From Hydrogenophilales bacterium 16-64-40 (lineage in GTDB: Bacteria > Pseudomonadota > Gammaproteobacteria > Burkholderiales > Thiobacillaceae): a DNA stretch of 50,515 nt. The stretch is from contig NCGX01000026.1 of NCBI GenBank assembly GCA_002256995.1, forward strand, positions 1 to 50,515, given 5' to 3'. The position numbers and the translations under genes were made by a program. The first letter of the stretch is position 1. Every line of letters begins with the position of its first letter. The notes below the pieces were generated by a model, which did not search any database, was not told the DNA's origin, and saw only the letters and a program-made list of their open reading frames with translations. Shown here piece after piece: positions 1 through 50,515 of the stretch.

Positions 1-287
1 GCGAGGATGGCGATGCTGGTGGTGCCGGCGATGCCGCTGGTCACTTCCACCGGCACCACGGCGCCGTTTTCGGCGATGTCCGGTGCCTTGATGGTGATGT
101 CCTTGCTATCGGCCGGGCTGGTCGCGCCGATGCCCTTCATCGCGTCAGTGACGCTCTTGGCCTCGAAGGCGGTCTTGTTCCAGGCGGCCATTGCCTGGGT
201 CGGCTTCAGCAGGCCGGCGGCCACGGCCACAGCCACGGCGCTGGCGCCTGCAGCGCCTTTCAGAACGTTTCTACGAAGTGTATTCAT
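1..287 (-). CDS. soxY: Thiosulfate carrier protein SoxY, N-terminal part (runs off the left edge)
   Basis: SoxY is the periplasmic carrier subunit of the Sox thiosulfate-oxidising complex; with SoxZ it carries sulfur on a C-terminal cysteine. Only 95 codons are present. Residues 5-10 (RRNVLK) form a twin-arginine motif, followed by a hydrophobic stretch and an AMA cleavage site at residues 32-34, so Tat export is expected. The mature start AWNKTAF and the segment PDIAENGAVVPVEV (69-82) are the typical SoxY beginning. The ATG ending at 287 is preferred over the in-frame ATG at 293 because an AGGAG box lies 8 bases upstream of it. The sulfur-binding C-terminal motif lies outside the window. No soxX gene is seen upstream. 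Confidence 0.9.
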   Translation of the reverse strand, partial: MNTLRRNVLKGAAGASAVAVAVAAGLLKPTQAMAAWNKTAFEAKSVTDAMKGIGATSPADSKDITIKAPDIAENGAVVPVEVTSGIAGTTSIAIL

Positions 288-648
288 GAGCATGTCTCCT
301 TTGGGCTTCAATTACTTCAACAACGGTTTTCGGGATGAATCACTGGCATATCGCCAGACCTGCTGGTTAGGGTGAGGCTCAATGCAATAGTTTCATGGCC
401 TGCCGGGGTATTTTCGGACCAGATCGAGGGGTTTTATTGACGAGTAGCGACGACACCAAACGAAATCCAGCGACATCAGCAAGCGGGTATCCCGGCGGGA
501 GCCTCGAGGGATGAGCGGCCTAAAAAACAGGCGGATCATACCTGATTGCTGCTGTGGTGCATTTTCCCGTTCTGAAACGCGGTACATTCCTCGCCATCAA
601 ACGCGCGGACCGTCTGCCCACCATCATGGATCGCTCAACAACCTGCAC
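288..648. other. Intergenic region between divergent soxY and the transporter gene
   Basis: This 361-base stretch separates two divergently transcribed genes and should hold both promoters. An imperfect palindrome (TGGCATATCGCCA, 344-356) lies about 60 bases upstream of soxY and could be an operator, but nothing in the sequence proves it. A TACATT hexamer near 583 is a possible -10 element for the transporter, without a convincing -35. Open frames inside have no recognisable protein character. Confidence 0.4.
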
Positions 649-1614
649 ATGGACCGCCTGACGCTCGAACGCCGTCAGGTCTGGGCTTACCTGTCCGCCA
701 TCATCGCGGGCCTGCTCGCCGGCAGCGCCTGGCCCGGCCTCGGCCCGGTCTTCGAGCGCATGCTGTGGCCGACCCTGATGCTGCTGCTGTATGCGACCTT
801 TGTGCAGGTGCCCCTGCTGCATCTGCGCGAGGCGTTCCGCGACCATCGCTTCGTAACGGCGGCACTGGTGGGTAATTTCATCCTGCTGCCGGCGCTGGTC
901 TGGGGACTCGTGCAATGGCTACCCCCCGACCCGGCATTGCGGCTGGGCGTGCTGCTGGTGCTGCTGGTGCCGTGCACCGACTGGTTCATCACCTTCAGCC
1001 AGCTTGGCGGCGGCAACGTGCCGCGCGCCATTGCACTGACCCCGGTCAATCTGCTGTTGCAGCTTCTGCTGTTGCCGGTTTACCTGTGGCTGATGGCGGG
1101 GACGGGACTGTCCGCTGCACTGACGCCTGCCGAGGTCTGGCCCGCGCTCGTGGTCGTGCTGCTGCCGCTGGCCCTGGCCGCCGTGTCCGAACGCTGGATC
1201 GAGGCGCGGGCAGAACGCGCGGTGCTGCGCGAGCGGCTGGCCTGGTGGCCGGTGCCGCTGCTGGCGCTGGTGGTGTTCCTGATCGCCGGCGCGCAAGTCG
1301 GCGCCGTGCGAAACGCGCTGGGCCTGATGCCGCTCATCGTGCCTCTGTTCATCGCCTTCCTTCTGCTCGCCGCACTGATCGCCAAGGGGCTGGCCCGGCT
1401 GATGCGCCTGCCCGTCGATCAGGGACGCACGCTCGCGTTCAGCCTCGGCACGCGCAACTCCTTCGTCGTGCTGCCCTTCGCCCTGACCCTGCCCGCCGGC
1501 TGGGACGTCGCCGCCGTGGTGATCGTGGCGCAGTCGCTGGTCGAACTGTTCGGCATGTTGTTCTATCTGTGGTGGGTGCCGCGCCGGCTGTTCAAGACAT
1601 CAAGGGCGATGTGA
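649..1614 (+). CDS. Bile acid:sodium symporter / ACR3-type membrane transporter
   Basis: This is a hydrophobic protein of 321 residues with about ten predicted membrane segments, the size and layout of the bile acid/Na+ symporter (BART) superfamily, which includes the arsenite exporter ACR3. Residues 108-113 (PCTDWF) resemble the conserved Cys-containing loop of the arsenic-resistance branch. The segment LGTRNSFVVLPFAL (266-279) and Glu299 in the last helix also fit. The start at 649 was chosen because the reading frame upstream is Cys/His/Arg-rich and not protein-like. The substrate is uncertain: no arsR or arsC is nearby, so arsenite export is only one possibility. Confidence 0.75.
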   Translation: MDRLTLERRQVWAYLSAIIAGLLAGSAWPGLGPVFERMLWPTLMLLLYATFVQVPLLHLREAFRDHRFVTAALVGNFILLPALVWGLVQWLPPDPALRLGVLLVLLVPCTDWFITFSQLGGGNVPRAIALTPVNLLLQLLLLPVYLWLMAGTGLSAALTPAEVWPALVVVLLPLALAAVSERWIEARAERAVLRERLAWWPVPLLALVVFLIAGAQVGAVRNALGLMPLIVPLFIAFLLLAALIAKGLARLMRLPVDQGRTLAFSLGTRNSFVVLPFALTLPAGWDVAAVVIVAQSLVELFGMLFYLWWVPRRLFKTSRAM

Positions 1615-1675
1615 TGCTGCTGCGCAAGGTCGCAGGGCTTCGAGGCCTGGAAGACCTCGCGGCACTGAAGCAGCC

Positions 1676-1876
1676 TTAATCAAGAACGAAGGTGAGCTTG
1701 AGGTCTACCCGGTATTTCGAGATTTTTCCGGCATGGACGACGACGGATTGCTCCTTCACCCATGCCGCCTGGATGTTGCGCACGGTCTTGGCCGCGGCCT
1801 CGATGCCCTGGCGGATGGCATCCTCAAAGCTGTCGGTTGATTCCGCACTGATCTCGATGATTTTGGCAATTGACAT
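1676..1876 (-). CDS. Dodecin family flavin-binding protein
   Basis: Dodecins are small proteins that assemble into hollow dodecamers and buffer free flavins (FMN, riboflavin) or CoA in the cytoplasm. The 66-residue product has the whole family pattern: KIIEISAES at the N-terminus, SFEDAIRQGIEAA, the AAKTVRNIQAAWV segment with the Trp that stacks on the isoalloxazine ring, and a C-terminal strand YRVDLKLTFVL. A strong GGAGGAG ribosome site lies 6-8 bases upstream of the ATG. It stands alone, about 90 bases downstream of the next minus-strand gene. Confidence 0.93.
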   Translation of the reverse strand: MSIAKIIEISAESTDSFEDAIRQGIEAAAKTVRNIQAAWVKEQSVVVHAGKISKYRVDLKLTFVLD

Positions 1877-1966
1877 GATGCGCTCCTCCTGGATTCCGAT
1901 CGTCGCTGCCGCGTTTTACAGCAGCCCCTTCATCAATATAGTTGAACACCGCGCCTCTCGGCCGCC

Positions 1967-2278
1967 TCAGGCGGAAGGCATCTGTCGGGGCGGCTTTTTC
2001 AATTGCCAGCGACCCAGCAGGAAGGCAGGGGTGAAGACGAGGGCCAGGAAGGCCGCGGCACCCAGGGGGTGATGCAGGTAATCAAAGCCGTCGATCCAGC
2101 CCAGCAGCATGAGGAGGAGGGTGTACATCACGATGGCGCCCACGGAAAAGAGAATGACGAACACCATGTATGCCGCCAGGGGTTGCGCGCGCGGATGCCT
2201 GGCACGGCGGACATAGGGAATGGCCAGCAGCATCAGGACGACCCACAGGATGATGCCCAGGGATTGACTTGCCATCAT
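1967..2278 (-). CDS. Small membrane protein of unknown function
   Basis: The product has about 103 residues and three hydrophobic segments (roughly residues 6-23, 36-60 and 75-93), the last followed by a basic tail. I do not recognise the family. The ATG at 2278 overlaps the TGA stop of the PRC-barrel gene upstream (ATGATG), so the two are almost certainly translationally coupled; a second ATG at 2275 has better spacing from the GAGGAG site and may be the actual start. A small GC-rich inverted repeat (CCGCC-TGA-GGCGG) spans the stop codon but has no T-tract. Confidence 0.65.
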   Translation of the reverse strand: MMASQSLGIILWVVLMLLAIPYVRRARHPRAQPLAAYMVFVILFSVGAIVMYTLLLMLLGWIDGFDYLHHPLGAAAFLALVFTPAFLLGRWQLKKPPRQMPSA

Positions 2279-3024
2279 GCATCTCCTCGCGTTGTATGCG
2301 CGGTCCGCATCGCCTTTCCGTAGTGGGCATACAGCCGCACCTCGTCGTCGTGGCCGATGATCTGGTCGGGATCGTAGGCCGGAGCCGTGCGGATGAGCTC
2401 GCGCTCCAGGTCCACGAAGATCGCACGATCCGCCCAGCTCACCCGGTCGACCCAGGTGGGCGCGACGAGCACCTTCTTGCCCGGCCACCAGTTGCCGGTG
2501 TCCACCACGAAATAGCGGACGCCCCAGTCCTGATCGTCGAGCACAAGGTCATGCACATGGCCGAGTTCGCCATCCCGCGCCTGCAAGTGATAGCCCATCA
2601 CCTCCCCGCTGTCGCGCAGGTGCGGGTCGGCGGGTTCGCTGACCGATTCTGCCGGCGGCTCGAGTGGCGGAATCGCCATGCCGAACGCGCTGATTTCCCA
2701 ATAGGGCGGCCAGCCGTAATGGCGGTGGTACTCGGCCTCGTGGTGCCGCGAAACCGGTTGCGCGCGGTCGATCGGCGGGGTGTTTTCCACCTGCTCCCGG
2801 CTGAGGTCGAGCGTGATGCGTTTGTTCCTTTCGTCCATGCCGGCCACCGAACGCGGTGCGATCAGCACGTCGCGGCCGAGCAGCCAGCCGCCGGTGTGGA
2901 TCACAAAATAGCGCACGACCCATTGCTCGTCGTCGAAATAAACCTCTTCGATCTTGCCGATCTCGCCGTCGCGGGCGAGCAGTGCGTAGTGCTTCAGTTC
3001 ACGCAGTCTACGGAGTTGCATCAT
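2275..3024 (-). CDS. Tandem PRC-barrel domain protein
   Basis: The 249-residue protein contains two copies of a PRC-barrel-like module, at about residues 10-60 and 140-195. The copies align with each other: LLARDGEIGKIEEVYFD against LQARDGELGHVHDLVLD, and RYFVIHTGGW against RYFVVDTGNW. PRC barrels are small beta-barrels found in photosynthetic reaction centre H subunits and in RNA-processing and envelope-stress proteins. No signal peptide is visible. The linker is rich in Trp, Tyr, His and Pro. It forms a two-gene operon with the small membrane protein downstream, which suggests a membrane-associated role. Its actual function is unknown. Confidence 0.8.
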   Translation of the reverse strand: MMQLRRLRELKHYALLARDGEIGKIEEVYFDDEQWVVRYFVIHTGGWLLGRDVLIAPRSVAGMDERNKRITLDLSREQVENTPPIDRAQPVSRHHEAEYHRHYGWPPYWEISAFGMAIPPLEPPAESVSEPADPHLRDSGEVMGYHLQARDGELGHVHDLVLDDQDWGVRYFVVDTGNWWPGKKVLVAPTWVDRVSWADRAIFVDLERELIRTAPAYDPDQIIGHDDEVRLYAHYGKAMRTAHTTRGDA

Positions 3025-3253
3025 GATGTTTAAGGTGCCTCACAGACTCGAAGAACGAAGTGAAATCCGCCGGGCGAATGCTCTCAGTATAGACCGTGCC
3101 TGCCACCGGCCCCCAACAGCGCTGCCGGACATCCGATCGTCGCCCGAACGCTCAAGCACGACGCGCATTAGCATCTATCCTTAAACATAGCCAACCACTT
3201 GCCCCCGGGTCCGCAGGGATGCCGGGAGCTTCAACGGGGAACAAAAAGGGCCT

Positions 3254-6200
3254 ATGGAAGAAGACCCGCTTTGGTACAAGGACGCGATCATCTATGAGTT
3301 GCATGTCAAGGCCTTCTTCGACGGCAACGGCGACGGCGTGGGAGACTTCGCGGGGCTGATCGAGAAGCTCGATTACCTGCAGGAACTGGGGGTGAACACG
3401 CTCTGGCTGCTGCCGTTCTACCCGTCGCCGGGGCGCGACGACGGCTACGACATTTCCGACTATCACAACGTCCATCCCAGCTTCGGCGAGATGGCGGACT
3501 TCCGCAGCTTCATCGACGAGGCCCACCGCCGCGGCCTGCGCGTGATCACCGAACTGGTGATCAACCACACCTCCGACCAGCATCCCTGGTTCCAGGCGGC
3601 GCGCCACGCGCCGCCTGGATCGGTCAAGCGCGACTATTACGTGTGGAGCAACAGCGATGCGAAGTACGCCGACACGCGCATCATTTTCAGCGATACGGAA
3701 AAATCCAACTGGACCTGGGACGAGACCGCGCAGGCCTATTACTGGCACCGCTTCTTTTCGCACCAGCCTGACCTCAATTTCGCCAATCCGCATGTGTTCA
3801 AGGCGCTGATGAAAGCAATGCGCTTCTGGTTCGACGCCGGCGTCGACGGCATGCGGCTGGATGCGGTGCCTTATCTGTGCGAGCGCGAGGGCACCAACAA
3901 CGAAAACCTGGCGGAGACGCATGCAGTGATCCGGCAGATGCGCGCCGAACTCGACCGCCACTACGCGAACCGCATGTTCCTGGCGGAAGCGAACCAGTGG
4001 CCGGAGGACGTGCGCGAGTATTTCGGTGAAGGCGACGAGTGCCACATGGCTTATCACTTCCCGCTGATGCCGCGCATGTACATGGCGATCGCGCAGGAAG
4101 ACCGCCACCCGATCGTCGAGATCATGGAACAGACGCCGGACATCCCGGGCAGCTGCCAGTGGGCGGTGTTTTTGCGCAACCACGACGAACTGACGCTGGA
4201 AATGGTGACCGACCGCGAGCGCGACTATCTCTACCAGACTTATGCCAGCGACCCGCAGGCGCGCCTCAACCTCGGCATCCGCCGCCGCCTGGCCCCGCTG
4301 CTGGAAAACGACCGCCATCGCATCGAACTGATGAATCTGCTGCTGATGACGATGCCGGGCTCGCCGATCCTCTATTACGGCGACGAGATCGGCATGGGCG
4401 ACAACATCCTGCTGGGCGACCGCAACGGCGTGCGGACGCCGATGCAGTGGAGCGGGGGAGCCAACGGCGGGTTTTCCACCGTCGATCGGGGGCGGCTTTT
4501 CCTGCCGCCGATCGACGATCCGGTCTACGGCTTCGGTGCGGTGAACGTCGAGGCGCAGCATCGCAACCCGTCTTCGCTGCTCAACTGGACCCGGCGCCTG
4601 ATCGCCATGCGCCGCGCGCACCGGGCTTTCGGCCGCGGCACGCTGCGCTTTCTGCGGCCCGGCAACCGCAAGATCCTTGCCTATCTGCGCGAGCACGAGG
4701 ACGAGACGATCCTGTGCGTGGCCAACCTGTCGCGTGCGCCGCAGGCGGTGGAACTCGACCTGTCCACTTTCAGGCAGCGGGTGCCGGTGGAGCTGATGGG
4801 CCGCAGCCGCTTTCCGCCGATCGGCGATCTGCCCTATCTGCTCACCCTCAGCGGGCATGGCTTCTATTCCTTCCGCCTGGCGACCGACGTCGAGGCGCCG
4901 CCCTGGCACGAGGAGCGCCCGGTGCCGCCCGACCTGCCGGTGCTGGTGCTGGTGGACAGCGGCTGGCGCACGCTGTTCGGGCGCGCGGAAGACGGCGAGG
5001 GGGTGAATCCGCTAATGGCGCGGCGCGCACGCGAGCAACTCGAGCGACTCGTGATTCCAGGCTACTTCCGGGGCCGGCCGTGGTTCGCCGACCGCGATGC
5101 GGTGGTGGAGACGTACGCGTTCAGCATGATGCGCGAATGGTCCACCAAGTCCGGCAGCTGGCTGCTGGCCACGGTTGCGGTCACGCTGGCCGGGGGCGAA
5201 ATCCACCGCTACGCCATTCCGCTGGCGCTGGCCTGGGAAGACGAGGACGAAGCCCGCGTGGCTGCCCTGCTGCACGCCACCCTGGCCAAGGTGCGGCGGC
5301 GTGCGCGGGTCGGTGTGCTGTTCGATGCCTTCTGGGACGACCGCTTCTGCTGCGCTGTGGTGGCGGCGATGGAACGCGGCGAGACGCTCGACTTTGGCGA
5401 GGGCTCGATGCGCTTCAACGCGACCGACGCCTATCCGGGTTTTGCCTGTCCGGTCGGCGCCGAGGTCATCACCCACGAGGTTTCCGACCGCGGACGCCTG
5501 CGGGTGAACCTCGACGACCGGCTGGTGCTGAAGAGCTATCGCTGGCTGCTGGAAGGCGTCCATCCCGAACTTGAAATATCGCGTTTCCTGACCGCGACGG
5601 CGAAGTTTTCCCACGTGCCGCAACTGGCCGGCACGGTTGAATTCGCGAACCCGCAGGGAGAATGTTCGACGCTGGCGATCCTCGAGTGCTATTCGAAGAA
5701 CCAGGGCGACGCCTGGCACTACACGCTGGATTATCTGACGCGCCATCTGGATGCGTGCCGCGTCAGTCCCGAGCCACCGCCGGATGCCCGCCACGCCGCC
5801 TACCTGGCGCTGATGAAGACACTCGGCCTGCGCACGGCGCAATTCCACCAGGCGCTGGCCCAGCCCGACGAGGCGGGCGCCTTTGGCAGCGAGCCCGTCA
5901 GCGCGGCCGATATTGTCGACTGGGTCAACACGGTGCGGCACGAGATGGAGACGATGTTCGATCTGCTGGAGCAGGCGCTGCCGCGCCTGTCCGATGCGGC
6001 GCAGAGCCACGCCCGCAGCCTGCGCGCGGCGCGCCCGCGGCTCTACCGGCGCATCCTGCGGGCGTCCGGGGTGCGGCTGGATGCGATGAAGACGCGCTGT
6101 CACGGCAACTATCACCTCGGCCAGGCCTGGCTGGTCAACAACGATTTCCTGATCGCCAACTACGGCGGAGAGCCGGGTCGCAGTTGGGACGAGCGCCGCC

Positions 6201-6544
6201 GCAAACACACGCCGCTGCAGGATGTGGCGGGCATGCTGCTCTCCCTGGGCGTGGCCGGGGCCGCCGCGCTGATTGAGGTGGCCGCCGATTCGGCGGAGGT
6301 GGGCGCGATGCTGCAGCGCCATGTCGACGATTGGGAGCGGGCGGCGCGCCGGGCGTTCTTCCAGAGCTACCGCAAGGCAATGGCCGGGCATTCGTCGTTC
6401 CCGGCCGACCCCGCGGAAGCCGAGGCGCTGATGACGCTGTTCCTCGCGGAAAAATCGATCCAGCAGGTCAACGACGCACTCGCGCGGGATTCGGCCGGCG
6501 TCGGCGCTGCCATGCAGCGTCTGATCCAGGTGGCGCGACGCTGA
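3254..6544 (+). CDS. treS: Trehalose synthase (TreS) fused to a maltokinase-like domain
   Basis: TreS interconverts maltose and trehalose by intramolecular rearrangement. The N-terminal part (about 1-550) is a GH13 enzyme with the expected catalytic residues: nucleophile D203 in GMRLDAV, acid/base E245 in LAEANQW and D311 in RNHDEL. The C-terminal part (about 560-1096) has the fold and length of maltokinase, which makes maltose 1-phosphate with ATP. Its two signature motifs are altered: HGD is HGN (N952) and DFEGEP is NYGGEP (N969), so the kinase half may be inactive. The gene opens a tight operon with treZ and malQ-treY. The ribosome site (AAGGG, 3 bases from ATG) is poorly spaced. Confidence 0.93.
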
Positions 6545-6557
6545 AGGGAGTATGGAG

Positions 6558-8366
6558 ATGACGACACGACGCCACGACATGCCATTCGGAACGCGGATCA
6601 CCCCTGACGGCGTGCTGTTTCGCCTGTGGGCGCCCGGCTGTGAACGTGTGGGCCTGTGCCTCGCCGACGTGCCGCACGAACCGGTACTGTCGATGATTGC
6701 CTGCGGCGACGGCTGGTTCGAGTTGAGCGTGCCCGATGCCGGGGTCGGGACGCGCTATCGCTTCGAGGTCAACGGCGGCCTGCGGGTGCCGGACCCGGTC
6801 TCGCGATTCAACCCGGACGACGTGCACGGCGCCAGCGAAGTGGTCGACCCTGCTGCTTTCGAATGGCAGGACGAAGCATGGCGCGGACGGCCGTGGCAAG
6901 AGGCGGTGGTGTACGAACTGCACGTCGGCACCTTCTCGCCCGAGGGCACCTTCGCCGGCGTGATCGAGCGGCTGGACTATCTGGTCGAACTGGGCGTGAC
7001 AGCGATCGAGCTGATGCCGGTGGCGGATTTCCCGGGGGCGCGCAGTTGGGGCTACGACGGTGCGCTGCTGTTCGCGCCGGACAGCCGCTACGGCCGGCCG
7101 GACGACCTCAAGGCGCTCATCGATGCGGCGCACGCAAAAGGCCTGATGGTGCTGCTGGACGTGGTGTACAACCACTTCGGCCCGGAGGGCAACTACCTTC
7201 ATGTCTACGCGAGGACGTTTTTCACCGAGCGCCACCACACGCTGTGGGGCGCGGCGATCAACTTCGACGGCGCGGACAGCCGGCCGGTGCGCGAGTTCTT
7301 CATCCACAACGCGCTCTACTGGCTCACGGAATACCACTTCGACGGCCTGCGCCTGGATGCGGTGCATGCGATCATCGACGACTCCGCGCCGCACATCCTG
7401 GCCGAACTGGCGGCGCGCGTGCACGCTGCGATCGGCCCCGAACGGCAGGTGCACCTGGTGCTGGAGAACGATGCCAACGAGGCGCGTTACCTGGGCGCGG
7501 GCCGCTACGCCGCGCAGTGGAACGACGACATCCACCACGCGCTCCACGTCCTCGCCACCGGCGAGGCCGACGGCTATTACGCGGACTATGCGGACGCGCC
7601 CGCGCGCCATCTCGGGCGCTGTCTCGCCGAAGGCTTCGCCTACCAGGGCGAGCTGTCTGCCTATCGCGATCGCACGGCGCGCGGCGAGCCGAGCGCGCAG
7701 CTGCCGCCGCAGGTCTTCGTGTCCTTTCTGCAGAACCACGACCAGATCGGCAACCGCGCGTTCGGCGAGCGTATCGGCCAGCTCGCGCCGGCGCCCGCGG
7801 TGCGTGCGGCGGCCGCGGTCTACCTGCTGGCACCGGCCATCCCGATGCTGTTCATGGGCGAGGAGTTTGCCGCGGCGACGCCTTTCCTGTTTTTCTGCGA
7901 CTTCGGCGGCGAGCTGCGCGAGGCGGTGACCGAAGGGCGGCGGCGCGAGTTTCGCAAGTTCGCACGCTTTGCAGATGAGGCGACGCAGGCGGCAATTCCC
8001 GACCCCAACCAGGCCGAGACCTTTGCCCACTCGACGCTCGACTGGGCGTCGCTCGGCGACCCCGAACGCAGCGACTGGCTGGTCTATTACCGCGAACTGC
8101 TGCGGTTGCGCCGGCAAATGATCGTGCCGCGGCTGCGCGGCATGGCAGGCCACGCCGGCACGTTCGAGACGTTTGCCACCGCTGGCCTGCGGGTGAACTG
8201 GCGCCTTGGCGACGGCTCGACGCTGCGGCTGCTGGCGAACCTGTCCGGCGAAGCGGCCAGCGCGGCCGAGCCGCCCGGGGAAACGCTGTTCACCTTGGCC
8301 ACGGCGGTCGGCAAGGGTGAACTGGCACCGTGGTCGGTGCTGTGGACGCTGGAGGCATCCTCATGA
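6558..8366 (+). CDS. treZ: Malto-oligosyltrehalose trehalohydrolase
   Basis: TreZ cleaves the terminal trehalose from malto-oligosyltrehalose made by TreY. The 602-residue product has an N-terminal beta-sandwich (LFRLWAPGCERVGL) and a GH13 barrel with nucleophile D267 (LRLDAVHA), acid E303 (LVLENDANE) and D395 (QNHDQIGNRAFGER). GYDGALLFAPDSRYG is diagnostic for TreZ against GlgB. The ATG at 6558 was preferred over 6552 because the GGGAG site is 7 bases away rather than one. It lies 13 bases after treS, and its stop overlaps the next start (ATGA), which indicates translational coupling. Confidence 0.95.
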   Translation: MTTRRHDMPFGTRITPDGVLFRLWAPGCERVGLCLADVPHEPVLSMIACGDGWFELSVPDAGVGTRYRFEVNGGLRVPDPVSRFNPDDVHGASEVVDPAAFEWQDEAWRGRPWQEAVVYELHVGTFSPEGTFAGVIERLDYLVELGVTAIELMPVADFPGARSWGYDGALLFAPDSRYGRPDDLKALIDAAHAKGLMVLLDVVYNHFGPEGNYLHVYARTFFTERHHTLWGAAINFDGADSRPVREFFIHNALYWLTEYHFDGLRLDAVHAIIDDSAPHILAELAARVHAAIGPERQVHLVLENDANEARYLGAGRYAAQWNDDIHHALHVLATGEADGYYADYADAPARHLGRCLAEGFAYQGELSAYRDRTARGEPSAQLPPQVFVSFLQNHDQIGNRAFGERIGQLAPAPAVRAAAAVYLLAPAIPMLFMGEEFAAATPFLFFCDFGGELREAVTEGRRREFRKFARFADEATQAAIPDPNQAETFAHSTLDWASLGDPERSDWLVYYRELLRLRRQMIVPRLRGMAGHAGTFETFATAGLRVNWRLGDGSTLRLLANLSGEAASAAEPPGETLFTLATAVGKGELAPWSVLWTLEASS

Positions 8367-11300
8367 GCGCGCTGCTCGACCAGCTGTGCGAGCGCTGCGG
8401 GGTGTTGCCCGGCTACCGCGACATCTGGGACGGTCTCCATCAAACCCCCGACACGACGAAGCGCGCCCTGCTCGCCGCCATGGGCCTGCCGGCGAATAGC
8501 GACGAAGAGGCCGCCGCGTCCCTGCAGGCGCTGGTCCGGCGCGAGTGGGCGCGGTCGCTGCCGCCGGTGATGGTGGTGCGCGAGCCGGCGCGGCCGCACC
8601 GCATCGCCATCGCGCTGCCGCTGGCCGAGGAGACGCAGGCCTGGCGCTGGCGCCTGCAGCGCGAGTCGGGGGCCGAAGACCGCGGCGAGTGCGTGCCGGC
8701 GGACCTGGAGGCGGCCGGACGCTGCGATCTCGACGGCCTCACCTTCGTGCGGCGGGTGCTGCCGCTGGATTTTCTGGTGGAGCCGGGTTATCACCGCTTC
8801 ATCCTCGAACGAACCGACGGCCAGGGCGAGACAGCCGAGATGTCGTTCATCGTCGCCCCCGCCGCCTGCTACGTGCCGCCGGCAATCCAGGGCGAGGGGC
8901 GCGCATGGGGCTTCGCGGCCCAGCTCTACGGCATCCGCTCCGAACGCAACTGGGGCATCGGCGACTTCGGCGACCTGCGCAACCTGCTCGAATACTGCGC
9001 CGCGGTCGGCGCCGGCACCGTGCTGCTCAACCCGCTGCACGCGCTGTTCCCGGACGCCCCTGAACACGCCAGCCCCTACAGTCCTTCCAGCCGCTCGTTC
9101 TTCAACACGCTTTATCTCGACGTCGAGGCCATCGCCGATTTCGCCGAATGCGAGGAAGCCCGCACGATGGTGCACGTGCCGCAGTTCCAGGCGCGGCTGC
9201 GGGCACTGCGCGCCGCCGATCAGGTCGATTACCGTGGCGTGGCGGTGCTCAAGAATCAGGTCCTCGAATGCCTGTATGAACATTTCCGCAGCGAGCACCT
9301 CGACCATGACAGCGCGCGGGCGCAGGGATTCCGCGCCTTCCAGTCCGAGCGCGGCGAAGGCCTGCGCCGCCAGGCGCTGTTCGAGGCGCTGCAGGCGCAT
9401 TTTCGCGCACAGGACAGCGCAGTGTGGGGTTGGCCGGCGTGGCCGGAGGCCTACCGCGACCCGCACGCCCCCGCGGTGGACGGCTTCTGCGAAGCCTATC
9501 TGCAACGGGTGGAGTTTTTCGAATACCTGCAGTGGCAGGCGAGCGACCAGCTGGCCGCAGCCGGCACCCGTTCGTGGGAACTCGGGCTCGGCATCGGCGT
9601 CATGCTCGATCTTGCGATCGGCGTGGCGGAAGGCGGCGCCGCGGCCTGGCGCCGGCGCGAACTCTATGCGCTCGGCGCCAGCACCGGCGCGCCGCCCGAC
9701 CTGATCAACCGCATGGGGCAGGACTGGGGCCTGCCGCCGTGGATTCCGCAGCGGCTGACCGACGCGGCCTACGCGCCTTTCATCGAGCTGCTGCGCGCCA
9801 ACATGCGCGACGCCGGCGCGCTGCGCCTCGACCACGTGATGGGGCTGCAGCGCCTGTTCTGGGTTGCACGCGGGCTGCCCATCGCGGAAGGCGCCTACGT
9901 GCTGTATCCGTTCGATGACCTGCTCGGCATCCTTGCGCTGGAAAGCCAGCGCAACCGCTGCCTGGTGGTGGGCGAGGATCTCGGCACGGTGCCGGACGCG
10001 GTGCGTGACACGCTGCATCCGATGAATGTGCTGTCGACGCGGCTGCTGTATTTCGAGCGGCAGGACAACGGCCGGCTTCAGCCGCCGCAGGCCTACCCGG
10101 AAAATGCCGTGGCCGCGGTGACCACCCATGACCTGCCGACGCTGGCGGGCTTCTGGCAGGGATTGGACATCGACCTGCGCGACCGCCTACACCTGTTTCC
10201 GGACGACGAGGTGCGCAATGAGCAGGTGGTCACCCGCTCGGAAGACCGCGCGCAATTGCTGGTGGCGCTGGAAGGCGAGGGCGTGCTGCCGCCCGGCAGC
10301 GGGATGCAGCCAGTGGCCTTTCCCGAAATGACGCCCGAACTGGCGGCCGCGGTCTACACCTATCTGGCGCGGGCGCCCTCCAAGCTGCTGCTGGTGCAGA
10401 TGGAAGACGGCTTCGGCGTGCACGAGCAGCCCAACCTGCCGGGCACGGTGGAGCCGGTCTATCCGAACTGGCGGCTGAAGATGCCGCTCAATTTGGAGGC
10501 GTGGTACGACAGCCCCTATTTGCAGGCCATTTTGCCGGCGCTGCGCCAGGCGCGGCCGGTGGTCCAGGTGGCCGGTCCCGCCGGCGGGACGGGGGAGGGC
10601 GTGCGCCTGTGGATTCCGCGCGCGACCTACCGGCTGCAGCTGAACCGCGATTTCAAGCTGCGCCAGGCGACGGCGCTGCTGTCCTATCTGGACGAGCTCG
10701 GCGTCAGCCACTGCTACCTGTCGCCGATTTTCAAGGCGCGCCCCGGCAGCCGCCACGGCTACGACATCACCGACCACAGCAGCCTCAACCCGGAAATCGC
10801 CGGCGCCGAGGATTTCGAGCAGTTCGTCGCGACGCTGAAGCGTCGCGGCATGGGTCAGATCCTCGACATGGTGCCCAATCACATGGGCATCATGGGCGCC
10901 GACAACGGCTGGTGGCTGGACGTGCTGGAGAACGGTCCAGCCTCCCGCTTCGCCGGCTATTTCGACATCGACTGGTACGCCAGCGCCGGGGACCTGCCGG
11001 GGCGGGTGCTGCTGCCGGTGCTCGGCGACCACTACGGCGTGGTGCTCGAAAGCGGCGAGCTCCGGCTCGCATTCGATGCGGAGCAGGGTGCCTTCAGCGT
11101 GTTCTATTACGAGCATCGCTTCCCGGTGGACCCGCGCGAGTACCCGCGCATCCTAGGTCACGACCTGGCGCGTCTGCAGGCGCGGCTGGGCACCGAGGAT
11201 GCGGCGCAGCTGGAATTCCAGTCGCTGCTCACGGCTTTCGGCCATCTGCCGGGGCGCGACAGCGTGGACGCCGAATCGGTGGCCGAGCGCAACCGCGACA

Positions 11301-13519
11301 AGGAAGTGCACAAGCACCATCTGGCCTCGCTGTATGTGGGCAGCGCCGACATTGCGCAGTTCGTCGATGAGAACGTGACGACATTCAACGGCACCTCAGC
11401 GCCGGGCGCCGGGGGGTTCGACCTGATGCACGACCTGCTGCAGGCCCAGGCCTTCCGGCTGGCGTTCTGGCGCGTGGCGTCTGACGAGATCAACTATCGC
11501 CGCTTCTTCGACATCAACGACCTGGCGGCGCTGCGCATGGACAACCCTGAAGTGTTCGAGGCCACGCACCGCCTGGTGCACGAGCTGCTGGCGCGCGGCT
11601 ACGTGAACGGCCTGCGCATTGACCACCCGGACGGGCTATATGACCCGCAGGCCTATTTCGGGCGGCTGCAGGCGATGGCGGCGGCGATGGCCCCCAATCC
11701 GGAGGAAGCAAACACGCGGCCGCTGTACCTGGTGGTGGAGAAGATTCTTGCCGCCCACGAACATCTGCCGGAATCGTGGCCCGTTCACGGCACCACCGGC
11801 TACGACTTCGCGGCGGCGTGCGGCGGCCTGTTCGTCGACGCAGCTGCCGAAGAGCCCTTCACCCACCTCTATCAGAACTTCATCCACACGCATCCGGATT
11901 TCAACGAGATGGTGCGCGCCAACAAGCACCTGATCATGGAAATTTCGCTGGCTGGCGAGCTGCAGGTGCTGGCGACCCAGCTGACGCGGCTGGCCAAGGG
12001 GGATCGCCGCACCTGCGACTTCACCTTCAATAGCCTGCGCGGCGCGCTGGCCGAAATCGTCGCCAGCTTCCCGGTCTACCGCACCTATGTCGCAAACTGC
12101 GAAACCGCGCCGGATGATGTGCGCTACGTGGAGTGGGCAGTGGGGGTGGCGAAGCGGCGCAGCCAGGCGACCGACACCAGCATTTTCGATTTCGTTCGCG
12201 ACGTGCTGTTGGCACGCCAGGGGCAGGGCCGCAGCGAGGACTACCAGCAGGCGGCGTGCGCCTTCAGCATGAAGTTCCAGCAATACAGCAGCCCGGTGAT
12301 GGCGAAGGCGGTGGAGGACACCACCTTCTACCAGTACAACCGGCTGCTGGCCTTGAACGAGGTCGGCGCCGAGCCGCACCGCTTCGGCGTCTCGCTGGCG
12401 GCCTTTCACCACGAGAACCAGGCGCGTGCGCGGCGCTGGCCGCACGCCATGCTGGCCGGCTCCACCCACGACAGCAAGCGCTCGGAGGACGTTCGGGCGC
12501 GGCTCGCCGCGCTCTCGGAAATGCCGGACGCGTGGCGCCGCGCGTTATCGCGCTGGAGCAAGCTCAACCGCAGCAAGCGCCGCCGGCTGGATACCGCGCG
12601 CGCGCCCTGCCGCAACGACGAGTATCTGCTGTACCAGACCCTGCTCGGGATCTGGCCGTTCGAGGCGGCGGACGCCGAAACTCTGGCGCAGCTTTCAGAA
12701 CGGATCGAGGTCTACATGACGAAGGCGGTGCGCGAGGCCAAGGTGAATAGTTCGTGGATCAATCCGAATGCCGATTACGAGGCGGCGACCGGCGACTTCG
12801 TTCGTGCCCTGCTGGCGCCCGAGCCGAACAACCTGTTCCTGCGCGACTTCGTGCCGTTCGCGCAGCAGGTTGCGCGCGTGGGTGCCTTCAACAGCCTCGG
12901 GCAATTGCTGCTCAGGCTCACCTCGCCCGGCGTGCCGGATCTTTACCAGGGCAGCGAGTTGTGGGACTTCAGTCTGGTCGACCCCGACAACCGGCGGCCG
13001 GTGGACTATGCGCAGCGGCAGGCGGCGCTGCAGTCGATCCGGACAGCATGTGCAGAGCGGGGCGAGGCGGCATGTGCGGGTGAACTGCTCGCGCGGCTGC
13101 AGGACGGGCAGATCAAGCTATATCTGACATGTAAGACACTGGCGCTGCGTCGCGAATGCGAGGTGCTGTTCCGCGACGGCGACTACCTGCCGCTCAAAAC
13201 CCACGGCGCGTGCGCGGAACAACTGTGCGCCTTCGCCCGCCACGCTGCGGGCGAGACTTTGCTTGTCCTGGTGCCGCGTCTGTTCGGTAGCCTGATGGGC
13301 GAGGGCGGTCGCCTGCCGGTCGGCGATGGCGTGTGGGGTGACACCTGGGTCGAACTGCCGCCGGAACGGATGCACGTGCAGTGGGATAATGTGCTGACCG
13401 GGCAGACCGTCGACACGCAGGCCCTGGGTGAGGCGCACGGCCTGCTGCTGGCGCAGGTGTTCGAGCGGTTTCCCTATGCGCTGCTGCGTGCGCACGACAG
13501 ACCCGATTCATTAACCTAG
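8363..13519 (+). CDS. malQ-treY: 4-alpha-glucanotransferase (MalQ) / malto-oligosyltrehalose synthase (TreY) fusion
   Basis: This 1718-residue protein joins two GH enzymes. Residues about 1-740 are a GH77 amylomaltase: it has GAPPDLINRMGQDWGLPPW, nucleophile D490 in RLDHVMGL, E538 in GEDLGTVP and a later THDLPT motif. Residues about 750-1718 are TreY: ATYRLQLN, MVPNHMG, nucleophile D1087 in RIDHPDG, E1126 in VVEKIL, and STHDSKRSED. MalQ would remodel short maltodextrins into chains long enough for TreY, which turns the reducing end into a trehalosyl unit that TreZ releases. The start at 8363 overlaps the treZ stop and has GGAGG upstream. Both halves look intact. Confidence 0.94.
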   Translation: MSALLDQLCERCGVLPGYRDIWDGLHQTPDTTKRALLAAMGLPANSDEEAAASLQALVRREWARSLPPVMVVREPARPHRIAIALPLAEETQAWRWRLQRESGAEDRGECVPADLEAAGRCDLDGLTFVRRVLPLDFLVEPGYHRFILERTDGQGETAEMSFIVAPAACYVPPAIQGEGRAWGFAAQLYGIRSERNWGIGDFGDLRNLLEYCAAVGAGTVLLNPLHALFPDAPEHASPYSPSSRSFFNTLYLDVEAIADFAECEEARTMVHVPQFQARLRALRAADQVDYRGVAVLKNQVLECLYEHFRSEHLDHDSARAQGFRAFQSERGEGLRRQALFEALQAHFRAQDSAVWGWPAWPEAYRDPHAPAVDGFCEAYLQRVEFFEYLQWQASDQLAAAGTRSWELGLGIGVMLDLAIGVAEGGAAAWRRRELYALGASTGAPPDLINRMGQDWGLPPWIPQRLTDAAYAPFIELLRANMRDAGALRLDHVMGLQRLFWVARGLPIAEGAYVLYPFDDLLGILALESQRNRCLVVGEDLGTVPDAVRDTLHPMNVLSTRLLYFERQDNGRLQPPQAYPENAVAAVTTHDLPTLAGFWQGLDIDLRDRLHLFPDDEVRNEQVVTRSEDRAQLLVALEGEGVLPPGSGMQPVAFPEMTPELAAAVYTYLARAPSKLLLVQMEDGFGVHEQPNLPGTVEPVYPNWRLKMPLNLEAWYDSPYLQAILPALRQARPVVQVAGPAGGTGEGVRLWIPRATYRLQLNRDFKLRQATALLSYLDELGVSHCYLSPIFKARPGSRHGYDITDHSSLNPEIAGAEDFEQFVATLKRRGMGQILDMVPNHMGIMGADNGWWLDVLENGPASRFAGYFDIDWYASAGDLPGRVLLPVLGDHYGVVLESGELRLAFDAEQGAFSVFYYEHRFPVDPREYPRILGHDLARLQARLGTEDAAQLEFQSLLTAFGHLPGRDSVDAESVAERNRDKEVHKHHLASLYVGSADIAQFVDENVTTFNGTSAPGAGGFDLMHDLLQAQAFRLAFWRVASDEINYRRFFDINDLAALRMDNPEVFEATHRLVHELLARGYVNGLRIDHPDGLYDPQAYFGRLQAMAAAMAPNPEEANTRPLYLVVEKILAAHEHLPESWPVHGTTGYDFAAACGGLFVDAAAEEPFTHLYQNFIHTHPDFNEMVRANKHLIMEISLAGELQVLATQLTRLAKGDRRTCDFTFNSLRGALAEIVASFPVYRTYVANCETAPDDVRYVEWAVGVAKRRSQATDTSIFDFVRDVLLARQGQGRSEDYQQAACAFSMKFQQYSSPVMAKAVEDTTFYQYNRLLALNEVGAEPHRFGVSLAAFHHENQARARRWPHAMLAGSTHDSKRSEDVRARLAALSEMPDAWRRALSRWSKLNRSKRRRLDTARAPCRNDEYLLYQTLLGIWPFEAADAETLAQLSERIEVYMTKAVREAKVNSSWINPNADYEAATGDFVRALLAPEPNNLFLRDFVPFAQQVARVGAFNSLGQLLLRLTSPGVPDLYQGSELWDFSLVDPDNRRPVDYAQRQAALQSIRTACAERGEAACAGELLARLQDGQIKLYLTCKTLALRRECEVLFRDGDYLPLKTHGACAEQLCAFARHAAGETLLVLVPRLFGSLMGEGGRLPVGDGVWGDTWVELPPERMHVQWDNVLTGQTVDTQALGEAHGLLLAQVFERFPYALLRAHDRPDSLT

Positions 13520-13530
13520 GAGAAGCAAGC

Positions 13531-14121
13531 ATGACTGAAATCAACCCGAACCCACCGGAAGCCGGCGCGCGGGGAATCTGGCACCGACACCGTCTGGCGA
13601 TCATCGTCGCCGCGATCGGCCTCGTCATCATCGGCTGGCTGTATGTCTCCAAGGGCATCGCGGTGAGGCAGGCGCAGGAAGCGGCGAAACAGGTGCAGGC
13701 AGACGTGACGGTCCAGCGCGCGGAATGGGTCAAGCGGGCCGAGGCCCGCCAAGCCGAGATGGTGAAGCAGTCGCTCAACCAGTTCGGCGTGCCGCTGGCA
13801 TGGGCGATCCGCCGCGAAATGATGGGCGGGAACCTGGATCAGGTGGACCAGTACGTGACCGACCTGGTCAAGCTGGAAGGCTTCGGTGGGGTGACGGTGG
13901 CGCAGGCGGACGGCGCCGTTGTCGTGGCCAGCGATCGCAGGCATCTGGGCACCGCCTTCGGCAGTCTTTATGCCGAGCGCTATCTGACGGCGGCGCAGAT
14001 TACCGCCGAGGAGACCGCGCCCGGGCAGTGGCTGCTGGTGGTGCCGGTGATGGGGCTGAATGCGCGCCTCGGCACGGTGGCCATCGAGTATCAGGCGCCG
14101 CCGTCCACACTGGGCGAGTAA
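13531..14121 (+). CDS. Membrane-anchored protein with a periplasmic sensor-like domain, no output domain
   Basis: The 196-residue product has a short cytoplasmic N-terminus, one transmembrane helix (about residues 24-41), a basic, Gln/Ala-rich probable coiled coil (about 45-85) and a C-terminal domain. The strand pattern there (VTVAQADGAVVVASDRRHLGTAF) resembles single-Cache or extracytoplasmic PAS sensors. The protein ends after that domain, with no kinase, cyclase or methyl-accepting module. A good AGGAGA site lies 8 bases before the ATG. It follows the malQ-treY gene by only 11 bases, so it is the last gene of the trehalose operon. The fold assignment is an inference; I do not recognise a named family. 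Confidence 0.7.
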   Translation: MTEINPNPPEAGARGIWHRHRLAIIVAAIGLVIIGWLYVSKGIAVRQAQEAAKQVQADVTVQRAEWVKRAEARQAEMVKQSLNQFGVPLAWAIRREMMGGNLDQVDQYVTDLVKLEGFGGVTVAQADGAVVVASDRRHLGTAFGSLYAERYLTAAQITAEETAPGQWLLVVPVMGLNARLGTVAIEYQAPPSTLGE

Positions 14122-14128
14122 GGGTCGA

Positions 14129-16231
<2,103 letters not shown>

Positions 16232-16315
16232 GTGGGTGAATGCATTTCTGTTTCGTTGGCTATAAATATTGAATAGGACATATCACACGCGAGGGAAAAC
16301 TTGTGGAGCAGCGCG
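16232..16315. promoter_or_regulatory. Divergent glgX/glgC promoter region
   Basis: These 84 bases are the only sequence between two divergent glycogen genes and are AT-rich in an otherwise GC-rich region. For glgC, TTGGCT (16256-16261) and CATATC (16279-16284) are separated by 17 bases and could be -35/-10 elements. On the opposite strand the TATTTATAG segment could serve glgX. The two promoters would overlap. The assignment is by eye only. Confidence 0.4.
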
Positions 16316-17584
16316 ATGCTTGAAAGGCGCGGACGCGAGAAGGTGATGGCGTTTGTCATGGCAGGCGGCGAGGGCTCACGCCTGCGGCCGCTGACGGCAG
16401 ACCGCTGCAAGCCGGCGGTGCCGTTCGGAAGCCGCTACCGCATCGTCGATTTCGTGTTGAGCAACCTGGCGAACTCCGATATTCGTTCAATCTATTTGCT
16501 GGTGCAATACATGCCGCAGTCGCTGATCGAGCATATTCGCAAGGCGTGGTCGGTTTCCACCCTGTTCTCCGATCAGTTCGTGACGGTGGTGCCGCCGCAA
16601 ATGACCAAGGAACATATGCAGTTCGGCGGCACGGCAGACGCGGTGTATCAGAGCCTGAACCTGATGAACATGCATCGCCCGGATCTGGTGGCGGTGTTCG
16701 GCGCGGACCACATTTATCGCATGGATGTGCGGCAGATGGTGCGCTTCCATTGCGAGAACGAAGCGGACGTCACGGTGGCCGCGCTGCCGGTGCCCCTCGA
16801 CCAGGCTGCCAATTTCGGCATCATCGAAACCGATGCGGCGGGACGAATCCACGGCTTTCAGGAAAAGCCCGCGCAGGCGAAGCCGATGCCCAACGATTCG
16901 CAGCGTGCCTACGCCTCGATGGGGAATTATCTGTTCAGGGCGGACATGCTGAGGGCGGCACTGGAGGAGGCGCACCGGCGCGGCGAGACCGATTTCGGTC
17001 ACCATGTGCTGCCGCGCCTGTCGCAGACCAACCGGGTATTTGCCTACGACTTCGCAACCAACGTGGTGCCCGGCACCAAGCCCTACGAGGAAGCCGGCTA
17101 CTGGCGCGATGTGGGCACCCTGGACACCTATTACGCGGCCCACATGGACGTGCTCGGCATCGAGCCGTGCTTCGACGCCTTCAATCCGCAATGGCCGATT
17201 TACTCCAGTCATTACCAGGGGCCGACCGCGCGGGTGATTCGCGGCATGCTAGACAATGTGCTGATGGGCGCGGCAACCATCGTCAGCGACGCGACCATCC
17301 GCAATTCGCTGTTGCGGCGCGAGGTGGTGGTCGAACCGGGGGCCGTGATCGAGGACTGCGTGATCATGGATTATGTGCGCGTCGGCGCCGGCGCCAGGCT
17401 GCGGCATGCGATCATCGACCGGCATAACAACATCGCGCCCGGCACCCAGATCGGCTACGAGCACGAACGCGACCGCGCGGCCGGCTATCACGTCACCGAA
17501 GGCGGGCTTGTCGTGCTTCCGCTGGGCGATGTCCGGTATTTCGCCCGCGAGGGGTATCGTAACGGGAGCGGGTATTCCGAGTAG
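16316..17584 (+). CDS. glgC: Glucose-1-phosphate adenylyltransferase (ADP-glucose pyrophosphorylase)
   Basis: GlgC makes ADP-glucose from ATP and glucose 1-phosphate, the committed step to bacterial glycogen. The 422-residue product carries the nucleotidyltransferase loop AGGEGSRLRPLT followed by the CKPAVPFG segment, the catalytic region GADHIYRMD, the sugar-binding FQEKP, and a C-terminal left-handed beta helix (IRNSLLRREVVVEPGAVIED). The ATG at 16316 has GGAG 7 bases upstream; an in-frame TTG at 16301 is less likely. No glgA or glgB lies in the window. The downstream neighbour is ackA, 39 bases away on the same strand. Confidence 0.96.
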   Translation: MLERRGREKVMAFVMAGGEGSRLRPLTADRCKPAVPFGSRYRIVDFVLSNLANSDIRSIYLLVQYMPQSLIEHIRKAWSVSTLFSDQFVTVVPPQMTKEHMQFGGTADAVYQSLNLMNMHRPDLVAVFGADHIYRMDVRQMVRFHCENEADVTVAALPVPLDQAANFGIIETDAAGRIHGFQEKPAQAKPMPNDSQRAYASMGNYLFRADMLRAALEEAHRRGETDFGHHVLPRLSQTNRVFAYDFATNVVPGTKPYEEAGYWRDVGTLDTYYAAHMDVLGIEPCFDAFNPQWPIYSSHYQGPTARVIRGMLDNVLMGAATIVSDATIRNSLLRREVVVEPGAVIEDCVIMDYVRVGAGARLRHAIIDRHNNIAPGTQIGYEHERDRAAGYHVTEGGLVVLPLGDVRYFAREGYRNGSGYSE

Positions 17585-17623
17585 AAGGTTTTTCCTCCCG
17601 CAACAGCAGTTCACCGAGCCGAC

Positions 17624-18805
17624 ATGCACACCGCCCTGCTGATTCTCAACGCCGGCTCTTCCAGCCTTAAATTCGCCATCTATCAGGCCGACGCGGTGGG
17701 CGACCAGCAGGCCGTCTATCGCGGCAGCGTCGAGGAGATCGGCCGCAACGGGCGCTTCCAGGTGTTTCACACGCCGGACGGCCCGATCGATCAGGCCGTT
17801 GCCGTGGCAAACCATGAGCAGGCGCTGCAGCAGGTCCTGGACTGGCTGGAGGCGCGCCACCCCGGCCTGGCATTCCGCGCGGCCGGGCACCGCGTGGTGC
17901 ATGGCGGCGCCGACTACATCCATCCGGTGCGGATCGATGCCGGCGTGATGGCGGACCTGGAAACGCTCATTCCGCTGAGCCCCTTGCATCAGCCCCACAA
18001 CCTGGCGGGCATCCGTGCGCTGGCACGGCTGCGCCCCGACTTGCCGCAGGTCGCCTGCTTCGATACCGCCTTCCACCACACCCTGCCGCCGCTGGCCCGG
18101 CGCTTCGCCCTGCCGCGGGAATTCGACGAACGCGGCATCCGCCGCTATGGATTCCATGGCCTGTCCTACGAGCATATCGCCAGCGTGCTGCCGGACTATC
18201 TGGGACCCGCGGCCGAGGGCCGGGTAGTGGTCGCCCATCTCGGCAACGGCGCCAGCCTGTGCGCAATGCGGCAGCGGCGCAGCGTGGAAACCTCGATGAG
18301 CTTCACTCCGCTCGACGGCATTCCCATGGCCAGCCGCTGCGGCACGCTCGACCCCGGCGTGCTGCTCTACCTGATGCGCGAGGAGGGCATGAGCCCGCAA
18401 CAACTCGACGAGTTGCTGCACCATCGTGCCGGCCTGCTCGGCGTCTCCGGCATCAGCGGCGACGTGCGAACGCTGCAGGCGAGCAGCGATCCGCATGCCG
18501 CCGAGGCGCTCGACCTGTTCGCCTACCGCACGGCCCAGGCCATCGCCGGCCATGTCGTCGCGCTCGAAGGCATCGACGCCCTGGTCTTCACCGCGGGCAT
18601 CGGCGAGCATGCCGCGCCGGTGCGCGCCGCCATTTGCCGCCACCTCGCCTGGCTCGGCCTGGCGCTCGACGAGGCGACCAACCCGCGCCACGGCCCTCGC
18701 ATCAGCCAGGCGGACAGCCCTGTTTCAGCCTGGGTCATCCCCACCAACGAGGAAAGAGTGATCGCATGCCACGCCTGGGCGCTGACCGGGCCGGCCAGCT
18801 TGTAA
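17624..18805 (+). CDS. ackA: Acetate kinase
   Basis: Acetate kinase converts acetyl phosphate and ADP into acetate and ATP. The 393-residue product has the ASKHA-fold signature NAGSSSLKF near the N-terminus, HRVVHGG, the [10 protein letters not shown] motif and [10 protein letters not shown] at the C-terminal end. It sits between glgC and the phosphoketolase gene, with 53 bases to the latter. The pairing supports a phosphoketolase route in which Xfp produces acetyl phosphate and AckA harvests it as ATP. No pta gene is present here. Confidence 0.96.
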
Positions 18806-18858
18806 CCTTAAGCCAACACAATCGTCCTCGCCCCTTACTGCACCGCAAAGGCCCCCCC

Positions 18859-21243
18859 ATGAACAGCACCCATCCGGCTTCCATTCCCCTCCTTTCTACC
18901 GACGAACTCGACAAGATCAACGCCTACTGGCGTGCCTGCAATTACCTTGCGGCGGGAATGATCTATCTGCGCGACAACCCCCTGCTGCGCGAGCCGCTAT
19001 TGCCCGAGCACATCAAGCAACGGCTGCTCGGCCACTGGGGCGCGAGCCCCGGCCTGAGCTTCGCCTGGGTCCACCTCAACCGGCTGATCAACAAATACGA
19101 CCTCGACGCCATTTTCCTCGCCGGCCCCGGCCATGGCGCGCCCGGCGTGCTGGCGCCGGTCTATCTGGAAGGCGCCTACAGCGAGATCTATCCCAACAAG
19201 AGTGAAGACGAGGCGGGCATGCGCCGCTTCTTCAAGGAATTTTCCTTTCCCGGCGGCATCGGCAGCCACTGCACGCCGGAAACCCCCGGCTCGATCCACG
19301 AAGGCGGCGAGCTCGGCTACAGCGTCTCGCATGCCTTTGGCGCGGCGTTCGACAACCCCGACCTCCTGGTGGCCGTGATGGTGGGCGACGGCGAGGCGGA
19401 AACCGGGCCGTTGGCGACCTCGTGGCATTCCAACAAGTTTCTCAATCCGATACGCGACGGGGCGGTGCTGCCCATCCTGCATCTCAACGGCTACAAGATC
19501 CACAATCCGACGCTGCTGGCGCGCATCTCGCACGACGAGCTCGAGAACCTATTCCGTGGCTACGGCTGGACGCCGTATTTCGTCGAGGGATCGGACCCGA
19601 TGACCATGCATGCCGAGATGGCCGGGGTGATGGAGCAGTGCGTGCTGGAGATCCGCCGCATCCAGGACGAGGCGCGGCGAAGCGGCGTCCCCGGACGGCC
19701 GCGCTGGCCGATGATCGTGCTGCGCTCGCCCAAAGGCTGGACCGGCCCCGCCGAGGTGGACGGCAAGAAAGTGGAGGGCTTCTGGCGCTCACACCAGGTG
19801 CCGCTGGCCGGGGTGCGCAGCAACCCGGCCCACCTGCAGCAACTGGAAGCCTGGCTGCGCAGCTACGAGCCCGATACCCTGTTCGACGAGACGGGCCGGC
19901 TGCGCCCGGAACTGAAGGCGCTGGCGCCCCAAGGCAACCGCCGCATGGGCGCCAACCCGCATGCCAACGGCGGCTTGTTGCGGCGGCCGTTGCGGATGCC
20001 GGACTTCCGCGATTACGCCGTTGAACTGCCCGGTCCCGGCAAGACCACGGCCGAGAACACGCGCCCGCTGGGCAAGCTGCTGCGCGACGTGATGGCGCAG
20101 AACATGGACAACTTCCGCGTCTTCGGCCCGGACGAGAACGCGTCCAACAAGCTCGACAACCTCTATGAAGTCACCAAGAAGACCTGGCTGGCCGACATCT
20201 ACCCGGAAGATGCCGAAGGCAGCGAGTTGTCTCCTGACGGCCGGGTGATGGAAATGCTCTCGGAGCACACCCTGGAGGGCTGGCTGGAGGGTTATCTGCT
20301 GACCGGCCGCCACGGCTTCCTATCCACCTACGAGGCCTTCGTCCATGTCATCGACTCGATGTTCAACCAGCACGCCAAGTGGCTGGCGATATCGAGGGAA
20401 ATCCCGTGGCGGGCGCCGGTGGCGTCGCTCAACCTCTTGATCACCTCGACGGTGTGGCGCCAGGACCACAATGGTTTCACCCATCAGGATCCTGGTTTTC
20501 TCGACGTGGTGGTGAACAAGAGCCCCGCCGTGACCCGCATTTATCTGCCGCCTGACGTCAACACGCTGCTGGCGACGGCCGCGCAGTGTCTTGAGAGCAC
20601 CGACCTGATCAACGTCATCGTCTGCGACAAGCAGAAGCACGTGCAGTACCTGGACATGGACGCGGCGATCAAGCACTGCACCAAGGGCATCGGCATCTGG
20701 GAATGGGCCAGCAACGACGCCGGCGCGGAGCCCGACGTGGTGATGGCCTGTGCTGGCGACATCCCCACCAAGGAGGCGCTGGCGGCGACGGTGCTGCTGC
20801 GCGAGCACTTCCCCGAGCTGAAGCTGCGTTTCATCAATGTGGTCGACCTGTACAAGATGGTGCCGCCCAGCGAACATCCGCACGGGCTGTCGGATCGCGA
20901 TTTCGACAGCCTGTTCACCCTCGACCGCCCGGTGATCTTCAACTTCCACGGCTACCCCTGGCTGATTCATCGCCTGGCCTACCGCCGCACCAACCACGAC
21001 AACATGCACGTGCGCGGCTACAAGGAGAAGGGCAGCATCAACACCCCGCTGGAACTGGCGATCGAGAACGAAATCGACCGGTTCAGCCTGGCCATCGATG
21101 TGATCAACCGCGTGCCTTCCTTGCAGGTGGCCGGCGCCCACGTCAAGGAGAAGCTGCGCGACATGCAGATCGAGTGCCGCAATTACGCCCACGAGCACGG
21201 GGTGGACCTGCCGGAAGCGGATGCATGGATGTGGCCGTACTGA
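18859..21243 (+). CDS. xfp: Xylulose-5-phosphate/fructose-6-phosphate phosphoketolase
   Basis: Xfp is a thiamine-diphosphate enzyme that splits xylulose 5-phosphate (and often fructose 6-phosphate) with phosphate to give acetyl phosphate plus glyceraldehyde 3-phosphate or erythrose 4-phosphate. The 794-residue length is typical. Diagnostic segments include [20 protein letters not shown], the ThDP/Mg site [19 protein letters not shown] and [15 protein letters not shown]. The frame is open for a further 200 codons upstream over ackA, but [18 protein letters not shown] matches the usual phosphoketolase start. Substrate preference cannot be read from the sequence. Confidence 0.95.
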
Positions 21244-21270
21244 ACCGGAGGCTTTTTTTCGTCGGCCGCG

Positions 21271-22314
21271 ATGATCGAAATTGACGCTTCGTTCGGCGAG
21301 GGCGGCGGCCAGATCCTGCGCAGCGCCCTGGCCCTGTCGGTGATCAGCCGCCAGGCCATACGGCTGACCCTTATCCGCGCCCGGCGCCCGCAGCCGGGCA
21401 TGAAACCCCAGCACCTGAAGGCGGTCGAGGCGGCGGCGCAGATCAGCGCCGCCCAGGTGGAGGGCGCGAGCCCGGGCTCGCAAACCCTGCGCTTCGAGCC
21501 CACGGGTCTGCAAGGCGGGAAATATGCCTTCGACATCGGCACCGCTGGCGCGGTTAGCCTGCTGCTGCAGACGGTCTATCTGCCGCTTTGCTTCGCCGAT
21601 GGGCCGTCGTGGCTGACCCTGGTCGGCGGCACCCACGTGCCCTGGAGCCCCTGCTACCACTATCTGCAATGGCAGTGGCTGCCCTGGCTGGCCGCGGCCG
21701 GCTACCACGTCGAGTGCAGCCTCGAGCGTGCAGGCTTCTATCCGCGCGGCGGCGGCCTGCTGCACGCGAACATCGTGCCGAGCCGCCATCTCGCGCCGCT
21801 GCGCATCACCGAGCGCGGCCGGCTGTTGCGCATCCGCGGCCTGTCCGGGGTCGGCCGGCTCGACCGTTCGATAGCCGAGCGGCAGCGCAACCAGGCGATC
21901 GGCCGGCTGTCCGATCTGGCGGTGCCGCTGGAGATCGAGGTCGCGGAAGTGCCCGCCGCTTCGCCCGGCACCTTCATCGTGCTGCAGGCGGAATTCGAAG
22001 GCGGGCGCTGCTGCGCCTTCGCGCTGGGCGCTCGCCACAAGCCGGCGGAGAAGGTGGCGGACGAGGCAGCGCTGGAGCTGCGGGCGGACATTCATGCGGG
22101 GGGCGCCATCGACGCATGGCTGGCGGACCAGTTGCTGCTGCCGCTGGCCTTTGTTCCCGGGGAATCGACGTTGTCCGTCTGCCGCATCAGCCGGCACCTG
22201 CGCACCAATGCCGAACTGCTGCGCTACTTTCTGCCCGTCTCCGTCGCGATCGAAGGCGAGACCGACCAGCCCGGCATCGTGCGCCTGCACGGCGTGGCCG
22301 CGCCGGCGTCCTGA
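21271..22314 (+). CDS. rtcA: RNA 3'-terminal phosphate cyclase
   Basis: RtcA converts RNA 3'-phosphate ends to 2',3'-cyclic phosphates through an enzyme-AMP intermediate. The 347-residue product begins with the family hallmark DASFGEGGGQILR, contains GAGFYPRGGG-like sequence (RAGFYPRGGG) and ends with SRHLRTNAELL. His309 in that motif is the expected adenylylated residue and has the same number as in E. coli. No rtcB ligase or rtcR regulator is adjacent. The next gene, 1 base after the stop, encodes an MJ1316/DUF504 RNA-end domain, so the two form a compact pair. Confidence 0.95.
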   Translation: MIEIDASFGEGGGQILRSALALSVISRQAIRLTLIRARRPQPGMKPQHLKAVEAAAQISAAQVEGASPGSQTLRFEPTGLQGGKYAFDIGTAGAVSLLLQTVYLPLCFADGPSWLTLVGGTHVPWSPCYHYLQWQWLPWLAAAGYHVECSLERAGFYPRGGGLLHANIVPSRHLAPLRITERGRLLRIRGLSGVGRLDRSIAERQRNQAIGRLSDLAVPLEIEVAEVPAASPGTFIVLQAEFEGGRCCAFALGARHKPAEKVADEAALELRADIHAGGAIDAWLADQLLLPLAFVPGESTLSVCRISRHLRTNAELLRYFLPVSVAIEGETDQPGIVRLHGVAAPAS

Positions 22315-22315
22315 C

Positions 22316-22588
22316 ATGATCCCGATCCATGAACTCCTGTCGCGCATCCGCTGGGACGCGCAACTCGCCAAAAGCCGCTTCGTCATCGGCTACTGGGATC
22401 GGGTCGCGGGCACGGTGCTGCACGTCGATCTGCGCGAGATCAGTTGGGACGCCGACAACCCGACCTTCATCGACCTGCTGGACGAGGCGGGGGTGGCGCA
22501 CAGCATTCCGTACCACCGGGTCAGGGAGGTGTGGCAGGATGGCAAGCTGATCTGGCAGCGCCATCCGCCGGGCGATATCTCGGCATAA
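22316..22588 (+). CDS. MJ1316 (DUF504) domain protein, predicted RNA cyclic-end recognition
   Basis: The 90-residue product matches the DUF504/MJ1316 pattern over its full length: IPIHELLSRIRWD, FVIGYWDRV, HSIPYHRVREVW and the LIWQR end. The family has been predicted from comparative genomics to recognise RNA ends with cyclic phosphates. Its position directly behind rtcA (one base gap) fits that idea, since RtcA makes such ends. It is free-standing, whereas many homologues are fused to RNA-processing domains. Biochemical function is not established. Confidence 0.85.
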   Translation: MIPIHELLSRIRWDAQLAKSRFVIGYWDRVAGTVLHVDLREISWDADNPTFIDLLDEAGVAHSIPYHRVREVWQDGKLIWQRHPPGDISA

Positions 22589-22708
22589 AGGACGAATCAC
22601 CCTTCGATTGCCCGGGAAAGCCCCGGAATACGAACCGGCCAGGCGGATTGGCAGCGGATTTCCTTCAAGTCCGGCAGGCTGCTAGACTGCCCCAAAACCG
22701 AGACAAGC

Positions 22709-23479
22709 ATGGCCGAGGCGTCTGATCTTTCCCGTACCGAACCTGCCAGTCCGCGGCGCCTGCAACAGGCGCGCAGCGCGGGCGATGTGCCGCGCTCTGC
22801 CGAACTCGCCGCGTGGGCAGTACTGCTGTCGGCGCTGGGCATGCTGGGCTGGCTGGCACCGCGCCTGATCGATGCCTTGCAGGCCCTGACCGCGGCGGCT
22901 TTCATTCATGCCGCGCAGCCCCTTTCCCCGATTTTCCTTGAAGCGGCACAGGCCGCGCTGTGGGCGGTATTGCCCGTGCTGGCCGTTATTTTCGTCGCCG
23001 CGCTGGTGGCGCCGGTGCTGCTTTCGGGCTGGGTGTATGCCCCCCAGATCACTCAGGCCGACCTGACGCGTGCCAACCCGTTCAAACCGCTTGCCCGGCT
23101 GTTTTCCGCCGATTCTTTTTTTGATGCTTCGATGGCGCTGCTGAAGCTGGCGCTCGCCGCCGCAGCGGTCGGCTGGGCCCTGGAAAGCGGATGGCCGGCG
23201 CTGCAAAGCCTGGCGGGCGGCGAGCCGGCGGTGACGCTGGATGCGGCAGCTGCCTGGGTGGGGCGCGGCCTGCTGGCGCTGGCGGCGGCGCTGACGCTGG
23301 CGGCAGCGCTGGATGCGGGCTGGCGCTGGTGGCGCTATCTGCGCCGCCACGCGATGACCTGGCAGGAAGTGGTGGCCGAGGCACGCGAAGCCGAAGGCAG
23401 CCCGGAAATGCGCGCACGGCTGCGCAGCCGCCAGCAGCAGTCGGGGCAGGGCCGGCATGTTGACGAGGTGATCGGGTGA
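22709..23479 (+). CDS. flhB: Flagellar export protein FlhB, lacking the C-terminal NPTH domain
   Basis: FlhB is a membrane component of the flagellar type III export gate; its cytoplasmic C-terminal domain normally self-cleaves at NPTH and switches substrate specificity. The 256-residue product has the N-terminal signature TEPASPRRLQQARSAGDVPRS, four hydrophobic segments and the start of the linker (MTWQEVVAEAREAEGSPEMR). It then stops about 16 residues after RSRQQQ, where family members continue for about 115 residues. The TGA overlaps the GTG of flhA, so there is no room for the missing domain and no frameshift is evident. An apparent TAGACT -10-like element lies about 38 bases upstream. 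Confidence 0.88.
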   Translation: MAEASDLSRTEPASPRRLQQARSAGDVPRSAELAAWAVLLSALGMLGWLAPRLIDALQALTAAAFIHAAQPLSPIFLEAAQAALWAVLPVLAVIFVAALVAPVLLSGWVYAPQITQADLTRANPFKPLARLFSADSFFDASMALLKLALAAAAVGWALESGWPALQSLAGGEPAVTLDAAAAWVGRGLLALAAALTLAAALDAGWRWWRYLRRHAMTWQEVVAEAREAEGSPEMRARLRSRQQQSGQGRHVDEVIG

Positions 23480-25551
23480 GTGCGCAGGGCGTGATGGTGA
23501 TGGGCATGCCGGTGAACCGGCTGGCGGTGCCGCTGCTGGTGCTGCTGATCCTGGCGATGATGATCCTGCCGCTGCCCACCTTCATGCTCGACGTGCTGTT
23601 CACGCTCAATATCGCGCTGGCGATGATCGTGATGCTGGTGAGCCTGAACGCGCGGCGTCCGCTCGATTTCTCGGTGTTTCCCACGGTACTGCTGCTGACC
23701 ACGCTGCTGCGCCTGGCGCTGAACGTGGCGTCCACCCGCATCATTCTGATGCAGGGCCACACCGGGCCCGAAGCGGCGGGCAAGGTGATCGAGTCCTTCG
23801 GCAATTTCCTGGTCGGCGGCAACTATGTCGTCGGCTTCGTGGTGTTCCTGATCCTGGTCATCATCAACTTCGTCGTCATCACCAAGGGCGCCGGGCGCAT
23901 CGCCGAGGTGGCGGCGCGCTTCACGCTGGATTCGATGCCGGGCAAGCAGCTGGCGGTGGATGCCGACCTCAATGCCGGTTTCATCAACGAGACCGAAGCG
24001 CGCACGCGGCGCCACGAAATCGGCCGCGAGTCCGATTTCTACGGGGCGATGGATGGCGCCTCCAAGTTCGTGCGCGGCGACGCCATCGCCGGCATCATCA
24101 TCCTGCTGGTCAACCTCATCGGCGGCGTTCTGGTCGGGCTGTTCCAGCACGATCTTGGGCTCACCGAGGCGCTCGGCCGTTACGCATTGCTGACGGTGGG
24201 CGACGGCCTGGTGACGCAGATTCCCGCGCTGATCATCTCGACCGCGGCGGGCATCGTGGTCAGCCGCGCGTCGAGCGAGCAGGATCTGTCGCGCGAGTTT
24301 TCCACCCAGGTTTTCGGGCGGCCGCAGACGCTCTATGTGGCCGCCGCGGTGCTGGGCGCGCTGGGGCTGATCCCGGGAACGCCGCACCTGGCTTTCCTCG
24401 CCATCGCCGCGGTGCTGGGCGGGCTGGGATTCTGGCTGATGCGCCGTCAGCGCGCGGCGTTCGATGTCGAGCCGCTGGCGCTGATCGATGAGGACATCGC
24501 GCCGGCCGATGTCACCTGGGACGACATTCCGCCGGTCGACGTGCTGGCGCTCGAAGTCGGCTACCGGCTGATCCCGCTGGTCGACCGCAACCAGGGCGGC
24601 GCCGCGCTCACCAGGATCACCGAGGCGCGCCGCCGCTTCGCCACCGACATGGGGCTGGTGGTGCCGCTCATCCGGGTGCGCGACAACCTCGACCTCAAAC
24701 CCAACAGCTATCGCATCACCCTCAAGGGCGTCGACGTCGCCCACGGCGAGATGCCCGGCGGCCAGGTGCTGGCGGTCGACATGGGCGAGGTGCTGGGGCA
24801 GCTCGACGGCATGCCGGGTGAGGATCCGCTGACCGGGATGGCGGGCATCTGGATCGACGCCGGACGGGTCGAGGAAGCCGAACTGCGCGGTTTCGTGGTG
24901 CTGGAGCCCGCCGAGCTGATCGCACGCCAGGTCGAGGCTGTGTTCCGCCAGCATGCACCCGAGTTGCTCGGACGCAGCGAAGTGCAGCAACTGCTCGACA
25001 CGCTGGCGCGCAGCCATCCCGGGCTGGTCGAGGACGTGACGCCGCGCCACCTGCCGCTGACCAGCGTGCAGGCGGTGTTGCAGCAGCTGATCGCGGAGAA
25101 CGTCTCGATCCGCGATACCCGCACTCTGTTCGAGACGCTGGCGGCGCGCGCGCCGAAAATCCAGGCGATCGACGAACTGGTGGAAACGGTGCGCGCTGCG
25201 CTGGGACGCAGCATCGTCGACCGCCTGTTCGAAGGCAGCAACACGCTACAGGTGATCGGCCTCGCCGCCGCCACCGAAACCCGCCTGCTGAACGAGATGG
25301 GCGACGAGGGCGAGGCCCTGCTGTCGCCCGCCACGCTGGACGCACTGAACGACGCCGCCGAACGTGCACTGGCCGAGCAGGAAGGCGCCGGCTACCCGCC
25401 GGTGCTGCTGACCTCGCCCGGCCTGCGCGCCATCCTGGCACGGTTGTTGCGGCGCAACCTGCCGCGGCTTGCGGTGATTGCCTACGCCGAAGTGCCTGCC
25501 GATAAAATGGTCCAGGTAACGTCGGAACTGTCGATAGGAGAGGGCGCATGA
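23476..25551 (+). CDS. flhA: Flagellar export gate protein FlhA
   Basis: FlhA is the large export-gate subunit of the flagellar secretion system, with eight membrane helices and a cytoplasmic ring domain that docks chaperone-substrate complexes. The 691-residue product shows the conserved LPLPTFMLDVLFTLNIALA, the FHIPEP-type core (STRIIL, TLDSMPGKQLAVDADLNAG, RESDFYGAMDGASKFVRGDAIA) and a full cytoplasmic domain. The start is GTG, overlapping the flhB stop by 4 bases. It appears complete and undamaged, unlike the neighbouring flhB and flhG-like genes. flhF follows with another overlap. Confidence 0.96.
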   Translation: MSAQGVMVMGMPVNRLAVPLLVLLILAMMILPLPTFMLDVLFTLNIALAMIVMLVSLNARRPLDFSVFPTVLLLTTLLRLALNVASTRIILMQGHTGPEAAGKVIESFGNFLVGGNYVVGFVVFLILVIINFVVITKGAGRIAEVAARFTLDSMPGKQLAVDADLNAGFINETEARTRRHEIGRESDFYGAMDGASKFVRGDAIAGIIILLVNLIGGVLVGLFQHDLGLTEALGRYALLTVGDGLVTQIPALIISTAAGIVVSRASSEQDLSREFSTQVFGRPQTLYVAAAVLGALGLIPGTPHLAFLAIAAVLGGLGFWLMRRQRAAFDVEPLALIDEDIAPADVTWDDIPPVDVLALEVGYRLIPLVDRNQGGAALTRITEARRRFATDMGLVVPLIRVRDNLDLKPNSYRITLKGVDVAHGEMPGGQVLAVDMGEVLGQLDGMPGEDPLTGMAGIWIDAGRVEEAELRGFVVLEPAELIARQVEAVFRQHAPELLGRSEVQQLLDTLARSHPGLVEDVTPRHLPLTSVQAVLQQLIAENVSIRDTRTLFETLAARAPKIQAIDELVETVRAALGRSIVDRLFEGSNTLQVIGLAAATETRLLNEMGDEGEALLSPATLDALNDAAERALAEQEGAGYPPVLLTSPGLRAILARLLRRNLPRLAVIAYAEVPADKMVQVTSELSIGEGA

Positions 25552-26678
25552 GCGTGCAGATATTCGTCGCGCCGAACGCGCGCGAAGGCCTGGCGCGGGT
25601 TCGGCGCGAACTGGGCGACGACGCCGTGGTGCTGTCCACCCGGCCGCACCCGCAGGGCGTCGAGCTGCTGGCCAGTGCCTACGGCGAGCTGGCGGTGCCG
25701 GCGCTCAGCGAGGCACCTGATGCGGCCGGCAGCTCGCGCATCCTGAACGAGCTGTCGCGTCTGCGCGGCATGCTGCAAAACCAATTGGCCGGCTTTGCCT
25801 GGGGCGCGGGACGGCGGCGCGATCCGGTGCGGGTGGCGCTGATGCAAACGCTGTTCGCCGCCGGCTTCGGTAGCGCGCTCGCCCGCACCCTGGCGGCGCG
25901 CCTGCCGCGCGGGCTGGACACCGACGCTGCCCAGCGCTGGCTGCGCCAGGTGCTGATCCGCAACCTGCCGCTGCTGGGGCGTGACGCCGACCTGCTGGCG
26001 CGGGGCGGTCATTACGCGCTGGTCGGCTCGACCGGCGCGGGCAAGACCACTACGCTGGCCAAGCTCGCCGCGCGCGGCGTGGATGCGCACGGCGCCGGCG
26101 AGGTCGCGCTGGTGGCGGCCGATGCCTATCGTATCGGCGCGGCAGCGCAACTGACGGTCTATGCCGACCTACTGGGCATCGCGCTGCATGGGGTCAAGGA
26201 TCAAACCCAACTGGCCCGGCTGCTGCCGCAGCTTGCCGCCAAGAAACTGGTGCTGATCGACACCGCAGGGTTTGCGCCGACCGATCCGCGCGTCCGCCAG
26301 GGGCAGGCGCTCGATGCCCTCGGCGTGCGCCGTCTGCTGGTGATTTCCGCCAGCCAGCAGGGGGCGGCGATCGAGCAGGCGATGACGCATTTTGGCCAGG
26401 GCGCGGCTGCCTGCATCCTCACCAAGCTCGACGAAACCCCGCAGCCGGGCGCCGCGCTCGACAGCCTGATCCGCCACCGCCTGCCGCTGGCCTATATCAG
26501 CGGCGGCCAGCGCGTGCCGGAAGACCTTCACGTGCCCAACGCCGCCTATCTCATCGACCGCGCGTTGAAGGGCGGCCAACTCGCCACCCCGTATGCGCTG
26601 GAGGCCGAGGACTGGCCGCTGTTTGCCGGCGTCGAGGCCGAGCGCGCCGAGCGCCAAAATGGCACAGGTGCCGGCTGA
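25548..26678 (+). CDS. flhF: Flagellar SRP-family GTPase FlhF
   Basis: FlhF is an SRP-type GTPase that sets the position, usually polar, of flagellar assembly. The 376-residue protein starts with the FlhF-specific MSVQIFVAPNAREGLARVRRELG segment (first 17 residues diagnostic), then has a central N-domain and a G-domain with P-loop GSTGAGKTT (160-168), the G3 motif LIDTAG, and TKLDE near the end. It overlaps flhA by 4 bases and the downstream FlhG-like gene by 20. In other bacteria FlhF is controlled by the ATPase FlhG, which here is degenerate. Confidence 0.94.
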   Translation: MSVQIFVAPNAREGLARVRRELGDDAVVLSTRPHPQGVELLASAYGELAVPALSEAPDAAGSSRILNELSRLRGMLQNQLAGFAWGAGRRRDPVRVALMQTLFAAGFGSALARTLAARLPRGLDTDAAQRWLRQVLIRNLPLLGRDADLLARGGHYALVGSTGAGKTTTLAKLAARGVDAHGAGEVALVAADAYRIGAAAQLTVYADLLGIALHGVKDQTQLARLLPQLAAKKLVLIDTAGFAPTDPRVRQGQALDALGVRRLLVISASQQGAAIEQAMTHFGQGAAACILTKLDETPQPGAALDSLIRHRLPLAYISGGQRVPEDLHVPNAAYLIDRALKGGQLATPYALEAEDWPLFAGVEAERAERQNGTGAG

Positions 26679-27354
26679 CCAGGCCGCCGGGCTCAGGCGG
26701 CGGCGCGCCCAGCAGCCGCCCGCTTGCGTTCACTGTTTTTTCGACACCGCCGAATCCACCATCCGACTGACGCAGGCGCTGCATCGGTGCGGCTGGAGTT
26801 CACTGCTGATCGATGCCTGCGGCCGGGTCTTTTCCGATGCCCCCCGCAGCCTGTTCGGCTGGACGCATCAGATCGAGCGCGGACAGCTGCACATGCTGCC
26901 CATGCCGTATGGCGAGGGCTGGTATGCGCCGGGGATACAGGGGGACGAGCCGGCGTTGATGGCTGCCGCACGGGGCCACGATTGCATCGTGTTCGATGCG
27001 CGCCTGAACGCGCCGGACTGGACGCCGCTGCCGGGCGCGGCCCGATTCGTCATCCTGGAGGTGAATACGCTGCCCGCATCGATCCTGCAGGGCTACGCCC
27101 TGCTCAAAACGGTGGCCGACTCGGGGGCATCCATCAGCGTCGCCCTGCTGGGGAACGCCGCCGCTTGCGATCAGCTGCTGGCGGCGTGTGGACGCTTTCT
27201 TGATCCTGCTTTCACCCGGACCGTTTACAGCGTCGCGCACGAGGATGACGCATTCGCCGCGCTTGCCGTTAGAATGGCGCACGAGGAGACGGGCCTGACG
27301 GCGCGTTATAAAGCAGAAAACACTGAAAGCATGGCCTTGAAACATGGCTGTTAA
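26659..27354 (+). CDS. FlhG/MinD-like protein without a Walker A motif
   Basis: The 231-residue product occupies the usual place of flhG (also called fleN), between flhF and fliA, overlapping both genes. Its secondary-structure rhythm resembles a MinD/ParA protein: a first strand (ACVHCFFD), helix, a second strand ending in LLIDACGR, a Walker-B-like DCIVFDARL, and a strand-helix VILEVNTLPASILQGYALLKTV like the PEPxxixDAY region. However, the Gly-Lys-rich ATP-binding loop is absent and replaced by CFFDTAEST. It is therefore likely a pseudo-ATPase or a protein that has lost nucleotide binding. The homology call is by pattern and position; no full-length match can be verified here. Confidence 0.6.
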   Translation: MAQVPADQAAGLRRRRAQQPPACVHCFFDTAESTIRLTQALHRCGWSSLLIDACGRVFSDAPRSLFGWTHQIERGQLHMLPMPYGEGWYAPGIQGDEPALMAAARGHDCIVFDARLNAPDWTPLPGAARFVILEVNTLPASILQGYALLKTVADSGASISVALLGNAAACDQLLAACGRFLDPAFTRTVYSVAHEDDAFAALAVRMAHEETGLTARYKAENTESMALKHGC

Positions 27355-28045
27355 ACCAACGCAGCAAGCAACGTCGCAAGACGAACAGATCGCCAAATAT
27401 GCGCCGCTGGTCAAGCGCATTGCCTATCACATGATGGCGCGGCTGCCGGCCAGCGTCGAAGTCGACGACCTCATCCAGGTGGGCCTGATCGGCCTGATGG
27501 ATGCGGTGTCCCGCTTCGACGGCAACCAGGGCGCCCAGTTCGAATCCTATGCCACCCAGCGCATCCGCGGCTCCATGCTCGACGAACTGCGGGAAGCCGA
27601 CTGGCTGCCGCGCCATGTGCGGCAGAAATCGCGGCAGATCGAATCCGCCATCAACCGGCTGCAACAGCGCAACGGCAAGCCGCCGACCGAGCAGGAAATT
27701 TCGGCCGAGCTGGACATGCCGATCGACCAGTACCAGTCCATGCTGGGCGACGTGAGATGCTCGCAGCTGCTGTATTACGAAGACTTCTCGGACGAGGACA
27801 GCGCCAGCTTTCTGGAACGCTACCTGGTCGACGGCAGCAACGATCCGCTTGCGGTGCTGGAGGACGGCGGCTTCCGCGACAGTCTGGTTTCTGCGATCCA
27901 CAATCTGCCCGAACGCGAGCGCAGCATGATGGGCATGTACTACGAACAGGACATGAACCTGAAGGAAATCGGTGCGGTGCTCGGCGTGTCCGAGTCGCGC
28001 GTGTGCCAGCTGCATTCGCAGGCGGTTGCCCGCCTGCGGGCCTAG
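27344..28045 (+). CDS. fliA: RNA polymerase sigma-28 factor FliA
   Basis: FliA directs transcription of late flagellar genes (flagellin, chemotaxis, motor). The 233-residue product contains sigma region 2 (YAPLVKRIAYHMMARLP, VDDLIQVGLIGLMDAV, FESYATQRIRGSMLDELR), region 3 (LPRHVRQKSRQIESAINRL) and a region 4 helix-turn-helix (NLKEIGAVLGVSESRVCQLH). It overlaps the FlhG-like gene by 11 bases. A TTAGAAT sequence near 27270 inside that gene could be an internal -10 element. The gene looks intact; no fliC or che genes are in the window. Confidence 0.95.
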   Translation: MAVKPTQQATSQDEQIAKYAPLVKRIAYHMMARLPASVEVDDLIQVGLIGLMDAVSRFDGNQGAQFESYATQRIRGSMLDELREADWLPRHVRQKSRQIESAINRLQQRNGKPPTEQEISAELDMPIDQYQSMLGDVRCSQLLYYEDFSDEDSASFLERYLVDGSNDPLAVLEDGGFRDSLVSAIHNLPERERSMMGMYYEQDMNLKEIGAVLGVSESRVCQLHSQAVARLRA

Positions 28046-28117
28046 TTGAAGATCTGGAAAAGCTGACGCGGCCTGCCTGTCGGGGCCGCTGGCGCGGCGG
28101 AACACGCGTAAATCCGC

Positions 28118-28123
28118 GATAAT
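28118..28123 (+). promoter_or_regulatory. Possible -10 element upstream of the malic enzyme gene
   Basis: GATAAT lies 34 bases before the chosen start, in the 111-base gap after fliA. No clear -35 hexamer is visible 16-18 bases upstream. A GC-rich inverted repeat (GCGGCC at 28068, GGCCGC at 28084) precedes it but lacks a T-tract, so a terminator for fliA is uncertain. Confidence 0.3.
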
Positions 28124-28156
28124 GGCAGCTTGTCCAACCTGCCCGCATCGCCTCCC

Positions 28157-29386
<1,230 letters not shown>

Positions 29387-29416
29387 TCCGGCCCCACTGA
29401 AAAGCCGAAACGTACT

Positions 29417-29797
29417 GTGAAGCCGATCGAACGCCCCATATACCTCAATCTGTTGCGCATCCATCTGCCGCTCCCCGGCTGGGTGTCGATCCTGCATCGG
29501 CTGTCGGGCGCGCTGCTGTTTGCGGCCCTGCCGCTCGGGGTGTGGGCCCTGTCGGTCTCACTGGCGGATGACGCCGGTTTTCGACGCATGGCCGACGGGG
29601 TGGCGCACCCGCTGAGCAGACTGTTCCTGCTGCTTATGATCTGGGCGTTTGCGCACCATCTGTTTGCCGGCTTGCGGCATTTGGCGCTGGATGTGGACTG
29701 GGGTGTGAGCCTGCCACGCGCGCGGCAGAGCAGTCTTGCGGTCTTGCTGGCGGGCGGGCTGGTCACGCTGCTGGCCGCCTGGGGCCTGTTCGCATGA
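29417..29797 (+). CDS. sdhC: Succinate dehydrogenase cytochrome b556 subunit
   Basis: SdhC is one of two membrane anchors of complex II and contributes to haem b and quinone binding. The 126-residue product has RPIYLNL and the [14 protein letters not shown] motif with the quinone-site Ser/Arg region, three membrane helices, and [13 protein letters not shown] carrying the likely haem-ligand His. The start codon is GTG. The stop overlaps the sdhD start by 4 bases. Confidence 0.93.
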
Positions 29798-30138
29798 AAG
29801 CGGCCACCGGCTCGCACATCGGCACCGGCACCTGGCTGCTGCAGCACGCCACGGCCGTGGCGCTAGCGCTGGCGCTACCGGGGTTGGCAATTTATTTCCT
29901 GGCCGCCTTGCCGTTCGATTTTTCCGGCTGGCAGGCGCTGTTCGCGCCGCTTTGGCTGCGCGTGCTGATGCTGCTGACAATGGCAGCGCTCGCGCTGCAT
30001 GCCTGGGTGGGCATGCGCGACATCTTCATGGATTACGTCCATCACACGGGCCTGCGGCTAGCGCTGTATCTGGCGGTGATCGTCACCTTGGCGGGCAGTG
30101 TGGCCTGGCTGGCTGCCACCTTGTGGAGCACGGCATGA
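29794..30138 (+). CDS. sdhD: Succinate dehydrogenase membrane anchor subunit
   Basis: SdhD completes the membrane part of complex II. The 114-residue product has three predicted helices and the conserved [17 protein letters not shown] region, where His and Asp residues near the quinone site are expected. It overlaps sdhC and sdhA by 4 bases each (ATGA junctions), which indicates coupled translation of the three genes. Confidence 0.92.
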
Positions 30139-31889
30139 ACGCGCGCCGCTTCGACGCCCTCATCATCGGCGGCGGCGGCGCCGGCCTGCGCGCGGCGCTG
30201 CAGTTGGCGCGCTCGGATTACACGGTCGCGGTGGTGTCGAAGGTCTTCCCCACGCGCTCGCACACGGTGTCGGCGCAGGGCGGCATCACCGCCGCGCTCG
30301 CCAACGTCGACGACGACCGCTGGGAATGGCACATGTACGACACTGTCAAGGGCGGCGACTGGCTGGGCGACCAGGACGCGATCGAGTTCATGTGCCGCGA
30401 GGCGGCCAGCGCGGTGTACGAACTCGAGCATATGGGGCTACCGTTCTCGCGTCTCGACAACGGGAAAATTTATCAGCGGCCGTTCGGCGGCCAATCGAAA
30501 AACTTCGGCGGCGAACAGGCCACCCGCACCTGCGCCGCCGCCGACCGCACCGGCCACGCGCTCTTGCACACGCTGTACCAGCAGAACATCGCCCATCGCA
30601 CGCAATTCTTCGACGAATACTTCGCGCTCGACCTCGTGCGCGATGCCGACGGCTATTGCCTCGGCGTCACCGCCATCAGCATCGAGACCGGCGAGCCGCT
30701 GCTGATTGAGGCGCGCACGACACTCTTGGCCACCGGCGGGGCAGGGCGCGTGTTCGGCAACAGCAGCAACGCCATGATCAACACCGGCGACGGCCTCGGC
30801 ATGGTGCTGCGCGCCGGCCTGCCGCTGCAGGACATGGAGTTCTGGCAGTTCCACCCCACCGGCATTGCCGGCGTGGGTTCGCTGATTACCGAAGGCGTGC
30901 GCGGCGAGGGCGGCTATCTGTTGAACAAAAACGGCGAGCGCTTCATGGAACGCTACGCGCCGCATGCGAAGGATCTGGCCGGGCGCGATGTGGTGACACG
31001 CGCCATCGCCATCGAGATCGCCGCGGGCCGCGGCTGCGGCCCGCGGGGTGACTACGTCGACCTCAAGCTCGACCATCTGGGCGAGGCACTCATCGCCGAG
31101 AAGCTGCCCGGCATCCGCGACCTGTCGATCCGCTTCGCCGGCGTCGATCCGGCCCACGCGCCGATCCCCGTCGCGCCGACCGCGCACTACATGATGGGCG
31201 GCATCCCAACCAACCTGCACGGCCAGGTCGTCGCGCCTGCGCGCTTCGGCCCCGAGGAACCGGTGCCGGGGCTGTATGCCGTCGGCGAATGCGCGTGCGT
31301 GTCGGTGCACGGCGCCAACCGCCTCGGCGGCAATTCGCTGCTCGACCTCATCGTGTTCGGCCGCGCCGCCGGCAAACACATGCAGGAAACCCTGCGCGAC
31401 AACCCCTATCCGCGCCCGCTGCCGGAGAGCGCGGCCGAGCAAAGTCTGGCGAGGCTCGCGCGCTGGGAGCAGCCCGGCAGCGAACGGGTGGCGGCCATCA
31501 CCGACGATCTCAGGCGCATGATGCAGGCGCATGCCGGCGTGTTCCGCACCGACGCGGTGCTGCGCGAGGGACTGGAGAAATTGAATGTGCTTGAAGCACG
31601 TCTGGCGAACGCCGGTTTGCAGGACACCAGTCGCGTCTTCAACACCGCGCGTATCGAGGCGCTGGAACTGGAGAACCTGATCGGCGTGGCGCGCGCGACG
31701 CTGGTGTCGGCGATCCATCGCACCGAGAGTCGCGGCGCGCACACGCGGGAGGATTTTCCGGAACGCGACGATGCGAACTGGCTCAAGCACACGCTGTATT
31801 CGCGCGCGGGGGATCAGGTCGATGCCAAGCCGGTGCGGCTGAAGCCGCTGACGGTGGAGACGATCCAGCCGAAAGCGCGGGTGTATTGA
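30135..31889 (+). CDS. sdhA: Succinate dehydrogenase flavoprotein subunit
   Basis: SdhA oxidises succinate to fumarate with covalently bound FAD. The 584-residue product has the dinucleotide motif [14 protein letters not shown], the FAD-linking His43 in [10 protein letters not shown], the active-site region HPTGIAG with a following GEGGYLLN, and [14 protein letters not shown]. The ATG at 30135 was chosen from the sdhD overlap; the frame is open further upstream. Unlike the other junctions in this operon, its stop is followed by a 556-base gap with an inverted-repeat element before sdhB. Confidence 0.96.
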
Positions 31890-31928
31890 TGGAAGCCCGG
31901 TCTTTTGGTTTTGCTGTGGATATGCAAA

Positions 31929-32005
31929 GGCTTCGCTTTTCGCCTTTGGGCGAGTTACTTTCTTTTGCTTCGCCAAAAGAAAGTAACCAAAGAAAAGGCG
32001 ACCCC
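31929..32005 (+). repeat. Left terminal inverted repeat of the sdhA-sdhB element
   Basis: The repeat runs from GGCTTCGC to GGCGACCCC. Inside it, CGCC-TTTG-GGCG (31941-31952) and a perfect 14-bp stem with a 6-base CTTCGC loop (31954-31987) form two consecutive hairpins. It begins 40 bases after the sdhA stop. Confidence 0.9.
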
Positions 32006-32327
32006 ACATCGCTGCCCTTCGGGTTCCCGATTTGGCGCGCACGGGCGGGCGCTCCACCAACTCGCCCTGGCAAGGCACACAAAACGTGCCTTGCTGCGGA
32101 GCTCGGACACGGTTCCGCAGCGCTGAAGGGGAACAACCCCCGGTGCCGCTCACGCGTAATGCCCGCTCCTCGCCAAGCACTGGCGCATGCAAGGAGGCCC
32201 CTTGTGTGTCGCCGAGAAGCGCAGCCGGCCGGGGAAGTGAGGTGCGGGGTGTCTGAGCCCGCCAGGGCGAGTTCCCGCACCGCCCCGGCTGGCGAGCATC
32301 GCAGGGGAGCCGAAGGCCGACACACCA

Positions 32328-32404
32328 GGGGTCGCCTTTTTTTTGGTTACTTTCTTTTGGCGAAGCAAAAGAAAGTAACTCGCCCTCAGGCGAAAAGCGA
32401 AGCC
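32328..32404 (-). repeat. Right terminal inverted repeat of the sdhA-sdhB element
   Basis: This is the inverted copy of the left end, with mismatches only in the small hairpin loop (two bases) and in the A/T-tract (one base). It keeps the 14-bp stem with loop GCGAAG (32346-32379) and the CGCC-CTCA-GGCG hairpin. The T8 tract at 32337-32344 belongs to the repeat. It ends 41 bases before the sdhB start. Confidence 0.9.
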
Positions 32405-32445
32405 ACCGCACGTTCCCGGAAACTCAACTCACACAAGAGGCCCGC

Positions 32446-33141
32446 ATGAAATTCCGCCTCTACCGCTACTCCCCCGAGTCCGGCGAAAAGCCCACCATGC
32501 AGGACGTCGAGCTCGACATCGAACCCGCCGGCAAGATGTTGCTCGACGCGCTGTTGGCGATCAAGGCGCAGGACGAGACGCTGTCATTGCGCCGCTCCTG
32601 CCGCGAGGGCGTGTGCGGGTCGGATGCGGTGAACGTCAACGGCAAGAACCGGCTGGCCTGCATCACGCCCTTGTCCGAACTGAAGCAGCCGATCGAGGTG
32701 CGGCCGCTGCCGGGATTGCCGGTGATCCGCGACCTGATCGTGGACATGGAGCCGTTTTACAAGCAGTACCGCTCGATCAAGCCGTGGCTGATCAACGACG
32801 AGCCCGAGCCCGAGGTCGAGCGCCTGCAAAGTCCGGCAGACCGCGCGCTGCTCGACGGTGCCTACGAATGCATCCTGTGCGCCTGCTGCACCACCGCGTG
32901 CCCGTCGTTCTGGTGGAATCCGGACACCTTCGTCGGCCCGGCCGGGCTGTTGCAGGCCTACCGCTTCATCGCCGACTCGCGCGACGAGGCGACCGCCGCC
33001 CGGCTCGACAATCTGGAAGACCCGTACCGGCTATATCGCTGCCGCGGCATCATGAACTGCGTCGACGCCTGCCCCAAGGGGCTGAACCCGACGGCGGCGA
33101 TCGGGCGCATCAAGTCGCTGTTGGTGAAGCGGCGTGTCTGA
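32446..33141 (+). CDS. sdhB: Succinate dehydrogenase iron-sulfur subunit
   Basis: SdhB carries electrons from FAD to quinone through [2Fe-2S], [4Fe-4S] and [3Fe-4S] clusters. All three cysteine sets are present in the 231-residue product: SCREGVCGSDAVNVNG with a later Cys, CILCACCTTACP, and CRGIMNCVDACPKG. The ATG follows an AAGAGG site (spacing 6). It is separated from sdhA by the inverted-repeat element but overlaps sdhE downstream by 8 bases. Confidence 0.96.
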   Translation: MKFRLYRYSPESGEKPTMQDVELDIEPAGKMLLDALLAIKAQDETLSLRRSCREGVCGSDAVNVNGKNRLACITPLSELKQPIEVRPLPGLPVIRDLIVDMEPFYKQYRSIKPWLINDEPEPEVERLQSPADRALLDGAYECILCACCTTACPSFWWNPDTFVGPAGLLQAYRFIADSRDEATAARLDNLEDPYRLYRCRGIMNCVDACPKGLNPTAAIGRIKSLLVKRRV

Positions 33142-33384
33142 CGTCCTGACCTGGCGTTGCCGGCGCGGACTGCTGGAGCTGGATATCTGGCTGGGTGGCT
33201 TTTGGGCGGCGCACCGCGCTACACTTCAGCCTTGCGAGACAGCGGCGCTGGAGCGGCTGCTGGGCCTGTCGGACATGGACATCCTCGACCGACTGCAAGG
33301 CCGCGCGCCTGCGGGCGATACCGGGCTGGAAGCGCTCATTCAACGCCTGCAACACTATCGGGCAGCAACACTTTTGGAATTGCA

Positions 33385-33388
<4 letters not shown>
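33134..33388 (+). CDS. sdhE: FAD assembly factor SdhE
   Basis: SdhE (YgfY/CptB family) promotes covalent FAD attachment to SdhA. The 84-residue product has the conserved RRGLLELD motif (R11-G12-x-x-E15) that contacts the flavoprotein, followed by a small helical bundle. The start codon is GTG, overlapping sdhB; the stop overlaps the gltA start (ATGA). Its place between sdhB and gltA is common in betaproteobacteria. Confidence 0.93.
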
Positions 33389-34680
<1,292 letters not shown>

Positions 34681-34698
34681 ACCCGCACGCCTTCCCAC

Positions 34699-37395
34699 AT
34701 GAGCGCGCCTGACTGGTCCCGGACGTCCCCGCTGTATGTTGGCAATGCGGCCTATCTGGACCAGTTCGGCGACGATGCGCTGGCGCCCTGGCTGACGCAG
34801 CCGCTGCCAGGCACCACGTCAGCATCCGATGCCGCGCAGGTCGCGGTGCTGCGGCTGATCAACGCCTACCGCTACCTGGGGGTGCGGCGCGCCGAACTCG
34901 ATCCCCTGCGACGCTTCGAGCCGCCGCCCACGCCCGAACTCGATCCCGAGCACTACGGGCTGACCGAGGCGGACCTGACGCGGGAATTCGAGTCCGGCTC
35001 CCTGTTCGGGGTGGAACGCACCACCCTGGCCGACATCGTGCAGCGGCTCAACGCGGCCTATTGCGGGCATGTCGGCATCGAATACATGCACATCACCGAT
35101 GTCGCCCGCAAACGCTGGCTGCAGGAGCGCATCGAATCGGCGCAGGGCCGCTTCGGGGTGTCCACCGACCTGAAAAAGAAGCTGCTCAAGCGCCTGACCG
35201 ATGCCGAGACGCTGGAGAAATTCCTGCACACCCGCCACGTCGGCCAGAAGCGTTTCTCGCTCGAAGGCGGCGAGAGCCTGATCCCCCTGCTCGACCAGGT
35301 GATTGCGCGCTGCGCCCGCCACGGCGCCAAGGAAGTCGTGATGGGCATGGCCCATCGCGGGCGCATCAACGTGCTGGCCAACATCATGGGGCGCACCATC
35401 GACAGCCTGTACGAGGAGCCGACCAATGGTGTGCCCGGCTCGCCGCTGTCGGGCGACGTCAAGTACCACCAGGGTTTTTCGACGGACTTCGCGACGGATT
35501 TCGGCCCGGTGCACGTGGCGCTGGCGTTCAATCCCTCGCATCTCGAAATCGTGCATCCGGTGGTGCGCGGCTCGGTACGCGCGCGCCAGGACCGGCGCGG
35601 CGACGTGCTCGGCTACGAGGTGGTGCCGGTGATCCTGCACGGCGACGCCGCGCTGTCGGGGCAGGGGGTGGTGATGGAGAGCCTCAACATGTCGCAGACG
35701 CGGGGCTTCCGGAACGGCGGCGCGATCCATGTGGTGATCAACAACCAGATCGGCTTCACCACCTCCGATCCGCGCGACGTGCGCTCGACGCTGTACTGCA
35801 CCGACGTCGCCAAGATGGTCGAGGCGCCGGTGCTGCACGTCAACGGCGACGACCCCGAGGCGGTGGCTTTCGCGGTGCAGACGGCGGTCGATTTCCGCTA
35901 CACCTTCCACAAGAACTGCTTCATCGACCTGGTGTGCTACCGCCGCCACGGCCACAACGAGCAGGACGAGCCGCTCGCCACCCAGCCGATGATGTACCGC
36001 CGCATCCAGGCGCATCCCAGCACGCGCACGCTCTACGCGCAGCGGCTGGTCGACGAGGGCGTGCTGACCCAGGGACAGGCCGACGATCTGGTCGACGACT
36101 GCCGCGAGCGGCTGGAGCACGGCGAATCGTTGAGCCCGCCCGCGCTGTCCGATTTCAAGGCCACCTACAGCATGGACTGGGGCCGCTTCAAGGGCGGCCC
36201 GGCCAGCGAGGTGCCGACTGCGGTGCCGGCCGGCCGCCTGGATTTTCTGGGCGAACGCATCACCACCCTGCAGCACGAAATCGAGCTGCATTCGCGGGTG
36301 CAGAAGGTGCTGGACGACCGCCGCCGGATGCGCGCGGGCGAACTGCCGCTGGACTGGGGCTACGCCGAGAACCTGGCCTACGCCAGCCTGCTCGACGCCG
36401 GCCACAACGTGCGGGTGTCGGGCCAGGATTCGGCGCGCGGCACCTTCTTCCACCGCCACGCCGTGTGGCACGACCAGAAGCGCGAACGGCGCCAGAGCGG
36501 CGTCTATGTCCCGCTCGAGCATATTCACAACCAGCAGGGCGACTTCACCATCATCGATTCGCTGCTGTCGGAAGAAGCCGTGCTGGCGTTCGAATACGGC
36601 TACGCCACCGCCGACCCCGACACGCTGGTGGTGTGGGAGGCGCAGTTCGGCGACTTCGCCAACGGCGCGCAGGTGGTGATCGACCAGTTCATCGCCAGCG
36701 GCGAAGCCAAGTGGGGACGGCAGTGCGGGCTGACGCTGCTGCTGCCGCACGGCTTCGAGGGGCAGGGGCCCGAGCACTCCTCGGCCCGGCTCGAACGCTT
36801 CCTGCAGCTGTGCGCGCAGGACAACATCCAGGTCTGCGTGCCGACCCTGCCGGCGCAGATGTTTCACCTTTTGCGCCGGCAGGTCGTGCGCCCGCAGCGC
36901 AAGCCGCTGGTGATCATGAGCCCCAAGAGCCTGCTGCGTCATCCGGCTTCCACCTCGTCGCTGGCGGATCTGGCCAGCGGCGCATTCCTGCCGGTGATCG
37001 ACGATCCGCTCGCACTGCGCCACGCCAGCCGCGTGGTGGCGTGCAGCGGGCGCGTGTGGTTCGACCTCGAGGCCGCCCGCGCGGCGCGCGGCCTCGACGA
37101 CGTTGCGCTGGTGCGCGTCGAGCAACTCTACCCCTTCCCCGAAGCGGAATTCCGCGCGGCCCTCAACGCCTATCCGCAGGCCGCGACCTTCGTCTGGGCG
37201 CAGGAAGAACCGATGAACCAGGGCGCCTGGTTTCAGACCCTGCACCATCTCAACCATTGCGCACCGGATGGCAAGCGTTTCCATTACGCCGGCCGCCCAG
37301 CCGCCGCCGCGCCGGCGTCGGGCTACCTGTCGCGCCACCGGGCGGAACTGGAAGCCCTGCTGACCGACGCCCTGGAGACCCCCCATGAAGCTTGA
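34699..37395 (+). CDS. sucA: 2-oxoglutarate dehydrogenase E1 component
   Basis: SucA is the thiamine-diphosphate E1 that decarboxylates 2-oxoglutarate and succinylates the lipoyl group of E2. The 898-residue product has the E1-typical N-terminus, [12 protein letters not shown], the [15 protein letters not shown] region, the ThDP/Mg-binding [19 protein letters not shown] and the GFTTSDPRD segment, then the transketolase-like C-terminal half ([15 protein letters not shown]). It overlaps sucB by 11 bases. Confidence 0.96.
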
Positions 37396-38455
37396 AGTGC
37401 GCGTGCCGACGCTGTCCGATTCGGTTGCCAGCGGCACCCTGCTGGCGTGGCGCAAGCAGGTCGGCGAGACCGTCGCGCGCGACGAAACCCTGGTCGACCT
37501 GGAAACCGACAAGGTGATCCTGGAAATCCCCGCGCTGGCGTCCGGCACCCTGGTCGAGCTGCGTCAGCCGGAGGGCGCAGTGGTCAAGGCCGACGAGGTG
37601 GTGGCGGTGATCGAGACCGGCGAGAACGGGGTGTCGCCCGCCGCCGCCGAAAAACCCGCGCCGCCGGTTGCCGCAACACCCGTCGCGCCGGTGGCTGCAG
37701 TGATGGCGCCCAGCGTACCGTTGCCTGCAGCGGCAGCGGAGCCCGTCGCCGCGCCGGGCGAAAGCCGCCGCGAGCCGATGTCGCGGCTGCGCAGTCGCGT
37801 CGCCGAACGCCTGGTGGCGGCGCAGCACACCGCCGCCATGCTCACCACCTTCAACGAGGTGAACATGCAGCCGGTGAACGAGCTGCGCCAGCGCTTCAAG
37901 GCCGAGTTCGAGGTCAGGCACGGCGTCAAGCTCGGCTACATGTCGTTTTTCGTGCGCGCGGTGTGCCAGGCGATGCAGCAATTTCCCGTCGTCAACGCCG
38001 CCATCGACGGCAGCGACATCGTGTGGCACGGCGACGTCGACATCGGCATCGCGATCTCCAGCCCGCGCGGGCTGGTGGTGCCGATCCTGCGTCGCGCGCA
38101 GACCTTGTCGTCGGCCGCCATCGAGGCAGCCATCGCCGACTTCGCCGGCCGCGCGCGCGACGCCAAGCTCACGCTGGAGGATCTCTCGGGCGGCACCTTC
38201 TCCCTCACCAACGGCGGCGTGTTCGGCTCGCTGTTGTCGACGCCCATCCTCAACCCGCCGCAGTCGGCCATTCTCGGCATGCACACCATCCAGGAACGCC
38301 CGGTCGCCGAAAACGGTCAGGTGGTGATCCGCCCGATGATGTATCTGGCGCTGACCTACGATCACCGGCTGATCGACGGCCGCGACGCGGTGCAGTTTCT
38401 GGTGGCGGTGAAGGCCGCGCTGGAAGCGCCCAACGCGCTGCTGGAGGAGACGTGA
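37385..38455 (+). CDS. sucB: 2-oxoglutarate dehydrogenase E2 (dihydrolipoyl succinyltransferase) lacking the E3-binding domain
   Basis: SucB transfers the succinyl group from lipoate to CoA. The 356-residue product has an N-terminal lipoyl domain with the modified Lys in [10 protein letters not shown], an Ala/Pro-rich linker (about 80-125), and a catalytic domain starting at [15 protein letters not shown] and ending with the active-site [12 protein letters not shown]. Between linker and catalytic domain, the roughly 35-residue peripheral subunit-binding domain, normally SPAVRRL...GRITKEDV, is missing. The protein is correspondingly shorter than the usual about 400 residues. No lpd (E3) gene follows; an ABC ATPase gene does, 2 bases after the stop. 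Confidence 0.93.
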
Positions 38456-38457
38456 GC

Positions 38458-39267
38458 ATGGCGGACAACCTGGTCGAGGTCAGCGACCTGCATTTCGCCT
38501 ACGAGGAGAACCGGGTGCTGCGGGGCGTCAACCTCGCCATTCCCCGTGGCAAGGTGGTCGCCATCCTCGGCGTCAGCGGCTGCGGCAAGACCACGCTGCT
38601 GCGGCACATCGGCGGCCAGTTGAGGCCGTCGCGCGGCCAGGTGGCATTCGACGGCCAGGTGGTCCACACCCTTGTCAGCAAAGCGCTCTACGCGATGCGC
38701 CGCAAGATGGGGATGATGTTCCAGGTCAGCGGCCTGTTCAGCGATCTGTCGGTGTTCGACAACATCGCCTACCCGATGCGCGAGCACACTGATCTGCCGG
38801 AAGACGTCATCCACGACCTGGTGCTGATGAAGCTCCACGCCGTCGGCCTGCGCGGCGCCCACGCCCTGCGCACCAGCGAACTGTCGGGCGGCATGGAGCG
38901 CCGGGTGGCGCTCGCCCGCGCGATCGCGCTCGACCCCATGCTGATCATGTACGACGAGCCCTTCGCCGGCCTCGACCCGATCTCGCTCAACACCATCGCC
39001 AACCTGATCCGGCGGCTCAACGATGCGCTCGGGCTGACCTCGATCGTGGTGACCTACGATGTTTCGGAATCGCTGAAGGTCGCCGACTATGTCTATTTCA
39101 TCCACGACGGCGTGGTGGTGGCCGAAGGCAACGCCGCCGAGATGGTCGACTCCAGCGACCCCTTCGTCCACCAGTTCGTCCATGCGAAACCGGACGGACC
39201 GGTTGCCTTCCAGTATCCCAGCCGACCCTACGCGGACGAGCTGGAAATCCCCCCGGCCGCATCCTGA
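38458..39267 (+). CDS. ABC transporter ATPase, MlaF-like, without its partner genes
   Basis: The 269-residue protein resembles MlaF, the ATPase of the phospholipid-trafficking Mla system. It has Walker A GVSGCGKTT (38-46), Q-loop FQVSGLF (88-94), signature ELSGGMERRVALARA, and Walker B LIMYDEPFAGLDP with Glu167. The position of the conserved H-loop histidine holds Tyr200 (VVTYDVSES, codon at 39055). Normally mlaF leads an mlaFEDCB cluster, but here it follows sucB directly and no permease or MCE-domain gene is next to it. It may be cotranscribed with the TCA genes. It could be a paralogue with altered ATPase activity. Confidence 0.85.
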   Translation: MADNLVEVSDLHFAYEENRVLRGVNLAIPRGKVVAILGVSGCGKTTLLRHIGGQLRPSRGQVAFDGQVVHTLVSKALYAMRRKMGMMFQVSGLFSDLSVFDNIAYPMREHTDLPEDVIHDLVLMKLHAVGLRGAHALRTSELSGGMERRVALARAIALDPMLIMYDEPFAGLDPISLNTIANLIRRLNDALGLTSIVVTYDVSESLKVADYVYFIHDGVVVAEGNAAEMVDSSDPFVHQFVHAKPDGPVAFQYPSRPYADELEIPPAAS

Positions 39268-39374
39268 CAGCGCGCGGCGGGGTGTAATCAGGTTCAGTAA
39301 AGCCCCAAACCGCCGTTATTTCCCTCAGTCCAATTCATCCGGGGATAAGGTGCAGTGATCAGGGGCAATTTTCA

Positions 39375-41057
39375 ATGTGGACCGATTCAGGCGTGAACCC
39401 GGCTTCGGCGCGCACCGGCGATACGTTCATCGATTACAGTGCATTGCGCGCGCTGGTGGTGGAGGATTACCCCGGCATGCGCAATGCGCTGCGGCTTTCG
39501 CTCACCAACCTCGGGATCACCCGGGTGCAATTGGCCGCCAACGCTGCCGAAGCCCTATTTCAGGTCAAGCAGAAGCCCTACGACTTCATCCTGTGCGACT
39601 TCAATCTGGGCGACGGCCGCGACGGCCAGCAGCTGCTGGAGGAATTGCGCCACAGCCACCTGATTTCGCTCGAAACCGTGTTCATGATGGTCACGGCCGA
39701 GTCCTATTACGAGAAGGTGGTCGCGACGGCCGAGCTGGCGCCGGACGACTACATGATCAAGCCGTTCAGCCCCGAGGTCCTGCGCAGACGGCTCGAAAGC
39801 ATCCTGCTGCGCAAGCGGGCGTTTAGCGACGTCTATCGGCATTTTCACGCCCATGAACTGAGCGCCGCCGTTGCCTCCTGCGACACCCTGATCCAGGACA
39901 AGCCGAAATATGTGGTGGATGCCCTGCGCTTTAAGGGCGAGCTGCTCGTGACCTTGGGCCGGCCCGAGGAAGCGGAAGCGCTGTACCAGCAGGTGATTGC
40001 GATGCGTGCCATTCCTTGGGCGCGCCTGGGGCTTGCCCGCGCGCTGCACCTGCAAGCCAAGGACGAAGCCGCCGAGGCGGTGCTGCGTGACGTGATGGAA
40101 CAGGCCCCTGAAATGGTCGCTGCATACGACCTGCTGTCCGATGTCTGCCTGGCCAGGCAGGATACGAAAGCTGCCCAGGAAGCGCTCGAACAGGGCGTCG
40201 CCATTTCCGCAAGGACGGTTCGCCGGCAACAAAAACTGGGGGAAATCGCCCACACCAACGGCGATCTGGACACCGCCCGCAGCGCCTTTGCCAATGTGCT
40301 GGAAAAGGGGCTGCATTCTGTTTTTGTCACCCCCAGTGACTTCGGCAACCTGTGCCGGGTGCAGTTGGAGCAGGGCGATGTGCAGGGCGCCGCCGCCACC
40401 CTGAAGAAGAACAAAACCACCCTGCAGGCCAGTCCCGAAGGGCAACTGGTGATGGCGGTCACGCAGGGGATGGTGCAGATCAGGAACGGCAACCTGAAGG
40501 ACGCCGCAAAAGCCGTGGAAGAGGCCATGGCACTGCGTGCCGGCGGAACGTGCGGCGATGCCGGTTTGCTGCTGGATATGGCCGGCGCCTGCATGGCCAG
40601 CGGCCGCCACGACGAGGCCGACGGCATCGTCGCCGAGGTGGCGCGCAACGCGCACGACAGCGAGGCCCTGCTGGCCCGGGCCCGAAAACTCTACGATGAC
40701 GCCGGGCGAAGCGAAGCCGGCGCCGCCGTGCTTGCCGTGGCGACCGCCGACGTGCGCAAGCTCAACAACGAGGGCGTGGTGCTGGCGCACCGGGGCGATT
40801 TCCGCACCGCGGTCGACAAGTTGCTGAGAGCGTGCGCCGAAGCGCCCCACAACCCGCGCATCATGATGAACGCCGTATGGGTCATGCTGAAATTCATCGA
40901 CCAGGCCGGCATGGACGAACAGATGATCGAGATTGCCAGACGCCATCTGGATGAAGCGGAACGCCAGGCCCCAGGCCACGCGCGCATCGCAGGCCTGCGC
41001 CTGCACCTTAAAAACGTGGAAAGCAAGTTCGGCATCCAGCGGAAAGCCCCTGCATGA
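39375..41057 (+). CDS. Response regulator with a TPR-repeat output region
   Basis: The 560-residue product has an N-terminal receiver domain (about 24-140) with acidic pair E30/D31, phospho-acceptor D75 in LCDFNLGDG, Thr in MMVTAES and K129 in MIKPFSPE. The remainder (about 145-545) is alpha-helical and TPR-like, with motifs such as ALRFKGELLVTLGRPEEAEALY and LGEIAHTNGDLDTARSAF. No DNA-binding or enzymatic domain is present, so output is probably by protein contact. A weak AGGGG site precedes the ATG by about 10 bases. The kinase gene downstream overlaps it by 4 bases. Confidence 0.85.
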   Translation: MWTDSGVNPASARTGDTFIDYSALRALVVEDYPGMRNALRLSLTNLGITRVQLAANAAEALFQVKQKPYDFILCDFNLGDGRDGQQLLEELRHSHLISLETVFMMVTAESYYEKVVATAELAPDDYMIKPFSPEVLRRRLESILLRKRAFSDVYRHFHAHELSAAVASCDTLIQDKPKYVVDALRFKGELLVTLGRPEEAEALYQQVIAMRAIPWARLGLARALHLQAKDEAAEAVLRDVMEQAPEMVAAYDLLSDVCLARQDTKAAQEALEQGVAISARTVRRQQKLGEIAHTNGDLDTARSAFANVLEKGLHSVFVTPSDFGNLCRVQLEQGDVQGAAATLKKNKTTLQASPEGQLVMAVTQGMVQIRNGNLKDAAKAVEEAMALRAGGTCGDAGLLLDMAGACMASGRHDEADGIVAEVARNAHDSEALLARARKLYDDAGRSEAGAAVLAVATADVRKLNNEGVVLAHRGDFRTAVDKLLRACAEAPHNPRIMMNAVWVMLKFIDQAGMDEQMIEIARRHLDEAERQAPGHARIAGLRLHLKNVESKFGIQRKAPA

Positions 41058-41707
41058 AATTCAACGGCACCGACCAGTATGCCGCGCTGATCCACGAGCT
41101 GAAGAACGATCTCGGCCTGTTGTCGCTGACCCTCGACGGCATCCCCCAGCAGCGCGAGCGCGAGCACGATGCCACGGTCGACGCGGCACGGCTGCTGTGC
41201 CAGAGCGTGGTCGACCGGCTGCAGCAGTCGCTGTTGATCTACAAGGCGGTCGACCAGCCGATCCGTCCGGCCATCGATGCCTGGTCGCCGCAGGATGCGG
41301 TGCACGAAATGCGGGACCGGGCGGCGGCGCTCGCGCGCGGCCGCATCCGCGTCGAGGCCGTGCTGGCGCTGGATGTGCCGGAAATCTGGTTCTTCGATCG
41401 CGATCTGGTTGAAATGGCCCTGATCAACGCCATCCACAATTCGCTTGCCCACGCGCGTTCGACGCTCAGTATCGAAGCGAGCATGACGGAAGGCTGCCTC
41501 GCCCTGACGGTACGCGACGACTCGGCCGGCTATCCGCAACACATCCTGGCCGGCGGGGCCGCAAATGCTGCCTTTCAGGCAACGGGAACCGGCCTCGGCC
41601 TGCAGTTTTCAAGGCTGATCGCGCAAAGCCACGACAATCAGGGGCGCCGGGGCGAACTGCGCTTGCACAACGATCAGGGCGCGGTGTTCTGCCTGCTGCT
41701 GCCCTGA
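41054..41707 (+). CDS. Minimal histidine kinase-like protein
   Basis: The 217-residue product is a compact kinase without any sensor domain. It has an H-box-like segment LIHELKNDLGLL with His14, a helical region, an N-box LINAIHNSLAHA and a G-box GTGLGLQFS. The D-box region (VRDDSAGYP) is recognisable. No membrane helix is present, so it is cytoplasmic. The ATGA overlap with the response regulator upstream indicates a cognate pair. It may phosphorylate the receiver, or act as a phosphatase or scaffold; the direction cannot be read from the sequence. Confidence 0.75.
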   Translation: MKFNGTDQYAALIHELKNDLGLLSLTLDGIPQQREREHDATVDAARLLCQSVVDRLQQSLLIYKAVDQPIRPAIDAWSPQDAVHEMRDRAAALARGRIRVEAVLALDVPEIWFFDRDLVEMALINAIHNSLAHARSTLSIEASMTEGCLALTVRDDSAGYPQHILAGGAANAAFQATGTGLGLQFSRLIAQSHDNQGRRGELRLHNDQGAVFCLLLP

Positions 41708-41730
41708 TAACCCGCGCGGATTTCGCCCGT

Positions 41731-42075
41731 CTATTCCGCCAGCAGCGTCACCGTGGCAGCGGCCGTCGCCGAGTCGATGTCGAACTGCACCACGCAGTAT
41801 TCGTTCAATTCGTCGATTGGCGTCGGATCGTCCGCGCAGCTGCAGCCAGCGATGATTCCCGTATAGAAAATCCCCGCCTTCACCCGCAGCAGGCCGGCGC
41901 CTTCGCTGGCGCTGATGAGCATTGCCTGGAACGGCCGCTCCGTGACGTGGCTGCTGCGGGCCAGGCCCTGCTGCAGCGGCAGCTCGGCGGCGTCCAGTTG
42001 CGCGACTTCCTGGCTGAAGACATCCTTGAAGGCGGCCGTTCCCCAGGCGTTCAGTGATTTGGGCAATCGGATCAT
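41731..42075 (-). CDS. Conserved-looking hypothetical protein
   Basis: The 114-residue product is acidic and soluble, with no signal peptide. It contains a short cysteine motif CSCADDPTPIDE at about residues 79-90, followed by NEYCVVQFDID. I do not recognise the family. The Cys-rich segment with an adjacent Asp/Glu cluster could bind a metal, but that is speculation. Its start overlaps the methyltransferase stop by 4 bases, so it is the last gene of a minus-strand operon. Confidence 0.65.
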   Translation of the reverse strand: MIRLPKSLNAWGTAAFKDVFSQEVAQLDAAELPLQQGLARSSHVTERPFQAMLISASEGAGLLRVKAGIFYTGIIAGCSCADDPTPIDELNEYCVVQFDIDSATAAATVTLLAE

Positions 42076-42737
42076 GGGCGGTCGTCTCGCGTGTGGGTGT
42101 GAGGCAGGCGCGTCGATGCCGCCACCGCTTGGCCCCAGTAGTTGAAGGTCAGCGGCCGCGGCCCGGGCAGATATCGCGTCTGCAGGGCATCGCAGCGGAA
42201 GCCGGCCACCGCCAGCAGCGCCGGAATGTCGCGGTCGAGATGGCAGCCGCCGGCGATCTTCTGCCAGTGCGGCGTCAGCCTGGCCTGCCAGCGCCGCACG
42301 CTGGCGTCGGGCGCGCGGCCGTGCTCGCAGAACAGCAGCTTGCCGCCCGGCGCGAGCACGCGGCGCATTTCCCTCAGCGCCGCGACCGGATCAGGAATCG
42401 TGCAAAGCGTGTAGGTGGTGACGACGGTGTCGATGCTGGCGTCCTCCAGCGGCAGCGTCTCGGCCGAAATGCCGACCAGTTCGACCTCGAGCCCCGCCAG
42501 GGCGATGCGCTTCGCCGCCAGCCGGTGCATCTGCAGCGCGGGATCCACGCCGATGATGTAGCGGACCCGTGACGGGTCGTAGAACGGCATGTTGAGGCCG
42601 GTCCCGATGCCCACCTCGAGCACGCGGCCGTGCGCCAGCGGCACGATCATCTCGCGCTGGCGGCGGACCGGCTGCATGCCGCAGGCGAAGTCCACGAGGT
42701 GCGGCAGCAGGTGACGGTCGTACCAGCTAGCGTTCAT
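42072..42737 (-). CDS. Class I SAM-dependent methyltransferase
   Basis: The 221-residue product has the Rossmann-type methyltransferase motif I VLEVGIGTGLNMPFY, an acidic end of strand 2 (IGVDPALQM), motif SAETLPLEDASIDTVV and TYTLCTIPDPVAALREMRRVL followed by APGGKLLFCEHG. This is the type-11/UbiE-like pattern; phospholipid or small-molecule methylation is possible, but no substrate can be named. It is preceded by a possible 29-codon upstream reading frame whose stop overlaps the region just before its start. Confidence 0.85.
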   Translation of the reverse strand: MNASWYDRHLLPHLVDFACGMQPVRRQREMIVPLAHGRVLEVGIGTGLNMPFYDPSRVRYIIGVDPALQMHRLAAKRIALAGLEVELVGISAETLPLEDASIDTVVTTYTLCTIPDPVAALREMRRVLAPGGKLLFCEHGRAPDASVRRWQARLTPHWQKIAGGCHLDRDIPALLAVAGFRCDALQTRYLPGPRPLTFNYWGQAVAASTRLPHTHTRDDRP

Positions 42738-42816
42738 GCGGGCAGTCGGCCGGCCGCGGCTCAGACATGGGGAAAGCCAGGGTTGTGAGGGTGATGAGGC
42801 TGATGCGGGGTCCCAT
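42727..42816 (-). CDS. Possible 29-residue leader peptide upstream of the methyltransferase
   Basis: A short frame starts with ATG at 42816 and ends with TAG at 42727, overlapping the first codons of the methyltransferase gene. It has a well-placed GGAG site 7 bases upstream, within the end of the hydrolase gene. The peptide begins MGPRISLITLTTLAFP and has no recognisable family. It may serve only to couple translation from the hydrolase gene to the methyltransferase gene, or may not be made at all. Confidence 0.3.
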   Translation of the reverse strand: MGPRISLITLTTLAFPMSEPRPADCPHER

Positions 42817-42820
42817 GGCT

Positions 42821-43471
42821 TTACTCCTCGTCAAGCGATCCGCCCGCCCGGGGGGCCGCTTCTAGCGTTTCGATGAACCGGGTCATGTCAGCGTAGACCG
42901 GCTTCGAGTTCATGATGAAGGCGTGAAGGGCCGGCACCTCGACGGTCAGCGCTTGATGGCGGCCGGTGGCTTCCGACACGGCGAGGATGCCGTCGTTGGC
43001 TTCCATGCCGAACGGCAGCCAGGATGCGCGCGGCCCGCCGACCCCGGCATAGATCCGGGTGGGAACCGCCGGCATCGGCAAGCGCCGCATGAACGACTCG
43101 TCCGCCAGCAATTGGCCCATCTCGCCCATCAATAACCGGTATAGCCGGCAGCGGGAAAAATGCCGGGCGGCCCTGCAGGCGAGCATCGGCGGCGCCAGGA
43201 AAATGCAGGCGGCGGGCGGGCGGTGTTGCAGATGGGCGAGCGCGGTCCGGATGATCACCGTCCCGAGCGAATGCCCCACCAACGCGTAATGCCGGGTGTC
43301 CACCCGCCGCTCGATCCGCTTCACCAGGCGGGCGGTCGCGCCCTGCAGGGTTTCAAACGTGGAGGAGTAGCCAAACAGGACCGCATGGTGGCCGGCCTGC
43401 CGCAACCGCCGGCGCAGCCGCATCATGGAGAGCGGCGTTCTGCCCATGCCATGAACCAGCACCACGTCCAT
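42821..43471 (-). CDS. Alpha/beta hydrolase (lipase/esterase-like)
   Basis: The 216-residue product has the fold's opening VVLVHGMGRTP (oxyanion hole HG), the nucleophile elbow VGHSLGTV with Ser near residue 68, an Asp candidate in the late strand region (ANDGILAVSEA) and a C-terminal His in ALHAFIMNS. No signal peptide is present. The arrangement resembles PGAP1-like or EstA-type hydrolases. It lies between the macrodomain gene (6 bases) and the methyltransferase, all on the minus strand. Substrate is unknown. Confidence 0.82.
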   Translation of the reverse strand: MDVVLVHGMGRTPLSMMRLRRRLRQAGHHAVLFGYSSTFETLQGATARLVKRIERRVDTRHYALVGHSLGTVIIRTALAHLQHRPPAACIFLAPPMLACRAARHFSRCRLYRLLMGEMGQLLADESFMRRLPMPAVPTRIYAGVGGPRASWLPFGMEANDGILAVSEATGRHQALTVEVPALHAFIMNSKPVYADMTRFIETLEAAPRAGGSLDEE

Positions 43472-43477
43472 GCGCGG

Positions 43478-43996
43478 TCAGTTCGCCGCGTCGGCAAGCA
43501 GCGCCTGGTAGACAGCGAGGTCGGCCGCCGAATGGCAGCAGAAGATCACTTCCCGGATGGCCGGGAACGCGGGGATGGCGGCGCGCACCGTCGCGACGGC
43601 GACCCTGGCGGCACGCTCGACGGGATAGCCGTAAACTCCGGTGCTGATGCCCGGGAACGCCAGGCTGTGAATGCCATTCTGCGCGGCTACCTCGATGCAG
43701 CGCCGATAGCAGGACGCGAGCAGTTCAGGCTCACCCCGGTTGCCGCCGTGCCAGACCGGGCCGACCGTGTGGATGACGAATCGGGCAGGAAGCCGGTAGC
43801 CTTGGGTGGGTTTTGCGTCGCCGGTCTTGCAGCCGCCAAGGCTGCGGCACTCGTCCAGCAGGTCGGGACCGGCGGCGCGATGAATCGCGCCGTCTACGCC
43901 ACCGCCGCCGAGCAGCGACGAATTGGCGGCATTGACGATGGCATCGACTGCCAGGGAGGTAATGTCGGCCTGAACGACACGCAGGACAGCGGGCAT
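43478..43996 (-). CDS. Macrodomain protein, predicted O-acetyl-ADP-ribose deacetylase
   Basis: Macrodomains bind ADP-ribose; the MacroD-type branch removes acetyl from O-acetyl-ADP-ribose or ADP-ribose from proteins. The 172-residue product has the family signatures: [22 protein letters not shown], abbreviated here as NAANS and [10 protein letters not shown], then [18 protein letters not shown] and [12 protein letters not shown]. It is a stand-alone domain. It is the first gene of a four-gene minus-strand cluster with the hydrolase, methyltransferase and hypothetical protein. Confidence 0.93.
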
Positions 43997-44109
43997 ATTG
44001 GAATCGGGCGCTGCAGTGGTTTGTCCCGGGGCAGCATGAATGCTTTCAGGGCGCCAGGGAATCGCGACGCGTGAGCCGCATCGCAGGATGCCGTGAAGGC
44101 TCGGCAGGC

Positions 44110-44283
44110 TCAGTCGGCCGGTTTCTCGTCGTCGGTCGTCTGCGGTGGAACCTCTTGCAGCTCATCATCCTGAGGCGGATTCTCGCTTGTGCCTTCGGTT
44201 TTCCGCCGCAGCTTGTCTTCCTTCTTCTGCTTCTTGGCGAGGTCGCGCTGACGTTTCGCAAACGAATAATTGGGTTTGGCCAT
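44110..44283 (-). CDS. Small basic/acidic conserved protein (57 residues)
   Basis: A 57-residue product starts at 44283 and stops at 44110. Its N-terminal half is very basic ([20 protein letters not shown]) and the C-terminal half acidic and Pro/Gln-rich, ending in DDEKPAD. The [12 protein letters not shown] opening is, as I recall it, common among short uncharacterised betaproteobacterial proteins. The Lys/Arg helix suggests nucleic-acid or ribosome binding, which is an inference. A different frame on the same strand (44046-44261) is longer but Arg-rich and not protein-like. Confidence 0.75.
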
Positions 44284-44552
44284 GTGACGTCTCTTCTACT
44301 GGTTTCAAATTAAGTTAATAGAGTAAGGCATTTACCCGTCGATTGTCTTCAGCAGTTCGCACGAATCGGCTAGACGGTTCGATCGTCGGCATAAAAACGA
44401 GCAGCGGAGCGAATTGCAGCAGAGGATGCGGCCAGAGTTGCAGGCGTCTGAGATCTGATGAAGAATCCGGATGACTGCTTGGCAGTTACCGTGCCGGCAA
44501 CGTCCCCTTCTTGCAACCGGGGAAAATGCAGGCCGCCAATGAGGGTAAGGGC

Positions 44553-46952
44553 ATGAATACCAGTGAAGCCGGGGAACATCTGCTGAACGAGGATGCGGGG
44601 GAGCGTCTGCCGGGGTGCTCCCGGCCGGACACCGTCACGCCCTCCGTGCACACGACCGCGCACCTGCAGGAAGCGCTGCTTCAGGCGCAATTGGCGCTGA
44701 CGGAATCGCGCGAAAAAGAGCAGCCCCTGGCCGGGCTGATCGAATCGGCCATGGACGCCATCATCAGCGTGGACGAGCGCCAGCGCATCGTGCTGTTCAA
44801 CCCGAGAGCCGAGCGGATGTTCGGCCTGCCGGTCGCCGACGCCCTGGGCCAGCCGCTCGATGTGTTGCTGCCGGAAGCGTCCCGCCAGAAACATGCGGAA
44901 CATATCCGTACCTTCGCCCGGACCGGGGTGAGCAACCGTTACCCGATGGGTCGTCCGGGCTGCGCCCATGGCCGGCGGGCCAATGGTGAACTCTTCCCGG
45001 TCGAGGTATCGATCTCCCAGATCAATGTGCAGGGCCGCCGACTATTCACTGCCATCCTGCGCGACGTCAGCCAGCGCATGCATGACGAACAGGCCTTGCG
45101 CGAGAACGAGGAACGCCTGGCGCTGTTTGCCGCCACCACCTTCGAAGGCATTGTCATCAGCAAGCGCGGCCGCATCCTGGACTGCAATGAACAATTCGCG
45201 CGCATGCTGGGCTATACGGTCAAGGAACTGACCGGCCGGCTCATCGACGACCTGATCGTGCCCGAGGACCGTGAACGCATTGCGGAAAACATCCGGCTCG
45301 GTCGCGAAAGCACCGTTGAGCACGCGATGCTGCGCAAGGACGGCCGCCGCATCCTCGTCGAGGCCCACGGCAAGACGACCCCGGCCGGCGCACCCGCTGG
45401 CCGCCGCTTTACGGCAGTGCGCGACATCACCGGACGCAAGCAGATCGAGCAGGCATTGCGCGACAGCCAGGCGGACCTGAGCCATGCCCAGTCCGTAGCC
45501 CGGATTGGCAACTGGCGGATCAACATTCAACGCAATGAATTGCACTGGTCGGATGAGAACCACCGCATCTATGGCATCCCCCAAGGCCCCCCGCTGGCTT
45601 ATGAAACATTCCTCGCGACCGTGCATCCGGATGACCGAGCCTATGTGGACACGATGTGGCAGGCTTGTTTGCAGGGCAAGCCCTATGACATCGAGCACCG
45701 GTTGGTTGTGGACGGCCAGGTGAAATGGGTGCGGCAGAAGGCCGAACTGGAATTCGACGAGCAAGGGCAGCTGCTGGGTGGCTTCGGTACCAGCCAGGAC
45801 ATTACCGGCCTCAAACAGGCCGAACTGGAATTGCTGGAAGCCAACCGGCGCAAGGACGAGTTCCTCGCCATGCTTGCCCACGAGCTGCGCAACCCACTGA
45901 CCCCGATCCGCAACGCCGCGCATGTGCTGGGGCGTCTGGAGCCACAAGTGCCCCAGGTGCAGTGGGCGCAGCAGATCATCGAACGACAGGTGGGCCACCT
46001 GACCCGTCTGGTGGATGACCTGCTGGACGTCTCGCGCATTGTTCGCGGCAAGGTGGCGCTCAAGGTGGCCCGTGTCGAAGTGGCCGCGGTGGTGAACCAG
46101 GCCCTCGACATGGCCCGCCCCTTGATCGATGCCATGGGACACCGGGTTGCGGTGCGGCTGCCCGAGCAGGCGGTCTATCTGGAAGGCGACCCGGTGCGGC
46201 TCGCCCAGGTGCTGCTCAACCTGCTGGACAATGCCGCCAAGTACACGCCGACAGGCGGAAAAATCCAGATTGACGTCGGTGTTGTCGGGCCGGTCATCGA
46301 GATCAAAGTGTGCGACAACGGCATGGGCATTCCGGCCGAACTGCTGCCGCAAGTATTCGATTTGTTCAAGCAGGGCGAGCGCACCCTGGATCGCAGCCAG
46401 GGTGGACTGGGGATCGGCCTGACCCTGGTCAAAGAGCTGGTGGAGATGCACGGCGGGCTGCTGGAGGCGCTCAGCACAGGGGTGGGGCAGGGATCGACCT
46501 TCACCATCTGGCTGCCCGCCCTGTGCGATACCCCCCTCATGGTCGACCAGGAAGCGCCGGCTGCCAGCCCTGCCGCGTCGCAATGCCGGGTGCTGGTGGT
46601 GGACGACGACGACGCCGTGGCCGACAGCATGAGCATGTTGCTGCAGATCAACGGCCATGACGTCAGGGTGGCCGCCAGCGGCGAGGCGGCACTGGAAATC
46701 GCTTGCAGCTTCCAGCCCCAGGTTGCCCTGCTCGACATCGGGCTGCAGGGGATGGACGGTTACGAGGTGGCCCGGCAGTTGCGTGCTGAGCACGGAGACG
46801 ACATCCGCCTCATCGCCGTGACGGGCTACGGCGATGAGGAAGCCCGCAGCCGTTCCGTCGCCGCCGGCTTTGACCAGCATCTGGTCAAGCCGGTGCCGGC
46901 CGCCCGCATATTCGAGTTGCTGGCGGGAATCGGACACGGGCAGACTTCCTGA
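44553..46952 (+). CDS. PAS-domain hybrid sensor histidine kinase
   Basis: The 799-residue cytoplasmic protein has three PAS domains (about 65-180, 185-300, 310-430; the third ends in FGTSQDITGLKQAE), a HisKA domain with H443 in LAHELRNP, a HATPase domain (LLNLLDNAAKYTP, DNGMGIP, GGLGIGLTLVK) and a C-terminal receiver with D728 in LLDIGLQGMDG. It has no membrane segment, so it senses an internal signal such as redox state or a ligand. Start 44553 has GAGG 8 bases upstream; ATG 44526 and TTG 44511 are in frame. It lies alone; the next gene is aprM after a 265-base gap. Confidence 0.92.
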   Translation: MNTSEAGEHLLNEDAGERLPGCSRPDTVTPSVHTTAHLQEALLQAQLALTESREKEQPLAGLIESAMDAIISVDERQRIVLFNPRAERMFGLPVADALGQPLDVLLPEASRQKHAEHIRTFARTGVSNRYPMGRPGCAHGRRANGELFPVEVSISQINVQGRRLFTAILRDVSQRMHDEQALRENEERLALFAATTFEGIVISKRGRILDCNEQFARMLGYTVKELTGRLIDDLIVPEDRERIAENIRLGRESTVEHAMLRKDGRRILVEAHGKTTPAGAPAGRRFTAVRDITGRKQIEQALRDSQADLSHAQSVARIGNWRINIQRNELHWSDENHRIYGIPQGPPLAYETFLATVHPDDRAYVDTMWQACLQGKPYDIEHRLVVDGQVKWVRQKAELEFDEQGQLLGGFGTSQDITGLKQAELELLEANRRKDEFLAMLAHELRNPLTPIRNAAHVLGRLEPQVPQVQWAQQIIERQVGHLTRLVDDLLDVSRIVRGKVALKVARVEVAAVVNQALDMARPLIDAMGHRVAVRLPEQAVYLEGDPVRLAQVLLNLLDNAAKYTPTGGKIQIDVGVVGPVIEIKVCDNGMGIPAELLPQVFDLFKQGERTLDRSQGGLGIGLTLVKELVEMHGGLLEALSTGVGQGSTFTIWLPALCDTPLMVDQEAPAASPAASQCRVLVVDDDDAVADSMSMLLQINGHDVRVAASGEAALEIACSFQPQVALLDIGLQGMDGYEVARQLRAEHGDDIRLIAVTGYGDEEARSRSVAAGFDQHLVKPVPAARIFELLAGIGHGQTS

Positions 46953-47077
46953 CTGCCACAATGAAATTCAAGCAGTACTATTTCAATTAAATCATCTTAT
47001 TGCAGCGACAGGTTAAAGCTGAATCTCTTTGTTCCGCATTCGGCAGCCTCACAGGGCGGCCAGGTATTCGGGGAAAA

Positions 47078-47105
47078 TTGACATGACCTTGATAGGTGCT
47101 ATTTT
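47078..47105 (+). promoter_or_regulatory. Likely sigma-70 promoter of the aprMBA operon
   Basis: TTGACA (47078-47083) and TATTTT (47100-47105) are separated by 16 bases, in the gap before aprM. A leader of about 105 bases would follow, containing a 6-bp stem GCGTGG/CCACGC (47133-47155, 11-base loop) and then the GGGAGG ribosome site. The hairpin could influence translation of aprM, but no known riboswitch is recognised. Confidence 0.55.
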
Positions 47106-47217
47106 TGAAGCGGTCCACTTTCCTTGCGCTTGGCGTGGGGACAGACGCTCCACGCAATCCTAGCGACCGCAACATCCAACGCTTCATGCGGATGCCGGCT
47201 GGCATTGGGAGGTACAG

Positions 47218-47988
47218 ATGTTCACCACCAATCCGTTCGCCCCGTTAACCGATTTCGTCTCTCCTGGCCTGATACAGGGCTACATCGTTTTGATGGTGCT
47301 CGCGGTTGCCATCGGCACCGCGGTCGACCTGCTGCGCGACAAAAAACTCACCTTCTTCCTGCAGGAGCGGCAGCGGACCAAGGCCGCCGCCAAGCAGCCA
47401 CTCGGCGGCGCGGACATGGTCGCCATTGCAGCCCGGACACTCGCACACGACATCGCGACCTTCGGCGAATTCTGCAACCGGCAGCGCAGGATTTCGCATG
47501 CGCTGATGTTCTATGGTTTCGTGACCTATCTGGTCACCACCGTCGTGATGGTGTTCGTCTATCCGACCGCCACGCATCCGCCCGTGGTCCTGCCTGTCCT
47601 GTGGAACCTCGGCGCCCTGATGACGCTGGTCGGCGGCTACTGGTTTTTCTTCTTTCTCCGGGTGAACGTGGTGCATGACGGCCAGCCGCCCTGGCGGCTG
47701 GTGCGTGCCGACCTGTTCATCGTGACGCTGCTCGCCAGCCTCACCTTCGCACTGCTGTTCGAGTGGGTGGCGATGGCGGGCAACCCTGTGACGACGCGGG
47801 TATTCGCCGGCCTCTACCTCCTCTTCACGACGCTGCTGTTTGTTTCGGTCCCCTGGTCCAAGTTCGCCCACATGTTCTACAAGCCGGTCGTGGCCTTCCA
47901 GAAACGGGTGGAGGCGGCGGATGGGTCGTCCGACCTGCCGGCGCCCACAACAGCAGGAGGGGAACGATGCCCACCTTCACATACATGA
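47218..47988 (+). CDS. aprM: AprM, membrane subunit associated with APS reductase
   Basis: AprM is the membrane protein encoded with AprBA in some sulfur oxidisers and proposed to pass electrons from APS oxidation to the quinone pool. The 256-residue product has five hydrophobic segments (about 16-38, 97-119, 123-145, 161-182, 193-215). His residues in RISHALMFYGF and WSKFAHMFYKP sit at helix ends like haem b ligands of NarI/HdrE-type cytochromes. The start has GGGAGG 6 bases upstream. Its last 22 bases overlap aprB. Haem binding is an inference from the pattern. Confidence 0.88.
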   Translation: MFTTNPFAPLTDFVSPGLIQGYIVLMVLAVAIGTAVDLLRDKKLTFFLQERQRTKAAAKQPLGGADMVAIAARTLAHDIATFGEFCNRQRRISHALMFYGFVTYLVTTVVMVFVYPTATHPPVVLPVLWNLGALMTLVGGYWFFFFLRVNVVHDGQPPWRLVRADLFIVTLLASLTFALLFEWVAMAGNPVTTRVFAGLYLLFTTLLFVSVPWSKFAHMFYKPVVAFQKRVEAADGSSDLPAPTTAGGERCPPSHT

Positions 47989-48419
47989 CGCGTTGCGACG
48001 GCTGCGGACAGTGCGTGGACATCTGTCCGTCCGACATCATGCACATCGACCCGGTCTACCGCAGGTCGTACAACGTCGAGCCCAACTTCTGCTGGGAATG
48101 CTACTCGTGCGTGAAAGCGTGCCCGCAGCACGCGATCGACGTCCGCGGCTATGCCGATTTCGCCCCGCTCGGCCACAGTGTCCGGGTGCTGAGGGAGGAG
48201 GCGAACGGCACCATCTCCTGGAAGATCCGCTACCGCGACGGGCGCGAGAAGCTGTTCACCTTCCCGATCCGCACCACTCCCTGGGGTTCGATCAAGCCAC
48301 CGACTGATTACGCGGCGCCCGACGCCGCTGCCCTGGATTCGCCGCTGCTTGCGCACGAGCCCGCCGCGCTGATGGTGGCGGCGCTGCCCAGCCTGCCGCC
48401 CCGGCCGGAACAGGGATGA
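47967..48419 (+). CDS. aprB: APS reductase beta subunit, iron-sulfur protein
   Basis: AprB is the ferredoxin-like subunit of dissimilatory adenylylsulfate reductase. The 150-residue product carries two [4Fe-4S] sets: C10, C13, C16 and C20 (CDGCGQCVDICPSDI) and C42, C45, C48 and C52 (CWECYSCVKACP). A C-terminal tail extends around the alpha subunit, with the family motif FPIRTTPWGSI. An AGGAGG site precedes the ATG inside the end of aprM. aprA begins 4 bases after its stop. Confidence 0.96.
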   Translation: MPTFTYMTRCDGCGQCVDICPSDIMHIDPVYRRSYNVEPNFCWECYSCVKACPQHAIDVRGYADFAPLGHSVRVLREEANGTISWKIRYRDGREKLFTFPIRTTPWGSIKPPTDYAAPDAAALDSPLLAHEPAALMVAALPSLPPRPEQG

Positions 48420-48423
48420 CGCC

Positions 48424-50268
48424 ATGGGCCTGTTCTCCTCCCGGAAAACCCACGTCGTCGACACCGACATCCTCGTCATCGGCGGCGGCTTCGGCGGCTG
48501 CGGCGCCGCCTACGAATCCCGCTACTGGGGCCGCAAACTCAAGGTCACCCTGGTCGAGAAGGCCAACATCGAGCGCAGCGGCGCCGTGGCCCACGGCCTG
48601 TCGGCGATCAACTGCTACATGGGCATGCGCTGGGACGAAAACCAGCCGGAGGATTTCGTGCGCTACGCGCGCGGCGACCTGATGGGGCTGGTGCGCGAGG
48701 ACCTGATCTACGACATCGCCCGCCACGTCGACGGCACCGTCCACCTGTTCGAGGAATGGGGCCTGCCGATCATGAAGAACCCGGAGACCGGCCGCTACCT
48801 GCGGGAAGGCAAATGGCAGGTGATGATCCACGGCGAGAGCTACAAGCCGATCATCGCCGAGGCCGCTCAGAAATCGGCCAGCGAAGTGCACAACCGCATC
48901 ATGGTGACGCATCTCTTGATGGATGCGACGCATCCCAACCGCGTCGCCGGCGCCGTCGGCTTCAACGTCCGCGACGGCTGCTTCTACGTTTTCCGGGCGA
49001 AGGCGGTCATCGTCGCCGCCGGCGGCGCCTCGCACATCTTCAAGCCCCGCTCGGTCGGCGAAGGCATGGGTCGCACCTGGTATGCGCCGTGGAGCAGCGC
49101 GTCGGCCTACGGCCTGGTGCTGCGTGCGGGCGCGCAGATGATCCAGATGGAGAACCGCATCGTGCTCGCCCGCTTCAAGGACGGCTACGGCCCGGTCGGC
49201 GCCTGGTTCCTGCTGCTCAAGGCCCTGGCCACCAACGCCTACGGCGAGCGTTTCGAAGCCTCGATGCTGGATGACATGAAATCCCTCGTCGGCAAGTATG
49301 CAGAGACCACGCCCTTGCCGACCTGCCTGCGCAATCACGCCGTGCTGCAGGAACTCAAGGCGGGCAGGGGCCCCATCTACATGCAAACCCAGAATGCGAT
49401 CGATACCCGGGAAAAGGAGGAAATCGGCTGGGAGGACTTTCTCGACATGACCGTCGGCCAGGCCGTCGTCTGGGCCTCGCAGAACATCGACCCCAAGGAG
49501 AAGCCGTCCGAGCTGATCACCTCCGAACCCTACGTCATGGGGTCCCACGCCACCTGTTCCGGCGCCTGGGCCAGCGGGCCGGCGGACTGCGCGCCGGCCG
49601 ACTACCAGTGGGGCCACAACCGGATGACCACGGTCGAAGGCCTGTTCGGCGCCGGCGACACCATCGGCGGCTCCGCCCACAAGTTCTCGTCCGGATCGTT
49701 CACCGAAGGCCGCATCGCCGGCAAGGCGGCGGTGCGCTATGTCATGGCCCTGGTCGGCAACGCGCCGCAGGTGGACGACACGCAGATCAGAATGCTGCAG
49801 GAAGAAATCTTCAAGCCGCTGGCAAACCATGCAATCGGCAAGCACGAGATCGTCGCCGGCAGCGTGGCGCCGAGCTACATCTCGCCGTTGCACGGCCTGC
49901 AGCGGCTGGAGAAAATCATGGACGAATATGTCGGCGGCATCAGCACGCAGTACATGACCAGCGAACCGATGCTCAAGCGCGGCCTCGAACTGCTGACCAT
50001 GCTGAGGGAGGACCTCGACCATATCGGCGCCGAGGGCCTGCACCAGCTGCAGCGAACCTGGGAACTCAAGCACCGGGTCTGGACCTCGGAGGCGGTGCTG
50101 AGGCACACGCTGTACCGGCAGGAAACGCGATGGCCGGGCTACTACTATCGAGGGGATTTTCCGAAGCTGGACGATGCCGAGTGGCACGCTTTCACCGCGT
50201 CCCGCTACGACACGAAGACCGGCGAATGGCAGATGAGCAAGCTGCCGGTGCATCACATTATTTCGTGA
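48424..50268 (+). CDS. aprA: APS reductase alpha subunit, FAD protein
   Basis: AprA interconverts adenylylsulfate with AMP and sulfite; in sulfur oxidisers it runs toward APS formation. The 614-residue product has the FAD-binding region ILVIGGGFGGCGAAYESRYW, VEKANIERSGAVAHGLSAINCY, and the substrate-site segment with NHAVLQELKAGRGPIYM. The succinate dehydrogenase-like C-terminal domain is complete. The gene is 4 bases behind aprB and ends 65 bases before an IS element. It directly indicates sulfite oxidation via APS; sat (ATP sulfurylase) is not in the window. Confidence 0.96.
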   Translation: MGLFSSRKTHVVDTDILVIGGGFGGCGAAYESRYWGRKLKVTLVEKANIERSGAVAHGLSAINCYMGMRWDENQPEDFVRYARGDLMGLVREDLIYDIARHVDGTVHLFEEWGLPIMKNPETGRYLREGKWQVMIHGESYKPIIAEAAQKSASEVHNRIMVTHLLMDATHPNRVAGAVGFNVRDGCFYVFRAKAVIVAAGGASHIFKPRSVGEGMGRTWYAPWSSASAYGLVLRAGAQMIQMENRIVLARFKDGYGPVGAWFLLLKALATNAYGERFEASMLDDMKSLVGKYAETTPLPTCLRNHAVLQELKAGRGPIYMQTQNAIDTREKEEIGWEDFLDMTVGQAVVWASQNIDPKEKPSELITSEPYVMGSHATCSGAWASGPADCAPADYQWGHNRMTTVEGLFGAGDTIGGSAHKFSSGSFTEGRIAGKAAVRYVMALVGNAPQVDDTQIRMLQEEIFKPLANHAIGKHEIVAGSVAPSYISPLHGLQRLEKIMDEYVGGISTQYMTSEPMLKRGLELLTMLREDLDHIGAEGLHQLQRTWELKHRVWTSEAVLRHTLYRQETRWPGYYYRGDFPKLDDAEWHAFTASRYDTKTGEWQMSKLPVHHIIS

Positions 50269-50333
50269 GTAGAAGGTTGTGCTATGCGCACTATCGGCCA
50301 GATGCTGCCGGTCAGGGTAAAAAATCAAATAAG

Positions 50334-50515
50334 TGGACTACCCCTAGAACAGTAGACAAACCGGAGCCTCACGCCGACGCCCGTTCAAAGGCCTCGGGAC
50401 TGACGCCGCCCAGATAGCTGTGACGGCGATTCCGATTGTAAAAGACCTCGATGTAGTCAAAGACATCCGCCCGTGCCAGATCGCGAGTCTTGTAGATGCG
50501 TTTCTGGATACGCTC
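50334..50515 (-). mobile_element. End of an IS3-family insertion sequence (cut by the window)
   Basis: The stretch begins with TGGACTACCCC at 50334, which fits an IS3-family terminus starting with TG, and contains the 3' end of a transposase gene on the minus strand. The other end and any target duplication lie outside the window. It lies 65 bases downstream of aprA. Confidence 0.75.
50369..50515 (-). CDS. IS3-family transposase, C-terminal fragment (runs off the right edge)
   Basis: Only the last 48 residues are present. The segment [20 protein letters not shown] is characteristic of the end of the integrase (rve) domain of IS3-family OrfB. The catalytic DDE residues lie in the missing part. 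The stop codon is at 50369-50371, 35 bases inside the presumed IS end. Confidence 0.88.

Follow-up and report, generated by a model that had tools for sequence, protein, structure and literature searches.

The window, the whole analysed stretch of 50,515 nt from Hydrogenophilales bacterium 16-64-40, carries sdhC, sdhD, sdhA, sdhB and a citrate synthase gene in this order on the + strand, with the Pfam identities Sdh_cyt (twice), FAD_binding_2 plus Succ_DH_flav_C, Fer2_3 and Citrate_synt. The sdhC/sdhD and sdhD/sdhA neighbours overlap, and the ORF downstream of sdhB overlaps the end of sdhB, while 556 nt lie between the sdhA stop and the sdhB start. A preliminary description of this DNA had placed a structured inverted-repeat element in the gap, and such an element does separate the two genes (Table 1). 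Its terminal arms (31929-32005 and 32328-32404) are 77 nt long and 96% complementary, with 3 mismatches and 322 nt between them. Each arm contains a perfect 14-bp hairpin (31954-31967/31974-31987 and 32346-32359/32366-32379), and the interior has perfect stems of 9 bp (32070/32086), 8 bp (32241/32274) and 8 bp (32093/32114); the ends, the 14-bp hairpins and the three or more interior stems of 8-9 bp described earlier were recovered. When the 476-nt element was folded as RNA, -317.4 kcal/mol was obtained, compared to a mean of -197.5 for 100 shuffled sequences (z = -16.6).

The 187-aa frame that runs through the element had no Pfam match, in agreement with the earlier view that it encodes no credible protein. 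No Sigma-70-like promoters were detected within the element. Searched against Rfam at the gathering score, the window and 20 loci gave 0 matches, with one sub-threshold match (E 0.56). The peptide LLSFASPKESNQ, which had been noted on both strands, is indeed encoded by both strands of the repeat. If our reading is right, short hypothetical proteins containing LLSFASPKESNQ would be translated repeat.

Table 1. Coordinates of the element, its predicted parts and the neighbouring genes in the window.
Feature	Position	Strand	Basis
sdhA, upstream neighbour; start set by eye inside a longer ORF	30135..31889	+	Pfam
Complete element with both arms, between sdhA and sdhB	31929..32404	.	77-nt terminal inverted repeat, fold z -16.6, aligned homologues
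Left arm core hairpin, 14-bp stem and 6-nt loop; proposed folded strand is the outward one	31954..31987	-	Strand by mismatch types
Linker of the left arm, proposed as third strand of a triple helix; AAAGAAAA on +, TTTTCTTT on the strand that folds	31989..31996	-	Mirror of stem purines
Left arm GGCGA, pairing with the hairpin loop (predicted pseudoknot)	31997..32001	-	Loop/linker covariation
Second long stem-loop of the left (type A) arm, boundaries approximate	32005..32135	-	
Second long stem-loop of the right (type B) arm, boundaries approximate	32190..32331	+	
Right arm TCGCC, pairing with the hairpin loop (predicted pseudoknot)	32332..32336	+	
Right arm third strand, TTTTTTTT in place of TTTTCTTT; one triple lost	32337..32344	+	Proposed
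Right arm core hairpin	32346..32379	+	
sdhB, downstream neighbour	32446..33141	+	Pfam

Distribution of the arms

The element was searched for in its own genome and in relatives. The own genome gave 15 matches at 7 places, which comprise the complete copy and six arm cores, with matches of each arm on both strands. A second, longer two-arm element with an internal ORF was seen in the same genome (L050, G000:C64, 1610-2890), flanked by inverted copies of a repeat of the CATTGCGAG..GCAATCCAG type. With 27 of the 40 relatives positive, matches were present in 28 of 41 genomes, and matches that cover most of the element were found at ten places in eight relatives, an eleventh (G020:C55) being in two pieces. 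Within the order, the exact core occurred in 29 of 300 genomes, and a backwards-pattern control in 0. A relaxed core, for which only purines were demanded at the variable stem and linker positions, was found at 196 places in 40 of the 300 genomes (control 0), with 62 places in one genome.

At least 118 core-containing stretches were present in the genome collection. Among the 80 listed of these, 5 were from Bacteroidota, 8 from Quinella, Selenomonadales or Clostridia, and the remainder mostly from Beta- and Gammaproteobacteria. Many of these records are MAGs with possible binning errors, a concern that does not apply to the 12 places on a complete plasmid from Fusobacteriota. This plasmid, pILYOP01 of Ilyobacter polytropus (L184, NC_014633.1), was the sole match when the window element was searched against plasmids. 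Its own arm stretch, used as the query, gave 18 places in the same plasmid and also matched two Pseudoalteromonas plasmids over 8% of the query. A phage collection searched with the element gave zero matches. Overall, related arms were seen in Proteobacteria, Bacteroidota and Bacillota and on one Fusobacteriota plasmid. No published account of the element was found in the open-access library searched, a scope outside which most subscription journals lie.

The preliminary interpretation was partly supported. A dispersed, non-autonomous element agrees with arm cores at 6 further places in the own genome, in the relatives and in other phyla, and with several relatives having the junction without the element; the proposed effect on the sdh transcript is a separate matter and is treated below.

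Fold of the arms and covariation of the core

Arms were looked for by script in 118 loci (from at least 118 stretches). In an arm, about 200 nt in length, a long stem-loop is combined with the core hairpin and with one or two stems further out, which by eye often resemble a second pseudoknot. Neighbouring arms formed 50 pairs, of which 37 were outward-facing, 7 inward and 6 tandem; in at least 3 of the 7 inward pairs (L079, L121, L132) a single hairpin had been counted once on each strand. The outward pairs spanned 343-660 nt in 31 cases and 1.0-2.1 kb in 6.

For the core alignment, 100 of the 116 oriented arms in 109 loci were used, without duplicates and contig-edge arms; 9 loci without AAAGAAAA near the stem were left out. 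Since the 11-bp stem was fixed by the search pattern, its constancy in this alignment is uninformative. The covariation score was 0.174 compared to 0.050 after shuffling and was reached by 0 of 500 shuffles, while two of the five measures of the same test lay within the shuffles (double-change pairs 95/500; pair types 31/500). The loop of the core hairpin is complementary to a stretch beyond the linker. Across 52 different combinations of loop and linker, 4.1 positions out of 5 were paired versus 2.89 in permuted combinations (0/2000), taking the best of three registers for observed and permuted alike. The loop hence pairs with the flanking strand with compensation, as in an H-type pseudoknot.

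The linker mirrors the purine strand of the stem and changes along with the stem. The mirror match across 20 stem cores was reached by 0 of 5000 permutations. Among the 144 arms listed from the 196 relaxed-core matches, the rule was exact in 140, over six stem sequences, and the arms were mirror-only in 136 cases, symmetric in 4, neither in 4 and direct-only in 0; the 52 matches outside this count lie in G299 (49), G307 (2) and G227 (1). For the linker to lie in the groove as a third strand, it must be mirror-symmetric to the stem purines; the mirror rule fits a triple helix, and the linker both mirrors and co-varies with the purine strand. Read on the opposite strand, the linker is a pyrimidine strand parallel to the stem purines, in a position that we take to be loop 1 of a telomerase-type pseudoknot. 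The four arms that break the rule include the right arm of the window copy, which has TTTTTTTT where related arms have TTTTCTTT, so that the proposed triple helix would contain one C+.G-C triple fewer.

Covariation of stem, loop and linker among the copies strongly supports the earlier claim of a structured element. The new point lies in the arm core, where these three parts change together in the way expected of a pseudoknot that includes a triple helix; the triple helix is proposed from this covariation.

The fold bears on the view that the element is an ordinary MITE, with a DDE transposase that would read the 77-nt ends as double-stranded DNA and folds that would be incidental. ERIC, YPAL and NEMIS are MITEs and are named in the background of PMC3733652; MITEs are also the subject of a review (PMC10969869). 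The element shares with MITEs of this kind a non-coding sequence, terminal inverted repeats and possible co-transcribed hairpins. It is also dispersed, short and multicopy (in its own genome one full copy, arm cores and the longer L050). However, incidental folds leave the loop/linker compensation and the mirror co-variation within arms unexplained, and the core is shared across phyla with structural covariation. A parental transposase was not seen, and the comparison of filled with empty sites revealed no target duplication in flanks that are too diverged to judge it. We regard the MITE view as quite unlikely.

Mismatches in the outer stems were of the A.C type in 26 cells and of the G.T type in 0, and become G.T or G.U when read on the opposite strand; 22 of the 26 are at one single pair. 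In the pseudoknot, the mismatch excess was 21 versus 7; a single column accounts for 10 and a mostly unpaired column for 6. The mismatch types and the pyrimidine linker parallel to the purines favour the outward-reading strand, and this narrow argument suggests that it is the folding one. Of 198 arms, 119 had a more stable long stem-loop (H2) on the outward strand and 70 a less stable one (mean -2.6 kcal/mol), a measure confounded by composition since the outside-flank control differs far more and in the opposite direction (169/191).

Occupancy of gene junctions and genes between the arms

SdhB was found in 12 of the 16 Thiobacillus-group genomes searched, and the sdhA-sdhB junctions of these 12 were compared. 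The two-arm element was present in 4, while 4 had a short junction with a gap of at most 37 nt. One was scar-like, with an 88-nt gap and an end-like remnant, two had a different palindromic repeat (G006, L187; G002, L186, viewed over the last 200 nt only) and one was unreadable. The repeat in G006 surrounds an ORF that by eye resembles a GIY-YIG endonuclease. The element search added two further filled genomes, G020 and G023, which brought the number of filled species to 6. The six elements ran from A-arm to B-arm in 4 cases and in the reverse direction in 2. Two arms among these copies are one base shorter, simultaneously in all three strands. The element is an optional insertion at this junction, which seems to be an insertion hot spot.

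The same junction bears on a possible domestication of the element by the sdh operon, as a cis-regulatory RNA that would set the SdhB:SdhCDA ratio. The junction is filled in 6 species, among which the pairing of the B arm is kept by two different loop/linker pairs, TCGCC:GGCGA and GTGGC:GCCAC. Against such a role are the 4 relatives with a short junction, the one with a scar-like remnant and the two with another repeat; moreover, both orientations occur between sdhA and sdhB, and the element is also found within another operon. Regulation of this kind is an unlikely explanation.

At a gspE/gspF-like junction compared in 23 genomes, both arms were present in 5, one arm in 2, and the search pattern was absent in 16, including three with gaps of 350-451 nt. 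Here, too, both orientations of the element were found. In Methylomonas, at a site between genes that by eye are ferredoxin-like (L238, L239, L240), the arms are swapped in one genome compared to two others; in a fourth genome the contig begins inside the element. Extra sequence was noted within the left core hairpin of L239. The filled and empty junctions and the two orientations indicate an element that is retained but dispensable and that changes its orientation; recombination between the arms could bring about such flips. No clean recent insertion was seen among the junctions compared. Based on crude gene calls, the context of 26 pairs was co-directional in 15, convergent in 9 and divergent in 2. 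The same crude calls led us to reject the arm as a 3'-stabiliser of the gene on its inner side, with solo arms divided 27 to 28 and no orientation bias; on the outer side 37 of 55 were convergent.

Within about 200-300 nt outside the arms (L066-L183), the outward strand was A/C-rich and G/T-poor, which fades by 300-500 nt. Within 200 nt of 167 arms, the GC skew was -0.12 to -0.19 and the AT skew +0.09 to +0.26. The GC skew extended over intergenic DNA as well as coding DNA in either orientation, and was missing from control regions. In the first 80 codons of sdhB, T at the third position amounted to 0-4% in the 6 filled and 7-16% in the 4 short junctions. No consistent difference in third-position T was found on the sdhA side of filled and short junctions, and no such difference was found in gspF with the element present or absent. 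As a footprint of past mutation events, the halo would fit the sdhB comparison but not the sdhA side and gspF.

Ten ORFs between arms, one per locus and picked by length from 21 stretches, were scanned with Pfam. DUF2971, DUF5677 and NYN were above the cut-off, one match was below it and six had none. In L153, L099, L090 and L075 the enclosed genes look like ordinary chromosomal ones, and the arms there may therefore be independent insertions. A 392-aa ORF between the arms of L158 (1063-2238) resembles by eye an IS30-family transposase and begins inside an arm. No mobilising enzyme was found; the ten ORFs matched no transposase family in Pfam.

A pseudoknot plus triplex is a feature of TnpB and Cas12 RNAs, and each arm might be an omega-RNA-like guide (as for TnpB/IscB) that reads outward past the element end, with the 3' flank as the guide and a nuclease in trans. 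The proposed folded strand does point outward, but the structure is present at both ends and, save the one NYN domain, the ten scanned ORFs had no recognised nuclease. A guide function is thus very doubtful.

The element could further be a giant relative of REPINs or TIRtrons, with inverted hairpin ends on which a tyrosine transposase of the Y1 (HUH) class, similar to RAYT or TIRYT, would act in single-stranded DNA. In PMC3733652, REPs, REPINs and TIRtrons are described as intergenic palindromes in inverted pairs near gene 3' ends. In that description they resemble the element also in a presumed single-strand recognition, and the paired inverted hairpin ends in a mostly co-directional or convergent context (15 and 9 of the 26 pairs) are REP-like. 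Among 27 Y1 loci, 5 have arms around or next to the Y1 gene; all 5 belong to G325-G328 (three Methylomonas), and the own genome has 3 Y1 matches. The RAYT-like Y1 genes are between the arms in L287 and L296 and beside arms in L277, L278 and L290. However, no arm is present at any of the own genome's 3 Y1 loci, and 8 of the 29 genomes of the order with the core are outside the PF01797 matches. Five of these 8, with up to 62 core places, and G028 were picked as Y1-negative and searched again, and had no Y1; the richest genomes (62 and 15 places) had none. Y1 genes are enclosed by arms in two Methylomonas copies, in one of them with its own nested repeat; the Y1 gene of L142 has a nested inverted repeat of its own. 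The arms of about 200 nt, with their pseudoknot and proposed third strand and at times with enclosed genes, also differ from the 20-40 bp units of the REPs, REPINs and TIRtrons as described there. A Y1 transposase as a necessary partner found no support, since PF01797 in 21 of 29 core-positive versus 185 of 300 genomes overall shows no clear association with the element. By analogy, a Y1 transposase would still be a natural candidate for the mover, and a giant REPIN or TIRtron relative is a possible, rather unlikely explanation.

Mobility and the sdh operon

We consider the element to be probably a non-autonomous mobile cassette that is recognised as a folded single strand. It would consist of two outward-facing structured arms, with nothing enclosed in the window copy. 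Each arm would have the long stem-loop and then the core, forming an H-type pseudoknot on the strand that exits the element. The core would be a polypurine/polypyrimidine hairpin with its loop paired to the flanking stretch, and the linker would be the third strand in the major groove of the hairpin (U.A-U / C+.G-C). An enzyme acting in trans may recognise this fold as RNA or ssDNA and move the cassette into gene junctions. Dispersal, arm pairing, covariation, optional occupancy, both orientations and the genes enclosed in some copies are the observed part of the cassette reading.

Integron gene cassettes are single genes next to an attC hairpin, a structured and possibly single-stranded site. 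Compared by description, the element is similar in that single genes adjoin a structured, possibly single-strand site, whereas it has two inverted arms and the integron cassette one attC. Telomerase RNA and the SAM-II riboswitch contain triple-helix pseudoknots. A triple helix is also described for the ENE of a plant retrotransposon RNA (PMC12501189). With these three the element would share a pyrimidine strand parallel to the stem purines, but it is bacterial and dispersed and has arms on both strands.

Between sdhA and sdhB the element is most likely a tolerated passenger. Folding predicts that, if it is co-transcribed, a very stable hairpin would be placed between the sdhA and sdhB messages. 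Cutting by RNase III and protection of 3' ends are known for other intergenic palindromes, and by analogy the hairpin could be cut by RNase III or could shield the 3' end of sdhCDA. An influence on sdh expression would be plausible.

Tentatively, the sequence comparisons may point to an undescribed gene-mobilising system that crosses phyla, whose ends would be read as a triple-helix pseudoknot in a single strand of RNA or ssDNA instead of as DNA sequence, and whose mover would belong to an enzyme family for which no such activity is known so far. If this is right, apparent intergenic clutter of many proteobacteria would carry a conserved triple-helix pseudoknot that at times encloses orphan genes. 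It might then represent a cassette system parallel to integrons, and a natural triple helix with candidate roles in transposition, RNA stability and processing.
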